A stretch of 64,000 bases of DNA, from assembly GCA_903922735.1 (NCBI GenBank), contig CAIXUZ010000023.1, positions 1 through 64,000 on the forward strand, read 5' to 3'. The notes under the pieces are model-generated. The model did no database searches and had not been told where the DNA came from. It was given only the letters and a program-made list of their open reading frames with translations. This stretch comes from an uncultured Verrucomicrobia subdivision 3 bacterium. GTDB taxonomy: Bacteria; Verrucomicrobiota; Verrucomicrobiia; Limisphaerales; UBA11358. The stretch's first letter is position 1; every line of letters starts with the position of its first letter. The position numbers were made by a program, and so were the translations under genes. Shown in pieces: positions 1 to 64,000 of the stretch.

Positions 1-415
1 CAAACATTGTGTGTCTTTAATTACATGCTTATCCGGTTGCTTGCCATACGACCTTCCAACAATAGCCCAGCACTTTAGTGCTGGGGTTTGCGGAGGAGAA
101 ACGACCAGTCCCGAAGGGACGGCAGAAGATTCTTTCGTCCCTGCGGGACTTGGATGGTTTGATGAACGCCAAACCCAGCGCTGAAGCGCCGGGCTATTTT
201 CAAAAACCAGTCCGCGCCCAAGTTGTCAACCAACCGGATAAGCACTCTTTAATTAAGGGCGAGCTGGTTTTCTAAAGCCACTGGCTGGTGCTTGAATGTC
301 ATCCAGAAAAATCAACGGATAACACTGATGAAACTCTGACCTCAAAAGGCATATGGCGTTTTGACATTTCGGTAAAAAACCTTTTTCCTGCCCCAAAAAA
401 TTTCTAAACTACAGT
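1..415. other. Gene-free stretch upstream of the RNA methyltransferase
   Basis: Apart from the palindromic element at 61-200 nothing here reads as a gene. The part from 290 to 415 is AT-richer and presumably holds the promoter of the following methyltransferase, but no convincing -35/-10 pair or ribosome binding site was found. Confidence 0.5.
61..200. repeat. Nested palindromic element (REP/MITE-like)
   Basis: The ends form a ~25 bp inverted repeat with four mismatches (61-88 against 172-200; both ends read AATAGCCC when oriented inward). Each end is itself a hairpin: 66-85 is a perfect CCCAGCAC-TTTA-GTGCTGGG palindrome and 174-194 is a near-palindrome. Between them 107-120 and 136-150 pair as an inner hairpin with one mismatch. 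The layout, hairpins inside a hairpin and no coding capacity, fits a non-autonomous palindromic repeat of the REP/MITE kind. No transposase lies nearby. A 65-codon open frame here (78-275) is only a by-product of the repeat. Confidence 0.7.
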
Positions 416-1549
416 GTGTCACTAAAACTTGGCGATAAAATTTCTTTAACCATTATCGACACCGCCTTCGGCGGTGAAGGTGTAGGCCGGCATGGCGAAT
501 TGGTTGTTTTCGTCCCATTCGTCATCACCGATGAAATTGTCGAGGTGGAAATTACCGAGTTAAAAAAGAACTTTGCCCGTGCCAGGCTGCTTCGCATCTT
601 AACTTCATCGCCTGAGCGCGTGGAGCCGCAATGTCGCTACTTCGGGACCTGTGGCGGTTGCCAATATCAGCACCTTGCCTACGCCGGGCAGTTGCGCGTG
701 AAGCAGAAACAAATCGCGGATTTATTTGAACGAATCGGAAAAATTTCTCGGACGGTGGTTGCCCCGGTAATCCCCTGCCCTTCGCCTTATGGTTACCGTA
801 ACCGAATCATGATTCGCAGCCAGTGGAATGGACCTGCTAAAAAACTGGAAATTGGCTTTATTCGCACGGACAACAAATTCGTCGAGGATATAGACGAATG
901 TAAAATCGCCGAACCGGCACTGAACCGTCAGATCACAGAAGTTCGTGCCCATCCGCCTCACAAGGGCGGCATCAAGGTGGTGTTGCGCGTTCAGCCGGAA
1001 AACTGGGAGGTGCCAAAGGATTCATTTTTTCAGAATAATTTTTTCCTGTTGCCGCAACTGGTTGAGACCGTGCGAAAATTTTTGCAAGCCGGCGAGGCCC
1101 GGCATCTGATTGATTTATATTGCGGCGTCGGCTTCTTCAGCATTGAAACCGCGGGTGTTGTAAAGTCGTTCGTCGGCGTGGAATACGACCAGTTGGCCAT
1201 CGCCGCCGCCCGACGAAATGCGACGACTCGCAATATTGTCAATGGTGATTTCTTAGCGGCGAAGGTGGAAGAGGTTTTGCCTGGGCTTTTACAGAAATTC
1301 AGCGCTGAACCAACGTCGGTGATTCTCGACCCGCCGCGCAAGGGTTGCCAGCCAGAAATGTTGGAGCTTTTGCGCCGGGCCAGGCCGGCACAGGTGATTT
1401 ATGTTTCCTGCCACCCGGCGACGATGGCGCGGGATTTGAACATTTTGTGTGCGGATGATGTCTTTAAACTGTCGCAAGTGCAGCCGCTGGATATGTTTCC
1501 CCAGACTCAACATGTGGAGTGCGTGGCCGACTTGCGCCGCCTAAACTGA
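416..1549 (+). CDS. 23S rRNA (uracil-5-)-methyltransferase, RlmD/TrmA family
   Basis: SAM-dependent enzyme forming 5-methyluridine in rRNA or tRNA. The N-terminal ~60 residues resemble a TRAM RNA-binding domain. A cysteine group follows (CRYFGTCGGC, about residues 74-83), typical of the [4Fe-4S] cluster in RlmC/RlmD-type enzymes. The C-terminal Rossmann half shows LIDLYCGVGFFSIE (SAM binding), ILDPPRKGC and VSCHPATMARD, the last holding the nucleophilic cysteine. At 377 residues it is somewhat shorter than E. coli RlmD. The start is GTG; no better start is visible in frame. Family assignment is firm, but whether the substrate is U1939-type rRNA or tRNA cannot be told from sequence. Confidence 0.9.
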   Translation: MSLKLGDKISLTIIDTAFGGEGVGRHGELVVFVPFVITDEIVEVEITELKKNFARARLLRILTSSPERVEPQCRYFGTCGGCQYQHLAYAGQLRVKQKQIADLFERIGKISRTVVAPVIPCPSPYGYRNRIMIRSQWNGPAKKLEIGFIRTDNKFVEDIDECKIAEPALNRQITEVRAHPPHKGGIKVVLRVQPENWEVPKDSFFQNNFFLLPQLVETVRKFLQAGEARHLIDLYCGVGFFSIETAGVVKSFVGVEYDQLAIAAARRNATTRNIVNGDFLAAKVEEVLPGLLQKFSAEPTSVILDPPRKGCQPEMLELLRRARPAQVIYVSCHPATMARDLNILCADDVFKLSQVQPLDMFPQTQHVECVADLRRLN

Positions 1550-1591
1550 ACTTGCCAAACTAGGACTCTTGCTTTCAACTGAACTATTCCG

Positions 1592-4534
1592 ATGCCAAAA
1601 CAAAATCAGATTGACCCGCGGAAACAATTTGTTCCCCGGATTTTGCCGTGGGTGCTTGGCGGCATCATGTTCGGGTTTTATTATTTCACCTTAAACCGTT
1701 GGGTGAATGTGCAGAGCATTGGCCAGGTGGCGAACGTTTCCGGCTGGGTCTGGCAGCCGCAATTTTTTGGCCCGCTTCAATTTTTGGTCACATACCCTTT
1801 CCGCTGGCTGCCGCTGGCGCACATTCCTTTGGCGCTGAATATATTTTCTGCCGTTTGTGGTGCGGCGACGCTGGGGTTTCTGGCGCGATCCGTGGCCTTG
1901 TTGCCACGCGATCGCACGGAGGCGGAGCGGCAGCGGGAACGAAGCGACTTTGTGTTTTTGACCGGATGGCAGGCCTGGGTCCCGCCGGTGGTGGCTGTTT
2001 TGTTCGCAGGATTGCAGTTGAGTTTCTGGCAACACGCCACCAGTTACTCTGGTGAGACGTTTCAACTGTTGCTGTTCGCCATCATTGTCTGGCTGTTGTT
2101 GGAGTATCGCCTGGACGAGCAAATGTGGCGGCTGGTCGCCGCCGCATTTATTTACGGCGCAGGCATGTCAGACAACTGGGCGCTGATCGCCTTTTTCCCG
2201 TTGTTCATTGTCGCCCTGGTCTGGTTGCGGAAACTCGATTTTTTCAACCTGGAATTTCTGGTCCGCATGGTGCTGGCCGGTTTGACCGGCATGTTGTTTT
2301 TCCTATTGTTGCCGATGCTGGCGAAACTTAACCCCAACTTTTCCATCGGGTTCTGGGAATCGCTGCGTCCCAATTTGCAGCTGGATTGGAACGTTATCAA
2401 GTGTCTTGGTCAAACCACGCTGCGCTACAACCTGGCGTTGATGTCGCTGACCACGTTGCTGCCGCTGCTGGTTGCTGCTATCCGGTGGAGCTCCAGTTTT
2501 GGCGACAAGAGCCATATTGGAATCGCATTGGCTGCCAACATGCTTCACCTCGTTTATGCGGTGATTTTCGGCGCCTGCGTCTGGGTGATGTTTGATCCGC
2601 CATTCAGTCCGCACGGGTTGGCTTTGGGGTCCCCTGCCCTGACGCTGTATTATCTCACCGCCTTGACCATCGGTTCCTACTGCGGCTATTTCCTGTTGGT
2701 ATTCGGAAGATACACCGCTCCTACGCGGCGAAATCCGCGATCGAATCCCGCCTTCTCCGGCAATTTCAAATGGCTTTGCCCTGTCATCGTCACCGGCACC
2801 ATTTTATTTAGCGTACTGACTGTGTCAGTCTTGTTTTATAAAAACGCTCCGATCATTCATAGTCTGAATGACGATGCGTTGATGAAATACGCACGCCTGA
2901 CCACCCAGAGCCTCCCGCGTGAGGGTGGAATTCTGCTCTGCGATAGCGATAATCCAAACCAAAACCAGCCGCTGCGTGCTTTTTTGATTCAATCCATGCT
3001 GGCTCGCGAGGGGCGCTGGCAGAAATTCGTTGTGGCCGACACCCAATCCTTAAACTGGCCGCCTTACCACCGGTATCTGCACAAAAACTTTCCCAAACAA
3101 TGGCCATTGCTGGTCGGAAGCAAAGAAATGAACGCCGTCAATCAAATCGGCTTGTTGTCCCTGATCACCCAGCTAACAAAAAGCAATGCCGTTTACTACG
3201 CGAACCCTAGTTTCGGCTATTATTTTGAACAGTTGTACATGGAGCCACACGGTTTGATCTACCGGTTGAACGATTTGCCCACGAACAATCTTGTGCCGCC
3301 GCCGCCGGATAAGAGCCTTATTGCGGAAAATGAATCCTTCTGGTCGCAAGCCGTTCCGTCGGTATCTCCCGGCATCAAAACCGCTCTTAATCCGCCTGAT
3401 TACAACTTCCCCGCCAATTTCTTCGACTGGGTGCTGATGCATCTGCATGCCACCGTCGATCCCAATCCCAATCCGATCTACGCAGGAACTTTTTACTCCC
3501 GCAGTCTTAATTTTTGGGGCGTCCAACTGCAACGCGCCGGCCAGCTTGATTTGGCGGCAACCGCTTTTAACACCGCCTTCAATTTGAATCCGGAAAATGT
3601 GACCGCCACCATCAACCTTGCCTTCAATAAAAACCTCCGCGCCGGTTCCGCTGAAGTGGTGAATATTTCCGAAGTCACCGCCGACCAGTTTGGGCGCTAT
3701 CGCGATTGGAACCAGGTGCTAAACGCCAACGGTCCGTTTGACGAAACTAGTTTCTGCTTCCAAAACGGTGTCCTGCTCGTGCGCGGCGGCTTGATTCGTC
3801 AGGCTATTGCCCCCTTCAATCGTGTCCGGCAGCTCTCGACCAACAATCTCCCTACCCGGCTCTGGCTCGCCCAGCTTTACCTGTTTAACCGGATGCCAGA
3901 CCTTGCGCTGGAAGCTCTTCACGATCCGCTCGCCGACCTGCGCCGCTTTGGCCTGACCGAAAAAAATTCCACCCAGCCAAACATCCTCGCCTCCGCCGCG
4001 AATTTTCAAAAAAACAATTTGTCGCGCGGTGTCGAAATTCTCGAAGCCGAAATTAACCGGCATCCGGACGACGATAATCTCCTCACGGCTGCCACGCAGG
4101 CATATTTCATGCGCGGTCTCTACACCAATGCCCTCCGCGTCATTGACCGCAAACTTGCCCAGGCACCCGACGCGCCGCAATGGCTTTTTGGCAAAGGCTA
4201 CGCCAACATCCAGCTCAAAGCATATCCCCAGGCCATCACCGCCTTGACCCGTGTTCTGGAAATATCCACCAACGATCCCACCGCCCGCTTCAACCGTGCC
4301 CTCGCTTATCTCCAAAGCGACCGCCTGAATGAGGCGCGGGACGACTACGCGAAATTGCTATCCGCTTACACTAATTCATATCAGGTTGCCTTTGGTCTCG
4401 CGGAAGTAGCCTGGCGGCAGCACGCTACGAACGAAGCCATCCGCAATTACCAGCTTTACCTCGCTAATGCCCCGACCAATTCCATCGAATCAAAAACCGT
4501 CCGCGAACGCCTGACGCAATTGCGTGGCAAATGA
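1592..4534 (+). CDS. DUF2723-type polytopic membrane protein with C-terminal TPR repeats
   Basis: A 980-residue protein. The first ~430 residues contain about ten hydrophobic segments with the layout of DUF2723 proteins, which are thought to be GT-C-like glycosyltransferases (relatives of TMEM260). A soluble region follows, and from about residue 640 to the end there are several TPR-like helical pairs (for example around 'AGQLDLAATAFNTAFNLNP' and 'KAYPQAITALTRVLEI'). It overlaps or abuts a GT4 glycosyltransferase and then a polyprenyl-phosphate sugar transferase, so a role in envelope glycan or protein glycosylation is likely. No catalytic residues can be named with certainty; substrate and acceptor are unknown. 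Confidence 0.8.
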   Translation: MPKQNQIDPRKQFVPRILPWVLGGIMFGFYYFTLNRWVNVQSIGQVANVSGWVWQPQFFGPLQFLVTYPFRWLPLAHIPLALNIFSAVCGAATLGFLARSVALLPRDRTEAERQRERSDFVFLTGWQAWVPPVVAVLFAGLQLSFWQHATSYSGETFQLLLFAIIVWLLLEYRLDEQMWRLVAAAFIYGAGMSDNWALIAFFPLFIVALVWLRKLDFFNLEFLVRMVLAGLTGMLFFLLLPMLAKLNPNFSIGFWESLRPNLQLDWNVIKCLGQTTLRYNLALMSLTTLLPLLVAAIRWSSSFGDKSHIGIALAANMLHLVYAVIFGACVWVMFDPPFSPHGLALGSPALTLYYLTALTIGSYCGYFLLVFGRYTAPTRRNPRSNPAFSGNFKWLCPVIVTGTILFSVLTVSVLFYKNAPIIHSLNDDALMKYARLTTQSLPREGGILLCDSDNPNQNQPLRAFLIQSMLAREGRWQKFVVADTQSLNWPPYHRYLHKNFPKQWPLLVGSKEMNAVNQIGLLSLITQLTKSNAVYYANPSFGYYFEQLYMEPHGLIYRLNDLPTNNLVPPPPDKSLIAENESFWSQAVPSVSPGIKTALNPPDYNFPANFFDWVLMHLHATVDPNPNPIYAGTFYSRSLNFWGVQLQRAGQLDLAATAFNTAFNLNPENVTATINLAFNKNLRAGSAEVVNISEVTADQFGRYRDWNQVLNANGPFDETSFCFQNGVLLVRGGLIRQAIAPFNRVRQLSTNNLPTRLWLAQLYLFNRMPDLALEALHDPLADLRRFGLTEKNSTQPNILASAANFQKNNLSRGVEILEAEINRHPDDDNLLTAATQAYFMRGLYTNALRVIDRKLAQAPDAPQWLFGKGYANIQLKAYPQAITALTRVLEISTNDPTARFNRALAYLQSDRLNEARDDYAKLLSAYTNSYQVAFGLAEVAWRQHATNEAIRNYQLYLANAPTNSIESKTVRERLTQLRGK

Positions 4535-4541
4535 CGACGCC

Positions 4542-5726
4542 ATGCGCGTCACCCACATCATTACCCGGTTGGTCGTCGGCGGCGCGCAGGAAAACACTCT
4601 CGCCACCATCCGCGGCTTGCTACGGAAGCCCGGCCTCGAAGTGAAACTCGTTTCCGGCCCGGCCATCGGTCCGGAAGGCTCGTTGGAAGGAATTGCCCGC
4701 GATATATTTTCCGACGCTTCAGCCAGAGATTTCACCATCATCCCGGAACTTGTCCGCCCGATTCATCCGCTGAAGGATTTTATCACGCTCCGCAAACTCG
4801 AAAGTCTCCTGCGTGAACAGAAACCGGATATTGTTCATACCCATAGCGGCAAAGCGGGTATTCTAGGCCGCCTGGCCGCGAAACGCGCCGGTGTGCCGAT
4901 CATCATTCATCATATTCACGGCCCCTCGTTCGGCCCGTTTCAAGGCGCGCTTGCCAACTTCGTATTCACCGCCGCCGAGAAATTTGCCGCCCGCGTCACC
5001 GATCATTTCTTTTGCTCCGCTGATGCCATGACAAATCTATATCTTGCCGCCGGCATCGGACGACCCGAAATGTTTACCCGTGTTTTCAGCGGCTTTGAGC
5101 TGAATCCGTTCCTGGCTGCGACTAACGACTTGGGATTGCGCCAGCAGCTTGGTTTAGGCGCTCATCATTTTGTTATCGGCAAAATTGCCCGCATTTTTAA
5201 ACTCAAAGGCCATGCTGATTTGGTGGCCGCCTTCGCAAAAATCCTGCCCCAGGTGCCAGACGCCCGGTTGCTCTTCGTTGGTGACGGGGCTCTACAAGGT
5301 AAGGTTAAAAATCAAATCCACGCGCTCGGTCTTGATGGTAAAGTTGTTTTTACCGGGCTTGTTCCACCCGGGGAAGTCGCCCGCCTCGTTGGTATCATGG
5401 ATTGTGTCGCGCATCTTTCATATCGCGAAGCCTTGTCGCGCGCGCTTCCGCAGGCGCTAGCCGCCGGCAAACCGGTTGTCGCCTATGATTTCGACGGCGC
5501 GGCTGAGATCTGCCGGGAAAACGAAACCGGCTTCTTGATTCGCACCGGTGACACTGATGCGGCCGCCCGGCGACTGCTTCAACTCGCCCGCGATAACGCA
5601 CTGCGAGGAAGACTGGGAGCCTGTGGCCGGCAATTTGTCAGGGAGAACTTCTCTGTCGAAAAAATGGTGGACGCTCAATATGATGTCTATCAGCAACTGG
5701 CCGCCCGGCGCGGCATCCGCGTGTGA
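4542..5726 (+). CDS. Glycosyltransferase family 4 (GT4) protein
   Basis: Cytoplasmic GT-B glycosyltransferase of 394 residues. The N-terminal MRVTHIITRLVVGGAQENTL is the usual GT4 beginning with its GGA(Q) nucleotide-sugar loop, and the C-terminal half has the family layout (IGKIARIFKLKGH, FVGDGALQ, VVFTGLVPPGEV, and SYREALSRALPQALAAGKPVVAYDFDGAAEI with the E-x7-E-like donor site). The ATG at 4542 was chosen because homologues begin there; a GTG at 4524 would add six residues and overlap the DUF2723 gene. It is followed by a WecA-like gene with a GTGA overlap, so the trio is one translationally coupled unit, probably for envelope polysaccharide assembly. The sugar specificity is unknown. Confidence 0.88.
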   Translation: MRVTHIITRLVVGGAQENTLATIRGLLRKPGLEVKLVSGPAIGPEGSLEGIARDIFSDASARDFTIIPELVRPIHPLKDFITLRKLESLLREQKPDIVHTHSGKAGILGRLAAKRAGVPIIIHHIHGPSFGPFQGALANFVFTAAEKFAARVTDHFFCSADAMTNLYLAAGIGRPEMFTRVFSGFELNPFLAATNDLGLRQQLGLGAHHFVIGKIARIFKLKGHADLVAAFAKILPQVPDARLLFVGDGALQGKVKNQIHALGLDGKVVFTGLVPPGEVARLVGIMDCVAHLSYREALSRALPQALAAGKPVVAYDFDGAAEICRENETGFLIRTGDTDAAARRLLQLARDNALRGRLGACGRQFVRENFSVEKMVDAQYDVYQQLAARRGIRV

Positions 5727-6700
5727 TCTTTCCATTTAACTTATTCTTAGCCGCGTTTCTGGGGGCCTGTGGCACCTCGATGCTTGCGCTGCCGCTCTGG
5801 CGGAAGTGGTGTCTGCGCACGAACCTTGTGGACGACCCCGGCCATCGCAAAATCCACAGTACCCCCGTCCCGCTCGCCGGCGGATTTGCCGTGCTGACGG
5901 GAATTCTGCTGCCGCTCGCTGCCGGAGCGATACTGCTAAAGTTTGGCGTTTTAAAGATTTCTTCCGCCGGACTGATTGTCCACGGCATTGACCGCCGCGC
6001 CGTCGAACTCGCCGTGCTCGCGCTCGGCGCTGTGGCCATTGCGATTCTTGGCTGGCTGGATGATCGGCATGAGTTGAAGGCGCTGCCGAAATTCATCGGA
6101 CAAATCTTGATTGCCGTGGCCGTGGCGGCGGCCTGCAAGCGCATCACGCTGTTTATCCACAGTGACCTCTTCAGTTATGCGGTCACGGTGCTCTGGATTC
6201 TCACTGTCATCAACGCCTTCAACTTCATGGACAACATGAACGGTCTCTGCGCCGGACTGGGCGCACTGGCCGCATTTTTCTTCGCGCTCATCGCCGCCGC
6301 CAAAGGCCAATATCTCGTGGCCGTCACGGGCTTTCTCATGTGTGGGTCGCTGGTGGGATTTCTGCCATGGAATTTTCCCCATGCCCGCGCGTTTCTTGGT
6401 GACGCCGGCAGCCATCTCGTCGGCTATCTGCTCGCGGTGATGGCAATTCTGCCGCACTTTTATACCAAACAGGAGCCGCGTCCCTTTGCCGTGCTTGCGC
6501 CGCTCCTGGTGCTGGCCGTCCCCCTGCTCGACCTGGCGCAAGTCAGCCTGTTCCGCACATTGAACCGGAAGCCGTTCTGGATTGGCGATACGAACCATCT
6601 CTCCCACCGGCTCACCCGTGTCGGCTTGAATCCAACCCGGGCGGTGTTGCTCCTCTGGTTCATTGCTGCCGTGATCGCCGCGCTGGCTTTCTGTCTTTGA
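5723..6700 (+). CDS. Undecaprenyl-phosphate sugar-1-phosphate transferase (WecA/MraY family)
   Basis: Polytopic inner-membrane enzyme, 325 residues with about ten membrane segments, which would transfer a HexNAc-1-phosphate (typically GlcNAc-1-P) to undecaprenyl phosphate and start lipid-linked glycan synthesis. Family motifs are present: DDPGHRKIHSTPVPLAGG near the N-terminus, GWLDDRHELKALPKF, the Mg-binding NAFNFMDNMNGLCAG, LGDAGSHLVGYLLA and the late DTNHLSHRL histidine motif. Start GTG overlaps the stop of the GT4 gene (GTGA), indicating coupled translation. MraY itself is less likely because the neighbours are not division/cell-wall genes. Confidence in the family is high; the exact sugar is inferred. 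Confidence 0.88.
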   Translation: MIFPFNLFLAAFLGACGTSMLALPLWRKWCLRTNLVDDPGHRKIHSTPVPLAGGFAVLTGILLPLAAGAILLKFGVLKISSAGLIVHGIDRRAVELAVLALGAVAIAILGWLDDRHELKALPKFIGQILIAVAVAAACKRITLFIHSDLFSYAVTVLWILTVINAFNFMDNMNGLCAGLGALAAFFFALIAAAKGQYLVAVTGFLMCGSLVGFLPWNFPHARAFLGDAGSHLVGYLLAVMAILPHFYTKQEPRPFAVLAPLLVLAVPLLDLAQVSLFRTLNRKPFWIGDTNHLSHRLTRVGLNPTRAVLLLWFIAAVIAALAFCL

Positions 6701-6744
6701 TTTCTTTTCGTGTCTTTCGTGTCTTTCGCGGTTAAATTTTGCCG

Positions 6745-7527
6745 GTGAAAATTCTCTTCATTGGCGACATCGTGGGCGAACCCGGACGCAAGGCGGTGCA
6801 AACCATTCTGCCCCGCCTGCGCGACGAACACGCGCTGGATTTCGTCATCGCCAATGGCGAAAACTCCGCCGGCGGCAATGGCATCACACCGCAGATCGCC
6901 GGTGAACTCTTTTCCGCCGGCGTGGACGCCATCACCAGCGGCGATCATTTGTGGGATCAGAAAACTGTGCAGGACCTGCTTTACAGTGAGCCGCGTTTCC
7001 TGCGCCCGCTCAATTATCCGCCAACTGTGCCGGGGCGCGGCGCACATGTTTTTCAGGTCCGCAACCTGCCGCCTGTCGGCGTGATGAACGTGCAAGGCCG
7101 CGTGTTCATGCAACCGATGGAAAACCCGTTCACCACCGCGGAATCCGAGGTGAACCGGCTGCGGGAACAGACGAAAATCATTTTCGTGGATTTCCACGGC
7201 GAAGCCACGTCGGAGAAAATCGCCTTCGGGCGTTTTCTCGATGGCCGCATCAGCGCGGTGGTCGGCACCCACACCCATGTGCAGACCGCTGATGAACAGA
7301 TCCTTCCCAACGGCACGGCCTATTTGAGCGATGCCGGTTTCACCGGCCCGCATGACGGCTGCCTGGGCCGCGAAATCGAGCCGGTGTTGAAAAAGTTTCT
7401 GACCGGCATGCCGCAGCGGTTTGACGTGGCCAGAAACAACATCAAATTGCACGGTGCGCTTATCCGTATTGATGATGCCAGCGGCAAAGCCGTAAGCATC
7501 CAACGCGTGGCGGAAAAGCTGGACTGA
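6745..7527 (+). CDS. YmdB-family metallophosphoesterase (TIGR00282)
   Basis: A 260-residue calcineurin-like phosphoesterase. Metal-binding segments are clear: MKILFIGDIVGEPGR at the N-terminus, NGENSAGGNG, TSGDHLWDQ, DFHGEATSEK and GTHTHVQTADEQILP. Family members hydrolyse 2',3'-cyclic nucleotides and some modulate sporulation or biofilm in Bacillus; their role in Verrucomicrobia is unknown. The GTG at 6745 gives the conserved MKILFIGD start; a TTG two codons upstream is possible. An MFS gene follows within two bases, so the two are likely co-transcribed. Confidence 0.88.
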   Translation: MKILFIGDIVGEPGRKAVQTILPRLRDEHALDFVIANGENSAGGNGITPQIAGELFSAGVDAITSGDHLWDQKTVQDLLYSEPRFLRPLNYPPTVPGRGAHVFQVRNLPPVGVMNVQGRVFMQPMENPFTTAESEVNRLREQTKIIFVDFHGEATSEKIAFGRFLDGRISAVVGTHTHVQTADEQILPNGTAYLSDAGFTGPHDGCLGREIEPVLKKFLTGMPQRFDVARNNIKLHGALIRIDDASGKAVSIQRVAEKLD

Positions 7528-7528
7528 G

Positions 7529-8743
7529 ATGCTGACGACGCTCCGCAAAGCCGAATACGCCGAGCTGATGATTTTGTTCTTCATCCAGGCGGCGGCTATG
7601 GGAATCTGGTTTGTCCCGCTGGGCACCATTATCGACGCCCATGGTTTGCAAGCCATCAAGCCTTTTGCCTTTGCCGCCTCCGCCGTCGCCGCTTTCATTT
7701 CGCCGCTTATTTTCGGTGCGATGGCCGACCGCCATGTGCCGCCCGCCAAAGTCCTGCGGGGCCTCGCCATCGCCTCCGCCGCGCTCATGGCCATCATCAG
7801 CACTGCGCTCAATTTCAACTGGAACGCCTGGCTCGTCCTGGGCCTGATCCAGATTTTTTATCTCGCCTACGCGCCCATGTTTAGCATCTCGACGGCGCTG
7901 GTGCTGGCGCGACTGGATGACGCCAAAAAGGAATTCGGCCCGATCCGGTCCATGGCCACCTTGGGCTGGGTATGCGGCGCAATTCTGATCAGCGCGCTGA
8001 ACCTTGATCGCTCGGGACTGGCTGGTTATCTGGGCGCCGTGGTCTGGCTGCTGGTCGCCGCGTTCACATTTTTTCTGCCGACACTCAAGGTCCCCGCCTC
8101 CGCCGAACACCTATCCTGGCGCGAACGCCTCGGCCTTGATGCGCTCACGCTGCTCAAAGATCGCAACACCCGCGTGGTCTTTATCACCACCACCCTGTTC
8201 AATATTCCGCTTTGCGCGTTTTATCCGTATGCGCCGACCCACCTGCATGACCTTGGCTTCGCACACACCAGCGCATGGATGAGCCTGGGACAAGTCACCG
8301 AAATCATCGCCATGTTCAGCCTGGGCTGGCTGTTGTTGAACTGGCGGCTGAAATGGATTTTTGCCTGCGGCCTCGGCTTCGGCGTGGCGCGGTTTGCGTT
8401 GAGCGCGTTCAATACGGAAAACTCCCTGCTGCTGGGCATCACCTTGCATGGCGCGTCGTTCGTTCTGGTGTTTATCACCGCACAAATTTATCTCGACCAG
8501 CAGATCAACCCCGCCTGGCGTTCGCGGGCCCAGGCGCTGCTGACCTTGATGAACGGCGGCGTAGGCAACCTGATCGGCTACCTCGGGAGCGGATGGTGGT
8601 TTGACTCCTGCACCAAATCCAGCGGCACAAACTGGATGATTTTTTGGGGGGGATTATCCGTAACCGTTGCCATCGTGCTCGGTTATTTTCTGACCGCCTT
8701 TCGCGGAAACACCGCCCCTGCCCTGCGGAAATTAAAAACTTAA
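7529..8743 (+). CDS. MFS transporter, nucleoside:H+ symporter-like
   Basis: A 404-residue polytopic protein with about twelve hydrophobic segments and no signal peptide. The N-terminal layout (a long first helix, then IFGAMADRHVPPAKVLRG as the MFS loop 2-3 motif A equivalent) and overall similarity suggest the NupG/XapB-like nucleoside symporter branch of the major facilitator superfamily. Substrate is not determinable from sequence. It begins one base after the YmdB-like gene and its stop overlaps the stop of the convergent aldo/keto reductase (shared TTAA at 8740-8743), leaving no room for a terminator. Confidence 0.8.
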   Translation: MLTTLRKAEYAELMILFFIQAAAMGIWFVPLGTIIDAHGLQAIKPFAFAASAVAAFISPLIFGAMADRHVPPAKVLRGLAIASAALMAIISTALNFNWNAWLVLGLIQIFYLAYAPMFSISTALVLARLDDAKKEFGPIRSMATLGWVCGAILISALNLDRSGLAGYLGAVVWLLVAAFTFFLPTLKVPASAEHLSWRERLGLDALTLLKDRNTRVVFITTTLFNIPLCAFYPYAPTHLHDLGFAHTSAWMSLGQVTEIIAMFSLGWLLLNWRLKWIFACGLGFGVARFALSAFNTENSLLLGITLHGASFVLVFITAQIYLDQQINPAWRSRAQALLTLMNGGVGNLIGYLGSGWWFDSCTKSSGTNWMIFWGGLSVTVAIVLGYFLTAFRGNTAPALRKLKT

Positions 8744-9735
8744 TCCGCCAGAATCTTTTCGATCAGCGCCAGTTCTTCGGGGGTGAAATTCAGGTTTTTC
8801 ACCGCGCCCACGCAATCATCCACCTGCGACACTTTGCTCGCGCCGATGAGCGCGCTCGTCACCACCTGATGCCGCAGCACCCATGCCAGTGCCATCTGTG
8901 CCAGCGTCTGCCGACGCGAGGATGCAAGGTCGTTCAGCTTTTTCGTCTTGGCAAGCACCGCGTCGGTGATGTCAGCGGGACGGAGAAACCGTGGATCATG
9001 ACCCGCGCGCGAATCGGCCGGGATGCCCTTGAAATAGCGGTCGGTCAATATCCCTTTGGCCAGCGGCGAGAACACCGTGGCGCCGATGCCTTCGGCTTCG
9101 AGCGTCGCCAGCAGCTGCGGTTCCACCCAGCGATCCAGCATGGAGTAACGCGCCTGATGAATGAGGCATGGCGCGCCCAGCTCGCGCAGAATCTTCGCTG
9201 CGCGCGCTGCTTCGGCGGCCGGATAATTGGAGATGCCCGCATACAACGCCTTGCCGCTCTTCACCGCGTGGGCGACGGCGCCCAAGGTTTCTTCGAGCGG
9301 GGTCTCGGGGTCGAGGCGATGCGAATAAAAAATATCCACATACTCCAGCCCCATCCGCTGGAGCGATTGGTCCAGCGATGCCAGAAGGTATTTGCGGGAG
9401 CCCCATTCCCCGTAAGGCCCCGGCCACATATAATATCCCGCCTTCGTCGTGATAATCATTTCATCGCGCCACGGGCGCAGGTCGTCGCGCAGAATCCTGC
9501 CAAAGGTGGTCTCTGCCGCCCCGTCCGGGGGGCCATAATTATTCGCCAGGTCAAAACAGGTGATGCCGAGGTCGAATGCCCGCCGGGCAATGGCGCGGGC
9601 ATTGTCATAAGAATCCTTCGCCCCGAAATTATGCCAGAGCCCGAGCGAGATCAGCGGCAGCTTCAGCCCCGAACGACCACAACGGCGGTAAAACGTTTTG
9701 TCATCGTAGCGCGTGACGGCGGGTGAATAGTCCAT
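8740..9735 (-). CDS. Aldo/keto reductase (YghZ/glyceraldehyde-3-phosphate reductase-like)
   Basis: Cytoplasmic NADPH-dependent oxidoreductase of 331 residues with a (beta/alpha)8 fold. The catalytic tetrad of the superfamily is visible as D62, Y67 (FDLANNYGPPDG), K98 (ITTKAGY) and H139 (DIFYSHR). The cofactor end carries SALIGASKVSQVDD, the usual NADP phosphate-binding stretch. The insert YYMWPGPYGEWGSRKYL is characteristic of the YghZ/L-glyceraldehyde 3-phosphate reductase subgroup. It may reduce toxic aldehydes such as methylglyoxal; physiological substrate is inferred. Monocistronic, convergent with the MFS gene. Confidence 0.9.
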   Translation of the reverse strand: MDYSPAVTRYDDKTFYRRCGRSGLKLPLISLGLWHNFGAKDSYDNARAIARRAFDLGITCFDLANNYGPPDGAAETTFGRILRDDLRPWRDEMIITTKAGYYMWPGPYGEWGSRKYLLASLDQSLQRMGLEYVDIFYSHRLDPETPLEETLGAVAHAVKSGKALYAGISNYPAAEAARAAKILRELGAPCLIHQARYSMLDRWVEPQLLATLEAEGIGATVFSPLAKGILTDRYFKGIPADSRAGHDPRFLRPADITDAVLAKTKKLNDLASSRRQTLAQMALAWVLRHQVVTSALIGASKVSQVDDCVGAVKNLNFTPEELALIEKILAD

Positions 9736-9905
9736 GGCGGAAGATTAATATCCCGCTGGATTGAATTCGATAAAAATTCCGGCGGAAGGCCATGGAACGA
9801 CGGGAAAACGCCTGCCGGAGAAATTGCATCACCATTCCGCAACTGGCGGCAATCATCCACTGTTGTCCGAAGGCTTTCCGGCGTTGAGTAAAGGTCGTTG
9901 TGCTT

Positions 9906-9925
9906 CGTGGAAAGACTATTCCACG
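9906..9925. repeat. Small hairpin
   Basis: CGTGGAA at 9906-9912 pairs perfectly with TTCCACG at 9919-9925 across a six-base loop. There is no T-run on either side, so it is not a good intrinsic terminator. It lies upstream of the aldo/keto reductase gene on the minus strand. Confidence 0.4.
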
Positions 9926-9991
9926 TCGTCCGATTGCCTGTGAACCATGTTTTGATGGCAATAATCCATAAATATGTCCATTTGCACAATG

Positions 9992-10075
9992 TTCTCAGGC
10001 TTACGGATGAAGTTTTCAAGCCTTAGGACGGTGTTCTCAAGCTTGAAAACATCGTCATCTAGCTTCAATAAACCG
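9992..10075. repeat. Four tandem degenerate 21 bp repeats encoding heptads
   Basis: Units at 9992-10012, 10013-10033, 10034-10054 and 10055-10075 share a TTCTCAAGCTT-like core. Read on the minus strand they fall in frame in a 68-codon ORF (9916-10122) and give KLDDDVF / KLENTVL / RLENFIR / KPENIVQ, a clean seven-residue leucine-zipper pattern. It may be a small coiled-coil protein, or a fragment of one. Confidence 0.55.
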
Positions 10076-10162
10076 TTTTGTGACCATTCCCCATCGTGCT
10101 GTGACAATAAAACTTCATCCAATAGCTACAATTCGAAGCCGAGTGACCATTCGGCTTTGATC

Positions 10163-10193
10163 TTATGGCAATAAAAATTGTTTATTGCCATAA
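10163..10193. repeat. 13 bp perfect inverted repeat with 5-base loop
   Basis: TTATGGCAATAAA (10163-10175) and its exact complement (10181-10193) flank AATTG. A second hairpin (AAGCCGA/TCGGCTT, 10136-10157) sits just upstream. The AT-rich stem lies about 70 bases before the FN3 protein gene and could be an operator, an mRNA structure or a mobile-element end. Confidence 0.55.
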
Positions 10194-10260
10194 AGATGCT
10201 ATGTTTTTGCAATATTTCCTTGAATAATGGCCGTTCCGCCACGCGCCACCGCCGCAACTT

Positions 10261-10884
10261 ATGAAGCGACACAAACTCAATTTCGGCAACCGCACCGTCT
10301 CCGAACAGCTCGCCATCTGCCGGCGCGTGGCCGAGGGCGCGGCGAACGTGCCCGAGGAACATCGCCATCATTTCACGCCGTTCAACCTCGCCGGACGACT
10401 GGCGGACGCCGAGGCATCCCATTTGGAAGTCGAGCGATTGAAGTTCGCCCTCAAGGCCGCCTTGTCCCGCCGCAACGAAACCCTGGGGCAAGCGCGGAAC
10501 AGTGCCGACGCCAACGCCGGACTGCTGGCCATCCTCGCCAACGGCAATGCCGCCGCCATGCTCGCCGCCGGCCTCGGCGTGGTGCGCGACAAGCAGCCGG
10601 TCGGCCTGCCGTCCGCGCCGGGCAATCTGCGGGTGCTCCCGACCGACTTTGAAGGCCGCGTGCCGTTACGGTGGCAACGCTCCGTGCGCCGGTGTGTTTT
10701 TTTCGTGGAAGCGACCACCGATGCCACCGCCCGCACCGGCTGGAAACAGGTGAAATCATCCACCAAACAAAGCTGCGAAGTGACCGGGCTCGCGAGCGAG
10801 AAGAAACACTGGTTCCGCGTCTGCGCTGTGAACGCCCACGGCACCGGCCCGTGGAGCCAGCCCGTCAGCGCGTGGGTGAAGTGA
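10261..10884 (+). CDS. Fibronectin type III domain protein
   Basis: A 207-residue protein without signal peptide or membrane segment. Residues 1-110 are helical and charged (begins MKRHKLNFGNRTVSEQLAICRR) and match no domain I can name. Residues ~120-207 look like a single FN3 domain: SAPGNLRVLPTD opens it and the end has WFRVCAVNAHGTGPWSQPVSAW, the usual FN3 finish. Similar proteins recur as hypotheticals in Verrucomicrobia (from memory, not checked). It is isolated between a repeat-rich region and a broken four-helix-bundle gene, so function is unknown. The region and codon usage do not look foreign. Confidence 0.7.
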   Translation: MKRHKLNFGNRTVSEQLAICRRVAEGAANVPEEHRHHFTPFNLAGRLADAEASHLEVERLKFALKAALSRRNETLGQARNSADANAGLLAILANGNAAAMLAAGLGVVRDKQPVGLPSAPGNLRVLPTDFEGRVPLRWQRSVRRCVFFVEATTDATARTGWKQVKSSTKQSCEVTGLASEKKHWFRVCAVNAHGTGPWSQPVSAWVK

Positions 10885-10938
10885 CAATCGGTGGTATCGC
10901 CAGGAAATTGACAACGTCAATTCACAAGCCTCTTTTCT

Positions 10939-11595
10939 TCAGTGTTGCCCCTGGCCTGAACCTTTGGCGCGAACCTTAAGGCGGGCCCGGGTCATGCGTT
11001 CGCGGAGGCCGCCTTCCTTGAGAAAATCCTGTTCAAGCTTTTTGAGTTGTTGGTCGAGCAGGTAGTTGGCCTGGTGGATCAGGCAGATGAGGATGTTCGC
11101 CACGACTTCGGGCGGGCGCGTTTCGATAAAGGATCGATACAGCTCATACGACTCATCATTCGTTGAGCCTAGCTTGCGGACGTAAAGGGCTTCGCGGCTG
11201 TTTTTGTCCCATTGGCTAAAGCCACGCTGCCGGAGGTAATCGCGTTAATCGCCGAGGAGTTCTTCCAAGCTGCCGCGCGCCACGTTGGTGAGCTTGATCT
11301 CGCTTTCTTTGGAGGTGCCGGAAACCTGACTGCCCTCGGCGATGTTTTTATTGCCGCTGCGCCCCGCCTGAACCATCTGGTCGTGCGTGCGCGAGCGCTT
11401 GTCAATGAAGCGGTCGCAGAAGCGGACCGTGGCATCATAGATGATCTGGGATTTCCGGTAGGCGAGGAGGTTTTCGTAGCCGCCATGTGGCGGGATGAAG
11501 CCTGGATAGGACGCGGAGGGCTGAGACGACGGATGGCTCGTGCCAGCTTTTTTCGTCGGATTGGTCTTCTGGGTCCTATCTTTCGGCATGGTCAC
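10939..11595 (-). pseudogene. Four-helix-bundle 'suffix domain' protein gene, interrupted by one in-frame stop
   Basis: Reading from 11595 (GTG, overlapping the purB stop as GTGA) or ATG 11589, the frame gives a four-helix-bundle protein (GGYENLLAYRKSQIIYDATV, NIAEGSQ) up to LEELLGD, then TAA at 11245-11247. The same frame continues without any other stop to TGA at 10939-10941, giving RDYLRQRGFSQWDKNSREAL and a long C-terminal helix. In relatives this junction reads LEELLxDYxDFLRQRG, so the stop replaces what is normally a Tyr codon. One TAC/TAT to TAA change explains the break. Either a recent pseudogene, a sequencing error or a read-through site. These proteins relate to the family encoded in 23S rRNA intervening sequences; their function is unknown. 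Confidence 0.8.
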
Positions 11596-12926
11596 AGCCC
11601 GAGTTTCTTAAACCGGTTGTTCACTTCCTTGAAGTGGAAATCCAGCGAGCAGAGCGCTTCGAGTTCGCCTTTCTTGAACAGCTTTTGCACTTGGGTATCC
11701 AGTTTGAGCTGCTCGACAAAATCCGCGTCGTCGCGGCCGGCGTGTTTGACTTCCCAGGTCTTCATCGCGGCGTCCTGGCAAATCTTGTAGGCGGCTTCGC
11801 GGGTGAGACCTTTCTTGATGAGCGCGAGGAGGATGGTCTGGCTGTTCCACATCCCAAGCGAAAGACCGAGGTTCTTCTTCATGTTCGCGGGATAGACGAC
11901 GATGCCGTCCATCAGGCGCGTGAGCAGGCCGAACATGTAATCGAGCAGTGTGCAACTATCGGGGAAAATGATGCGCTCAACGCTGCTGTGACTGATATCG
12001 CGCTCGTGCCAGAGGGCGACGTTTTCCAGCGACGCCATCGCGTTGCCGCGCAGGACGCGGGCGAGGCCGGTGAGTCTTTCCCAGGTGATGGGGTTGCGCT
12101 TGTGCGGCATGGCACTGCTGCCTTTCTGGCCTTTGGTGAACGGTTCTTCGGCTTCAAGGACTTCAGTGCGTTGCAAATGGCGGAACTCCACCGCCCATCG
12201 TTCGATGCTTGCGCCGACGAGCGCCATCGCGAGCTGAAATTCGGCATGTATATCGCGCTGCACCACCTGCGTGGCGATGGGCGCGGGTTGTATGCCGAGT
12301 TGCTTGCAAACGTAAGCCTCGACGCGCGGCGACAGGTGTGCGCTCGTGCCGACAGCGCCGGAGAGTTTGCCAACCGCCACGACATCGCGCACGGCTTCAA
12401 GCCGACGGAGGGCGCGTTTGAATTCGTCATACATCAACGCGAGCTTGAGGCCGAAGGTCGTGGGTTCGCCGTGGATGCCGTGACTGCGACCCATGCAGGG
12501 CGTGAACTTGTGTTCCTTCGCGCGGCGGGCGATGACAGGCAGCACCGCTTTCACATCGGCGATAAGGATGTCCGCGCTCTGCATCATCTGCACGGCGTAG
12601 CAAGTGTCACCCACGTCGCTGCTGGTGAGGCCGAAGTGAAACCAGCGGCTGGCATTGTCATTGATGGCCTCGGCGACGGCGGTGGTGAAGCCAATGACAT
12701 CGTGGTTGAGAACTTTTTCGAGTTCCCTCTGGCGGGCGACCAGCCCGGGGAGATCGACAAACCATTTATCGCAGCCGGCTTTGATCTTTTTGAAATCCTT
12801 GGCAGGGACGACGCCTTCCTTCACCAGCGCTTCGCTGGCGAGGAGTTCAATCTGGAGCCAGATCTTAAGTTTGTTTTCGTCGGTCCAAATCGCCCGCATT
12901 TCGGGGCGCGAATAGCGCGTAATCAT
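11592..12926 (-). CDS. purB: Adenylosuccinate lyase
   Basis: Cytoplasmic homotetrameric enzyme of 444 residues acting twice in purine synthesis (SAICAR to AICAR plus fumarate, and adenylosuccinate to AMP plus fumarate). The fumarase/aspartase superfamily signature is complete: SSAMPHKRNPITWERLTGLARVLRGN, which contains the mobile serine loop. Upstream TSSDVGDTCYAVQMMQS and MGRSHGIHGEPTTFG carry the other active-site segments. Start ATG gives the family's MITRYSRPEMRAIWTDENK opening. The next gene on the same strand (the broken four-helix-bundle gene) overlaps its stop codon. Confidence 0.95.
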   Translation of the reverse strand: MITRYSRPEMRAIWTDENKLKIWLQIELLASEALVKEGVVPAKDFKKIKAGCDKWFVDLPGLVARQRELEKVLNHDVIGFTTAVAEAINDNASRWFHFGLTSSDVGDTCYAVQMMQSADILIADVKAVLPVIARRAKEHKFTPCMGRSHGIHGEPTTFGLKLALMYDEFKRALRRLEAVRDVVAVGKLSGAVGTSAHLSPRVEAYVCKQLGIQPAPIATQVVQRDIHAEFQLAMALVGASIERWAVEFRHLQRTEVLEAEEPFTKGQKGSSAMPHKRNPITWERLTGLARVLRGNAMASLENVALWHERDISHSSVERIIFPDSCTLLDYMFGLLTRLMDGIVVYPANMKKNLGLSLGMWNSQTILLALIKKGLTREAAYKICQDAAMKTWEVKHAGRDDADFVEQLKLDTQVQKLFKKGELEALCSLDFHFKEVNNRFKKLGL

Positions 12927-13102
12927 GGAGCCAGATTAAACGAATCATCGAATCGTTGAAATCTTAAATAAATCGAGATGGCAAAGCGGTGCGGCGAAGC
13001 GGCATCGGCAACCGGACATTGCACGAGTCCGGAAATGATCATAGCATAAAACGAAACAACCAAAAGCTCCCAGAGGTTTTAAATCATTTCCAAAATTCAA
13101 AC

Positions 13103-15490
13103 ATGAAAAGAATCTGGCGAACCATCATTTCACTGGCTGCGGTTTTCGGTTTTGGCGTCGCCTGTTTTGGCGGCTGGCAGGAAGGCGTCGAGCGGCAAAC
13201 AATTTCATTGGATGGAATCTGGCGATTGAGCTACGGGCCACAACGGACTGATGGGCTGCGCTCGCCGACGGATCTGGCCCGGGCCGGGTGGCCGGCGATC
13301 GAGGCGACGGTGCCGGGCAATGTCGAATTGGATCTGATGAAGACCGGCGTGTTGCCGGAGTTGTCGGTCGGAACCAATATCTATCGGCTGCGTGAGTTGG
13401 AAGACAACCAGTGGTGGTATCAGCGGAAATTTCCCACCCCAAAACGACCGGCCAACAATCGTGTCGAACTTGTTTTTGAAGGCATTGATTGCCTCGGCAC
13501 AATTTTCTTCAATGGGCGAGAAATCGGGCAAACCCATAATATGTTCATAGCCCACCGTTTTGATGTTACTGACTTCTTACGCAGTGATGGCGGTGAAAAC
13601 GAACTGGTCGTCCGGCTCGATTCCGCCGTGCTCGCGGGACGCCAGCATCAGCCAACAGCACTGGAAGGTGCATTTGCCGCAAATTGGGAATCACTTTCTA
13701 TTCGCAAGGCCCCGCATATGTATGGCTGGGATATATCACCGCGAATCGTGTCGGCCGGCCTGTGGCGAAGCGTGCGTTTGGAATTGATCCCCTCCACCCG
13801 GCTGACCGATGTTTATTTCACAACTCTGCGCTTGGATTCCAACCGCCAAAAAGCGCAAGTCTTGGTGGATTGGGATTTTGCGACGGACGGTTTCGCGATA
13901 GACCGCTGGGAGGTTCGCTTATCCTTAGAACGCGACGGCCAAAAAATCTTGCAAAAGACATTCCCGGTGTTCGGTTCCCATGATCGCCAAAAATTGGATG
14001 TGACACGCCCTGATTTATGGTGGCCGCGGGGTTATGGCAAACAACCGCTTTACGATCTGCGCCTCGAACTTTTGAATGGCGATGGCAAGGTTCTGGATAC
14101 CAGGCATCAACGGGTCGGTATCCGCACCATCAAGCTGGTGCGCTCGGATATCACCACCCCGGAAAAGCCCGGCGAATTTGTTTTTGTGGTCAATGGCGAA
14201 AAGATTTTCGTGAAAGGGAGCAATTGGGTGCCGCTCGACAGCCTCCATAGCCGGGACAAGCAGCACCTGCCGGCTGCTTTTGACATGCTCGTGGATCTGA
14301 ATTGCAACATGCTCCGTTGCTGGGGCGGCAACGTCTATGAAGACCACGACTTCTTTGAATTATGCGATCAACGCGGCTTGATGGTCTGGCAGGATTTTGC
14401 GCTGGCCTGCGCCATCTATCCGCAGACCGACGCTTTTGCCGCCGAGATGCGGGGCGAAGCCGCGGCGGTGGTGCGGAAATTACGCAATCATCCCAGTCTC
14501 GCCTTGTGGGCCGGCAATAACGAGATTGATCAGGCTTACACCGGCTGGTTTGGCTGCCCGCTCGATCCCAACACTGACCGGTTAAGCCGTCAGGTCTTGC
14601 CCGAAGCAGTCCGCCAGTTTGATCCCATTCGTGATTATTTGCCCAGTTCGCCTTATTACAGTCCGGAATTGATCAAGGCGGGCAACCGAAGTGAGAACAG
14701 ACCGGAAGATCATTTGTGGGGTCCTCGGGATGACTTCAAAGGTAAATTTTACACTTCCTCACCCGCGCATTTCGTCAGCGAAACGGGTTATCATGGTTGC
14801 CCCGACCGACGCAGTTTGGAGCAGATGATGGAACCGGGCTTCGTGTGGCCCTGGCAAAACAACGAGCAATGGCTCACCCATGCCGTTCGGCCGCTGCCGG
14901 GCGAAACCGGGTATAATTACCGGATTCCGCTCATGGCCAAACAAACCGCAGTCTTGTTTGGTGCGGTGCCGGAGAATCTCGATGATTTCATCCTCGCTTC
15001 GCAAATCAGTCAGGCTGAGGCGGACAAGTTTTTCATCGAGTTGTCCCGGATGCGCAAATGGCAGCGCACCGGCATTTTGTGGTGGAATCTACGGGACTGC
15101 TGGCCGGTTATTTCCGACGCGATTGTTGATTACTACGACCGCAAGAAACTGGCCTATCAATATATCAAACGGGTGCAAACCGATGTTTGCGCGATGTGCG
15201 GTGAACCGGAAGCCGGTCGTCAGCCATTGGTGATCGTGAATGACACCCTGGCCGAAGCGAGCGGTCATGTTGTCATCCGGGATGCGGACAGTCGCCAAAC
15301 CATTTTTGAATCAAATTATCATGTCGATCGCAATGGTCGGGCGGAGGTCGGTTTTATTCCTCAAGCCAGCAAACCGGCGATGTGGCTGATTGAATGGACG
15401 GTTGGAAATCAGAAGTTTCACAATCATTATCTAGCCGGTCCTCGTCCTTTCAATCTGGACGATTACAAACGCTGGTTAAAATCCTTGTGA
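13103..15490 (+). CDS. Secreted glycoside hydrolase family 2 beta-mannosidase
   Basis: A 795-residue exo-acting enzyme. The ATG at 13103 was preferred over an upstream frame start because it begins a signal peptide (KR, then ~16 hydrophobic residues, ending near GVACFGG). The GH2 order is present: jelly-roll (GNVELDLMKTGVLPE, WWYQRKF, FNGREIG), an Ig-like domain, then the TIM barrel with NCNMLRCWGGNVYEDHDFFELCDQ. The acid/base is E474 (WAGNNEID) and the nucleophile E560 (FVSETGYHG). These motifs favour beta-mannosidase over beta-galactosidase; exo-glucosaminidase is the main alternative. It probably cuts terminal beta-mannose from mannooligosaccharides, complementing the mannan locus 20 kb downstream although not linked to it. 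Confidence 0.88.
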   Translation: MKRIWRTIISLAAVFGFGVACFGGWQEGVERQTISLDGIWRLSYGPQRTDGLRSPTDLARAGWPAIEATVPGNVELDLMKTGVLPELSVGTNIYRLRELEDNQWWYQRKFPTPKRPANNRVELVFEGIDCLGTIFFNGREIGQTHNMFIAHRFDVTDFLRSDGGENELVVRLDSAVLAGRQHQPTALEGAFAANWESLSIRKAPHMYGWDISPRIVSAGLWRSVRLELIPSTRLTDVYFTTLRLDSNRQKAQVLVDWDFATDGFAIDRWEVRLSLERDGQKILQKTFPVFGSHDRQKLDVTRPDLWWPRGYGKQPLYDLRLELLNGDGKVLDTRHQRVGIRTIKLVRSDITTPEKPGEFVFVVNGEKIFVKGSNWVPLDSLHSRDKQHLPAAFDMLVDLNCNMLRCWGGNVYEDHDFFELCDQRGLMVWQDFALACAIYPQTDAFAAEMRGEAAAVVRKLRNHPSLALWAGNNEIDQAYTGWFGCPLDPNTDRLSRQVLPEAVRQFDPIRDYLPSSPYYSPELIKAGNRSENRPEDHLWGPRDDFKGKFYTSSPAHFVSETGYHGCPDRRSLEQMMEPGFVWPWQNNEQWLTHAVRPLPGETGYNYRIPLMAKQTAVLFGAVPENLDDFILASQISQAEADKFFIELSRMRKWQRTGILWWNLRDCWPVISDAIVDYYDRKKLAYQYIKRVQTDVCAMCGEPEAGRQPLVIVNDTLAEASGHVVIRDADSRQTIFESNYHVDRNGRAEVGFIPQASKPAMWLIEWTVGNQKFHNHYLAGPRPFNLDDYKRWLKSL

Positions 15491-15498
15491 AACAAAGC

Positions 15499-15512
15499 CA
15501 GCTTTCAAGCTG
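15499..15512. terminator. Short hairpin between convergent genes
   Basis: CAGCTT-TC-AAGCTG lies in the 27-base gap between the GH2 gene and the rhomboid gene, which are transcribed towards each other. It lacks a U-tract, so a terminator function for either gene is only a guess. Confidence 0.3.
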
Positions 15513-15517
15513 ACCGT

Positions 15518-16393
15518 TCACCGCCCGGCCATTCTGCGCCGCGCCGACTCAAGGATCTCCCGCTCGCGCGCCGTCAGGCTTTGGATGCCGTGCGCGGAAA
15601 TCTTGTCGAGAATCGGGTCCACCTCGTCGGCCACGATTTCCGCCGGGGTCTTTTCAACCGGTCGGGATGGCGATTGATCAGTCTCGCGGATCGGAAAGAT
15701 CGGGAAGGCTCCCTCCAGTCGCGCCCCCCTGCCCCGCATGATTCTTTGCACAAAAAACCAGCCCATCGCCATGCCGCCCAGATGCGCGGCGTTGGCAACG
15801 TTATCCCAGAGGAAAACAATCCCCGTCACCGCGAGAACTGCCGAGACGAGCAGCAGGGTTTTGGCCCGCAGATTCACGGGGATGACAAAGAAAACCAGCA
15901 TCGTCAGCTCGCGCTCGGGAAAAATCAGTGCAAATGCCGCGACCAACCCGAACGCGCAAGCTGAAGCGCCGACCACCGCGCCGCCGAACAGATCCGGCCA
16001 CAGCAACGCAACCAGCACTTGAAAAATGCCACCGACGATGCCGCTGGAAAACATCAGCGCGAGGAACTTCCTCTCGCCCAGCAAAGCTTCGAGTTCCCGG
16101 CCGAAAATAAAAATCGCCCAGCAGTTCAGTAGCAGGTGCAGCCAGCCGGCATGCATGAATTGATAGGTCACCAGCTGCCAGACATAACCTCGTTCCAAGC
16201 CTTCCTTGCTCAAAGCCAGATAGGAGAAAAAATGACTATGCGGCGCAAATTTGGCGGCGGCGAGTTCAGCGACAAACACAATCACATAAACCGACAGCAG
16301 CAGCACCGTCCACGACCAGCGCAACTGAAAGCGTGGCGTCCAGCGTGCATCACCAAACTCCGGCTGTCTCATGTAGTCGCGATCTTCAAGCAT
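15518..16393 (-). CDS. Rhomboid-family intramembrane serine protease
   Basis: A 291-residue protein with about six membrane segments. Rhomboid landmarks: YQFMHAGWLHLLLNCWAIFIFG (the HxxxN region of TM2), the catalytic serine in VVGASACAFGL (GxSx motif) and the catalytic histidine in NAAHLGGMAMGW. The C-terminal ~75 residues are soluble and end in a short helical segment (SLTAREREILESARRRM) common in such proteins. ATG 16393 (MLEDRDYMRQPEF) was chosen; a TTG at 16429 is the alternative. Cleaves membrane-protein substrates within the bilayer; substrates unknown. Confidence 0.88.
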   Translation of the reverse strand: MLEDRDYMRQPEFGDARWTPRFQLRWSWTVLLLSVYVIVFVAELAAAKFAPHSHFFSYLALSKEGLERGYVWQLVTYQFMHAGWLHLLLNCWAIFIFGRELEALLGERKFLALMFSSGIVGGIFQVLVALLWPDLFGGAVVGASACAFGLVAAFALIFPERELTMLVFFVIPVNLRAKTLLLVSAVLAVTGIVFLWDNVANAAHLGGMAMGWFFVQRIMRGRGARLEGAFPIFPIRETDQSPSRPVEKTPAEIVADEVDPILDKISAHGIQSLTAREREILESARRRMAGR

Positions 16394-16731
16394 GATAAAA
16401 GATTCTAGCTGGGTTCTGGATATTATCAAACGTCATTCGTTACGGAGTGGCAGAGCGACGAGTTCCCGGGCTGACATTCGGGCTTCGGCTATGATGCTCG
16501 GTGATGGCCGGTGCAGCTCCGCACCCACCCGACTGCTGCCCTCAATTGCCCCCGCCCATCCCCCAATGCTCGTCTCACTTCCATCTCCAAGGGGGACTGC
16601 GCCAAGGCGTTGAAAATAAGATTGCCCTGTTACGGATTCGGGCTAAAGATTGCCGCATGAACCCCAAAGCCACCGCTCAATATGCGAAACTAAGTTTGGG
16701 TGAATATTACTGTTAGTCCTAAAGAGCCATC
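16394..16731. other. Intergenic stretch, no recognised feature
   Basis: Short open frames on both strands give low-complexity proline/serine/arginine-rich translations typical of non-coding GC-rich DNA. I see no RNA gene, repeat or clear promoter here. Confidence 0.5.
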
Positions 16732-17106
16732 ATGCACCGTTCACAACCATTGAAGCCTGCCATCATGCTGAGCTTGGCTGCTGCTGCTGTGGAGTTGCCG
16801 TTCCTGGCAACCTGCCTGCTGGTTCAGTTGTTCAGGCATTGCGATCACTGCAGGCACGAATGGCTGAGTTGGCCGATTTTATCCGGGGTTGCGCCATGGT
16901 ATATTACTGCTTTCTACTTTAAGCTTGTCCCGCGAGACCTCACCATGTTTCAAGTCCGGTGCGGCTTGGCCTCGTTCACCGTGTGTTTCATCGCCTTGGT
17001 TTTTGCATTAAGCTGGCGAAGTGCGCTTTGGCGACAACTGCTCGCGGCCAGTTTGTTTCTCTCGGCGGCCCTGGCCATACTGGCTTTCGGCGTAATCGCG
17101 GCATGA
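16732..17106 (+). CDS. Small hypothetical membrane protein
   Basis: A 124-residue protein that I do not recognise. Four hydrophobic segments can be seen (about residues 10-34, 46-64, 78-95 and 101-123), separated by short basic loops (HCDHCRHEW, KLVPRD, SWRSALWRQ), so it is probably a four-helix inner-membrane protein with the basic loops inside. The ATG start is preceded by a weak purine run (AAAGAG). No neighbour suggests a function. The clear hydrophobic periodicity makes a real gene likely. Confidence 0.5.
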   Translation: MHRSQPLKPAIMLSLAAAAVELPFLATCLLVQLFRHCDHCRHEWLSWPILSGVAPWYITAFYFKLVPRDLTMFQVRCGLASFTVCFIALVFALSWRSALWRQLLAASLFLSAALAILAFGVIAA

Positions 17107-17200
17107 AACAAAGGACTAACAAAGCAGACGCACAGAACCCCGCGATGACGTCGCTGTTCCAATCGCGGCGTTGCTGGCGCGGGGTCTGTGATCTGCGACG

Positions 17201-17365
17201 TTAAAATCCTCGTATCCTAACAATCCTGCCAGACCTTGCTTTTGTCGCCTCCAGATACCGCAAGCAATCCGCCGCGTCATCAACGCCAACACCATCCTCG
17301 TCGGCATCCACTTTCAGAACGTCCTCCGGCCGGTTCTGCGCTTTCCGCTTTTCCACCCTTGGGAG
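17201..17365 (-). pseudogene. Possible remnant of a phage terminase large subunit (C-terminal end)
   Basis: The minus-strand frame ends with about 50 residues including DVLKVDADEDGVGVDDAADC and then LRYLEATK before the stop. A 'D.DGvG.DDAADcLRYl.atk' pattern near a C-terminus resembles the nuclease-domain end of phage terminase large subunits (final metal-binding Asp followed by D-A-x-RY). Upstream the frame has no conserved sequence and no good start, so only a fragment would remain. The match is from memory of the pattern, so confidence is low. Confidence 0.3.
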
Positions 17366-17512
17366 GTCGAATCTCGTCCGATATCTGGCATGGCGACGAA
17401 GAAATAAAGTATCATCACCAGTAAGTTGCGATTGTATAGATAACAAGCAAAGTAAATGAAATGACAAAGGAGGGTTAGGTATTTAGGGCCGGCTGTGCGA
17501 TATAAGAGCAGA

Positions 17513-17579
17513 GTCCGGTGGCAGAACGTTTCTTCAGCGGGGTTCCTCACCCCCACCTCCTTGGCGTCTGCCACCGGAC
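17513..17579. repeat. Long stem-loop (13 bp perfect stem, inner hairpin)
   Basis: GTCCGGTGGCAGA (17513-17525) pairs perfectly with 17567-17579. The 41-base loop contains a second small hairpin (GGGGT-TCCTC-ACCCC, about 17539-17553), and T-rich sequence follows the right arm. It is not a tRNA: no cloverleaf can be drawn and there is no T-loop consensus. It could be a structured RNA, a mobile-element end or a terminator. Confidence 0.5.
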
Positions 17580-17691
17580 ATTTTTATATGTGGCGATGAA
17601 AGCCCTAATGGCGACGCAAGGAATTGGCGGAGATTTAAGAAATTTTCAATCTAGCAAAGAGATAATTCGGCCCACCGATCCACCATCGATA

Positions 17692-18276
17692 TCACACGAT
17701 CCGGCGCCACCAGAACATCCACTCTTTTCCCTCGCGATTGGGATACGAGCGCGGCATCCAGTCGGCCAGCAATTCAAAGTGCGGCGAGAAGCGTGCCCTT
17801 TGTTCCGACGGCGTGGTGGGAAACGGCGGACCGGTTTCCTCATCCACAATCAGGTAATTCACGGCCAGATAAAATCCTCCCGGCTTCAGCCAGCGCAGCA
17901 CCGCGCGAACATAAGCATCGCGTTCCGCCGGCGGGATGGCGCAAAACAACGTGTGTTCGAACACCCAGTCGAACGGCTGCGGCGGCTCGTCATGCAGAAA
18001 ATCAGCCAGCGCAAAACCAGCCGCAAGGCCGGTGCTTTTGGTTTTTTCCTCAGCGTGAACCATCGCACTGGGCGCAATATCAAAACCGCAGGCGGTGAAA
18101 CCGGCGGCGGCAAAAGCGCGAACATCATGACCACTGCCGCAACCGGGAACGCAGACCGTGCCGCGCGACAAGTCGGGGTGCGCGGCAAGAAAATCCACTA
18201 GCCCGGGCGACGGCGCACCTTTTTCCCAAGGCATATCGCCGGTTTGATAACGGTTTTCCCAGAAATCGCGGCTCAT
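17692..18276 (-). CDS. TPMT-family SAM-dependent methyltransferase
   Basis: A 194-residue class I methyltransferase. The N-terminal MSRDFWENRYQTGDMPWEKG and the SAM-binding VCVPGCGSGHDVRAFAAAGF are characteristic of the thiopurine S-methyltransferase family, as are DWVFEHTLFCAIPP and LKPGGFYLAVNYL. Bacterial members methylate small sulfur, selenium or halide compounds; the substrate here cannot be assigned. It stands alone, separated from the Lol genes by about 60 bases. Length is near the usual 195-220. Confidence 0.87.
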   Translation of the reverse strand: MSRDFWENRYQTGDMPWEKGAPSPGLVDFLAAHPDLSRGTVCVPGCGSGHDVRAFAAAGFTACGFDIAPSAMVHAEEKTKSTGLAAGFALADFLHDEPPQPFDWVFEHTLFCAIPPAERDAYVRAVLRWLKPGGFYLAVNYLIVDEETGPPFPTTPSEQRARFSPHFELLADWMPRSYPNREGKEWMFWWRRIV

Positions 18277-18339
18277 GGTCGTGACAAATTACGAATAATG
18301 GATGCGCGGCACATAAAACGAAATTCAAAGGTCGCAATT

Positions 18340-19017
18340 CTAAATTTGAATCATGCCATCCACCAGTTGAATCACACGCGGCGCGGCGGCGGCGACTTTC
18401 GCGTCGTGCGTGGCTATGACCAGCGTCATCTGTTTTTCCGAGCGGAGCGATTGGAGCAATTCCATGATCTCGGCACCGATTTTGGAATCAAGATTGCCCG
18501 TCGGCTCGTCTGCGAGCAGGAGCTCAGGTTCGTTGATGAGCGCACGGGCAATGGCGACGCGCTGCTGCTCGCCGCCGGAAAGCTCGGAGGGCTTGTGATC
18601 CAGCCGGTCGCGCAAGCCGACGCGCGCGAGCAGTTCCCCGGCCCGCTGCGCGGCATTGCCGGTGGAAATCCGGGCGATGCGGGCGGGCAGACAGACATTT
18701 TCCAACGCCGTCAGTTCCGGCAGCAAATGATAGGCCTGAAATACAAAGCCGACGCGGCGGTTGCGGAAGCGCGTTAATTCGCCTTCCGAAAACCGCGAGA
18801 CATTTTGCCCGGCAAAAATGATTTCCCCGCCATTCGGCGTGTCGAGACCGCCGATGAGATGCAGCAGCGTGCTTTTGCCGGTGCCGGACGCGCCGCGCAA
18901 AGCCACGAAATCGCCCCGCGCAATCTCCACGTCCACCCCGCGCAGCACTTCCAGCGAGCGCTTGCCCATGACGTAAGTTTTTCTGAGACCGCGTGCGGAT
19001 AATAGAATTTCGCTCAT
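18340..19017 (-). CDS. lolD: ABC transporter ATP-binding protein, LolD-like
   Basis: A 225-residue ATPase of the LolD/MacB class. Walker A is GASGTGKST, signature [15 protein letters not shown], Walker [13 protein letters not shown], with the switch histidine in [12 protein letters not shown] 19017 ([15 protein letters not shown]) is the natural start; the longer frame from 19053 adds a non-conserved leader. The permease gene lies 124 bases upstream on the same strand, so the pair should form a LolCDE-like complex that releases lipoproteins from the inner membrane. Only one permease gene is present, implying a homodimeric LolC/E (LolF-like) arrangement. Confidence 0.88.
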
Positions 19018-19040
19018 CGCCGGCCTCCGGTAGAAAAAAT

Positions 19041-19116
19041 ATTCAACATCCAACCTTCAGCCTCCACCATCCAAGGCAGCGCGGCGCGGCAGCTCATTGA
19101 AGGTTGGGCGTTGAAT
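19041..19116. repeat. 19 bp inverted repeat between lolD and its permease
   Basis: 19041-19059 (ATTCAACATCCAACCTTCA) pairs with 19098-19116 at 17 of 19 positions across a 38-base loop. It lies in the 123-base spacer between the permease and ATPase genes, so the transcript could fold here. It also resembles scattered intergenic repeats. Confidence 0.55.
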
Positions 19117-19140
19117 GTTGAATGTTCGATGTTCCCAATT

Positions 19141-20415
19141 TTACTCATAACGCAGCGCCTCCACGGGTTTCAGGCCGCCGGCACGGATGGCGGGCAGCAG
19201 ACCGCCAAGAATGCAAATCACGAACGAACTGACACAGATAATCGCCACATCGCCGGGGGTGATGAGCGCGGGCAGTTCACCAAAGCCATAGACGGAGGCG
19301 GGGAACAATTCCCAGCCGGTGGCGGCGCGCATGAAGTGCAGAAATTCATTCCGATAAGTGACGGCGAGCATGCCCAAGCCGTAACCGGACGCCACGCCAA
19401 TGACGCCGATGATGGCGCTCTGGCCGAGGAAGATGCCGGAGATTTGCAGCTTCGACGCGCCGAGCGCCTTGAGCATGCCGATTTCGCGCGTCTTCTGGAT
19501 GACAAAGGTGATTTGCGCGCTCAGGATGCAGAGCGCGGCGACGAGGACGATGAAAAAGAGCAGGTAGAACATGACATTTTTTTCAACAATCAGCGCATTG
19601 AGAATGCCGGAGCTTTGCTCCATCCAGGTCGTCACGGAATAATTGTCGCCGAACTTGACCAGCAGTTCTTTTTTCGCCACCCCGGCTTGATACGGATCGT
19701 TAAGCACCACGAACAGACCATGCACCGCATCGTTCAGGTCGTATAAATCCTGCGCGTTATCGAGCGAGGTCATGACGACGCGGGCATTATATTCGTAATA
19801 ACCGGCGTCAAAGATGCCGCGCACCTCGTATTCGTCGGGCAGAATGGCCTCGTCCTGCTTTTTGTCGTGCGCGGCCCTCATTTTTTTGATCTGACGCGCG
19901 GAATAAATGGAAAGGCGATCGCCGACCTGCAGGCGCAGATTGTTCGCAAAGTCCACGCCGACAATCAAGCCGCGCCCGCTCAAGTCAAATTTCCCCGCGA
20001 TGATTTCATTCGGCAAATTGCTGACCCTGCCTTCCGTGGCCGGGTCAATACCGCGCAACATCGGCGCGTCCTGCAAGGCCGGCCGGTTCGTGTCGCCCGC
20101 CGTTTCGACAAGCACCGGGCCGAAGACAAAAGGCGAAACGCCTTTCACTTTGGGATTCCGGGCCACGGCCGCGGCGACGGCGGAGTAGTTTTTCATGGTG
20201 CTGCCCGCCTGCGAAACGGTGAGGTGCGCGTTGAAGCCAAGAATTTTTTCACGCAAATCATGGTCAAAGCCGCTCATCACGCTGATCACGATGATGAGCA
20301 CCGCCACCCCGAGCGCGACCCCGAGAATGGAAATCAATGTGATGATGGAAACAAAAGTCCGTTTGGGCCGCAGATAACGCAGCGCCAGGAAGAGTTCAAA
20401 CGGCAATCGTGACAT
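19141..20415 (-). CDS. LolC/LolE-family lipoprotein-releasing ABC permease
   Basis: A 424-residue inner-membrane permease of the MacB/FtsX-like fold. The N-terminus has the LolC/E pattern LALRYLRPKRTFVSIITLIS with a long first membrane helix, then a ~230-residue periplasmic domain, then three membrane helices from about residue 280 (MFYLLFFIVLVAALCILS, ...) with the coupling-loop sequence VIQKTREIGMLKALGAS. Works with LolD to pass lipoproteins towards the outer membrane. It is followed by the lolD gene on the same strand. Confidence 0.9.
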   Translation of the reverse strand: MSRLPFELFLALRYLRPKRTFVSIITLISILGVALGVAVLIIVISVMSGFDHDLREKILGFNAHLTVSQAGSTMKNYSAVAAAVARNPKVKGVSPFVFGPVLVETAGDTNRPALQDAPMLRGIDPATEGRVSNLPNEIIAGKFDLSGRGLIVGVDFANNLRLQVGDRLSIYSARQIKKMRAAHDKKQDEAILPDEYEVRGIFDAGYYEYNARVVMTSLDNAQDLYDLNDAVHGLFVVLNDPYQAGVAKKELLVKFGDNYSVTTWMEQSSGILNALIVEKNVMFYLLFFIVLVAALCILSAQITFVIQKTREIGMLKALGASKLQISGIFLGQSAIIGVIGVASGYGLGMLAVTYRNEFLHFMRAATGWELFPASVYGFGELPALITPGDVAIICVSSFVICILGGLLPAIRAGGLKPVEALRYE

Positions 20416-20531
20416 CGGGAAAGCCTAAAGAGGCCGGGCGACGGTGTCAATTTTCCGAGCGAGATAATCGCTTAGCATCAAACCCTCCGCACTTGCCGCC
20501 CTGCCCGCTATGCGCTAGCTTGCGTCCCGCT

Positions 20532-21683
20532 ATGGATATACCGCCAATCTCCCCGCCCTTCACGCCGCCGCCGTTCATCGCCCCGCTCCCGCCGCCGCGC
20601 AAAAGCCATGGCTGGATGATTTTTGCGATCGTGCTCCTGGTGGCGCTGGCGTTCAGCCTGTTTGGCAATCTGGCCCAACTCGTCGGCAGCGCGCTGTCAT
20701 TCCGCACCGGCTTGCATTCGGAATCGTTTGGCTCCGGGCGCGACGCCGGACCGAAGCTGGAAGAATTTGTTCTGGAAAACAACAAGTCGGCGGACAAAAT
20801 CGCAGTTATCTCGGTGGATGGTACCATCAGCAGCCACGAATTCAACGGCAGCGGGAACAACCTCGTGGACTTGATCAAGGCGCAACTCGACCGCGCGGCC
20901 AATGACAAGCGCGTGAAAGCCGTCATCTTGAAAGTGGATTCCCCCGGCGGCGAAGTGCTGGCGTCCGATGAAATCTACAATGCCATCCGCGCGTTTGAAA
21001 CCGACGGCCAGGACGACCACGGCAAGCTGGCCAGCAAAGGGAAACCGGTAATTTGCTCCATGGGCAGCCTCGCGGCATCCGGCGGCTATTATATCTCTTC
21101 CGGGTGCCGCTGGATCGTGGCCAACGAACTGACCATCACCGGCAGCATCGGCGTCATCATGCATGGCTGGAATTATCGCGGGCTGATGGACAAGGTCGGC
21201 GTCGCGCCGATGACCTACAAAAGCGGCAAGTACAAGGACATGTTGAGCGGCGAACGCGCACCCGGTGAAATTCCGGCCGAGGAACGGGCCATGGTTCAAG
21301 GTTTGATTGACGAAACCTACGAAAAATTCAAGGACGTGGTCGCCGATGGCCGCAGCGCCGCACATGCCTTGAACAAGAAAGCCGGCAAAGCGCTCGCCGA
21401 GAACTGGAAAGATTCCGCTGATGGGCGCGTGCTCTCCGGCAACCAGGCGCTCGAACTCGGACTCGTGGACGAACTCGGCAATTTTGACGATGCGGTGGAT
21501 CGGGCAATGGAGATTGCCGGCGTCAAGTCGGCCAACCTCGTCGAATATCGCGAGCGCTATGATTTTGCGAATTTGTTCTCCATGTTCGGCCAGAGCAGTC
21601 AGGCGCATGAAATCAAGCTCAACCTCGGCGTTGAGGTGCCGAAACTCCGCGCCGGACTGATGTATTTCCTCTACCAGCCTTGA
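20532..21683 (+). CDS. sppA: Signal peptide peptidase SppA (S49 family)
   Basis: A 383-residue inner-membrane protease, short (SppA36-like) form with a single catalytic domain. A proline-rich N-terminus precedes one membrane anchor (about residues 28-48). The catalytic serine is S183 in MGSLAASGGYYIS and the general-base lysine lies in KSGKYKD (230-236). VDSPGGEVLASDEIY and TITGSIGVIM are the conserved oligomer and oxyanion segments. ATG 20532 was chosen over an upstream in-frame start whose extra residues overlap the region before the permease gene. Degrades leftover signal peptides. Its stop overlaps the TTG start of upp. Confidence 0.9.
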   Translation: MDIPPISPPFTPPPFIAPLPPPRKSHGWMIFAIVLLVALAFSLFGNLAQLVGSALSFRTGLHSESFGSGRDAGPKLEEFVLENNKSADKIAVISVDGTISSHEFNGSGNNLVDLIKAQLDRAANDKRVKAVILKVDSPGGEVLASDEIYNAIRAFETDGQDDHGKLASKGKPVICSMGSLAASGGYYISSGCRWIVANELTITGSIGVIMHGWNYRGLMDKVGVAPMTYKSGKYKDMLSGERAPGEIPAEERAMVQGLIDETYEKFKDVVADGRSAAHALNKKAGKALAENWKDSADGRVLSGNQALELGLVDELGNFDDAVDRAMEIAGVKSANLVEYRERYDFANLFSMFGQSSQAHEIKLNLGVEVPKLRAGLMYFLYQP

Positions 21684-22303
21684 AAAACGTCACCGTCATC
21701 CACCACCCGCTCGTCCAGCACAACCTCACGCGGTTGCGCGACGCGCGGACGCAGCCGCAGGAATTTCGCCGGTTGTTGAGCGAAATCGCCGGTTTGATGA
21801 CCTACGAAGCCACCCGCTCGCTTGGCGTAAAAAAAGTTTCCGTCCGCACGCCGATGGAAAAGTCTGCCGGCGTGCAGCTGGAAAAGGAAATCGTCCTCGT
21901 CCCCGTGCTGCGCGCCGGGCTGGGAATGCTCGGCGGCATTCTGGAAATGATTCCACATGCCCGGGTCGGCTTCATCGGTTTGAAGCGCGAGGAAACCACC
22001 TTGCAAGCGCATTTTTATCACAAGAGCCTGCCGAAAAACCTGAGCCGCTGCGAAGTCATCCTGATAGATCCGATGCTGGCCACCGGCGGCAGCGCCGTGG
22101 CGGCGATTGATTTTCTCTGCGAACAAGGAGCAAAAAGCATTCACCTCGTCAGTCTCGTCGCCGCCCCCGAGGGCATCCGGCGCGTGCGGAAAAGCCACCC
22201 TACCCTGCCCATCTTCACCGCTGCCATCGACCGGCAACTGAACGGCGTCGGCTACATTCTCCCCGGCCTCGGCGATGCCGGCGACCGATTGTTCGGAACT
22301 TAG
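21680..22303 (+). CDS. upp: Uracil phosphoribosyltransferase
   Basis: Cytoplasmic salvage enzyme of 207 residues making UMP from uracil and PRPP. The PRPP-binding loop LIDPMLATGGSAVAAI and the early VPVLRAGLGM, plus the C-terminal DAGDRLFGT with uracil-binding GYILPGLGDAG, are diagnostic. Start TTG overlaps the sppA stop (TTGA), giving MKNVTVIHHPLVQHNLTRLRD. Its stop overlaps the stop of the convergent PAP2 gene. Confidence 0.95.
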   Translation: MKNVTVIHHPLVQHNLTRLRDARTQPQEFRRLLSEIAGLMTYEATRSLGVKKVSVRTPMEKSAGVQLEKEIVLVPVLRAGLGMLGGILEMIPHARVGFIGLKREETTLQAHFYHKSLPKNLSRCEVILIDPMLATGGSAVAAIDFLCEQGAKSIHLVSLVAAPEGIRRVRKSHPTLPIFTAAIDRQLNGVGYILPGLGDAGDRLFGT

Positions 22304-22971
22304 TATTTTTTCTTTCGCAGCGCGCGGTGCAGGTTGCCGAATTGAAATTCCACCGACGTCAACAGCAGCCGTTTAAGTAATACCGCCAGTGGAATGGAAA
22401 GCAGCGTGGACGCCATCACGTCGGAAAGGTGATGGCATTGCAATGCGATGCGCGACCACATGACCGCCACGGCATAGAGCATCGCCACGGCGCCCCAACC
22501 GCGATGCACCAGCCAAACCGCCGCCGCGAGACCCACCGCCGAGGCGGCGTGCCCGGAGGGAAACGAGCTGAAGGCAAACTTGCCGATGATCCAATGCCCA
22601 TCGTGCCACACGCCATAAAAACCTTGGGGCACATCGTGGTTGCTGGGCCGGGTGCGACCGAACAGCACGCGCAAAATGGTGGCGGCGAGGCCGGTCAGTT
22701 CGGAGGTGAGGGCGATGAAAAAGATTTTTGCCGCCACGGGCGGCCGGTTCGCGAGCAGGAAAGCCAGGGCGAAGAATATGCCCGCCGCGCCAACCACCCA
22801 GCCCTCGCCGATTTTGGAGCACCACCAGGCGAGGTTTTTAAGCGTCGGATTGTGCGTCGCATCGAGTGCGGCCCCCGCGCGATTGTCCAGCAACCAAGCC
22901 AGACCCAGAACTGCGCCTGCGGTCAGCAGCCAGAGCAGCGTGCTCAATCGAAATTTGCGCGGGGCTACCAT
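22300..22971 (-). CDS. PAP2-family membrane phosphatase
   Basis: A 223-residue protein with about five or six membrane helices. The three acid-phosphatase motifs are visible: LRVLFGRTRP (C1), FPSGHAAS (C2) and SRIALQCHHLSD (C3, with the nucleophilic His). Such enzymes dephosphorylate lipid phosphates, for example undecaprenyl pyrophosphate or phosphatidic acid. ATG 22971 (MVAPRKFRLSTLL) is preferred to a TTG at 23004. It is convergent with upp, with a four-base overlap. Confidence 0.87.
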   Translation of the reverse strand: MVAPRKFRLSTLLWLLTAGAVLGLAWLLDNRAGAALDATHNPTLKNLAWWCSKIGEGWVVGAAGIFFALAFLLANRPPVAAKIFFIALTSELTGLAATILRVLFGRTRPSNHDVPQGFYGVWHDGHWIIGKFAFSSFPSGHAASAVGLAAAVWLVHRGWGAVAMLYAVAVMWSRIALQCHHLSDVMASTLLSIPLAVLLKRLLLTSVEFQFGNLHRALRKKKY

Positions 22972-23102
22972 GTGGCGAGTGTATGCGTTGGGCGGGCAAA
23001 GCAAAATCCAAATTGCAGTTTCTCGATCCGCCGGGGCCGGGGTGACGAGGCTTAAATCAAAAAAAGTTAGAGACTCCTCACGTCGTCTCCTACATTCTGG
23101 TC

Positions 23103-24554
23103 GTGTCTATGTCATCCTGGCTGGAAAAACTTGCCGCGAAACCGCAGCGCTCCATTTTGCTGTTGAGCCTCCTCCTGCTGCTGTCAGGCAACTGGATTCT
23201 GCCGCTCACCGACCGCGACGAAACGCGCTTTGCCGAGGCCTCGCGTGAGATGCTCCAGCGCGGCGATTATGTGGTGCCCTGGTTCAACGGCGCGTGGCGC
23301 TTCGACAAGCCGGTTTTGATCTACTGGTGCCAGATGGCCAGCTACAAGCTTTTAGGCGAAAACGATTTTGCCGCGCGGCTGCCATCCGTGCTGTTCACCG
23401 CCGCCACCGCCCTGCTCCTCGTGCGCTGGGGTCGAAAACATGCGGATGCCAAAACAGCCTTCATCGCGGGCGCAATGTTCGTGGCGGGCTTGCACGTCGC
23501 CATCATCGGTCGCGTGGCGACAGCGGACATGGCAATGGTCTTCTTCACCACGCTCGCCGTGTGGAGCGGCTGGGAACTGATGCGGCCGGAATCATCCGGG
23601 CGAAAACTATGGTGGTGGATTTTTTACGTCACGCTCGCGCTGGGATTTCTGGCAAAAGGGCCGGTGGCGTGGCTGCCGCTCGGCGGCATGATTTCGGCCT
23701 GCGCGCTGCGGAAGGAGTCTTTCCGCCTGCCGCTAATGGAAACGCTTGTCGGCCTCGTAGTGACGATGTCGTTGGCGGCTTGCTGGGGAATTCCTGCACT
23801 GACACAAACGCACGGTGAATTTCTCAAGGTGGGGCTGGGCGAACACGTCATTCATCGCTCGACCGGCGTGAACGACGGTCATGGCCTGGCGGGATTGTTT
23901 GGCTTTATCGCGCTGCTGCCATTGTATTTTGCGACCTTCTTCATCAGTTTTTCCCCGTGGTCCACGCGCGTGCCATCCGCCTTGCATCGCTGGTGGCCGG
24001 AACGAAAGCCCGACGACATCGGATGGTATCTGCTGCTCCAGGCGGCACTGGTGTTCGCGGCATTCTCGCTGGTGCGGACGAAGCTGCCGCATTACACGCT
24101 GCCGGCGTTTCCGTGCATCGCGCTGTGGCTGGCGTTGCAGCTCGGGCGTGAAGGCAATGCTTTCACCTGGTTCAGTAAACGATTGGCGGCAATGGCGGTG
24201 TTTGTGTTGGTGCTGACGCTGGTCGGAACTTCCATCTTCAGAAGTTTTCTGCTCACGGAAAAGCTCTGGAACGTGGCGAAGCCGCACGTCCGCCCGGAAA
24301 CCAAAATCGGCTGCTTCGGCTACACAGAACCGAGCCTTGTCTGGAAATTTCGCAGCATTGTCACCAACCTCGTGACCCTTGGCGAGCCGAACCAGGCGCT
24401 GGATTTCCTGACTAACGTGCCGCCCTTCATCCTCGTCCTGCCGACGGGCGAAATGGCGAAACTGCCGGATACAAACGGGCTGCAAATCCGCGTCCGCGGG
24501 TTGGACATGGTACGATTCAAGAACCGAGATTTGACGGTGATTGTGCGGCCGTAA
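23103..24554 (+). CDS. ArnT-like glycosyltransferase family 39 membrane protein
   Basis: A 483-residue GT-C enzyme with ~11 membrane segments and a short soluble C-terminus. The first periplasmic loop PLTDRDETRFAEASREMLQRGD carries the acidic DxE pair used for catalysis in ArnT/PMT enzymes. These transfer a sugar from a polyprenyl-phosphate donor to lipid A or proteins. Starts GTG at 23103 or ATG at 23109 are both possible. No operon partner. Substrate unknown; L-Ara4N transfer should not be assumed. Confidence 0.82.
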   Translation: MSMSSWLEKLAAKPQRSILLLSLLLLLSGNWILPLTDRDETRFAEASREMLQRGDYVVPWFNGAWRFDKPVLIYWCQMASYKLLGENDFAARLPSVLFTAATALLLVRWGRKHADAKTAFIAGAMFVAGLHVAIIGRVATADMAMVFFTTLAVWSGWELMRPESSGRKLWWWIFYVTLALGFLAKGPVAWLPLGGMISACALRKESFRLPLMETLVGLVVTMSLAACWGIPALTQTHGEFLKVGLGEHVIHRSTGVNDGHGLAGLFGFIALLPLYFATFFISFSPWSTRVPSALHRWWPERKPDDIGWYLLLQAALVFAAFSLVRTKLPHYTLPAFPCIALWLALQLGREGNAFTWFSKRLAAMAVFVLVLTLVGTSIFRSFLLTEKLWNVAKPHVRPETKIGCFGYTEPSLVWKFRSIVTNLVTLGEPNQALDFLTNVPPFILVLPTGEMAKLPDTNGLQIRVRGLDMVRFKNRDLTVIVRP

Positions 24555-24649
24555 GTTGCAAATCGGCCGCTTTTATGTTTAAATGCGACGGCTGACGGCG
24601 CATTCGGTTGAATATTTTCCCGAGGGCGCTGTCTATTGTTTGAATTGTT

Positions 24650-25336
24650 ATGTGGAACATGAATTATCTTTTGTTTGTGATGCTGCCCGGCCTGGTGATC
24701 GGCATCTGGGCCCAGGCGAAACTGCATTTTGCGTTCAGCAAATACAGCCAGGTGCCGGTGGAATCCGGCCTGACCGGCGCAGAGGCGGCGCGGCGCATTC
24801 TGGACAGCGCCGGTCTCAACGACATGCCCGTTGAAGAAGTTGAAGGCCGGCTTTCAGACCATTACGATCCATCGAAGCGTGCGCTCTTTCTTTCCACGGA
24901 TAATTACCACGGCAACTCCATCGCCGCCGTCGGCGTGGCGGCGCACGAGGCGGGTCACGCGCTCCAGCACCTGCATCAGGACGCCATGTTTAACCTGCGC
25001 ATGGCGCTGGTGCCGATCACCCAGTTCGCCAGCTTCGCCTGGATGGGAATTTTGCTGCTCGGCTTTTTTCTGCATCTCATCCCGCATTACCTGCTGTTTG
25101 CGGTGGCCATCTTTGCGGTGCTGACCCTGTTTCAGCTCGTCACGCTGCCGGTGGAATACGACGCCAGCGCGCGCGCCAAGGAACAGCTTTTCCGCCTCGG
25201 CCTCGTGCGCGAAAGCGAGCGCGCCGGCGTAAGCAAGGTGCTGAATGCCGCCGCCCTGACCTACGTGGCCGCACTGGTCACCTCGGTGCTGGAACTGGTT
25301 TATTTCATCGCTGCGGCGCGGAATGACCGGAGCTGA
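24650..25336 (+). CDS. Neutral zinc metallopeptidase, YugP/COG2738 family
   Basis: A 228-residue membrane-anchored protease. One N-terminal hydrophobic segment, the zinc motif H99-E-A-G-H103 (VAAHEAGHALQH), and two further membrane segments near residues 125-165 and at the C-terminus match the YugP-type family. No characterised substrate. ATG 24650 or 24659 could be the start. The following phoH gene begins two bases after its stop, suggesting one transcript. Confidence 0.87.
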   Translation: MWNMNYLLFVMLPGLVIGIWAQAKLHFAFSKYSQVPVESGLTGAEAARRILDSAGLNDMPVEEVEGRLSDHYDPSKRALFLSTDNYHGNSIAAVGVAAHEAGHALQHLHQDAMFNLRMALVPITQFASFAWMGILLLGFFLHLIPHYLLFAVAIFAVLTLFQLVTLPVEYDASARAKEQLFRLGLVRESERAGVSKVLNAAALTYVAALVTSVLELVYFIAAARNDRS

Positions 25337-25338
25337 TT

Positions 25339-26310
25339 GTGGCGGCCGAAACTCTTCATTTCGAGAACGCGCGGTTCGCGCAACAGCTGTTCAACCACGA
25401 ACCGCGCAATTTGCAGGCGCTGGAAACCGAACTGGGGGTGAAAGCCACATCGCGCGAAGGCTGGATCAAACTGGAAGGCACCGCAGACAATATCGAGCGC
25501 GCCAAACATCTGTTCGGGTCGCTGGAAAGTATGTTGAAAGCCGGTTCACCGGTGAAAAACCGTGAATTCAACCACGCGCTCACCGTGGTCAAGCACGACG
25601 GCGGAGCAACCCTTAAACAAATGGTCAGCGACCGCGTGCAAACCCACGAGCGCAAGCCCGGCGTGACCGCCAAAACAGTCGGCCAGAAAAAATATCTCGA
25701 GGCCATCCGCAAGCATGACATCACGTTCGGCATCGGTCCGGCGGGCACGGGCAAAACGTATCTGGCAGTGGCGATGGCGCTGTCGGCGATGCGCGAAGGC
25801 AGCGTTTCACGGATTATTTTGACGCGTCCAGCCGTGGAAGCCGGCGAGGCGCTGGGATTTTTACCGGGCGATCTGCTGGAAAAAATAACGCCGTATCTGC
25901 GCCCGTTGCATGATGCGCTGCACGACATGCTGCCCGCCGAAGAAATCGCCAAGCACATGGAGCGCGCGACGATTGAAATCGCCCCGCTCGCCTACATGCG
26001 CGGGCGGACCTTGAACGGCGCGTTCATCATTTTAGATGAAGCGCAGAATTCCACGACCGAACAGATGTTAATGTTCCTCACCCGGCTGGGCCACGGCTCC
26101 AAGGCGGTCATCACCGGCGACGAGACGCAGATTGATCTGCCGTCGCACAAACATTCCGGCCTGGCGGAAGCGCATCGCGCCCTCAAACATACGGAAGGCA
26201 TTGGAATCATCGAATTTTCGAAGCGCGATGTCGTGCGGCATCCGCTGGTCCAGCGCATCATTTCGGCCTACGAGATCCATCGCGGCACGGCCAAGGCGGA
26301 ATCGGAATGA
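25339..26310 (+). CDS. PhoH family P-loop ATPase
   Basis: A 323-residue cytoplasmic ATPase. After an N-terminal KH-like region (residues 1-75) lies the PhoH domain with Walker A at 133-140 (GPAGTGKT) and Walker B FIILDEAQN; DETQIDLP and the sensor region follow. PhoH proteins are RNA-associated helicase-like ATPases that sit beside ybeY in many genomes, as here (GTG start; ATGA overlap with ybeY). Role inferred: ribosome or RNA quality control. Confidence 0.92.
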   Translation: MAAETLHFENARFAQQLFNHEPRNLQALETELGVKATSREGWIKLEGTADNIERAKHLFGSLESMLKAGSPVKNREFNHALTVVKHDGGATLKQMVSDRVQTHERKPGVTAKTVGQKKYLEAIRKHDITFGIGPAGTGKTYLAVAMALSAMREGSVSRIILTRPAVEAGEALGFLPGDLLEKITPYLRPLHDALHDMLPAEEIAKHMERATIEIAPLAYMRGRTLNGAFIILDEAQNSTTEQMLMFLTRLGHGSKAVITGDETQIDLPSHKHSGLAEAHRALKHTEGIGIIEFSKRDVVRHPLVQRIISAYEIHRGTAKAESE

Positions 26311-26792
26311 ACCTGGTCATCGCCAACCGGCAGCGGACGAAGAAAATCAACACGCGCCGGCTAAAGCAAGTCGTGGCGGAGCTGCTCATCGAACTGCAGA
26401 TAAAGGAGGCGGAACTGGGCATCAAACTCGTGGAAGCGAAAGAAATGGCGCGAATGAACCGGCAGTTTCTCCAGCATGAAGGCTCGACGGATGTCATCAC
26501 GTTTGACTACACAGAAAAGCGGAAAGCAGAAAGCGGAACGCGAAAAAACATCCACGGCGAGTTTTTCATCTGCGTGGACGACGCCGTCAAACAGGCCAAC
26601 GAATTCAAAACCATCTGGCAGGCTGAAGTAGTGCGCTATGTTATCCACGGGGTTTTACATTTGCTCGGATACGACGATTTAAAGCCGCAGCTGCGGCGCC
26701 GGATGAAGCGCGAGGAGAACCGGCTGATGCGGCGGATGGAAAACCGGTTTACGCTCGCACAACTGTCCCACGCGGCTAAAATGAGCGCATGA
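26307..26792 (+). CDS. ybeY: rRNA maturation endoribonuclease YbeY
   Basis: A 161-residue metal-dependent RNase for 16S rRNA 3'-end maturation and ribosome quality control. The metal site reads H114-x3-H118-x5-D124 (VIHGVLHLLGYDD): the third ligand is Asp where most bacterial YbeY proteins have His, a variant I recall from Bacteroidetes. The conserved GSTDVITFDY (residues 59-68) is present. It overlaps phoH upstream and the DUF502 gene downstream (ATGA), so the three are translated together. Confidence 0.92.
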   Translation: MNLVIANRQRTKKINTRRLKQVVAELLIELQIKEAELGIKLVEAKEMARMNRQFLQHEGSTDVITFDYTEKRKAESGTRKNIHGEFFICVDDAVKQANEFKTIWQAEVVRYVIHGVLHLLGYDDLKPQLRRRMKREENRLMRRMENRFTLAQLSHAAKMSA

Positions 26793-27460
26793 GAAAATCA
26801 ATTTTCGCGCGATGGCGGGCGAGCTTCTTCACCGGTCTGGCGGTGGCGCTGCCGGCGCTCCTGACGCTGGCGGTGGTGAAATGGCTGTTCGGCACCATCT
26901 CCAGCTTCACCGACACCCTGCTTTTTTTCCTCCCGCATGTGCTGGATCCAAAGGCGGTCTATGAAAACGGCCAAACCGGCGCGATGTTCTGGCATTGGAG
27001 CCTGCTGGCCCTGATGCTGGCGGTCATCCTGATTTCCACCGTCGGCGTGCTGGCGAGGTATTACATTGGCAAGCGCCTGATCGAATGGCTGGATGTGGGC
27101 ATGATGAACGTGCCGATCATGAACAAGTTTTACGGCGCGATCAAACAGGTCAACGAGGCGTTTTCCGGCAATAAAAATTCCTTCAAAACGGTCGTGCTCG
27201 TGGAATTTCCGCGCGAAGGCATGTATTCCGTTGGATTTCTCACCAGCGAGCAGCATGCCGAGGTGCAGCAAAAGACCAAGGAGCAAGTCGTCGCCGTATT
27301 TATTCCCACCACGCCGAATCCGACCTCCGGTTTTCTCGTGCTGGTGCCGGAAGGAAAAGTGACCAAGCTCGACATGAGCGTGGCGGACGGCATTAAATAC
27401 ATCGTCAGCCTCGGCTCGATTTCACCGGAGCACCTGCCAGTGGCGGAAAAACGAGGATAA
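26789..27460 (+). CDS. DUF502 family inner-membrane protein
   Basis: A 223-residue protein with two membrane helices (about residues 11-33 and 68-90) and a soluble C-terminal half. Family signatures: FFTGLAVALPALLTLAVV at the N-terminus, VPIMNKFYGAIKQVNEAF in the middle and PTTPNPTSGFLVLVPEGKV. Function is unknown in all organisms known to me. ATG overlaps the ybeY stop. Confidence 0.88.
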   Translation: MRKSIFARWRASFFTGLAVALPALLTLAVVKWLFGTISSFTDTLLFFLPHVLDPKAVYENGQTGAMFWHWSLLALMLAVILISTVGVLARYYIGKRLIEWLDVGMMNVPIMNKFYGAIKQVNEAFSGNKNSFKTVVLVEFPREGMYSVGFLTSEQHAEVQQKTKEQVVAVFIPTTPNPTSGFLVLVPEGKVTKLDMSVADGIKYIVSLGSISPEHLPVAEKRG

Positions 27461-27538
27461 AAGCTGGAGGGTGCCCCATAGAAACAACTCTCCGCCCTGC
27501 ATGTCATCGGCCATCCTTCATTCTCCATCCTCGACCCT

Positions 27539-28189
27539 GTGAAAACCGAGTCCAGCCATGGCATCATTCTGCGGACCCGCCCGCTCACGGAAACCAGCCT
27601 CATCATTCATTGGCTGACCCCCAGCTTGGGCCGGGTGGCCACTGTAGCCAAGGGCGCCCGGCGTTCCAAATCACCATTTGCCGGCAAGCTGGATTTGTTT
27701 TACGAGGCAGATTTTTCATTCAGCCGCAGCCGTCGGTCAGAATTGCACAATCTGCGCGAAGTAAAGCTGTGCCAAACGCATGGGGCGATTCGCGAGGATA
27801 TGTGTAAATTGCGACAAGCCGCTTACGCTGCCTCGTTTATCGAACAGGCGACCGAATCGGAGACGCCACTGCCGGTAATTTACAGCTTGCTGGATAGCTG
27901 GCTGCAGAGGCTCTGCCACCAGACCCTTCCGCCCCACGGGATTTTCGCTCTGGAACTCAAGCTGCTTGCCGAGTTGGGGTTGCGGCCGGATCTGAAATCA
28001 GCGCAACTGACATCCGGTTCAAAAAAAATCTCGCAATTGTTATTGGCAGCCGACTGGCCCCGAATTCGGCAAGTAAAACCGACGTCCGCCCAGACGGACG
28101 AATTGCGCCAATGGCTGCACGATTTTTTGATTGTTCACCTCGGCAAACCACCCCGCGGCCGCACGACGGCAACCGCCGAAAGTAATTGA
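27539..28189 (+). CDS. recO: DNA repair protein RecO
   Basis: A 216-residue mediator of RecA loading in the RecFOR pathway. The N-terminal OB-fold region ESSHGIILRTRPLTETSLIIHWLTP, followed by GRVATVAKGARRSKSPFAGKLDLFYEAD, is diagnostic. The usual zinc-finger cysteines of the C-terminal half are absent, as in many RecO proteins. GTG start at 27539. It is slightly shorter than E. coli RecO (242). Confidence 0.88.
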   Translation: MKTESSHGIILRTRPLTETSLIIHWLTPSLGRVATVAKGARRSKSPFAGKLDLFYEADFSFSRSRRSELHNLREVKLCQTHGAIREDMCKLRQAAYAASFIEQATESETPLPVIYSLLDSWLQRLCHQTLPPHGIFALELKLLAELGLRPDLKSAQLTSGSKKISQLLLAADWPRIRQVKPTSAQTDELRQWLHDFLIVHLGKPPRGRTTATAESN

Positions 28190-28264
28190 AATTGCTTCCG
28201 TCCCGGCGCTGATTATATTCGGCATATCAAAACTGCGGACCGAATCATCAAGAAGTTTTCCAGC

Positions 28265-30628
28265 TTGCGCATGCAACTGGTGGCCAGTGTGTTTTTGTGG
28301 ATTTCGCCGGCTCTGCTTCTCATCTTCATCATCAATCAGGAATGGTTCTGGCTATACGCCCCGGAATCTTTGCGCCAATATGCCTCAGGCGTATCGTGGG
28401 GAAGCTTCATCGTCGGGCTTTTGGCCTTGTTTGCGGCGTGGTATGGCGGCGAACATTTCATTTTACGGCAGGTCCGGGCACTGGCCAAAACTGCGCAACA
28501 ACTCATCAAAGGAAATCTTGATGCTCGCACCGGCCTGAAAAACGCCGAGGGTGAACTCGGCCAGCTCGCCGCGACATTTGATGGACTGGCCGATTCACTT
28601 CAAAAACGCCAAAAAGAACGGGATCGGGCGGAGCAAAAATTGCTGGATCAAGCGCACCAACAAACCATCGTAGCCGCGCTGGGCCAGTGCGCCCTGACGA
28701 ATAATGATTTGAACGCGCTGTTCACCCAGGGCGCCTTGTTGACCAGCCAGATGCTGCTGATTGAATACGCCGCTGTGTTCCAACGCCTGCCGGACGGGCG
28801 TTTATTGATGCTGGCGGGAAGCGGCTGGAAATCCGACCAAACCGGCCAGGCAATTCCTTTTGATGAAACCACTTCGCAGGCCGGATTCAGCGCCGGCACC
28901 GGCGAGGTCGCCGTGGTGGCGAATTACCCGGCCCAATCCCAATTCCAACTGCAACCCCTGCTGGCCGAGCACGGGGTGGTCAGCGGCGTGACCGCCGCCA
29001 TCCCGACGCGCGGCCGGCCGTTCGGCGTGCTGGCGGTTTTTTCGACGCATCGCCGTGAATTTGGTTCCGAGGAAATCCAGTTTTTACTGGCCGCCGCCAA
29101 CACGATTGGCATGGCGGCGGAACGCAAACGCGCCGAAATGGCGATGCAGCAACTGGCCGCGTTCGTGAAGGAAAACCCCAATCCTGCTCTCGAACTGGAT
29201 GCCGGCGGCGAGGTGAATTACTTCAACGGAGCAGCGCAGCAACTGGCGTTGTCGGTCGGGAAATCGCATCCGCGCGAAATTCTGCCGGAAAATTACGGCG
29301 CGATTGCCGCTGAATGTCTGGCAACCGGCCGGAGCCGGTCCGATTTGGAAACGCGCATCGAAAAACGCACTTTGGCATGGTCGCTGCATCCGGTGCCTGC
29401 CAGCCAGGCGGTCCATTGCTATGGCGAAGAGATCACCAGCCGCTTGAATCTGGAGGAACAGCTCCGTCAGTCGCAAAAAATGGATTCCATCGGCCAGCTG
29501 GCGGCGGGCGTGGCCCATGATTTCAACAATATGCTCACCATCATCCAAGGCCAGTCGAGCAAATTGCTGACCAAAACCACCCTGGCACCGGATGATCTCG
29601 ACGCCATTCTCACCGTCTATGGCGCCGCGGAGCGGGCCGCCGGATTGACCCGGCAACTCCTCATGTTCACCCGCAAAAACGTGATACAGCCAAAGCCGAT
29701 TGATATGCGGCAGCTGATTGGCAACCTGAACAAAATGCTTTGCCGGATGCTGGGGGAAACCATTTCACTGCACTTTGAACCGCCCGCAAAGATCGCCAAT
29801 ATCTACGGTGATCATGGCATGCTGGAACAGGTGTTGATGAACCTTGCGGTCAATGCCCATGACGCGATGCCCCACGGCGGCACCCTCACCATCGCGCTGG
29901 ATGATTTTGAGGTGAAGGCAGAATATGCCAGTCAACATCCGGATGCGCGGGCTGGACAATTTGTGCGGCTACAAGTGACGGACACCGGCTGCGGCATGAG
30001 TGCGGGGGTGCGCGCCCGGATTTTTGAGCCTTTCTTCACAACAAAGGAAGTCGGCAAAGGCACCGGCCTGGGCCTGGCTACGGTTTTCGGTATCGTCAAA
30101 CAGCACTCCGGCTGGGTTGAAGTCACCAGCGAAACCGGGCATGGCAGCACCTTCACTGTTTATTTTCCCGCCAGCAAAGAGGTTTTGCCGGATGAGCCAA
30201 AGGCTATTTTGTCGTCCCAGGCGGTTACGAAAGGATCGGAAACCGTGCTGGTGGTGGAAGATGAGATGATTTTGCGAGAAATGGCCCGTGATTTTCTCGC
30301 CGAATGCGGCTACCAAATATTGGAAGCCGGATCCGGACGCGAAGCCCGGCGCATCTGGCAGCAGCACCGCCATGAAATCCACCTGCTCCTCACCGACATG
30401 AAAATGCCCGAAGGCATGTCCGGCCTGGAGTTGGCTGAACAAATGTTGCAGGAGCAGCCGGAGCTGAAAGTCATCTTCACCAGCGGCTATTCTGACGACG
30501 TGGTCAGTACGGAATTTCTGGCCCGAACCAACTCGCGCTTTCTCGCCAAACCTTACTCTTATTCCGACCTGACCCGGATGGTCCGCGAATGTCTCGACAG
30601 CAAAACCACCCCCACGGTTCCCGGCTAG
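28265..30628 (+). CDS. Hybrid sensor histidine kinase/response regulator
   Basis: A 787-residue membrane kinase. Two N-terminal membrane segments (about 5-23 and 38-58) are followed by a HAMP-like region (60-115), a coiled coil, a GAF-like domain (130-280), a PAS-like region (295-385) and the histidine kinase core with phospho-acceptor H418 (SIGQLAAGVAHDFNNML). HATPase boxes NLAVNAHDAMP, DTGCGM and GLGLATVFGIVKQHSG follow. A C-terminal receiver domain carries D711 (LLLTDMKMPEG). Start uncertain: TTG 28265 or ATG 28271 are late relative to the first helix. No separate response regulator is adjacent; its stop overlaps the stop of convergent proS. Signal unknown. Confidence 0.88.
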   Translation: MRMQLVASVFLWISPALLLIFIINQEWFWLYAPESLRQYASGVSWGSFIVGLLALFAAWYGGEHFILRQVRALAKTAQQLIKGNLDARTGLKNAEGELGQLAATFDGLADSLQKRQKERDRAEQKLLDQAHQQTIVAALGQCALTNNDLNALFTQGALLTSQMLLIEYAAVFQRLPDGRLLMLAGSGWKSDQTGQAIPFDETTSQAGFSAGTGEVAVVANYPAQSQFQLQPLLAEHGVVSGVTAAIPTRGRPFGVLAVFSTHRREFGSEEIQFLLAAANTIGMAAERKRAEMAMQQLAAFVKENPNPALELDAGGEVNYFNGAAQQLALSVGKSHPREILPENYGAIAAECLATGRSRSDLETRIEKRTLAWSLHPVPASQAVHCYGEEITSRLNLEEQLRQSQKMDSIGQLAAGVAHDFNNMLTIIQGQSSKLLTKTTLAPDDLDAILTVYGAAERAAGLTRQLLMFTRKNVIQPKPIDMRQLIGNLNKMLCRMLGETISLHFEPPAKIANIYGDHGMLEQVLMNLAVNAHDAMPHGGTLTIALDDFEVKAEYASQHPDARAGQFVRLQVTDTGCGMSAGVRARIFEPFFTTKEVGKGTGLGLATVFGIVKQHSGWVEVTSETGHGSTFTVYFPASKEVLPDEPKAILSSQAVTKGSETVLVVEDEMILREMARDFLAECGYQILEAGSGREARRIWQQHRHEIHLLLTDMKMPEGMSGLELAEQMLQEQPELKVIFTSGYSDDVVSTEFLARTNSRFLAKPYSYSDLTRMVRECLDSKTTPTVPG

Positions 30629-32337
30629 ACGCAGATTAATTTCAAAACCGAGTCCACCGCTTCTTCAATCTTGACGAATTGCACCGCCCCGGTGCGCGGT
30701 TTGATCTCCACTTCACCATTCAACAATGACTTTTCGCCCAGCGCGATGCGGATGGGAAAGCCGACCAGTTCCGAATCCTTGAATTTCACGCCCGGCCGCT
30801 CGTCGCGGTCGTCGAGAATCACATCCACGCCGCGCGCGGTCAGCTCCGCATAAAACTTCTCCGCCATCTGCATCGCCTGACTGTCTGGCGCGACGGCCAG
30901 CGGCGTGATGCACACCTGATACGGCGCGACGCTCAACGGCCAGATGATGCCATCTTTGTCGTTCCCCTGCTCGATCACCGCCTGCAAAGTGCGCGTGACC
31001 CCGATGCCATAGCAGCCCATCACGCTGGGCTTGCGCGAACCATCCATGTCGAGGAAGGTCGCATTCAGCTTCTCGCTGTATTTCGTGCCGAGCTTGAAGA
31101 CGTGGCCCACCTCGATGGCGCGGCGAATCTTCAGCGGCTTGGCGCACTTGGCGCACGGCTCACCGGCGGAAACAGTGCGCAGGTCGAACCACGCCGTCAC
31201 CTTGATGTCCCGTTCGATGGAAACGTTCTTCATGTGGAAACCGTCTTCGTTGGCACCGGTGGTCATGTCGTTGGCGCCCTGCAAACGCCCGTCGGCAAAC
31301 ACGCTCACGCTCGCGGGAACATTCACGACGGCACCCAGCGAACCCGGCCGGGCGCCTAGCGTTGCCACACATTCCTCCGGCGTCGCCGGCCGCACCGCCA
31401 CTGCACCGGTGCGCGCCATCAACTTCGTTTCATTCAATTGATCATCGCCGCGAATCAGGATTAAAATGATTTTTGAATCGGCGACATAAACCAGCGTCTT
31501 GATTTGGCGGTTGGCGGGAACTTTGTAAGGATCCTTGCTCAAGGCCTCAATCGTCACCACCCCGGGGGTGGCAAACTTCTCGATGGCGGGACCCATGTCG
31601 CGCGCCGCGGTTTTTGGAATGCCGCTGGTCGCTTTCTCGATGTTAGCCGCGTAGCCGCAGGCCTCGCAGAACGCCACCTCGTTTTCACCGGTCTCGGCGG
31701 GCACCATGAATTCATGCGAGTAATTGCCGCCGATGACGCCGGTGTCCGCCTCCACCGGAAACGCCTTCAGCCCGCAGCGGGCGAAGATGCGCGTGTAGGC
31801 GTCATACATTTTCTTATATGCCGCCATGGCGCCTTCATCCGTGGTGTCGAAGGAATACGCGTCCTTCATGATGAATTCCTTGGCGCGCATCAGGCCGAAG
31901 CGCGGGCGGATCTCGTCGCGGAATTTCAGGCTGATCTGATAAAAGTTCTTCGGCAACTGGCGGTAGGAATTGATCTCGTTCGCGGCGAGCGTGGTGATGA
32001 CCTCCTCGGCGGTGGGGCTTAAAAACCATTGGCGACCGGAACTATCCTTGACCTTGAACAGCACGTTGCTGGCGGTCTCAGCACGACCGCTCGCCTCCCA
32101 TATCTCCGGCGGCTGGAGCGCGGGCATGAGCACTTCATTGGCCCCGGCGCGGTCCATTTCCTCACGAATGATCTGTTCGACCTTGCGCAAGGCACGCAGG
32201 CCGAGCGGCAAAAAAGTATAAACGCCGCCGGCAAGCTTGCGGATGAGTCCCGCGCGCAGCAGCAGTTTATGGGAAACGATTTCCGCGTCGGAGGGCGCTT
32301 CGCGGAGCGTCGGTATCAATGTTTGGGTCCACTTCAT
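30625..32337 (-). CDS. proS: Prolyl-tRNA synthetase
   Basis: Class II synthetase of 570 residues charging tRNA-Pro. The bacterial-type architecture is intact: motif 1 and 2 region (REEMDRAGANEVLMPALQPPEIW, then KDSSGRQWFLSPTAEEVIT), a central editing (INS) domain (residues ~230-390) and motif 3 MGCYGIGVTRTLQAVIEQ with the anticodon-binding domain after it. ATG at 32337; a TATAAT box ends nine bases before it, so the message may be leaderless. Convergent with the hybrid kinase gene. Confidence 0.95.
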   Translation of the reverse strand: MKWTQTLIPTLREAPSDAEIVSHKLLLRAGLIRKLAGGVYTFLPLGLRALRKVEQIIREEMDRAGANEVLMPALQPPEIWEASGRAETASNVLFKVKDSSGRQWFLSPTAEEVITTLAANEINSYRQLPKNFYQISLKFRDEIRPRFGLMRAKEFIMKDAYSFDTTDEGAMAAYKKMYDAYTRIFARCGLKAFPVEADTGVIGGNYSHEFMVPAETGENEVAFCEACGYAANIEKATSGIPKTAARDMGPAIEKFATPGVVTIEALSKDPYKVPANRQIKTLVYVADSKIILILIRGDDQLNETKLMARTGAVAVRPATPEECVATLGARPGSLGAVVNVPASVSVFADGRLQGANDMTTGANEDGFHMKNVSIERDIKVTAWFDLRTVSAGEPCAKCAKPLKIRRAIEVGHVFKLGTKYSEKLNATFLDMDGSRKPSVMGCYGIGVTRTLQAVIEQGNDKDGIIWPLSVAPYQVCITPLAVAPDSQAMQMAEKFYAELTARGVDVILDDRDERPGVKFKDSELVGFPIRIALGEKSLLNGEVEIKPRTGAVQFVKIEEAVDSVLKLICV

Positions 32338-32663
32338 GTGTCTAAATTATACTGGTTTACAAATATCCGTTAATCCTGTTTAAGGGCGTAAAATATAGTG
32401 ATTTGCAATACGAACAAGGGAATTTTACCGTTTTGATTATGGGCAATGCAATCCTCGCTCCACAGCGTTAAACAATTTCTGTCCATGCTCTAATTTGGCA
32501 ATATCCGGAGCCAACTGACCCACTCTCGTTTTCTGGCCAGCAATCCTTCAGTTTAGTGGATAGAAATAGCGAATTTTCTCAATCAAAAAATGGTCACCAT
32601 GTCTGCAAATAGATGGCTCATGATCCCTCCAAAATAAGATAAATGTCCATGCCATGGGCACGC
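32338..32663. other. AT-rich gap between proS and the alpha/beta-hydrolase gene
   Basis: Apart from the putative proS promoter at 32346-32373 I see no gene, repeat or structured RNA. The hydrolase gene ends at 32664 and no intrinsic terminator with a T-run follows it. Confidence 0.5.
32346..32373 (-). promoter_or_regulatory. Putative proS promoter (-35 TTAACG, -10 TATAAT)
   Basis: On the minus strand a perfect TATAAT (32351-32346) is preceded at 16 bases by TTAACG (32373-32368), four of six matches to TTGACA. Transcription would begin within a few bases of the proS ATG at 32337, so the mRNA would have no leader. Sequence match only. Confidence 0.45.
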
Positions 32664-34802
32664 TTACTTGATCATGATTTCCCATTGCTCGCCGAAGAAG
32701 TCTGCCGCCACGACGCCTTTGCCACCGACACGCTCGCCGAGCGGCACGCTCAGATCGAGGATGGCCCAGTCCGGGAGTTTCGGGGTCTGTTGGGCATTGG
32801 ACAGGCTGGCGTATTGCGGGAAGGTAAAACCGGAGTTGATGACCACGTATCTCGACGGGTTCAGCGGGTTGGGGTAGATAAACGCGGGCACGTTCTTGGT
32901 GGCGTCGTAGATCTGGTCGCCGACTTTGATTTCCTGCGCGCTCCATTTGACGGGCAAACGGTCGGCGATGCGGGCCAGAAGCCGGTTTGACGAGGGGTCG
33001 CCCCAGAGGATGAGGTTACGGTTCTTGATATCATCATCCATGATGGCGGAATCGTCCTTCACACGCGGCTCGCCACGGAAGAATCGCCGCCAGTGGAATA
33101 CGGCTTCGGCCAGCCCCGTCTTCGCCCATTGGCCAACCGCCGCATTCAACGGCTGGCCCGTAGGCCGGACCATCACGAACGAGTCCGTGAAGGCGTCATC
33201 AATCGGCCCCTGAAGATTGTGGCGCTTGGCAATTTCTGATTTGCGATTTCCAATTTCTGACGCAGCCGCCAGCGCCCACTGGCCGTTGGCTGTGACCAGG
33301 CGAGCCGACCACTTCGCGCTGGGAACTACTGCGGGGCCGTCCACTTTCTGATTGTCAATGCTGATGCGCGGCCGGCTATTCCTGAAACCATCTGGCCCAG
33401 GAGCAAGAGTGATTCCCGCCACATTGCTCACTTTCAGCGATATGCCTTCCGCCGTCAGTTCAGCCTCAACCCTTGCCGGCTCCCACTGTTTCTCCATCGC
33501 ATCAATCGTCACCCAGTGCGCGGAGTTGAACTTCAACGAGCAGGTCACCAGCGTCACCCGCTTCGGCTGATGCACAATCCCCTTGTTCACGGCCTCATCC
33601 ACCAATTTCGCCACGACCTTCTTGGCTTCCGGCTCGTAAGCATGAGCGGTGTTGGGCCCGATGATGTGGGTCATCTTCACGCCCTCCTTGAGCAGCGCAG
33701 CCCCCATGAGGTCGGCGGCGGCTTTTTGCGCGTCAATCTCCCCGCTGTAGGCCACGAGCGTGGTGTTGACGAAGTTGACGGGGCACGCGAGCGGGTCGTA
33801 GAGATTCCAGAGCTTCTGCTCCCACCACGGAACGGTGTCGAGCTTGTCGCCTAGCTTCTGGTAGTTCTTGACGTCCACAAAGCCCGCCCCGGGATTCACG
33901 GCCGCGAACTGGTCCGGATGATGGGCACCGAGGTGCCATGCGCCCGCGCCGCCCATTGAGAAGCCGCGCATGGCGAGCCGGCGGCGGTCAATCGGGTAGT
34001 GCTTCGCCACATTTTCGAGTCCTTCCCACACGTCCGTCTCGCCCGCGAATTTGAAGGCGTTCATGAAACGGCCATAAGGTTCCAGCACGAATGCGTCGTC
34101 CGGCAGGAACGCGCTGAGGCCGCGCAACTGGCCCTCAATGAACGCCACCTCGTTCAATGTGTCGCCGCGCCCGTGCAGCCAGATGTCCAGGCGACGCGGC
34201 TGGTCGCCGCCGACGAGATAGGACACCGGCACCCTCAGGCCGTAAGGCTGCACCGAGCCGTCGATGCGCGACACATAGCCGCGCACCACCGTTATCTGCG
34301 TGACCGGTGCCGGCGTGGTTTTTTTCCGGCGGGCGGCTTCGGCGGCGGCGGCCTCCGTCGGGATCTTCAACGCAAGCAAGCCGGCCTTGGTGTTCCACGG
34401 CGCCAGACCAGCGGCGAGTTGCTGCGCGCGCTCCGTGCCTTGCTGGAGCAGAATGCGCGCGGAGTTGAACTGGTTCGTGTTGTTGAAAATATCGTCCTCC
34501 AGGGCGTAGCGAACGGCATTATGGTAAATTTGGACGTCGGGCAGCAGGGCGAGGAGTTCCGGCTTGTTTTTGAGCGCGACGGGCAAAGCTTCGATCAGTT
34601 TGCTCAGCGAGGCGACTCCCGCCGTCAGCTCGGCCCTCACCTCGGGCGGCACGACCACGCCGGGCGGCGGGTTTAGCTTGTGGGGATTGGGCTGGAATTT
34701 GGGTCCCAAAGCCTTCGGCGCCGCCGCGCCAGCCGGCACGAGCGACAACCCAGAAATCAGCAAGATGGACAATAGCTTACTAATAAGAATTTTTGTTTTC
34801 AT
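32664..34802 (-). CDS. Secreted alpha/beta-hydrolase, prolyl-oligopeptidase-like
   Basis: A 712-residue exported protein with a clear signal peptide (MKTKILISK, hydrophobic core, cleavage near AGAAA). The alpha/beta-hydrolase core spans about residues 180-420 with nucleophile S282 (RGFSMGGAGAW), an acid in YSGEID and histidine in IGPNTAHAYEP. The N-terminal helical part and the ~290-residue C-terminal beta-rich part have no name I can give; GDDQ/RLLARI-type segments occur near the end. Family members are annotated as peptidases, but many such proteins in polysaccharide loci are esterases. It is divergent from the sodium:solute symporter, so an acetyl- or feruloyl-esterase role on plant polysaccharide is plausible but unproven. 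Confidence 0.7.
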   Translation of the reverse strand: MKTKILISKLLSILLISGLSLVPAGAAAPKALGPKFQPNPHKLNPPPGVVVPPEVRAELTAGVASLSKLIEALPVALKNKPELLALLPDVQIYHNAVRYALEDDIFNNTNQFNSARILLQQGTERAQQLAAGLAPWNTKAGLLALKIPTEAAAAEAARRKKTTPAPVTQITVVRGYVSRIDGSVQPYGLRVPVSYLVGGDQPRRLDIWLHGRGDTLNEVAFIEGQLRGLSAFLPDDAFVLEPYGRFMNAFKFAGETDVWEGLENVAKHYPIDRRRLAMRGFSMGGAGAWHLGAHHPDQFAAVNPGAGFVDVKNYQKLGDKLDTVPWWEQKLWNLYDPLACPVNFVNTTLVAYSGEIDAQKAAADLMGAALLKEGVKMTHIIGPNTAHAYEPEAKKVVAKLVDEAVNKGIVHQPKRVTLVTCSLKFNSAHWVTIDAMEKQWEPARVEAELTAEGISLKVSNVAGITLAPGPDGFRNSRPRISIDNQKVDGPAVVPSAKWSARLVTANGQWALAAASEIGNRKSEIAKRHNLQGPIDDAFTDSFVMVRPTGQPLNAAVGQWAKTGLAEAVFHWRRFFRGEPRVKDDSAIMDDDIKNRNLILWGDPSSNRLLARIADRLPVKWSAQEIKVGDQIYDATKNVPAFIYPNPLNPSRYVVINSGFTFPQYASLSNAQQTPKLPDWAILDLSVPLGERVGGKGVVAADFFGEQWEIMIK

Positions 34803-35177
34803 GACTCGTGTTGAATGATCACTTCGCGGTCAAACGATTGATTGGCGCCCCACTAAGATGTTTGCCATGAAAGTGTGTTCTATCCCGGTTCATAGAAGCA
34901 ATTATATTTCCGCGTTTTCAATAAGCGCTGGATTGCCTCTGAATTAAATGGTGTGATTATATCGCCCGCCTTCCACCATAAACGGTCTCATCGATAGCGG
35001 AATGTCTAGCGGGGGCGAATCACCATCAGGCACACATTCTCCTCACCAACGACTTCATGGACGACCATTCAACTGCGCGCCGGTTGTTGGTTAAAAAATG
35101 CGCAAATTGTTCCTGCTTTGCGCAAAATGGCGGTAGGAGCGAAACAGCAGAGAGTTTATCTTAATGGGTGACACGCT
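34803..35177. other. Divergent promoter region between hydrolase and symporter
   Basis: A 375-base control region separating the hydrolase (minus) and the symporter (plus). The paired operator at 35099-35126 lies near the symporter end. The remainder contains no gene or clear repeat. Confidence 0.55.
35099..35126. promoter_or_regulatory. Paired regulator-binding motif upstream of the symporter operon
   Basis: TGCGCAAA at 35099-35106 and again at 35119-35126 (context TTTGCGCAAAA), start-to-start spacing 20 bp. The same pair with the same spacing occurs at 45615-45642 beside the XylR-type regulator gene. It ends 51 bases before the symporter ATG. Two copies on one helix face fit binding by a dimer of an AraC-type DNA-binding protein; each TTTGCGCAAA is also palindromic, so a LacI-like operator is the alternative. 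Confidence 0.55.
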
Positions 35178-36761
35178 ATGTTTAACGCTAAAATATCCAC
35201 CCTCGACCTGATCGTTATGGCGGTTTATCTGGTTGCCATCGTCGGCTGGGGATTGTTCAACTCGAAACGCAAAAATGCGGAGGATTATTTCCTGGGCGGG
35301 CGCGGCATGCCGTGGTTCGTGGTCGGGCTTTCGATGTTTGCCACGGTGGTTTCCAGTTCATCGCTCGTCGGCTGGTCGGGCGATGCGTACAACACAGGCA
35401 TTTCGGTTTTTAATTACGGCATCTCGGCGGCCATCCTGCCCATTGTTTTCTTCCTCGTGTTTTTCCTGCCATTTTACCTGCGGAACAAGATTTACACCCT
35501 GCCGGAATTTCTTGAAGGCCGCTTTGATGCCCGCAGCCGAACTTACCTTTCGGTGCTGACGGTCATCGGCTATATGTTCGCCGACCTGGCAGTGACGTTG
35601 TATGCCGGCTCGCTGATGCTGCACATGGTTTTCCCGCAATTCAGCCTCCCGGTTTTAATCTGGGGGCTGGCCATTCTCGGCGCTTCTTACACGCTCGTCG
35701 GCGGATTGTCCGCCGTGATGCGCGTGGAATTGATCCAGGCCTTCGTGCTGATGGGCGGCTCGGCGATTTTGACTTTCACCGCGTTTTCAAAAGCGGGCGG
35801 CTGGTCGGCGGTCATGCACGCAGCACCGCCGGGACATTTGAGTCTGATCCGGCCATTGAACGATCCTTCCGTGCCATGGCCGGCGTTGTTCATCAGCCTG
35901 CCGCTGGCGGGGTTTTATTTCTGGGGCTTGAGTCAGACGATGGTGCAACGCACGCTGAGCGCCCGCGACACCAACCACGGCCGCTGGGGCAATCTGCTGG
36001 CGGGCGGGTTGAACTTCGTGATTTTTTTCCTGATGATCCTGCCGGGCATCGCCGGGCGCGTGCTGTATCCGAATCTGGAAAAAGGCGATCAAGTTTATCC
36101 CAAGCTCGTTTTTGAAATGCTGCCACCGGGCATTTTGGGTCTCGTTTTGATTGGCTTCGTCGCCGCGATGACCTCGGTGCTGACCTCCACGCTCAACTCC
36201 GCGCAGACGCTGGTGACGATGGACCTGGTGAGCAAGCTGCGTCCCAATATGACGGGCCGGCAGCAGGTGGTCGCCGGCAGCACGGCCGGCATCATCATCA
36301 TTACCGTCGCGGCCATTTGGGCGCCGCACATTCAGCAGTTCGATTCCATCGTGAAATATTTCCAGCAAATCCTCGCCTACATGGCGCCGCCGGTGGTGGC
36401 GGTGTTCCTCACCGGCCTGTTCTGGAAACGCGCCAGCGCCACGGGCGCCTTTGCCGGTCTGCTTTCCGGCCTGGTGATTGGCGTCAGCCTGATGTTCGGC
36501 ATCAAATACACGCCGCTGGCGAGCTGGAATTTCCTCTACGTCGCACCGGTCGTCTTGATTTTGTCGCTCATTATCATCGCCGCGGTCAGTCTGCTGACCG
36601 CGCCGCCGAGCGCGCGGGTGGTAGAGCGGTTCGTCTGGAACATGTCATTCTTCCGCGAGGAATCGAAAGAGCTGGCCGGTCTGCCGTGGTTCAAAAACTT
36701 CCGCGTGCTGTCCGTGCTGCTGCTGCTGGCGGCGGTCATCTTTGTTTTCATCTGGCGTTAA
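35178..36761 (+). CDS. Sodium:solute symporter (SSS family), putative sugar importer
   Basis: A 527-residue inner-membrane protein with about thirteen hydrophobic segments and the SSS family layout: AVYLVAIVGWGLFNSKRKNAEDYFLGGRGMP at the start and ATVVSSSSLVGWSGDAYNTG in the first unwound-helix region. Such proteins import sugars such as glucose, galactose or manno-oligosaccharides with Na+. It heads a run with GH130, GH-A and GH92 genes, 9 bases before the GH130 start, so it probably imports mannose-containing oligosaccharides. ATG with a conserved MFNAKISTLDLIVM start. Controlled by the putative operator 51 bases upstream. Confidence 0.88.
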   Translation: MFNAKISTLDLIVMAVYLVAIVGWGLFNSKRKNAEDYFLGGRGMPWFVVGLSMFATVVSSSSLVGWSGDAYNTGISVFNYGISAAILPIVFFLVFFLPFYLRNKIYTLPEFLEGRFDARSRTYLSVLTVIGYMFADLAVTLYAGSLMLHMVFPQFSLPVLIWGLAILGASYTLVGGLSAVMRVELIQAFVLMGGSAILTFTAFSKAGGWSAVMHAAPPGHLSLIRPLNDPSVPWPALFISLPLAGFYFWGLSQTMVQRTLSARDTNHGRWGNLLAGGLNFVIFFLMILPGIAGRVLYPNLEKGDQVYPKLVFEMLPPGILGLVLIGFVAAMTSVLTSTLNSAQTLVTMDLVSKLRPNMTGRQQVVAGSTAGIIIITVAAIWAPHIQQFDSIVKYFQQILAYMAPPVVAVFLTGLFWKRASATGAFAGLLSGLVIGVSLMFGIKYTPLASWNFLYVAPVVLILSLIIIAAVSLLTAPPSARVVERFVWNMSFFREESKELAGLPWFKNFRVLSVLLLLAAVIFVFIWR

Positions 36762-36770
36762 AATATTTTT

Positions 36771-37778
36771 ATGAAACTCGAAAAGTATTCCGGCAATCCC
36801 ATCCTCTTACCGAATCCCAAGCAGCCTTGGGAAAGCCTGGTCGTCTGCAATCCCGGCGTGATTCACGACCGAGGCACGTTTTACATGCTCTACCGCTGCG
36901 CGGGCAACGATGCGCAGCACGTCATCCGCTTCGGCCTCGCGACCAGTCGGGATGGCTTCAATTTCAAGCGCGCCGCCAACCAGCCAAACCTGGAACCGAG
37001 CGCGGACGGCGAGGACGCCGGCTGCATCGAGGATCCGCGCATCGTGAAAATTGACGGGCGTTACCTGATCACCTACGCCTATCGCCCTTATTTTCCGCGC
37101 AAATACTGGCTGGCCGCCGACAACTCCGCTTTCAATCCGCGCGACAAAACGCAGCCCAAAGCCTTCGGCGAAAACCTCACCTCGTCCGGCTTGCTGATGA
37201 CGACCGATTTCAAAAAATACCGCCGGCTGGGTCGCATAACCGACCCGACGCTGGACGACCGGGACGTGATACTATTTCCGGAAAAAATCAACGACCAATA
37301 CGCCCTGCTCCGCCGTCCGATGCAGTGGGCCGGCAAAAAATACGGCACAAAATATCCGGCCATCTGGATTTGTTTCGGCGATGACCCGCTGAAGTGGGGC
37401 AAAGATCATTTGCTGGCCAAGGGCAAATTTCACTGGGAGCGCAAAATCGGCGGCTCCACGCCGCCGCTCAAACACAAGCAGGGCTGGTTCGTCATTTATC
37501 ACGCCGTGGACGCGAAAGGCATCTACCATGTCGGCGCGATGATGCTGGACTTGAAAGACCCGCGCAAAGTCATCGCCCGCACGCCGGAACCGATCATGTC
37601 GCCGGAGGCGGAATATGAATGGAAAGGTCTCTACCCGCACGGCGTCGTGTTTCCGACGGCGAATGTGGTCGTGAACGGCAAACTGTTCGTCTATTACGGC
37701 TGCGCCGATAAATTCATCGGGGTCGCCACCGCCAACTTCAACCAGCTGGTGAATTACGTCCTGCAATTTCCAGCATAA
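36771..37778 (+). CDS. Glycoside hydrolase family 130 mannoside phosphorylase
   Basis: A 335-residue cytoplasmic enzyme (no signal peptide) with a five-bladed beta-propeller fold. GH130 features: YSGNPIL at the N-terminus (equivalent of RNPI), catalytic D88 in AGCIEDPRI and phosphate-binding LMTTDFKKYRRLG / LFPEKINDQYALLRRPM arginine-rich loops. Known members phosphorolyse beta-mannosides (for example beta-1,4-mannooligosaccharides or mannosyl-N-acetylglucosamine) to mannose-1-phosphate. Sub-specificity cannot be told. It would act on disaccharides brought in by the upstream symporter, saving ATP. Confidence 0.88.
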   Translation: MKLEKYSGNPILLPNPKQPWESLVVCNPGVIHDRGTFYMLYRCAGNDAQHVIRFGLATSRDGFNFKRAANQPNLEPSADGEDAGCIEDPRIVKIDGRYLITYAYRPYFPRKYWLAADNSAFNPRDKTQPKAFGENLTSSGLLMTTDFKKYRRLGRITDPTLDDRDVILFPEKINDQYALLRRPMQWAGKKYGTKYPAIWICFGDDPLKWGKDHLLAKGKFHWERKIGGSTPPLKHKQGWFVIYHAVDAKGIYHVGAMMLDLKDPRKVIARTPEPIMSPEAEYEWKGLYPHGVVFPTANVVVNGKLFVYYGCADKFIGVATANFNQLVNYVLQFPA

Positions 37779-37795
37779 CTATCCCCCGATATCTC

Positions 37796-39292
37796 ATGAA
37801 AAAACTGATTCTTTCGCTTTTTGCCGGCACCGCAATACTGGCGACCCAGGCCCAGGCGGAGCCGATTCAAATCACCGCCGACCCGGGAGCGCCGCTTTGC
37901 ACTAATTTTCTCGGCTTCGGCGTGCAATGGAGCGCCTATCCCTGGTTCGACCTCACCGAGGCGGAGTGGCAGAAAATCTTTGAGCGGCTGGACTACATGC
38001 GCGTGCCGATTGTCCGGCTAATGACGCGTTCCTACACTTATTGCGACGGATTCGATGCGGACGGCAAGCCCATCTACAACTGGGATAACAACCGCATGAA
38101 AAAAATATATCGCCTGCTCGACTACTGTCAGGCGCACGGCGTAAAAGTCATACTCGGCGAATGGGATCATCCCTCATCGCAGCAGGACCGGCCGGACATC
38201 GCCACGGACAAACTGCAGCAATATCACATGGACGAAAACGACCCGCGCTGGCATCGCATCATCGCGGACGAGGTGGAATACCTGCGGAACGTGAAGCACT
38301 ACACCTGCATCGTCTATTTCAATTTGTTAAATGAACCGAACAGCAATTCCTCCGGGCGCATCCCGTTCGACAAATGGAAGTCGGCCATCACCTCACTCAA
38401 CGCTGAATTCGCCAAACGCGGCCTGGCGAAGGATGTCAAAATGGTCGGTCCGGACGTGACGTTTCTGCCGCGCGACGGCTTTTGGATTGAACTCAACGTG
38501 CAACAATGTCCCAAGGAGGTGGCGGCGTATGATTTTCATTACTACGCGCCCGCGGCGGATCTCGAATCCGGCTATCTCGAAAAGTTTTGCTGGATGAAGA
38601 AGAATTACATTGACCGCTACGATCCCAGCGGGAAATCCAAACCCTTCTTCATGGGCGAAGCCGGCATGACCGGCGGCCCCGTCCAGCCGCAGGGTGGCAG
38701 CGACAGCCAACCGCACATCTACGGGCACAACTACGGCGTCTGGATGGCCGATTACAACGTGCAGTGCGCCCGCGCCGGCATGGCGGGAACGATTGCGTGG
38801 GACCTGGACGACGCGATGCACATCAACAAAGACAAAGATTCCAAGTGGCCCGACGTGACGAAAACCCTCTTCAAGAAATGGGGTTTCTGGAATAGTCTCG
38901 CCAACGAAATCGGTCATCCGGAAGACATGAATCTGCGGCCGTGGTTTTTCACCTGGTCGCTGCTGTCCCGCAGTTTTCCACCGGGCTGCACCACGCTAAA
39001 AACCTCAGAAACGCTCGCGCCCGGCCTGCGCTCGCTCGCGGCGACGGTGGGCGATGACCTTTCCATCGCGCTCGTCAACGACTCGGATGTGCCACAGGAA
39101 ATCCATGTCCGCGTGCCGGGCAGCAAGAAGATTTCACAACTGGCGCGCTACAATTATTTCCCCGACGAGAAGCTCACGGACAAAAATGGTTTTCCGCAGG
39201 CCAAAGAGATTCTGGCGGACGCCGATCTGGCCGCGGGCTTGATGGTCAGCCTGCCCGCGCGCAGCGTGGTGATTTTCACCTCGGTTAAGTGA
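37796..39292 (+). CDS. Secreted clan GH-A glycosidase (GH5-like)
   Basis: A 498-residue secreted protein with signal peptide (MKKLILSLFAGTAILATQAQA). A TIM-barrel glycosidase of clan GH-A: acid/base E180 (FNLLNEPN) and nucleophile E288 (FFMGEAGMTGG). After the barrel (to about residue 375) there is a beta-rich tail (LAATVGDDLSIALVNDSD) typical of GH39/GH51/GH5 relatives. It is placed between a GH130 phosphorylase and a GH92 mannosidase, so beta-mannanase or beta-mannosidase activity is likely. The exact family number is uncertain. Confidence 0.78.
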   Translation: MKKLILSLFAGTAILATQAQAEPIQITADPGAPLCTNFLGFGVQWSAYPWFDLTEAEWQKIFERLDYMRVPIVRLMTRSYTYCDGFDADGKPIYNWDNNRMKKIYRLLDYCQAHGVKVILGEWDHPSSQQDRPDIATDKLQQYHMDENDPRWHRIIADEVEYLRNVKHYTCIVYFNLLNEPNSNSSGRIPFDKWKSAITSLNAEFAKRGLAKDVKMVGPDVTFLPRDGFWIELNVQQCPKEVAAYDFHYYAPAADLESGYLEKFCWMKKNYIDRYDPSGKSKPFFMGEAGMTGGPVQPQGGSDSQPHIYGHNYGVWMADYNVQCARAGMAGTIAWDLDDAMHINKDKDSKWPDVTKTLFKKWGFWNSLANEIGHPEDMNLRPWFFTWSLLSRSFPPGCTTLKTSETLAPGLRSLAATVGDDLSIALVNDSDVPQEIHVRVPGSKKISQLARYNYFPDEKLTDKNGFPQAKEILADADLAAGLMVSLPARSVVIFTSVK

Positions 39293-39319
39293 ACGGAACG
39301 CCGAAGGGAAATTCCGTTC
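39291..39319. repeat. Hairpin between GH-A and GH92 genes
   Basis: GAACGGAA (39291-39298) pairs with TTCCGTTC (39312-39319) around a 13-base loop. It lies directly after the GH-A stop codon and 24 bases before the GH92 start, so it may affect mRNA stability or limit read-through between the two genes. Confidence 0.45.
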
Positions 39320-39342
39320 TGGTTGGGTTTTTAGCAGAAAAT

Positions 39343-41706
39343 ATGAATCAAATCCTGAACCGGAGATATTGTTCCAGATTTGCCTTGTTTCTGTTCGTTT
39401 TGCTTGCCGCCGAAAATATTTTCGCGGAGCCGGTTTCAGAGGCACCGGTGGACATGGTTCATCCGCTCATCGGATCCGACCGTTGCCGCAATTTTTTCAT
39501 GACCGCAGCGGCGCGGCCGTTCGGCATGGTGAAGCTCGCGCCCGACACGGAGATTTTCGGCTACTATCGCACCGGCTACCAGAACGCCCAAACCAATATA
39601 CTGGGTTTCAGCCAGATTCATGAATTCCAAATGGGCGGGCTCGCGGTGATGCCGGTTTCCGGCAAGGTGAACCCGATTCCCGGTCCGGAACGCTGGAAAT
39701 CAGGATTTAATCCGGCGGCGCAAACCGTCACGCCGGGCTACCAAAAGATTCACCTTGATCGCTATGACATTACTGCCGAACTCACCGCCACGCGCCGGGT
39801 CGGATTTCATCGCTACACGTTTGAGCGGGCGGACGAAGCTGCCGTGCTCATGCCCCTCACAGGCATATGGAACGAGGCGCGAATGTATAGCTGCGATGTC
39901 AAACGCACCTCCCCCGACGGGATTGAGGGCAGCCTGATTTTTGCCGACGCGCGGCTCTCGACCGATTCCCGATTGGTCGTGCCCACGCAGGTTTTCTTCA
40001 TCATCGCGGCCGACCGTCCGCTCAAGTCGCTGGACGGCTGGCGCACACAGGAAATGGTTCGGAACCTCAATGGCATCAAAGGCGAGAACAATGGTCTGGT
40101 GCTTGATTTTGGCAAAGTGGCCGCCGGCACCACGGTGCAGATGAAGGTGGCCATTTCCTACTGTTCCGTGGAGCAGGCGCGGTTGAACCTGAACGCCGAA
40201 TTGCCCGGGTGGGATTTTGCGGCGGTACGGGCCGCGGCGCGCGCCGAATGGAATACCGCCTTGAGCCGCATCGAAATCACCGGATCGTCCGAGCGCAAAA
40301 TAAAATTTTACACCGACCTTTGGCACAGCCTGCTGGGTCGCGGGGTCTTCAGCGACGTGAATGGCAAGTATCCGATTTACCACGATGGCCAGTTTAGCGA
40401 GATCAATCACGACGTGAACGGCCAGTATCCCATCGGCGGTAAAAAGCAGTCCACCGAAATCAAATCCGTTCCGCTCAATGAACAGGGTGAACCGGCGTTT
40501 GCGATGCACGTTTCGGACGCGTTTTGGTGGACGCAGCAAAATCTCAACACCCTCTGGGGTCTGGCTTACCCCGACGTCCTGCGCGAGTTCTGCAATTCAT
40601 GGCTGCGGTTTTATGACGACACCGGCGAATTGCCCATGGGCGCGAGTGTCGGGCGCTTGGATTACATCATGTCGGGCGACCAGGCCGCGCCACTGCTAGG
40701 CCGGGCGGTTCAGATGGATCTGCCGGGCGTGGACGGCGAACATGCATTGGTCGCGATGAAAGCCATGCATAAAGGCACAAACCGCCCGATGGGCGACGTG
40801 GACATATACGCCAAATATGGCGGCTGGATGCCGGCGGATCTGGGTGAGCGCAAATGGTCGGTCACCCGCACCGTGGAAAATGCGTGGTGCGACTGGATTC
40901 TCGGCGAGGTCGCGCAAAAACTCGGTCACACGGAAGATGCCGACCGCTATCTGCGCCGCTCGCGGGGCTGGACGAATCTTTACAATCCAGCGAACGGCTG
41001 GCTGCAACCGCGTAATTCGGATGGCTCCTGGTTTGAACCCTTTGATCCCCTGCTCTGTGGCAGCCAGCATTTCCTGGAAAGCTACTCGGCGGTGCTGACG
41101 TGGTTTCCCGTTCACGACCTGGATGGCATGAGCCAAATGATGGGCGGGCAGGAGAAAGCCATCCAGCGGCTGAACGAACAATTCGAGCGCGCCGCCAGGC
41201 AGAATTTCCGTTTCGGCTGGTTGCAGTATGAAAACAACACGGGGTTTCACCATGCGCATCTGTTCAATGGGCTGGGCGACCCCGTGAAAACACAGCGCTG
41301 GGTGCGCAGGGTTTATGCGGCCAATTACCGCCTGACCACCACCTCGGCGGAAGCTTACGCCCACGACGACGAGGATCAGGGCCAGATGGGTTCGCTCAGC
41401 GCACTCATGGCCATGGGGCTGTTTCAGCTCCGCGGCGGCTGCGAGGCAAATCCCGGCTACGAACTCACCGCCCCGATGCTCGACCGGGTGGTGATTCACC
41501 TGCAGCCCGATGCTTACACCGCCAGGGATTTCATCATCACCGCCGGCCCCGATCCGGAAAAAAATGGCTATATTCAATCGGTCACCTTCAACGGCCGGCC
41601 GCTCACCCGGCTGGTCATCACGCAAGAACAGATTCGCCAAGGCGCGCGGCTCGACTTTAAGCTTTCCGACCAACCGAACCCATTATGGTCAGAGCCGGCA
41701 AAATGA
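39343..41706 (+). CDS. Secreted GH92 alpha-mannosidase
   Basis: A 787-residue exo-alpha-mannosidase, Ca2+-dependent in known members. A signal peptide runs from MNQILNRRYCSRFALFLFVLLAAENIFA. GH92 sequence starts immediately (VDMVHPLIGSDRCRNFFMTAA) and continues with the (alpha/alpha)6 domain, including DGELPMG-like 'DTGELPMGASVGR' and the catalytic-region AHDDEDQGQMGSLSALMAMGLFQL. ATG 39343 was chosen over an upstream in-frame start that overlaps the previous gene. It removes alpha-1,2/1,3/1,6 mannose from mannans or N-glycan-like substrates. Confidence 0.92.
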   Translation: MNQILNRRYCSRFALFLFVLLAAENIFAEPVSEAPVDMVHPLIGSDRCRNFFMTAAARPFGMVKLAPDTEIFGYYRTGYQNAQTNILGFSQIHEFQMGGLAVMPVSGKVNPIPGPERWKSGFNPAAQTVTPGYQKIHLDRYDITAELTATRRVGFHRYTFERADEAAVLMPLTGIWNEARMYSCDVKRTSPDGIEGSLIFADARLSTDSRLVVPTQVFFIIAADRPLKSLDGWRTQEMVRNLNGIKGENNGLVLDFGKVAAGTTVQMKVAISYCSVEQARLNLNAELPGWDFAAVRAAARAEWNTALSRIEITGSSERKIKFYTDLWHSLLGRGVFSDVNGKYPIYHDGQFSEINHDVNGQYPIGGKKQSTEIKSVPLNEQGEPAFAMHVSDAFWWTQQNLNTLWGLAYPDVLREFCNSWLRFYDDTGELPMGASVGRLDYIMSGDQAAPLLGRAVQMDLPGVDGEHALVAMKAMHKGTNRPMGDVDIYAKYGGWMPADLGERKWSVTRTVENAWCDWILGEVAQKLGHTEDADRYLRRSRGWTNLYNPANGWLQPRNSDGSWFEPFDPLLCGSQHFLESYSAVLTWFPVHDLDGMSQMMGGQEKAIQRLNEQFERAARQNFRFGWLQYENNTGFHHAHLFNGLGDPVKTQRWVRRVYAANYRLTTTSAEAYAHDDEDQGQMGSLSALMAMGLFQLRGGCEANPGYELTAPMLDRVVIHLQPDAYTARDFIITAGPDPEKNGYIQSVTFNGRPLTRLVITQEQIRQGARLDFKLSDQPNPLWSEPAK

Positions 41707-41728
41707 AAGTTTAAATCAAAATTTGATC

Positions 41729-44422
41729 ATGCAAAAAACAATCAGCCGAAGCTCCAAAACAATCCTCGCAACCGCAAAAAGCTCGTGGCCGCGGCTCGCC
41801 TTGAAGTTTTCCGGCGCGCTGGCGCTGGCGTGGTTCCTGATCCGGGTGATTCCCAAACCGAGCCGTTCCAATTACCCATGCCAGCGCGCGGCGTTTCCGC
41901 TCGCGTCCAGTTTTGTGATATGGCTTTGCGGGATGCTGACGATCAAGGCGTGCGGAAAATATTTTTCGCGCGGGCGGCTGGCGGCCGGCGGCGCATTGGT
42001 TTTTCTGGCCGCGGTGGTGTGGACGATCATTTCATTCACCGGCGACAGCGCGGCGCAAAATATCGCGCCCAAGAAACCGTCCGATTGGAATTTCATTCCT
42101 GCGCCGCCGAACCAGCCGGCGGGCGTGGCGCGCGGCATTTTTCCCGGCCGCGTCGTCTGGGCGCGGGATCCGCTCGCGACCAGATGGGCAGGCCGCTGGC
42201 AGCAAATAACCGACCAGTGGTGGCTTGACGAAAACACCGACCAGGCGCGCGTGGACCATTTGCTCGTCAGCACGCTGACCAGACTTACCGGTAAAACGAA
42301 CAGCGCAGAGGCGTGGCGCGCGATTTTCGGGTATTACAATCTGCATTCGCGCCAGCTTGAAGCCCGCGGCTACCAGCCTGGCGAAATCGTCGCGGTGAAG
42401 GTCAATTTGAATAACAGCACCAAACCGGGCAAAGTGGACAACTATATTGACGCCACGCCGCAGACGATTCTGTCGATGGTGCGCCAGTTGGTGAACGAGG
42501 CGAAGGTGCGGCCGCAGGACATCGTGATTTATGACGTGCGGCGCTACATTCCGCCTTGCATTTTGAGCAAGGTCTGGGGTGATTTTCCGGCCGTGCGATT
42601 TGTCCAGCAATCCTCGCCGGCGGAGCCGCAGCCCAAAAATCCCGCAACCGGCGACTATCACAACCTCGAAAAAGTGAACTGGGTCGAGGGCATCACCTAT
42701 TCACGCGACAATGACAAATATAAGGACGCGCGGCTCATCCCGAAGCAGATCCAGGACGCGACGTATCTGGTGAACCTTGCCATTCTCAAAGCCCATTCGT
42801 ACCCCTACAACGAAATGGACCGCGGCGACAGCGGACAGACCGGCATTTCGATGTGCGGAAAAAATCATTTCGGCTCGATCAAGGGGCCGTATGAACTGCA
42901 TTCCATCATCAACCCCGATCTGGAGGCCACACCGCATTTTTATTCACCGCTGGTGGACTTGGCCGCGTCGCCGAATCTCGGCGCGAAGACCGTTCTTTAT
43001 GTTCTCGACGGGCTTTACTGCGGGCGCAAATGGCAGTCGTTTCCGCAGCATTTTCCGAATCCGCCGTTCAACAACCGCGTGGAGCCTTACGAAAATTCCG
43101 ACTGGCCGGCGAGCCTGCTGGCGTCGCTCGACGGCGTGGCGCTGGATTCCGTCGGGCTGGATTTGATTTTCGCGCAGACCAAAAACAACAACGATACGAA
43201 CGGCCATCCGCGCATTTTGATCCGCGCGAACGCGGATGATTACCTGTTTGAAATGGCGCAGGCGGAGCATCCCCCGTCCGGCGCGGTTTACCGGCAAGGC
43301 GGCAAAACCGTGACCAGCCTGGGCGTGCATGAGCATTGGGACAGCGATGCGACCAAGCAATATTCCCGCAATCTCGACCCCGGAAACGGAACAGGCATTG
43401 AGCTGATTTACCTGCCCATCACCGGGGCAATCAATGCGGCCACAAATTCATCGGCCGAAACCGAGAAGGAACCCGCCACGCACGCACCCTATTCGCCGAC
43501 GGTTTTACCGGGCAACGGCCTGACGCAACACCCCTTTCTTTATTGCGGTGAATGGGACACGCGCAAGCCGGACGCGCAAGCCATTTTCCTCGTGCGCGAT
43601 GGCAGAATTGTCTGGCGCTACAACCTGCCGATGAAGGCCGCGCGCGGCGGCATCCAGGAATTCGACGACGCGGGCATGCTCCCGAACGGCGATGTGGTGT
43701 TTTCGCGGATGTCCGGCGCGGGGATAGTTTCGCCCGACAAAAAGCTGGTATGGAATTACGAAGCGCCGGTCGGCACGGAGGTTCATTCGGCGCAATATCT
43801 CGGCGGCGACCGCGTGCTGGTCATGCGCAACGGCAATCCCGCGCAGGCGATGATCTTCAATGTCGCAGCCAACCTCCTCGAACGGGAGATACCCATTCCG
43901 ACCACCGTGACCAACCCGCACGCGCAGTTCCGGCACATCCGCATGACGCCGGCGGGCACGTTGCTCGTGCCCCACATGGGCGAAGGCAAGGTGGTGGAAT
44001 ACGATTTGCGCGGCAGGGAAATCTGGTCGGTGAAGGCGCCGAGCGCCTGGGCGGCGGTGCGTCTGCCAAACGGCAATACGCTGCTTTCCGGCAATGCCAA
44101 AGGATACTTGCGCGAAGTGAATCCGGCGGGTGGGACGGTCTGGGAATTCACGCAAAAGGATGCACCGGACATCAAGCTATTCACCATCCAAGGCGCGGAA
44201 CGCCTGGCAAATGGCAACACGGTGTTTTGCAACTGGTGTCCGAACGGCGTAAAAAACCAGACGGACTGGCCCACGACGGTGCAGGTGCTGGAAGTCACAC
44301 CGGAGAAGAAAATCGCCTGGGCGCTGCGCTCCTGGCAGGAGCCGGCGGATTTGGGGCCGGCGACGATGATTCAACTTTTGGATGAGCCGGGCGGGGTCGA
44401 ACGCCCCGGCCAGACACGATAG
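41729..44422 (+). CDS. Membrane protein with DUF362 domain fused to a beta-propeller
   Basis: An 897-residue protein. The first ~105 residues hold three membrane helices (about 23-41, 53-72 and 83-102). Residues ~190-560 look like DUF362 (IVAVKVNLNN, DIVIYDVRRYIP, NLAILKAHSYPYNE, GISMCGKNHFGSIKGP). From ~600 to the end comes a beta-propeller-like region with repeats of the form NGDVVFSR...DKKLVWNYE, NTLLSGN...GTVWEF and NTVFCNW...EKKIAWAL, resembling PQQ/arylsulfotransferase-type repeats. ATG 41729 was chosen because the longer frame (41510) covers the GH92 coding end. It follows GH92 by 22 bases. No activity can be assigned. Confidence 0.72.
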   Translation: MQKTISRSSKTILATAKSSWPRLALKFSGALALAWFLIRVIPKPSRSNYPCQRAAFPLASSFVIWLCGMLTIKACGKYFSRGRLAAGGALVFLAAVVWTIISFTGDSAAQNIAPKKPSDWNFIPAPPNQPAGVARGIFPGRVVWARDPLATRWAGRWQQITDQWWLDENTDQARVDHLLVSTLTRLTGKTNSAEAWRAIFGYYNLHSRQLEARGYQPGEIVAVKVNLNNSTKPGKVDNYIDATPQTILSMVRQLVNEAKVRPQDIVIYDVRRYIPPCILSKVWGDFPAVRFVQQSSPAEPQPKNPATGDYHNLEKVNWVEGITYSRDNDKYKDARLIPKQIQDATYLVNLAILKAHSYPYNEMDRGDSGQTGISMCGKNHFGSIKGPYELHSIINPDLEATPHFYSPLVDLAASPNLGAKTVLYVLDGLYCGRKWQSFPQHFPNPPFNNRVEPYENSDWPASLLASLDGVALDSVGLDLIFAQTKNNNDTNGHPRILIRANADDYLFEMAQAEHPPSGAVYRQGGKTVTSLGVHEHWDSDATKQYSRNLDPGNGTGIELIYLPITGAINAATNSSAETEKEPATHAPYSPTVLPGNGLTQHPFLYCGEWDTRKPDAQAIFLVRDGRIVWRYNLPMKAARGGIQEFDDAGMLPNGDVVFSRMSGAGIVSPDKKLVWNYEAPVGTEVHSAQYLGGDRVLVMRNGNPAQAMIFNVAANLLEREIPIPTTVTNPHAQFRHIRMTPAGTLLVPHMGEGKVVEYDLRGREIWSVKAPSAWAAVRLPNGNTLLSGNAKGYLREVNPAGGTVWEFTQKDAPDIKLFTIQGAERLANGNTVFCNWCPNGVKNQTDWPTTVQVLEVTPEKKIAWALRSWQEPADLGPATMIQLLDEPGGVERPGQTR

Positions 44423-44436
44423 CGCTGGTGTATTTT

Positions 44437-45600
44437 TCAGTCCGGACGGAAATCGTTCGGCGAAGCCTTGAGGATGCGTTGAAACGCGGCGCGCAGATTT
44501 TTTCCCGTGCCGAAGCCGCAGGCGCGCGCAATTTCCTCCGCTGTATGCTGGTTGTGGGTGGCGAGCAGGGCCTTGGCTTTTTGAATCCGCAGCCGCACGA
44601 GGAATTCCGCCGGTGAAGTTTTTCGTTCCGCCCGAAACCGCATTTCCAATAATCGCCGCGAGACGCCGGCGATTTCGGCTACCTGATCCATTTTGAAAGA
44701 CCCGGCAAAATGATGGCGCATATGGGTGACGGCCTTTTTGACCACCGGGTCGTCAATGTGCAGCACGTCGGTGGACGTTCTGGCCGCGACTTCGGAGGGA
44801 TCAATCAGCACCGGATCCGGCGGCGGCGTTTTGCCCTGCATCAACTGGTGCAAGAGCCGCGCTGATTCATAACCCATCCGGTACGCGTTGACGCAAACGC
44901 TGGTGAGCGTCGGGGTGGAAAATTCGCAGACCATCAAATCGTTGTCCGAGCCGATCACCGCCACGTCCTCCGGCACGCGCAGGCCCAGTTCGCGGCAGGC
45001 GGACAGCACGATGAGCGCGCGGTAATCATGGACGGCAAAAACGCCGGCGGGCAGCGGCAGAGTTTTCAGCCAGCGCTTGATGGGCTCGTAGCGCTCATTC
45101 CACAGGGCGTCGCGCGTCATGTGCGGCAGACAAAAAGTGTTGGCCTTCAGGCCGGCTTCCCTGGCCGCTAGCTTGAACCCTTGCATGCGCTCGTCGGAAT
45201 ACCACCGGCCCTGGACGCCGTGATACGCCAGGTTTTTCAATCCCAAACTGATCAAATGTTCGGCGGCCAGCCGGCCCACCTGCGGATTATTCTGCGCGAC
45301 GCGGGGGATTTTGCAGTCAGCCCCGAGATCCTCGCCGATATTGACCATCGGGATGCTCCACTTGCGGAACTGCTCGGATTGTTGGTAATCATTCGCCTGC
45401 AAAATAATCCCGTCCACTTTCCAGGATTTCAAGCGCGACCATTCCAGCGGGAAATCCTCGGCGCTTTCCGGGTTCACCGGGCAGGAAGTCAGCAGCCAAT
45501 GGTGTTCGCGGGCGTATTCGTTGACGCCATTGAAGAAGCGGGTGATTCCCCACGGTTTGGAATCCGGCAGGGCCACGGCGATTTTCGGCTGGCGTTTCAA
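44437..45600 (-). CDS. XylR-type transcriptional regulator (sugar-binding domain + AraC HTH)
   Basis: A 387-residue regulator. The N-terminal ~270 residues are a LacI/PBP1-like sugar-binding domain (KIAVALPDSKPWGITRFFNGV; DVAVIGSDNDLMVCEFSTPTLTSV; AYRMGYESARLL), and the C-terminal ~100 residues contain two helix-turn-helices of AraC type (MDQVAEIAGVSRRLLEMRFRA; TAEEIARACGFGTGKNLRAAFQ). This order matches XylR. The TTG at 45600 is favoured since it begins at KRQPKIAVALP; a TTG at 45621 would put the start inside the operator half-site. Likely senses a sugar from mannan/glucan and controls the locus and itself. Confidence 0.85.
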   Translation of the reverse strand: MKRQPKIAVALPDSKPWGITRFFNGVNEYAREHHWLLTSCPVNPESAEDFPLEWSRLKSWKVDGIILQANDYQQSEQFRKWSIPMVNIGEDLGADCKIPRVAQNNPQVGRLAAEHLISLGLKNLAYHGVQGRWYSDERMQGFKLAAREAGLKANTFCLPHMTRDALWNERYEPIKRWLKTLPLPAGVFAVHDYRALIVLSACRELGLRVPEDVAVIGSDNDLMVCEFSTPTLTSVCVNAYRMGYESARLLHQLMQGKTPPPDPVLIDPSEVAARTSTDVLHIDDPVVKKAVTHMRHHFAGSFKMDQVAEIAGVSRRLLEMRFRAERKTSPAEFLVRLRIQKAKALLATHNQHTAEEIARACGFGTGKNLRAAFQRILKASPNDFRPD

Positions 45601-45614
45601 GGGGGAAACAGATT

Positions 45615-45642
45615 TGCGCAAAAGGTACCATGTTTGCGTAAA
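45615..45642. promoter_or_regulatory. Paired regulator-binding motif in the regulator/giant-enzyme intergenic region
   Basis: TGCGCAAA at 45615-45622 (context TTTGCGCAAAA) and TGCGTAAA at 45635-45642 (context TTTGCGTAAA), spaced 20 bp start to start, as at 35099. It overlaps the 5' end of the regulator gene and lies 93 bases before the giant glycosidase ATG, so it could serve autoregulation and divergent activation. Confidence 0.55.
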
Positions 45643-45734
45643 CCGTCAATTGCCGCGCATCCGCGAAAACTTCAGACTGGCAAGGTTGACCCATTGGGTT
45701 TCGGCGCCATCCGCCGGATTTTAAGAAAAAAATT

Positions 45735-48700
45735 ATGCGTATCTTGCGACTGTTTTATTTGCTGCTGGCCACCGGCTTGACCATTGGGCGCGTCCAGGCG
45801 GGCGATTTTGTCGGCGTCAGCGGCCCTGATTTTGTCCTGAACGGCCAGTCGTTTTTCTTCTCCGGCGCGAATAATTACTACCTGATCTACAAATCCAGCC
45901 GGATGGTGGACGACGTGCTCACCAATGCCGTCGCCATGAATCTCAAGGTCATCCGGGCGTGGGGCTTCATTGACGGCACCATCAAGGACGGGAAGGTTAC
46001 GCAGCCGTCGCTCGGTGTCTATGATCCATCGGGTTTCGAGCGGGTGGATTATTTCGTGTCCCGCGCCAAACAGCTGGGTTTGAAGCTCATCATCCCCTTC
46101 GTCAACAACTGGGATGATTTCGGCGGCATGAATTGGTATGTGGCGCAAACCGGCGGGGGTTCGCATGAGGATTTTTACACGCGGGCCGCATGCAAGGCTG
46201 CCTACAAAAATTACATCGCCTGTTTTCTCGCCCGCACTAACCAATACACCGGCCTGCGCTACACCGACGAACCGGCGGTTTTTTCGTGGGAGCTGGCCAA
46301 CGAACCGCGTTCCATCGACGCGACCTGCGCCACGCTGACAAATTGGGTGGGCGAGATGAGCGCCTACATCAAGAACCTCGACACCAACCATCTGGTCTGT
46401 GTCGGCGACGAGGGCTTTTACAACCAGCCAACGAACAGTGACTGGACGATGAACGGCTCTTCGGGCGTGGATTGGTTGCGTTTGCTGCAATTGCCGAATA
46501 TTGACTTCGGCACGGTGCATCTCTATCCGGACAGCTGGAGTAAAACCACGGACTGGTCCACGAACTGGATCGCGCAACACCTCCACGACGGTCACGCGCT
46601 CGGCAAACCGGTCATCCTTGAAGAATACGGCTACACCGCCAAACCCGCACGCGACACGGTTTATGCCCAGTGGACACAAATCATCGAGAACCGCGGCAAT
46701 GGTGATTTGATCTGGATGCTGGCCGGCGTGCAGGACGATGGCTCGCTCTATCCCGACTACGACGGCTTCGCGGTTTACCATCCCGGCACCACGGCGACGG
46801 TGCTGGCCAGTCACGCCGCCGTCATGCTAACGCAAAGCGGTTTGGCCCCGACGCCGCTACTTTCCATCGGCGCCGCCTCGGTCAATCAGCCGGCAGCCGG
46901 CAGCACCAATCTGGCCTTCACCGTCACGCTTTCACCGGCGGCGACCAATACGGTCACCGTCAATTTCGCCACGAGCAACAGCACCGCCATCGCCGGCACG
47001 GACTTTGTGGCGACCAATGGCACATTGAGTTTTTCGCCAGGCGTCACGTCGCGCACCGTTGCGGTCACGATTCTGGGGGGCAGCATCGTTTCCGGCTCAA
47101 AAGTTTTCACGCTCAACTTGAATTCCCCGACGAACGCGATTCTGGGCAATGGTCAAGCGCTGGGAACCATTGTCGGCCCGGCTCCGACCCCGCCCGCTTC
47201 GGGCGTAACTGTCGGCTTCCGGGTGGACGGCGACTGGGGCGCCGGTGCAAATATCTGGTTGACTATCACCAACGCCACGGCTTCCGCCATCAACAACTGG
47301 ACGCTGGAGCTTGATTACGCCTCGACGATTTCACCGTATAGCGCCGCCACGCTGTTGTCTCATGTTGGCAATCATCATGTGCTGACGAATATGTCTTATG
47401 GAATCGTCCCGGCCAATGGCACACTCACGTTCCAATGCAGCGCCACACCGGGCAGCCTCGGAGCAAGCCAGCCGGCAAATTTTGTTTTCAATGGGGCCAA
47501 TGCGGGCGGCGGCGGTGGTGGCATTTTGACGAATTTGTTGATCACGACCGCGTCGCTGCCGGCGGCGGGCGTAGGCGTGGCGTATTCCCAAACGCTGGCA
47601 GCCAGCGGCGGCATAACCCCCTACTCGTGGAGTCTCGCGAGCGGAACCTTGCCGGGCGGCTTGTCGCTCGCCACGAACGGCTTGATTTCGGGCACGCCGA
47701 ACGCCACTGGCACATTTGATTTCACTGTGCAGGTGGCTGACAGTACCAGTGTCACGACAAACAAGGCTTTTTCCATCACCGTGGCCACGCTGCCGACACT
47801 GACCATCAACGATATGAGCCTCCTACTCGCGCCGGTCACCAATGGCGGCGGAGGCAGCAACTCCTTTTTCTCCACGAGCGGCAATCAGATCGTTGATTCC
47901 ACCGGCAATCCGGTGCGCATCACCGGCATCAACTGGTTTGGTTTCGAAACCGGCAACAAGGCGCTGCACGGCCTCTGGTCGCGCGGTTACAAACCCATGC
48001 TGGATCAAGTGAAGGCTCTCGGCTTTAATACGCTGCGACTGCCGTTTTCCAACGAGATGCTTGCGCCCGGCGCGGCCACAACGAGCATCGATTTCAATCA
48101 GAATCCTGATTTGCAAGGACTCACGCCGCTGCAGGTGCTGGACCAGGTGGTCGCCTACTGCGGCCAAATCGGCCTGCGCATCTATCTCGACCGCCATTCC
48201 GCCAAGGCTGATGACTACATGAACGAGGATGTCTGGTACATTCCCGCCGACAGTTACTACACCGAGCAACGCTGGATTGACGACTGGGTGATGCTCGCGA
48301 CGCACTACGCCGGCAATCCCACCATCATCGGCGCCGACTTGTTCAACGAACCGAAGAAGACCGCAACGTGGGGCAACAGCACGCCCGCGACCGATTGGAA
48401 CAAAGCCGCCGAGCGCTGCGGCAATGCGATCCTCGCCGCGAATCCCGACTGGCTTATCATTATCGAAGGCACTGGCCAATATGCCGGCACGACGACCTGG
48501 TGGGGCGGCGATCTGCAAGGCGCAGCGACCTATCCAGTGACGCTCAACGTCTCCAACAAGCTGGTTTATTCCATGCACGATTATCCGGGCAGCGTGTTCG
48601 TGCAGACATGGTTCACCAACGCAAGTTATCCGACCAACCTCGCCGCCACCTGGCACGGTTTCTGGGGTTATCTTTATCGCAGCAACACCGCGCCGCTCTT

Positions 48701-51700
48701 GCTCGGCGAGTTCGGCACGCCGCTCGCCACCACCAGCGACCAGCAATGGCTCGACAAGTTGACGGACTATATTGACGGCGATTTTGACCTGAACGGCAGC
48801 AATGATCTCGCCCCCGGCAAAAAAGGAATCAGCTTCACGTTCTGGTGTCTCAACCCGGACAGCGGCGACACCGGCGGCATCCTGAACAACGACTGGACGA
48901 CGGTGAACACCGCGAAGCTCGCGTATCTCACCAACAGCCTTGCGCCCATGCTCGGCAGCGGCTCCGGCACCAATAGTCAGTCACCGCAAACGCTCACCTT
49001 CACGGTCGCGCTGTCTTCACCGGCCAGCGGCGCGGTTTCGGTGCCATGGACAACGACCAACGGCACCGCCACGGCGGGAACGGACTACACCGCTGCCAGC
49101 GGCACGGTTAATTTTGCCGTCGGTGAATCTAACCAGACCATCAGCATTACCATCCCGCCGCATATCGCCACCGAAACGCGGCAGTTCACCGTGTTATTAA
49201 GCAATCCCTCCGGCGCCACCCTGGCCAAGCCTGCCGGCACGGGCACGATTCTCGCCAGCACCTCGCCGGCGCTTTCGATTGCCGATGTCAGCGCGTTGGA
49301 AGGCAATTCGGGGAGCAATGCATTCAACTTCGTCGTCACCCTCGCACCTGTCGGGACCAACACGGTCACAGTGAATTACGCCACGGCTTCCGGCAGTGCG
49401 ACCAGCGGTAGTGATTTCATCGCCGCGAGTGGCTCGCTCGTCTTTGCGCCCGGCATCACGCAGCAAGTGGTGAGTGTCTATGTGCTCGGCGACCTCACGG
49501 AAGAAGCGGATGAGACATTCAGCGTTACACTTTCCAATCCAACCAACGCCATCCTCGCCCACGCGACGGCAACGGGGACCATCCTTAACGACGACATCAC
49601 GCCCCGCTTGAGCGTAAATGATGCGACGGTTTACGAAGGCAACAGCGGCACGACCCCCGCGACATTCACCGTTTCACTCAATGTCACCTCCGCCACGCCC
49701 GTCACCGTGCAGGCACAGACCGCCGACCTCACGGCGGCCGCAGGCGTGGACTACCTCGCAACGAACACGACCGTGACATTCAATCCCGGGCAATTGACCA
49801 AGAAGGTAACGGTGCTGGTGGTTGGCAACACGAACCAGCAATTGACCCGCACCTTCGCGCTGAATCTTTCGAGTCCTGTCGGTGCGATTATCCAGGACGC
49901 ACAAGGCATTGGCACGATTCTCGATGACGACGGTGGCTTCAGCGGCAAGCCGCAGGGCGGCACCTACAGTTACGCCGAGGCGCTGCAAAAATCCTTGTTC
50001 TTTTACGAATGCCAGCGCTCCGGCGTGCTGCCCGCCGGCAACCGTGTGACGTGGCGCGGCAACGCGGCGGTGAATGATGGCAACGACGTCGGACGTGACC
50101 TGACCGGCGGCTGGTTTGACGCCGGCGATCATGTGAAGTTCGGTCTGCCGATGGCCGCGAGCGCGACGTTGCTCGCATGGGGCGGACTGGAATATCCGTC
50201 CGCTTATGCCGAAACCGGCCAGCAGGCCTGCCTGCTCGATAATTTGAAATGGGTCTGTGACTACTTCATCAAATGCGATGTGTTGGACAGCAATGGTGAT
50301 ACGCTGGAATTTTACGGCCAGGTCGGCAGCGGTTCGGCGGATCACGCGTTCTGGGGCGCACCGGAAGTGATGACCATGGCGCGGCCGGCTTATAAAGTCA
50401 CCCGCTCCGCGCCCGGCTCGGATTTAACCGGCGAAACCGCGGCAGCGCTCGCGGCGTGCTCAATGTTGTTTCAATCCTCCGATCCGAATTACGCCTCCAA
50501 CCTGCTGGCGCACGCGAAGAAACTTTACCATTTTGCCGACACCTATCGCGGCAAGTATTCCGACGCCATTACCGATGCGGCGGCGTTTTACAATTCATGG
50601 AGCGGTTATCAGGATGAATTGATGTGGGGCGGCCTCTGGCTCTACCGTGCCACTGGTGACACCAATTATCTCGCCAAGGCGCAGACGGCGTATAACGCCA
50701 TTTTCGTCGGCAACTGGGGCGATCAAAGTTATCCGGCGCTGAAGTGGACGCACGCCTGGGACGACAAAACCTACGGCTCGCTCATATTGTTCTCCGAACT
50801 CACGACGAACGCTGCCTATCGCGTGAATGCCGAGCGCTATCTCAATTGGTGGACGGTGGGCCGGCCGGATTCGCGCATTCCCTACACACCCGGCGGTCTC
50901 GCGTGGCTCGACACGTGGGGCAGCCTGCGTTACGCCAACAATACCGCGCTGATGGCGCTCATCTACAGCGACCGGGTGAATGACTACACCAATCGTTATC
51001 GCAACTTCGCCATCTCACAGGTCAATTATACCCTCGGTTCGAATCCGCAGCATCGCAGTTTCATGTGCGGGTTTGGCACCAATCCGCCGGTCAACCCCCA
51101 TCATCGCGGCGCGCATGGCTCATGGGCCAACAATATGTATGATCCCCCGGTCAGCCGGCACATTCTATACGGCGCGGTTCCCGGAGGGCCGGACAATTCA
51201 GATGGGTACACCGACGCACGGGACAACTACACGGCCAACGAGGTCGCCTGCGACTACAATGCCGGCCTCACCGGGGCGCTCGCGCGATTGTATCAGCTTT
51301 ATGGCGGCTACACGCAGCCGGATTTTCCCGTGGCCGAGACGCCGACAAACCAGTTTTTCGTGCTCGCATCTTTGAACCAGACCAACACTTACTTCACCGA
51401 GATTCGTGCGCTGCTGAATAATCGTTCCGCCTGGCCGGCGCGGACGGTGACGAATCTGCACTACCGCTATTTCGTGAACTTGAGCGAGCTTTACACCGCC
51501 GGCGGCACCACCAACAACGTGACCCTGACCGCGAACATGCTGAGCGGCGGCACGCTGAGCGGCTTGCGGGTTTGGGACGCCACCAACCGGATTTACTACG
51601 TCGAATTGAGTTACGACGGCGTGACGATTGTTCCCGGCGGCAGCACTTCATATAACGCCGAGGCCCAGTTCCGGCTGGCGATTCCGAATTCGTTCCCGGC

Positions 51701-52244
51701 CGGCGCATGGAATCCCGGCAACGATTGGTCGTATCAAGGTTTGTTGTATGGCAACCAGAACGTGACCAATTACGGCTACCTGGTCACTTACATGAACGGC
51801 GTGAAATTGGAAGGCACCGAGCCGCCGCGCGCAGGTTCGTATGCGACGTGGCAAAGCGCCTGGTTCACGGCACCAGAAATTGCCAATGCCTCCGTTTCCG
51901 GGGATGGCGCCGACCCAAACCACAGCGGTTATCCAAACTTGCTTAAATATGCGATGGGCTTGAATCCCAAGAGCGCCGATACGTCGTTACTGCCGCACTT
52001 GCAGCTGACGAATATTTCGGGCCAAGCCGCTGCGACGTTCACTTATCCCACGGACACGGCAGTTACAGATGCCACGCTATTCCTGGAAGAATCCACTAAT
52101 CTCGTCATTTGGACGCCGGCGGTCACCGCCACTCTTTGGTCCACCAACTCCGGCACGCGCATCACACAACAGGTGCGGCTGCACCCGGCGGAGACCTTGA
52201 AGCAGCAACTTTATCTGCGGCTCCGGGCGCAAAGAACAAACTAG
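45735..52244 (+). CDS. Secreted trifunctional glycosidase: GH5 - Calx-beta - CBM2 - Ig - GH5 - Calx-beta x3 - GH9 - CBM3-like
   Basis: A 2169-residue secreted protein (signal peptide MRILRLFYLLLATGLTIGRVQA). Domains in order: GH5, mannanase-like (22-355; acid/base E190 in WELANEPRS, nucleophile E296/E297 in VILEEYGY); Calx-beta (375-485); CBM2 (488-588); Ig (601-684); GH5, cellulase-like (709-1073; E872 in LFNEPKK, E992 in LLLGEFGTP); three Calx-beta linkers (1076-1173, 1177-1288, 1290-1398); GH9 (1411-1859; D1462 and D1465 in GGWFDAGDHVK, general acid E1836 in NEVA); CBM3-like (1871-2032); and a C-terminal tail (2033-2169) with Verrucomicrobia-type GDGADPNHSGYPNLLKYAMG. It would attack mixed mannan/cellulose surfaces. 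ATG 45735 lies 112 bases after the operator region; no neighbouring gene is co-directional. Confidence 0.9.
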   Translation: MRILRLFYLLLATGLTIGRVQAGDFVGVSGPDFVLNGQSFFFSGANNYYLIYKSSRMVDDVLTNAVAMNLKVIRAWGFIDGTIKDGKVTQPSLGVYDPSGFERVDYFVSRAKQLGLKLIIPFVNNWDDFGGMNWYVAQTGGGSHEDFYTRAACKAAYKNYIACFLARTNQYTGLRYTDEPAVFSWELANEPRSIDATCATLTNWVGEMSAYIKNLDTNHLVCVGDEGFYNQPTNSDWTMNGSSGVDWLRLLQLPNIDFGTVHLYPDSWSKTTDWSTNWIAQHLHDGHALGKPVILEEYGYTAKPARDTVYAQWTQIIENRGNGDLIWMLAGVQDDGSLYPDYDGFAVYHPGTTATVLASHAAVMLTQSGLAPTPLLSIGAASVNQPAAGSTNLAFTVTLSPAATNTVTVNFATSNSTAIAGTDFVATNGTLSFSPGVTSRTVAVTILGGSIVSGSKVFTLNLNSPTNAILGNGQALGTIVGPAPTPPASGVTVGFRVDGDWGAGANIWLTITNATASAINNWTLELDYASTISPYSAATLLSHVGNHHVLTNMSYGIVPANGTLTFQCSATPGSLGASQPANFVFNGANAGGGGGGILTNLLITTASLPAAGVGVAYSQTLAASGGITPYSWSLASGTLPGGLSLATNGLISGTPNATGTFDFTVQVADSTSVTTNKAFSITVATLPTLTINDMSLLLAPVTNGGGGSNSFFSTSGNQIVDSTGNPVRITGINWFGFETGNKALHGLWSRGYKPMLDQVKALGFNTLRLPFSNEMLAPGAATTSIDFNQNPDLQGLTPLQVLDQVVAYCGQIGLRIYLDRHSAKADDYMNEDVWYIPADSYYTEQRWIDDWVMLATHYAGNPTIIGADLFNEPKKTATWGNSTPATDWNKAAERCGNAILAANPDWLIIIEGTGQYAGTTTWWGGDLQGAATYPVTLNVSNKLVYSMHDYPGSVFVQTWFTNASYPTNLAATWHGFWGYLYRSNTAPLLLGEFGTPLATTSDQQWLDKLTDYIDGDFDLNGSNDLAPGKKGISFTFWCLNPDSGDTGGILNNDWTTVNTAKLAYLTNSLAPMLGSGSGTNSQSPQTLTFTVALSSPASGAVSVPWTTTNGTATAGTDYTAASGTVNFAVGESNQTISITIPPHIATETRQFTVLLSNPSGATLAKPAGTGTILASTSPALSIADVSALEGNSGSNAFNFVVTLAPVGTNTVTVNYATASGSATSGSDFIAASGSLVFAPGITQQVVSVYVLGDLTEEADETFSVTLSNPTNAILAHATATGTILNDDITPRLSVNDATVYEGNSGTTPATFTVSLNVTSATPVTVQAQTADLTAAAGVDYLATNTTVTFNPGQLTKKVTVLVVGNTNQQLTRTFALNLSSPVGAIIQDAQGIGTILDDDGGFSGKPQGGTYSYAEALQKSLFFYECQRSGVLPAGNRVTWRGNAAVNDGNDVGRDLTGGWFDAGDHVKFGLPMAASATLLAWGGLEYPSAYAETGQQACLLDNLKWVCDYFIKCDVLDSNGDTLEFYGQVGSGSADHAFWGAPEVMTMARPAYKVTRSAPGSDLTGETAAALAACSMLFQSSDPNYASNLLAHAKKLYHFADTYRGKYSDAITDAAAFYNSWSGYQDELMWGGLWLYRATGDTNYLAKAQTAYNAIFVGNWGDQSYPALKWTHAWDDKTYGSLILFSELTTNAAYRVNAERYLNWWTVGRPDSRIPYTPGGLAWLDTWGSLRYANNTALMALIYSDRVNDYTNRYRNFAISQVNYTLGSNPQHRSFMCGFGTNPPVNPHHRGAHGSWANNMYDPPVSRHILYGAVPGGPDNSDGYTDARDNYTANEVACDYNAGLTGALARLYQLYGGYTQPDFPVAETPTNQFFVLASLNQTNTYFTEIRALLNNRSAWPARTVTNLHYRYFVNLSELYTAGGTTNNVTLTANMLSGGTLSGLRVWDATNRIYYVELSYDGVTIVPGGSTSYNAEAQFRLAIPNSFPAGAWNPGNDWSYQGLLYGNQNVTNYGYLVTYMNGVKLEGTEPPRAGSYATWQSAWFTAPEIANASVSGDGADPNHSGYPNLLKYAMGLNPKSADTSLLPHLQLTNISGQAAATFTYPTDTAVTDATLFLEESTNLVIWTPAVTATLWSTNSGTRITQQVRLHPAETLKQQLYLRLRAQRTN

Positions 52245-52275
52245 TGCGGTCGGCCAAATCGGTGGGTATGGCAAA

Positions 52276-52298
52276 ATATAGGTTTAATGAACCTATAT
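52276..52298. terminator. Hairpin between convergent giant glycosidase and hydrogenase operon
   Basis: ATATAGGTT (52276-52284) pairs perfectly with AACCTATAT (52290-52298) around a five-base loop. It sits in the 48-base gap between two convergent genes and overlaps the stop of the phosphatase gene. AT-rich and symmetric, it could stop transcription from both sides, though no long U-tract is present. Confidence 0.45.
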
Positions 52299-53474
52299 GA
52301 ATCGCACGCGCGTCTCTTTCAAGTAACGAGTCTCCAGCAGCAAGGCGATTTTACGGATAATGTTCCGCCGCAGATCGAGCTCGACCGGGATATTGGGATC
52401 CTGATGCGCCTCGTTGATGCGCGTGCCGACGACAAATTCCACGATGTCGCTTTGCAGCATCAGGGACACGAGGTCCGTGGCGGGATTTCTTCGCTGGTGG
52501 GGGTCACCGGGATTTCCGCGCTCCAGAATCTCCGACACCCGGGCGAGCGTCACCGTGCCTTCGGTGACGAGATTAACGCCCTCCATTACTGCCGGCGGGG
52601 GGATTTCCGGGTCCAGATTCGCCAAATCCATCGTGGCCGGCCGGCCCAGCAGCCGGGATACAATGCCCGCCGTGGTGCCGCCGCAAATGGCGATCTTTCC
52701 GGCGAATGTTTGCACCAGTTCCGCCAGTTCGCCGTCCCGGTCTTTGCTGAACGGCGGGCCGGTGATGACCAGCAGCGGGCGCGGACGCCGGTAATAGATC
52801 GCGCCGCAAGTGATGTCGTCCTTCGCCGCGCGACCGTCGTTGGCCAGGGCTTCCGCCACCAGCTGGCGCGACAGTTCGCGCGACGATATTTCATGTTCCG
52901 CCGAAATTTGCCGCTGCAGGAAATCCGTGACCCGGTCCTGCCCCCAGCCCAGCGGCAAACCGGCGCGCCCCAGGCCGGACTGGCTCACGCCGTCGGAAAA
53001 AAACACAATGCGGTCGCCCGGCTGCGTGTCGAATTCGCTGTAGTGGATGACGCGATCCTTCCAGGTGTCCAGCGTGAGGCTGGCGCGCTCGATCGGCACC
53101 GGCGTCGGCCCGCGCAACAGCACCAGCGGCGGATTGCCGTGTTCGATCACGCGCGTTTTGCCGTCCTCGTCCAAATCCACAATCGTGAAGGTGGAGTAGC
53201 TGATTTTGCGCTGCTCGCAGACGGGCAGCGTGTCCATGATGGTCTTCGCGCTCTGCCGCACGTCCACAAACGCCGAGGTGTAGCGCAGCGCCATGGTCGC
53301 CGTCAGATTGGCCAGCACGCCGGCTTTCACCCCGCTGCCGAGGCCGTCGGATAAAACCGTGATGATCCGGCCTTCCTCCTTGATTTTGCGGGAAAGAAAA
53401 ACGTCGCCGGCGACGACCTGCCCGGCCTTCGCCTGCCGGCAGAAATCAACGTCGATAAAGCTTTCGCCAGTCAT
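52293..53474 (-). CDS. SpoIIE/PP2C-type Ser/Thr phosphatase of the hydrogenase operon
   Basis: A 393-residue cytoplasmic protein. Residues 1-230 form a SpoIIE-like PP2C domain: VVAGDVFLSR and VLSDGLGSG (metal-binding aspartate), a long central helix region, then DRIVFFSDGVSQSG and AKDDITCGAI (final metal-binding aspartates). Residues ~230-393 are a separate domain (LLVITGPPFSKDRDGELAEL, KIAICGGTTAGIVSRLLGR) that I do not recognise; the GGTTA loop hints at nucleotide or phosphate binding. It overlaps the sensor-hydrogenase gene, and such pairs are known as hydrogenase-associated phosphatases. It probably relays an H2/redox signal by dephosphorylating an anti-sigma-factor antagonist or similar protein. 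Target unknown. Confidence 0.87.
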   Translation of the reverse strand: MTGESFIDVDFCRQAKAGQVVAGDVFLSRKIKEEGRIITVLSDGLGSGVKAGVLANLTATMALRYTSAFVDVRQSAKTIMDTLPVCEQRKISYSTFTIVDLDEDGKTRVIEHGNPPLVLLRGPTPVPIERASLTLDTWKDRVIHYSEFDTQPGDRIVFFSDGVSQSGLGRAGLPLGWGQDRVTDFLQRQISAEHEISSRELSRQLVAEALANDGRAAKDDITCGAIYYRRPRPLLVITGPPFSKDRDGELAELVQTFAGKIAICGGTTAGIVSRLLGRPATMDLANLDPEIPPPAVMEGVNLVTEGTVTLARVSEILERGNPGDPHQRRNPATDLVSLMLQSDIVEFVVGTRINEAHQDPNIPVELDLRRNIIRKIALLLETRYLKETRVRFI

Positions 53475-55203
53475 TGTTTTCCTTCGGCTCGTCGGGCTTC
53501 GGCGGCGAAAACGACTCGATGATCGAGTTCAGCGTGATTTCCGCGTCGGCGGCGTTTTCGCCGAGCAGATAGGCGATCTGCTGCGTCGTCGCAATCTGTT
53601 TCTGGATGACTTCGCGCGCCTTGCGGATGACCTGCTCCTTGCGCACCGCCGGCTTGGTGATGTCCTGGATGATGCCGCCGACGAGGCAGTTTTTTTCGAT
53701 ACTGAAAACCGTCGCGTGCAGGATGGTGTTCTGAAACCGCAGATCGCGGTCCAGGATATCCTCGCCGCTTTTCAGCACATTGTGAAACAGGCTGGCAAAC
53801 GGCATCACCTCGGCCAGCGCCATCCCCTCCAGCGCAACCGGGCCATTGCCCCCGGCCGTTTGCTCCGGGGCAAATAAATTCACAAAGGCCGCGTTGTACT
53901 CGATGACGCGCAGGGCCTCGTTCACGATGACGACCGCCGACGGCATTTTTTGGATCAAGGCGTTGGCTTTCTTAAACGCCAGCTGGCGCATATAGGTCAC
54001 GCACATCGCCCGTTCGGCCTTCTGGCCGATCAGGGCGATGCCGAAATCGCGGCAGGTGTCGTAGCCGCAGCCGCCGCAGTTCAATTCGTCGTCCGGCGAA
54101 AGTTTGCCGACGTTGCGCAGCGCCTCGCGGATTTGCGAATCGGGATACCGCACCACCACCAGTGGCGCGACGCGGAAATCCGCGGGGGTTTCCACGCTCG
54201 GCGGACGCGGAAAGACCGCCCCGCCGGATGCAAACGAGCGCAGCACGAGGTGGCGTTTCATCACCGTCGCATCCCGCCGCCGCACTTTCGGGCCGTTCAC
54301 GCAGCCGCCTTCGCACGCCAGCAGTTCGAGAAACAGGCCGTGGTCCGGCTTTAATTCTTCGATGCCGTCGAGCGCTTTCTTGATCGCGCCAATGCCGGAA
54401 AAAGCCATCAGCGAACTGTCATTGACCGGGCAGGTGGATTTCATGCCGGCGATCATGCCGCCATCCACCGGATACCAAGCGCCTTCCGCCGATTTTTCGG
54501 GAACGAAACGATCCCCCGCGGCGGCCGGCAGGCTTTCCGGCGCGATTTTTTCCTGCTCCAGCCAGCGCCGCAAATCTTCAAACGTCAGCACCACGTCCAG
54601 CAGTTCCGGATGCTGCGCCGCTTCCAGTTTTTTGGCGATGCACGGGCCGATGAACACGATGCCGATGTCCGCGCCGAAATTCTGCCGCAGCATTTTGCAA
54701 TGGGTCAGCAGCGGCGAGAGCAGACCGGTGAGCAGTTCCGCGCCGTTCGCGCGATGCTTTTGCAGAAACGCGACCACGGTTGGACACGCGGATGACGCCA
54801 GCACGCGCGCGGGATTTTTTTGCAGCAACGCCGCCGCCTGCGCCGAAACCTGCTGGGCGCCCAGCGCCGTTTCCGACACGCCGGCAAAGCCCAGTTTTTT
54901 CAGGGCGCCGATGAGCTGCGCCGGTTGGGCGCCGGGAAATTCGGCGACGTACGACGGCGCCAGCGAGATAAAGACGTTTTTTTTCAGGGTCAGCAACTGG
55001 CGCGCGTGGGCGAGGTCATCGCGCACTTTCTTCGCGCCGTTCGGACAAACCTCGACGCAGTGACCGCAGAAAATGCACAGCTCTGGCACCACCGACGCAT
55101 AGCCGCCCTCGACCTTGATCGCCTTCACCGGGCAGTTGCGGACACACTTGTAGCAGTCCTGGCACTCGCGCTTCTCCGTAAATATGGGGTTCAGGTAGTT
55201 CAC
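53446..55203 (-). CDS. Putative sensory [FeFe]-hydrogenase with PAS region
   Basis: A 585-residue protein. Two N-terminal [4Fe-4S] ferredoxin sites (C14-x2-C17-x2-C20-x3-C24 and CIFCGHCVEVC) precede an H-cluster domain: L1 is SSACP (C140), L2 GPCIAKK (C188) and L3 ACEGGC (C297, C301), so all four cubane ligands are kept. The cysteine that relays protons in enzymes (first C of TSCCP) is replaced by A139. Residues 376-384 (NCGGCGYDTC) add a further [4Fe-4S] motif, and ~430-530 looks like a PAS domain before a C-terminal helix. Cys-to-Ala at L1 and PAS are marks of sensory [FeFe]-hydrogenases. GTG 55203 overlaps the ferredoxin stop. Expected to sense H2 and act with the adjacent phosphatase. Confidence 0.85.
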   Translation of the reverse strand: MNYLNPIFTEKRECQDCYKCVRNCPVKAIKVEGGYASVVPELCIFCGHCVEVCPNGAKKVRDDLAHARQLLTLKKNVFISLAPSYVAEFPGAQPAQLIGALKKLGFAGVSETALGAQQVSAQAAALLQKNPARVLASSACPTVVAFLQKHRANGAELLTGLLSPLLTHCKMLRQNFGADIGIVFIGPCIAKKLEAAQHPELLDVVLTFEDLRRWLEQEKIAPESLPAAAGDRFVPEKSAEGAWYPVDGGMIAGMKSTCPVNDSSLMAFSGIGAIKKALDGIEELKPDHGLFLELLACEGGCVNGPKVRRRDATVMKRHLVLRSFASGGAVFPRPPSVETPADFRVAPLVVVRYPDSQIREALRNVGKLSPDDELNCGGCGYDTCRDFGIALIGQKAERAMCVTYMRQLAFKKANALIQKMPSAVVIVNEALRVIEYNAAFVNLFAPEQTAGGNGPVALEGMALAEVMPFASLFHNVLKSGEDILDRDLRFQNTILHATVFSIEKNCLVGGIIQDITKPAVRKEQVIRKAREVIQKQIATTQQIAYLLGENAADAEITLNSIIESFSPPKPDEPKENNDWRKLYRR

Positions 55204-55463
55204 GGCTTGGCCTTCGGTCCATAATGATTGAGCAGGCCGATGATGACGATGGGGTCGACCTCGTGATACATCTTCCCGTTGATCGTGAGGTTCGGCCCCA
55301 GCTTGCATTGCCCTTCGCACAAATGCCCGTTCAGCTCGACCGATGGCGGCAGGCTCTGCGTTTTCAAAAAATCCTGCACCACCTCGATGTTGCGGCTGTT
55401 CCCGCGGGAAAAACAGGAGCTGCCCATGCAAATGGTGATGCTGGCGGCGGGAATCTCAGGCAT
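55200..55463 (-). CDS. Thioredoxin-like [2Fe-2S] ferredoxin
   Basis: An 87-residue protein related to the NuoE/HydC [2Fe-2S] domain. The four cluster cysteines are in CMGSSCFSRGN and HLCEGQCKLGPN (C-x4-C ... C-x3-C). It starts just before the hydE stop and overlaps the sensor hydrogenase GTG (GTGA), so it is coupled to both. It may pass electrons to or from the sensor protein, or serve hydE/hydF. Confidence 0.88.
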   Translation of the reverse strand: MPEIPAASITICMGSSCFSRGNSRNIEVVQDFLKTQSLPPSVELNGHLCEGQCKLGPNLTINGKMYHEVDPIVIIGLLNHYGPKAKP

Positions 55464-56550
55464 GACAGCACTCCTTTCCCGATTCCAGCTCCGCGACCGC
55501 CGGCCGTTCCCGCCGCCCGCCCGGGCCGCTGCCGATGTTCCGGCCGATGCTATGGATGCGGAGCCCTAGGCAGCCGTTGCAGGCATCCCCGGTTTCCGTG
55601 ATGCACGCCTTGTTCGGATAAATCTCGTAAAGCCGGCGGTATTTCAGCGGCGTGAGGTTCGGCATGAAAACATTCGCGCCCCGCTGCAGGCCCAGTTCGC
55701 GTCCGTTTTTTTTATTGATGGTGGCCAGCGCCGTCGTCGCCGGAATGTTCGCATCCGGCCGCACCAGCCGCGTCAAGGCGATGGCCTTATAGACCATCAA
55801 CTCGTGGTTCGGAACCTGTTCACCGTTCACCGACGGGAAGAATTGCATCCCGCTGCCCAGCGGCGTGGCCGGGTGCGGAATGAACGGACCGATGCCGATC
55901 ATGTCCAGATCCATTTCGCGGAACAGCGCGATGTCCTTCGCCACGCTGGCGTAAGTCTGGCCGGGAATGCCGACCATGATGCCGCTGCCGACTTCATAAC
56001 CCAAATCGCGCAGCCGCCGCAAAATGGCGATCCGGTCGCACTTGCGGTTTCCGGTCGGCGGATGAATCTCGTCGAACAAATTCCGATCCGAGGTTTCAAA
56101 CCGGAGCAGGTAACGGTCGGCCCCGGCGGCGCGCCAGGCCGCCAATTCCTTGTCCAGCCGCTCGCCTAGGCTCAGCGTCACGGCCAGCGGGGTTTCGCTT
56201 TTGATCCGCCGGACCACTTCCGCCAGCCAGCGGGCCGTAATGCCGTAATCCTCACCCGCCTGCAACACCACCGTGCCATAGCCGAACTTCATCGCCTGTT
56301 GCGCGGCCTCCAGGATTTCATCCGCCTCCATCCGGTAACGCGTCAGGTTTGAATTTCCGATCCGCAGTCCGCAATAGGCGCATTGCCGCGAACAGAAATT
56401 GGAAATCTCCACCAGGCCGCGCAGATGCACCGCATCGCCAACCTGGGCGCGGCGGGTCTCGTCGGCGCGGCGCCACAACTCCTGTAGTCGGTCCGGATTC
56501 GCTTCGCGAAGCCAGCCGAGAATTTGCGCTTGGTCCATCTTTATGCTCAT
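55456..56550 (-). CDS. hydE: [FeFe]-hydrogenase maturase HydE (radical SAM)
   Basis: A 364-residue radical SAM enzyme taking part in H-cluster assembly (processing of the iron-cysteine complex made by HydG). The radical SAM motif is C53-x3-C57-x2-C60 (FCSRQCAYCGLR), with QAGEDYG and RFETSDRNLFDEIHPP following as HydE-type segments. ATG 56550 (MSIKMDQAQIL) overlaps the hydF stop as ATGA; the frame extends upstream only as antisense sequence. The C-terminal tail (about residues 335-364) is longer than usual. Confidence 0.93.
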   Translation of the reverse strand: MSIKMDQAQILGWLREANPDRLQELWRRADETRRAQVGDAVHLRGLVEISNFCSRQCAYCGLRIGNSNLTRYRMEADEILEAAQQAMKFGYGTVVLQAGEDYGITARWLAEVVRRIKSETPLAVTLSLGERLDKELAAWRAAGADRYLLRFETSDRNLFDEIHPPTGNRKCDRIAILRRLRDLGYEVGSGIMVGIPGQTYASVAKDIALFREMDLDMIGIGPFIPHPATPLGSGMQFFPSVNGEQVPNHELMVYKAIALTRLVRPDANIPATTALATINKKNGRELGLQRGANVFMPNLTPLKYRRLYEIYPNKACITETGDACNGCLGLRIHSIGRNIGSGPGGRRERPAVAELESGKECCHA

Positions 56551-57986
56551 GCGGGCAAGGCCTCCTTTGGGGCCGGGCCGATCGCACGGTCGGCCGGCCT
56601 GCGCGGCCCGGCGTCCCGGGCCGTCATTTTTTCCGCATTTCGATAATACTCCAGCGCCGCCGGAAACGGCTGCAGCGCGCGCTCGAAAATTCCCAGGCTG
56701 TAGGCGATGGTCAGGCCGTAGTTCGTGATCGGCACGCCGGCCTGCTGGCAGCGCAGGATGCGGCTCAACATTTCGCGGCGGTTCCACATGCAGGCGCCGC
56801 AGTGGATCACCAGCTTGTAATCGGCCAGGTCGGCGGGAAAATCGCGGCCCTGCGCATGCTCAAACTGGATTTTCGCGCCGGTGTATTGCGTCAGCCAGCG
56901 CGGAATCTTCACGCGCCCGATGTCCTCCCCGATCGGATGATGCGAGCACGCCTCGGCTATCAGCACGCGGTCGCCGCCGCGCAGGTGTTCAATGGCGAGC
57001 GCGCCCCGCACTTGCGCCAGCAGATCGCCTTTGAAGCGGGACATGAGAATCGAAAAGCTCGTCATCGGCACCTCGCGCGGCGTATCGGCGGCGACTTTCA
57101 AAAACGCCTGCGAATCGGTGACGACCAGTTTCGGCGGCACTTTCAGTCGGTCCAGCGCGCGGCGCAACTCGCGTTCCTTTACGACCAGGCAGCACGCGTC
57201 GCTGTCCAGCAGATCGCGGATGGACTGCACCTGCGGCAGAATCAGCCGGCCTTTCGGCGCTTCCTTGTCAATCGGCACCACCAGCACGGCCATTTCGCCG
57301 GGGCCGACCAGATCGCCGAGAATCGCCGGACTGTCTATGAAATCCGGCGGCGCCGCGGCAAGCAGCGCGGCGCGCAATTCCGGAATCCCCATACCAGTCA
57401 GTGCTGAGGTGTTGACGATACGGACGGAAGCAGCTTCGCATTTCCTCTCAGCACGGCCATCTCCCGTGGGGAGAGGGAGAATCGTTTGCGGTCCCACCGG
57501 AAAACCAGCGACTGGATTTACCAATGTATCTGGCGAATTGTCCGGAACGTGGATGGCTGTTCCCTCTCCCCGGGGGAGAGGGTTAGGGTGAGGGGAAACG
57601 CGACAATCAGATTTGTTGAACACCACGACCGTCGGTGTTTTACGCGCCGTCAGCCCGGCCAGAATATCCTCCTCGTAATTTCCCCAGGCCCCGGCTTCAG
57701 TGACGAGCACGGCCAGATCGGTTCGCTCCAAAACCTGCCGCGTCTTTTGCACCCGCAGCGCGCCAAGTTCCCCGGTGTCGTCAATGCCGGCGGTGTCAAT
57801 GAACAGCACCGGTCCGAGCGGCAGCAGTTCCATCGGCTTCTCAACCGGATCGGTGGTCGTGCCCGCGACGGGCGAGACGATGGCAACCTGCTGGCGCGTC
57901 AGCACGTTGAGCAGCGACGATTTGCCGACGTTGCGTCGTCCCAACAGCGCGATGTGCAGCCGCAGGCCTTTGGGCGCGGTGGTCAT
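56547..57986 (-). CDS. hydF: [FeFe]-hydrogenase maturase HydF (GTPase/scaffold)
   Basis: A 479-residue scaffold that assembles the diiron subcluster. GTPase motifs: G1 GRRNVGKSS (16-24), G3 DTAG and G4 NKSD (124-127); the [4Fe-4S] motif CxH...HCxxC is visible as EACSHHP and IHCGACMW. Between G4 and the G5-like SAL (194) lie ~66 residues, about 35-40 more than usual, including SPHPNPLPRGEG; DNA here is a palindromic repeat read in frame (57460-57582). The protein is also longer at its C-terminus. ATG 57986 overlaps the aspA stop (ATGA). Function is likely retained because the frame is intact. Confidence 0.9.
   Translation of the reverse strand: MTTAPKGLRLHIALLGRRNVGKSSLLNVLTRQQVAIVSPVAGTTTDPVEKPMELLPLGPVLFIDTAGIDDTGELGALRVQKTRQVLERTDLAVLVTEAGAWGNYEEDILAGLTARKTPTVVVFNKSDCRVSPHPNPLPRGEGTAIHVPDNSPDTLVNPVAGFPVGPQTILPLPTGDGRAERKCEAASVRIVNTSALTGMGIPELRAALLAAAPPDFIDSPAILGDLVGPGEMAVLVVPIDKEAPKGRLILPQVQSIRDLLDSDACCLVVKERELRRALDRLKVPPKLVVTDSQAFLKVAADTPREVPMTSFSILMSRFKGDLLAQVRGALAIEHLRGGDRVLIAEACSHHPIGEDIGRVKIPRWLTQYTGAKIQFEHAQGRDFPADLADYKLVIHCGACMWNRREMLSRILRCQQAGVPITNYGLTIAYSLGIFERALQPFPAALEYYRNAEKMTARDAGPRRPADRAIGPAPKEALPA
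57460..57582. repeat. Palindromic repeat pair inserted inside hydF
   Basis: Two hairpins, 57460-57474 (TCTCCC-GTG-GGGAGA) and 57562-57582 (a near-perfect CCCTCTCCCC/GGGGAGAGGG palindrome), flank about 85 bases. The right hairpin and the adjoining GGTTAGGGTGAGGGG form the GC-rich repeat that in many bacterial genomes is translated as PHPNPLPRGEG. The whole piece sits in frame within hydF. Confidence 0.7.
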
Positions 57987-59401
57987 GGCCAATTCCTTTC
58001 CGGCGTGCCCAGCCGGCAAACCGCTTCCGGGCTGATCAAAACATCAAACTCGCCGCCGGTCAGCCAGCCCTGCGCGATGACGGTTTCGCGGATGGTCTGG
58101 CGGTTTGCACCGGCAAGCCTGGCGGCTTCACCGGCGCGTTCGTAACCCAGCACGGGCAACAAAGCCGTGGTCGCGGCGGTGGAATTTTCCACCTGCTTCC
58201 GGCAACGCGCTGCGTCCGCCTCCATCCCTTCGACACAGTGGCGGCGCAAAACCTCATCCGCCCGTGCCAGCAAATCCAGGCTTTCCAGGAGGCAATCCGC
58301 GACCAGCGGCAGAAATGGATTCAGCTCCAGACTGCCCGCCGCGCAGGCCATCGTGATCGTCGCGTCGTGCCCGACCACGCGCATCGCGGCCTGGCTCACG
58401 GCTTCGGGAATCACCGGATTCACTTTGCCGGGCATGATCGAGGAACCGGCCTGCCGCGCGGGCAAACGGATTTCGCCGAACCCGGCTTCCGGCCCCGATG
58501 AAAGCAGGCGCAAGTCCCCGCATATTTTCAGCAGCGACACGGCGTGCGCTTTTAAAATGCCGGACACTTCGACAAACACGTCGGCGTTCTGCGTGGCATC
58601 CACCAGATTTTCCGCGCGGGCAAAACCGATGCCGGTGATATCCCGAAGCTGGTCCACGACCTGGAAAATATATTGGCGCGGGGCGGCCAGGCCGGTGCCG
58701 ATGGCGGTGCCGCCAAGATTCACGACCCGCAGCCGCTCCTCGCATTTGTAAATGCGCCAGCGGTCGCGGTTGATGGCTTCGGCATACGCGCTCATCTCGC
58801 GGCCCAGCGTCGTCAGCACGGCATCCTGGAATTGCGTGCGACCGACTTTGACAATGTCCGCAAAATTCTTTTCCGCCGCCTGAAACGATTCCTGGAGCGC
58901 TACCAGCTTTTGCTCCAACGCGTGCAGCAAACGGATCGCCGCCAGCCGCAGCGCCGTCGGATAAGTGTCGTTCGTGGACTGATGCAGATTGAGATCATCC
59001 AGCGGCGAGACGCGATCATAGCTGCCGGGAGGCAGTTCAAGGATTTCGAGTGCGCGGTTCGCCAGCACCTCGTTGACGTTCATGTTCGTGCTGGTGCCCG
59101 CACCGCCTTGCAACGCGTCCACGATGATGAAGCCGCCGAGGTCGCCATTGGCCAGTTCGCGGCAGGCACGATCTATGGCATCGGCTTTCGCCACATCGTC
59201 CGCCCACGCGCCGAGCAAGCGATTGGTGCGGGCGCAGGCTGATTTGACTTCGCCGTAAGCGCGGACGAGTGCGGGATGAACCGAACGCCGCGCGAGCGGA
59301 AAATTCTCCAGCGCCCGCTGCGTGTGGATGCCATGCAACGCCTCCGCCGGAACCGGCAGTTCGCCGAGTCCATCCCGTTCGATGCGAAAGGCGTGGTTCA
59401 T
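57983..59401 (-). CDS. aspA: Aspartate ammonia-lyase in the hydrogenase operon
   Basis: A 472-residue member of the fumarase/aspartase superfamily. The catalytic SS-loop GSSIMPGKVNP, GGAGTSTNMNVNEVLANRAL and LNLHQSTNDTYPTALRLA strongly indicate aspartase rather than fumarase. It sits between hydG and hydF, an arrangement seen in some other [FeFe]-hydrogenase operons; the biochemical reason is unknown, though supply of ammonium or an amine for the H-cluster bridge has been considered. ATG 59401 lies seven bases after the hydG stop. Enzyme identity is firm, the role in hydrogenase maturation is inferred. Confidence 0.88.
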   Translation of the reverse strand: MNHAFRIERDGLGELPVPAEALHGIHTQRALENFPLARRSVHPALVRAYGEVKSACARTNRLLGAWADDVAKADAIDRACRELANGDLGGFIIVDALQGGAGTSTNMNVNEVLANRALEILELPPGSYDRVSPLDDLNLHQSTNDTYPTALRLAAIRLLHALEQKLVALQESFQAAEKNFADIVKVGRTQFQDAVLTTLGREMSAYAEAINRDRWRIYKCEERLRVVNLGGTAIGTGLAAPRQYIFQVVDQLRDITGIGFARAENLVDATQNADVFVEVSGILKAHAVSLLKICGDLRLLSSGPEAGFGEIRLPARQAGSSIMPGKVNPVIPEAVSQAAMRVVGHDATITMACAAGSLELNPFLPLVADCLLESLDLLARADEVLRRHCVEGMEADAARCRKQVENSTAATTALLPVLGYERAGEAARLAGANRQTIRETVIAQGWLTGGEFDVLISPEAVCRLGTPERNWP

Positions 59402-59408
59402 GGCCGGA

Positions 59409-60818
59409 TCAGACGAACACGTCGCGCTCGTTTTTGCGCACGCGGCCGACGAGCTCATTCGCGGTCGCTCCGATTTGGCCGGGCATCGTGGCGAGCTCCC
59501 GGTTGACCAGCTTCTCCCCGGCGATTTTCGTGTCCGGCGAGGCGTAGCCCATCAGGTATTCCATGCAGCTCGACAGCGCATTCGGACTGCAATGCTCCTT
59601 GATCAAGCCGGGCTTGGCCAGGTCCATGAAATCCGCGCCGGTGCGGCCGAGGCGATAGCACGCGGTGCAAAACGACGGCGTGTAGCCCAGCGAGGCGACG
59701 TCGCGCACGACTTCATCGAGCGAACGGTGATCACCGAGCTGAAACTGTTCCGCGTCGTGGCCGTCGCCGAGCTCCGCGTAGCCGCCCGGATTGCAGCGGC
59801 TGCCGGCGGAAATCTGCGACACCCCCAGCTGGAACGTCGCCCGGCGGGTGTCGGCGTTTTCGCGCGTGGACATGATGAGGCCGGTGTACGGCACGGCGAG
59901 GCGCAGGATGGCGACGATTTTTTTGAAGTCCGCATCGGACACCGCGTGCGGCGGACGTTCCGCCAGCGTCGAACCGACGGCCGGCTCAATGCGCGGCACG
60001 CTGATGGTGTGCGGCCCGACGCCGAATTTTTCTTCGAGGTGCCGGATGTGCTGCTGCAGCGCGAGCATTTCAAACTTCCAGTCGTAAAGCCCGAACAGCA
60101 CGCCGATGCCCACGTCGTCGATGCCGGCTTCCATCGCCCGGTCCATCACCGTCACTCGCCAGTCGAAGTTTTTCTTCGCGCCGGCGGTGTGGATTTTCGC
60201 GTAGGTTTCGCGGTGATACGTCTCCTGAAACAATTGATAGGTCCCGATGCCGGCTTCCTTGAGCTGCTTGAACTGCTCCACCGTCAGCGGCGCGATGTTC
60301 ACGTTCACGCGGCGGATTTCGCCGCGCCCGCTCTTGGTCTGGTAGATCGTGTCAATCGCCTTCAGGACGTAATTGAACCCTTCCTCCGGATATTCCTCCC
60401 CGGAGACGAGCAGCAGCCGTTTATGGCCCTGGTCAATGAGGATTTTCACCTCGGCGGCAATCTCCTCCTGCGTGAGCGTGCGGCGTTTCAGTTCCGTGTT
60501 GCCGGCGCGGAAAGCGCAATAGCTGCATTCATTTTTGCATAGATTCGCTATGTAAAGCGGCGCAAACAACACGAGCCGGTTGCCGTAGATTTCGTCCTTA
60601 ACGAATCGCGCGGCCGCGAACATTTCTTCCAGCAGCGCCGGGTCCTGGATTTCCATCAGCACGGCAACGTCTTCCGCATCCAGGCCCTCCATCTGGCGCG
60701 CCTTGGCGAGCACTTCCCGCACACGGCCGGCATCAGAGCGCCGCGCCACGGAAAGCAAGGCGTTGATTTCGGCCTCGTTGATGATCGTGGTTCGCGGTTT
60801 GGGTAGTGTGGCGTTCAT
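59409..60818 (-). CDS. hydG: [FeFe]-hydrogenase maturase HydG (radical SAM tyrosine lyase)
   Basis: A 469-residue radical SAM enzyme that cleaves tyrosine to supply CO and CN- for the H-cluster. The radical SAM motif is C94-x3-C98-x2-C101 (LCKNECSYCAFR), and the C-terminal second cluster motif is CTACYRLGRTGADFMDL (CxxC). HydG-specific GEEYPEEGFNYVLKAI and QETYHRETYAKIH are present. ATG 60818 overlaps the hydA stop (ATGA). ThiH is excluded by the C-terminal domain and context. Confidence 0.95.
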   Translation of the reverse strand: MNATLPKPRTTIINEAEINALLSVARRSDAGRVREVLAKARQMEGLDAEDVAVLMEIQDPALLEEMFAAARFVKDEIYGNRLVLFAPLYIANLCKNECSYCAFRAGNTELKRRTLTQEEIAAEVKILIDQGHKRLLLVSGEEYPEEGFNYVLKAIDTIYQTKSGRGEIRRVNVNIAPLTVEQFKQLKEAGIGTYQLFQETYHRETYAKIHTAGAKKNFDWRVTVMDRAMEAGIDDVGIGVLFGLYDWKFEMLALQQHIRHLEEKFGVGPHTISVPRIEPAVGSTLAERPPHAVSDADFKKIVAILRLAVPYTGLIMSTRENADTRRATFQLGVSQISAGSRCNPGGYAELGDGHDAEQFQLGDHRSLDEVVRDVASLGYTPSFCTACYRLGRTGADFMDLAKPGLIKEHCSPNALSSCMEYLMGYASPDTKIAGEKLVNRELATMPGQIGATANELVGRVRKNERDVFV

Positions 60819-62842
60819 AGATTTTTTTCTTTTATTTTTTGCAGGATTTCCACCTTGGCGGCGTGCGCGGTGCACCATTGGATTTTGTTGCCGTCCACGC
60901 TCACGGTCGGGCCGTGGTCGCATTTTTCAAAACAGAACGAGGCGTTGACGGAAACCTTGTCCTGCAGCTCCTCCTTGTCCACCTGGTCCAGCAGCTCGTG
61001 CAGAATATGCTGCGAACCTTTCACAAAACAATTCGTGCCGGTGCAGACGTTGACCGCCACCCGTTCCGCCGCCGGGCCGTCGCCCAGCTCGATGGTTTCG
61101 CCGGCGATGCGGCGGCGGTTGTGATAATGCGTGTGCAGCAGGCGGTGCGCGTTCTTGCCGCCGATTTCGCCGAGATGCCGCTGATAACATTCCGTGACAA
61201 AATGGTTTTCTTGCGATTTGTGCAGTTCCATGTTTTTGTCCACGTCGTAAAGTCCGCGGGTGCGCAGCTTGCGGATGTCCGGATCGCGCGACACCGGCTG
61301 GCCCGCGCCGCCGATGCAGCCGCCGGGACAGGCCATCACCTCGATGAGGTCGAGGTCGCACTTGCCGCGCCGCGCTTTTTCGGCGAGCGTCCGCGCATTT
61401 TTCAAGCCGTGGACGATGCCCAGCCTTAGCGTGATGTCGCCCACCGGCACCTCGACGATGCGCAATCCGTCCTCGCCGCGAACCGCATGGATGTCGGGAT
61501 TCAGCAGTTTCTTGCCGGTGACTTTTTCCGACGCGTAGCGCAAAACAGCTTCGCTGACGCCGCCGGAATTGCCGAAAATCACGCCCGCGCCGGTCTTGAA
61601 ACCCATGGGCATGTCGAATGATTCTGGCTGCAATTTGGTGAAGCGCAAACCCGCCTCCTCGATCATCCGCGCCAGCTCCTGCGTCGCAAGCACATGATCC
61701 ACTTCCGCGATGCCGTCGTGGGCGAATTCCGGCCGCTTGGCTTCGAATTTCTTCGCCGTGCAGGGCATGATGGAAACCATCACGAGATTTTTCTTCTCCA
61801 CGCCCAGTTCCGCCGGCAACAATTCTTTCACCAGCGCGCCCAGCATCTGCTGGGGCGATTTGCAGGTGGACAAATTTGGCAGGAGTTCGGGAAAATATTG
61901 TTCCGCGAACTTCACCCACCCGGGGCAGCAGCTGGTGAACAGCGGCAGTTTTCCGCCCTTGGTTTTGCGGCCCAGAAACTCATTCGCCTCCTCGATCACC
62001 GTCAAGTCGGCGCTGAACGCGGTGTCATAAACCTGCTTGAATCCGAGCCGTTTCAACGCCGCGACCATCTGGCCGCGCGTGGATTCGCCGGGCGGCAGGC
62101 CGAACAGTTCACCGATGGCAATGCGCACCGCGGGGGCGATTTGCGCCACGACCGTTTTCGTCGGATCGCCGAGCGCTTTCCAGACTTCGTCGATTTCCTG
62201 TTTCGGCGTGAGCGCGCCGGTCGGGCACACGGCGGCGCACTGGCCGCAGTTGATGCATTCGCCTTCGCCCAGATCCTTGCCAAACGCCGGCAGCACCGCC
62301 GCGTCGTGGCCGCGATACGCGAAATCAATCGCCCCGATGCCCTGGATCTCCGAGCAGAACCGCACGCAGTCGCCGCACAGTACGCACTTGTTCGGATCGC
62401 GCACGAGCGAGAGCGACGAGCGGTCCACCGGCATCGGCTTGTGCACCGGCTGGAAGCGGACTTTCTGAATCCCGAGCTTGCGCGCCACATCCTGCAGCTG
62501 GCACGCGGCGCTCTTGCCGCAGGTGGTGCATTCACGCTCATGGTTGGCGAGCAGCAGTTCCACGGATATTTTGCGGATTTCGCGGATTTCCTCGGTCTGC
62601 GTCCGGACTTTCAGGCCGGGTTCGGGCGGCGTCGAACACGCGCCCTGGATGCCGCGCCCGGCGATGTCCACCAGGCACAACCGGCACGCGCCATAGACGC
62701 TCAAGCCGGAATGATAGCAAAACGTCGGCAGGTCAATGTCGGCCTTGCGGATCAGTTCGAGCAGGTTGCGCTCGCCGTTGATCGGCACCTCGATGCCGTC
62801 AATGTTCAAAGTTTTAACTGCGGTGGCGGTGGAGGCACTCAT
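60815..62842 (-). CDS. hydA: [FeFe]-hydrogenase catalytic subunit HydA, with NuoE-like C-terminal domain
   Basis: A 675-residue hydrogenase. N-terminal plant-type [2Fe-2S] domain (FCYHSGLSVYGACRLC), the NuoG-like His/Cys cluster (HERECTTCGKSAACQL), two [4Fe-4S] sites (CVLCGDCVRFC; CINCGQCAAVC), then the H-cluster domain with TSCCPGW (C305/C306), MPCTAKKFE (C361) and MACPGGCIGG (C505/C509); the proton-relay cysteine is present. The last ~85 residues form a thioredoxin-like [2Fe-2S] domain (CTGTNC...CFEKCDHGP), as in group A3 bifurcating HydA. Together with the NuoF-like neighbour it likely couples NADH and ferredoxin oxidation to H2 evolution. Confidence 0.94.
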   Translation of the reverse strand: MSASTATAVKTLNIDGIEVPINGERNLLELIRKADIDLPTFCYHSGLSVYGACRLCLVDIAGRGIQGACSTPPEPGLKVRTQTEEIREIRKISVELLLANHERECTTCGKSAACQLQDVARKLGIQKVRFQPVHKPMPVDRSSLSLVRDPNKCVLCGDCVRFCSEIQGIGAIDFAYRGHDAAVLPAFGKDLGEGECINCGQCAAVCPTGALTPKQEIDEVWKALGDPTKTVVAQIAPAVRIAIGELFGLPPGESTRGQMVAALKRLGFKQVYDTAFSADLTVIEEANEFLGRKTKGGKLPLFTSCCPGWVKFAEQYFPELLPNLSTCKSPQQMLGALVKELLPAELGVEKKNLVMVSIMPCTAKKFEAKRPEFAHDGIAEVDHVLATQELARMIEEAGLRFTKLQPESFDMPMGFKTGAGVIFGNSGGVSEAVLRYASEKVTGKKLLNPDIHAVRGEDGLRIVEVPVGDITLRLGIVHGLKNARTLAEKARRGKCDLDLIEVMACPGGCIGGAGQPVSRDPDIRKLRTRGLYDVDKNMELHKSQENHFVTECYQRHLGEIGGKNAHRLLHTHYHNRRRIAGETIELGDGPAAERVAVNVCTGTNCFVKGSQHILHELLDQVDKEELQDKVSVNASFCFEKCDHGPTVSVDGNKIQWCTAHAAKVEILQKIKEKNL

Positions 62843-62873
62843 GATTTTTCAGTTCGGAATTGGGGTTCAGTTT

Positions 62874-64000
62874 TTACACGCCGACGACGGCTTCGAGCTT
62901 GCAGGTGTCGGCACAGACACCGCAGACAATGCATTTCTCTTGATCGATGACATGGGGCTGTTTCTTCTCGCCGCGAATCGCGCCGACGGGACATTTCTTG
63001 CCGCAGGCCATGCAGCCTTTGCATTTCGCCGGATCAATGCTCGGCTTGGCGAGCGCCTTGCACTGGCCGGTCGGACAATGCTTGTGAAAGACGTGGGCGT
63101 CGTATTCGGCGCGGAAATAGCGGAGCGTCGAGAGCACCGGATTCGGCGCGGTTTTGCCCAGGCCGCAGAGCGAACCTTTCTGCACGGCGAGCGCGAGTTT
63201 TTCCATCAGCCCCAGCGTTTCGCCGGTGGCGCGGCCTTCAATGATGTCGTCCAGCATCGCGAGCAGCTGGCGCGTGCCTTCGCGGCAGAGTACACATTTG
63301 CCGCAGCTTTCGCGCTGGGTGAAATCCATGAAAAACCGGGCGATGCTGACCATGCACGTTTTTTCATTCATTGCAACCAGGCCGCCGGAGCCGACCATCG
63401 CGCCAACGCCGCGGAGCGAATCATAATCGAGCGGCAGATCGAGGTGTTCTTTCGTCAAACAGCCGCCGGATGGACCGCCGATTTGCACGGCTTTGAAACC
63501 ATTCGGCTTCACTTTGCCGCGCCGGTCGGTGATGCCGCCGCCGATGTTCAAAACCACTTCGCGCAACGTGGTGCCAAACGGAACTTCGATCAATCCGGTG
63601 TTGGCAACATGCCCCGTGAGCGCGAACGTTTTCGTGCCCGGCGAAGCCGTGGAGCCCAGCTTGCGGAAATTATCCGCTCCATCTTTGATGACACGGACGA
63701 CATGCGCCAGCGTCTCGACGTTGTTGATGATCGTCGGCTTGCCCCACAGCCCGCTTTGCGCCGGGAACGGCGGCTTGGGCCGGGGCATCCCGCGCTGGCC
63801 TTCAATCGAGGCGATCATCGCGGTTTCTTCGCCGCAGACAAAAGCCCCCGCGCCTTCCAGCACCTCGCAGTTCAAGCTCTGGCCGGAGCCGAAGCTATCC
63901 TCGCCGAGGTAACCGTGCTTTTGCGCATCCTCAACGGCGCGCTTCATCCGTGCGACGGCGAGCGGATATTCCGCGCGCACATAAATCAAAGTCTCATCCG
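62874..64000 (-). CDS. hydB: NuoF-like NADH-binding hydrogenase subunit HydB (5' end beyond window)
   Basis: A C-terminal portion of at least 375 residues; the frame remains open to the window edge (residues before the visible Met-like TTG read ...DETLIYVRAEYPLAV), so the true start lies outside. It shows the NuoF core (RAEYPLAVARMKRAVEDA; GAGAFVCGEETAMIASIEG; CGKCVLCREGT cluster) and C-terminal 2x[4Fe-4S] ferredoxin sites (CKGCMACGKKC; CIVCGVCADTC). The layout is that of HydB of bifurcating hydrogenases. It precedes hydA by 31 bases; a NuoE-like HydC would be expected just upstream of the window. Confidence 0.9.
   Translation of the reverse strand, partial: DETLIYVRAEYPLAVARMKRAVEDAQKHGYLGEDSFGSGQSLNCEVLEGAGAFVCGEETAMIASIEGQRGMPRPKPPFPAQSGLWGKPTIINNVETLAHVVRVIKDGADNFRKLGSTASPGTKTFALTGHVANTGLIEVPFGTTLREVVLNIGGGITDRRGKVKPNGFKAVQIGGPSGGCLTKEHLDLPLDYDSLRGVGAMVGSGGLVAMNEKTCMVSIARFFMDFTQRESCGKCVLCREGTRQLLAMLDDIIEGRATGETLGLMEKLALAVQKGSLCGLGKTAPNPVLSTLRYFRAEYDAHVFHKHCPTGQCKALAKPSIDPAKCKGCMACGKKCPVGAIRGEKKQPHVIDQEKCIVCGVCADTCKLEAVVGV

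Follow-up and report, generated by a model that had tools for sequence, protein, structure and literature searches.

What is the palindromic DNA that lengthens the GTPase domain of one verrucomicrobial HydF, how did it come to lie there, and is the protein that carries it still a working one? The window analysed here, a stretch of 64,000 nucleotides, belongs to contig 23 of a MAG (95% complete, 5.6% contamination) that is called G000 below; the genomes G002, G003, G006, G015, G020, G026 and G070 are members of the same genus.

The hydF gene and the element within it

The hydF coding sequence occupies 56547..57986 of the minus strand (ATG at 57984-57986) and encodes an [FeFe]-hydrogenase maturation GTPase of 479 amino acids. 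The protein, scored with one extra upstream residue, reached 543.6 bits against the cut-off of 325.55 for TIGR03918 (GTP_HydF) and is thus a member of this equivalog, and the G domain, the HydF dimerization domain and the HydF tetramerization domain of Pfam were found in it. By reading of the sequence, the G4 motif NKSD was placed at residues 124-127 (57606..57617, minus strand) and the G5-like motif TSAL at residues 193-196 (57399..57410, minus strand). The N, K and D of the former were invariant in 40 HydF proteins, and all residues that were invariant in 40 aligned HydFs, G000 included, were kept; they cover the G motifs as well as the cysteines and histidines that bind the cluster. The neighbours of hydF are hydE, an [FeFe]-hydrogenase-like gene, hydG and an aspartase-like gene, with hydE and hydG intact, and a genome search of G000 gave no second full-length HydF match. 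The first-pass annotation had called HydF an essential cofactor scaffold; this holds for H-cluster maturation but not for the genus, where HydF is accessory and was detected in 8 of 49 genomes (E <= 1e-50).

Between the two motifs lies a complete 150-bp A/B dimer of the BoxC/TM type (57445..57594, minus strand; residues 131-181), which runs left to right in the orientation of hydF and matches about 13 other full copies in G000 in length and architecture. Its left arm (57562..57594, plus strand) is an intrastrand-triplex motif of type A, CCCTCTCCC-CGG-GGGAGAGGG-TTA-GGGTGAGGG, and fits the published consensus exactly. The right arm (57445..57477, minus strand) is of type B with a CCG loop, CCCTCTCCC-CAC-GGGAGATGG-CCG-TGCTGAGAG, and its third strand is degraded, with 4 mismatches in 21 positions to the right-arm consensus. 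The spacer of 84 nt between them (57478..57561, minus strand) was delimited by alignment of the copies and is read as a low-confidence, probably disordered loop. The two hairpins noticed earlier in the extra DNA are thus real and turned out to be the two arms of a single element. Likewise, the repeat translated as PHPNPLPRGEG is indeed in frame, being the translation of the left-arm complement on the hydF strand; the insert, however, is the whole 150-bp element, of which this stretch represents only the left arm.

The maximal inverted repeat extends slightly beyond the element (57436..57603, minus strand; arms 57436-57478 and 57561-57603, 43 nt each and 77% complementary) and folds as a single long hairpin, with a z-score of -3.64 as DNA and -76 kcal/mol (z -4.98) as RNA. 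Palindromes of the CCCTCTCCC type, with up to 3 mismatches allowed, occurred twice in the window, both times in hydF, and in none of 100 dinucleotide shuffles.

The insertion was not a clean one. Although the element adds 50 codons, the net gain of the segment is 44 residues, and the AAEPDATLLGRFAEQK-like sequence found after NKxD in congeners can no longer be recognised beside it; on both grounds, some of the ancestral stretch from G4 to the last strand before G5 was lost or overwritten. No target-site duplication was seen at the element.

Copies of the element in the genome and the genus

The search of the genome for other copies that the first-pass annotation had proposed was rewarding. With up to 3 mismatches allowed, the half-site CCCTCACCCTGACCCTCTCCC was found 52 times in G000, with no match to the reversed control, and about 14 full copies were recognised in these sequence searches, each made up of a left arm and, in inverted orientation, a right arm. 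Full copies mostly measured 145-157 bp, besides 132-bp variants and one degraded variant of 191 bp; the copy in hydF has a length of exactly 150 bp. Repeats of the class known as BoxC, PIT or TM(ECO), which form intrastrand triplexes, have been described from E. coli and more than 260 other genomes (PMC4666352). The TM(ECO) pattern CCCTCNCCC N3-6 GGGNGAGGG N3 GGGNGAGGG was matched exactly by the hydF left arm at 57562 and only in degenerate form by the right arm; exact matches numbered 9 in G000 and were present in 27 of 49 genus genomes, and a control pattern gave none.

Each of the five inverted dimers of E. coli joins a motif of type A to one of type B (PMC4666352), and so does the hydF element, with TTA in its left loop (A) and CCG in its right loop (B). 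Its left arm is identical in 21 of 21 bases to the left arm of the lldD-trmL dimer of E. coli MG1655, and its third strands point outward as they do there. The likeness to BoxC/TM(ECO) therefore covers the arm consensus, the multi-copy state and the inverted A+B dimer. Relative to the MG1655 dimer, however, the spacer differs, the length is 150 rather than about 129 bp, the right arm is degraded and the host is a verrucomicrobium; and whereas BoxC elements typically lie between genes, the hydF copy sits within a gene whose frame it leaves open.

Such a position is not peculiar to hydF. Five of the 14 full copies in G000 lay inside open genes and nine were not inside a long open gene; five of these nine were tested, and none split a single gene, all being placed between different genes, although in one case a family match was obtained for a single neighbour only. 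With coding-type composition on both sides, repeats of the same family were embedded in the open frames of Mfd, HsdR, KsgA, MutS, TsaD, PurL (at two positions), XerC/D, a metal P-type ATPase, an RluA-family synthase and a protein without NCBIfam match that we take to be YyaL-like. Against solved relatives, the insert accounts for about 57 extra residues in KsgA and about 78 in TsaD, where one loop apparently holds several repeat types. The purL insert has a tandem heptad-type repeat (SEIANRKSQIANNKR) beside the palindrome, the second repeat lying elsewhere in the gene. The MutS loop that precedes Walker A holds BoxC repeats in G000, and in G015 it has another repeat-like stretch; a three-hairpin element occupies a further loop of the G015 MutS. 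Most copies of the element are open throughout in one to three of the six reading frames, so survival in frame is easily achieved. Palindromic repeats in conserved genes are a genome-wide habit in this genus, and hydF is one case of it.

In-frame palindromes as such are already known. Rickettsia palindromic elements (RPE) are palindromes of about 150 bp that lie in frame in unrelated conserved genes (PMC10969869, PMC3733652), and GTAG/CGTC-tagged REP dimers have been found within ORFs of conserved, often repair-related proteins, also in the verrucomicrobium Opitutus terrae (PMC3733652). The hydF element resembles the former in being about 150 bp long, palindromic and in frame, and one repeat family lies in frame in several unrelated conserved genes of G000 as well; the likeness meant here is that of the phenomenon, and the host phylum is different. 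With the tagged REPs it shares the arrangement of palindromic dimers encoded within conserved proteins, Verrucomicrobia included, but its arms are of the BoxC/TM type and no association with RAYT was found. No TM motif was present within about 1.5 kb of any of the five Y1_Tnp loci of G000, and mobilisation by a linked RAYT, which would show the flanking arrangement of REP/RAYT systems, was rejected on this ground.

The G4-G5 segment in other HydF proteins

The number of residues between NKSD and SAL had been put at about 66, and exactly 66 were counted between the D and the S; alignment with the uninserted congeners, carried out as had been suggested, gave 22 at the same place. Five genus members have this ordinary segment of 22 residues (G002, G003, G015, G020 and G070). 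For a wider comparison the segment was anchored at NKxD and at a conserved PIDKEAPKGRL-type motif, and 77 HydFs from many phyla could be parsed out of 80 fetched. The anchored segment measured 66 residues in 70 of them, G002, G003, G015 and G020 being counted here, 65 in another six and 80 in one, against 110 in G000. This segment of HydF is near-invariant in length across phyla. The loop is indeed far longer than usual, as 76 of these 77 proteins, mostly from other phyla, have 65-66 residues there, and a similarly long loop in many unrelated HydFs, named beforehand as the observation that would speak against an insertion, was not found among the 77. The protein with 80 residues instead of 66, from a Phycisphaerales MAG, was the only parsed HydF outside the genus with an expanded segment after G4. 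The G070 MAG has strain variants of hydF, which sit on two overlapping contigs and differ in the G4-G5 loop; an assembly break at a repeat was considered for this genome and dismissed, since the contigs overlap and carry ordinary loops.

Two further members of the genus have the same loop filled with other DNA. The HydF of G026 carries a pair of GGCACAGGCGTCCCGCCTGTG palindromes there, whose family gave 24 matches in that genome, and the HydF of G006 carries a three-hairpin element (G006:C21:21666-21771) that is the sole copy of its family in G006, although this family gave 9-43 matches across G020, G015 and G026, with copies in the tens in G015 and G026. The hydF allele of G006 may thus derive from a relative, the family being single-copy in G006 and multi-copy in these three genomes. 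In a tree of hydF outside the loop, G006 grouped with the uninserted G015, and AU tests rejected the clades G000+G006 (p 0.0047) and G000+G006+G026 (p 0.0042). Because these common-origin clades are rejected, the insertions of G000, G006 and G026 look like three independent events. An older insertion shared by G000 and G006, suggested by similar first loop codons, was also tried and abandoned: the alignment gave P of 0.03 and 0.5 on the two sides, and the AU test rejects the clade. Under a uniform model, the chance that two further independent events fall in the same 21-codon segment is about 0.0026, which points to the G4-G5 segment as a tolerant site, or to an insertion preference, rather than to luck.

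The state of the protein and the reading of the insertion

Outside the loop, pairwise dN/dS with G000 ranged from 0.088 to 0.119, an average over the time before and after the insertion. In an AF2 model of the G000 HydF (shallow alignment of 40 sequences, mean pLDDT 76, numbering +1 relative to the protein), residues 132-175 scored below 50 and were followed by a helix at 179-186 (RAERKCEA) and a strand at 190-193 leading to G5; most remaining regions scored well, and the nearest solved folds were HydF structures. The helix straddles the end of the right arm and is partly built of its residues. The G006 model has a low-confidence stretch in the same place, at 131-179. From the dN/dS near 0.1, the intact motifs and the undisturbed core of the model, the G000 HydF is very probably a working protein, with a loop that is probably disordered.

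Starting from the established identity, copy number and frame of the element, the independent insertions in the same loop and the conservation of the remaining HydF, we favour, with a probability of about 0.8, a tolerated coding insertion of the RPE kind, in which a BoxC/TM A/B dimer entered hydF whole and in frame between G4 and G5. The non-autonomous palindrome would have been moved by an activity acting in trans, and the 150-bp inverted dimer would have inserted as a unit, at the cost of some of the native helix region. Read in one of its open frames, it would then give about 50 residues, forming a probably disordered loop away from the core. Insertions that break genes would be lost and in-frame ones in tolerant loops would persist, and purifying selection would maintain the HydF that carries the loop. 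The insert is presumably translated and not removed, and the loop derived from it is likely to be neutral or nearly so.

That the insert has been domesticated, an adapted loop having changed HydF function, for example with helix alpha4 rebuilt from right-arm residues and the GTP switch or partner release tuned, seems unlikely to us. The predicted helix at the right-arm end would suit it, as would the three non-synonymous changes among the four in the right arm, the unrelated elements in the same loop of G006 and G026, and the report that the GTPase domain of HydF is a switch in which GTP binding speeds the release of HydE and HydG (PMC5431965). However, four right-arm changes against 0-3 in 12 other copies are no clear excess, and an adaptive surplus was rejected as indistinguishable from the other copies; the G006 model has no confident rebuilt helix, and the five congeners named above do with the ordinary segment. 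Of the two possibilities given originally, domesticated or tolerated, the second, a multi-copy palindromic repeat tolerated in frame in a loop, is supported, and the first has faint hints at most. Since the GTPase domain acts as a switch (PMC5431965), an effect of the loop on nucleotide exchange, which had also been proposed, is possible.

A role of the insert chiefly as nucleic acid, with a hairpin in the middle of the mRNA or a DNA triplex affecting hydF expression or local genome stability, is very improbable. The strong RNA fold agrees with it, and members of the TM class fold into triplexes in vitro and are markers of unstable loci in E. coli (PMC4666352), but RNA does not form triplexes of the purine motif (PMC4666352), the right arm has a degraded third strand, and the inserts of the other two HydFs share the loop and not the sequence. 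Hardly credible is a decaying, non-functional hydF whose frame has not yet been lost. The insertion does fall in a segment that is normally invariant in length, and dN/dS is slightly higher in the pairs of G000 with G006 and G015; nevertheless, the values stay near 0.1, the frame is full-length with its invariant motifs, intact hydE and hydG and the hydrogenase-like gene adjoin it, and the genome search gave no other full-length HydF match.

A bolder proposal, which we regard as quite doubtful, is that the HydF G4-G5 segment, with the MutS loop before Walker A as a second case, is a recurrent landing site where unrelated palindromes are kept since a disordered loop gives a selectable change of the nucleotide switch. 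If true, mobile palindromes would keep supplying the genus with functional variation in its protein loops.

In a literature search that covered few subscription journals, we came across no description of BoxC/TM dimers within coding genes or of palindromic inserts in HydF, and both the presence of BoxC elements in coding DNA and the three hits on a single loop are apparently new, at least to us. With the tolerated insertion in hydF, the in-frame insertion of palindromes, for which Rickettsia is the best-known case, is extended to Verrucomicrobia and their repeats of the BoxC/triplex class. For annotation it is a caution, as PHPNPLPRGEG-like stretches in predicted proteins are derived from repeats. 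The HydF set is also a natural experiment, in which an enzyme segment of almost invariant length has been filled three times by unrelated repeats and uninserted sister proteins are at hand for comparison, and it makes the question of neutral versus useful loop insertion directly testable by biochemistry.
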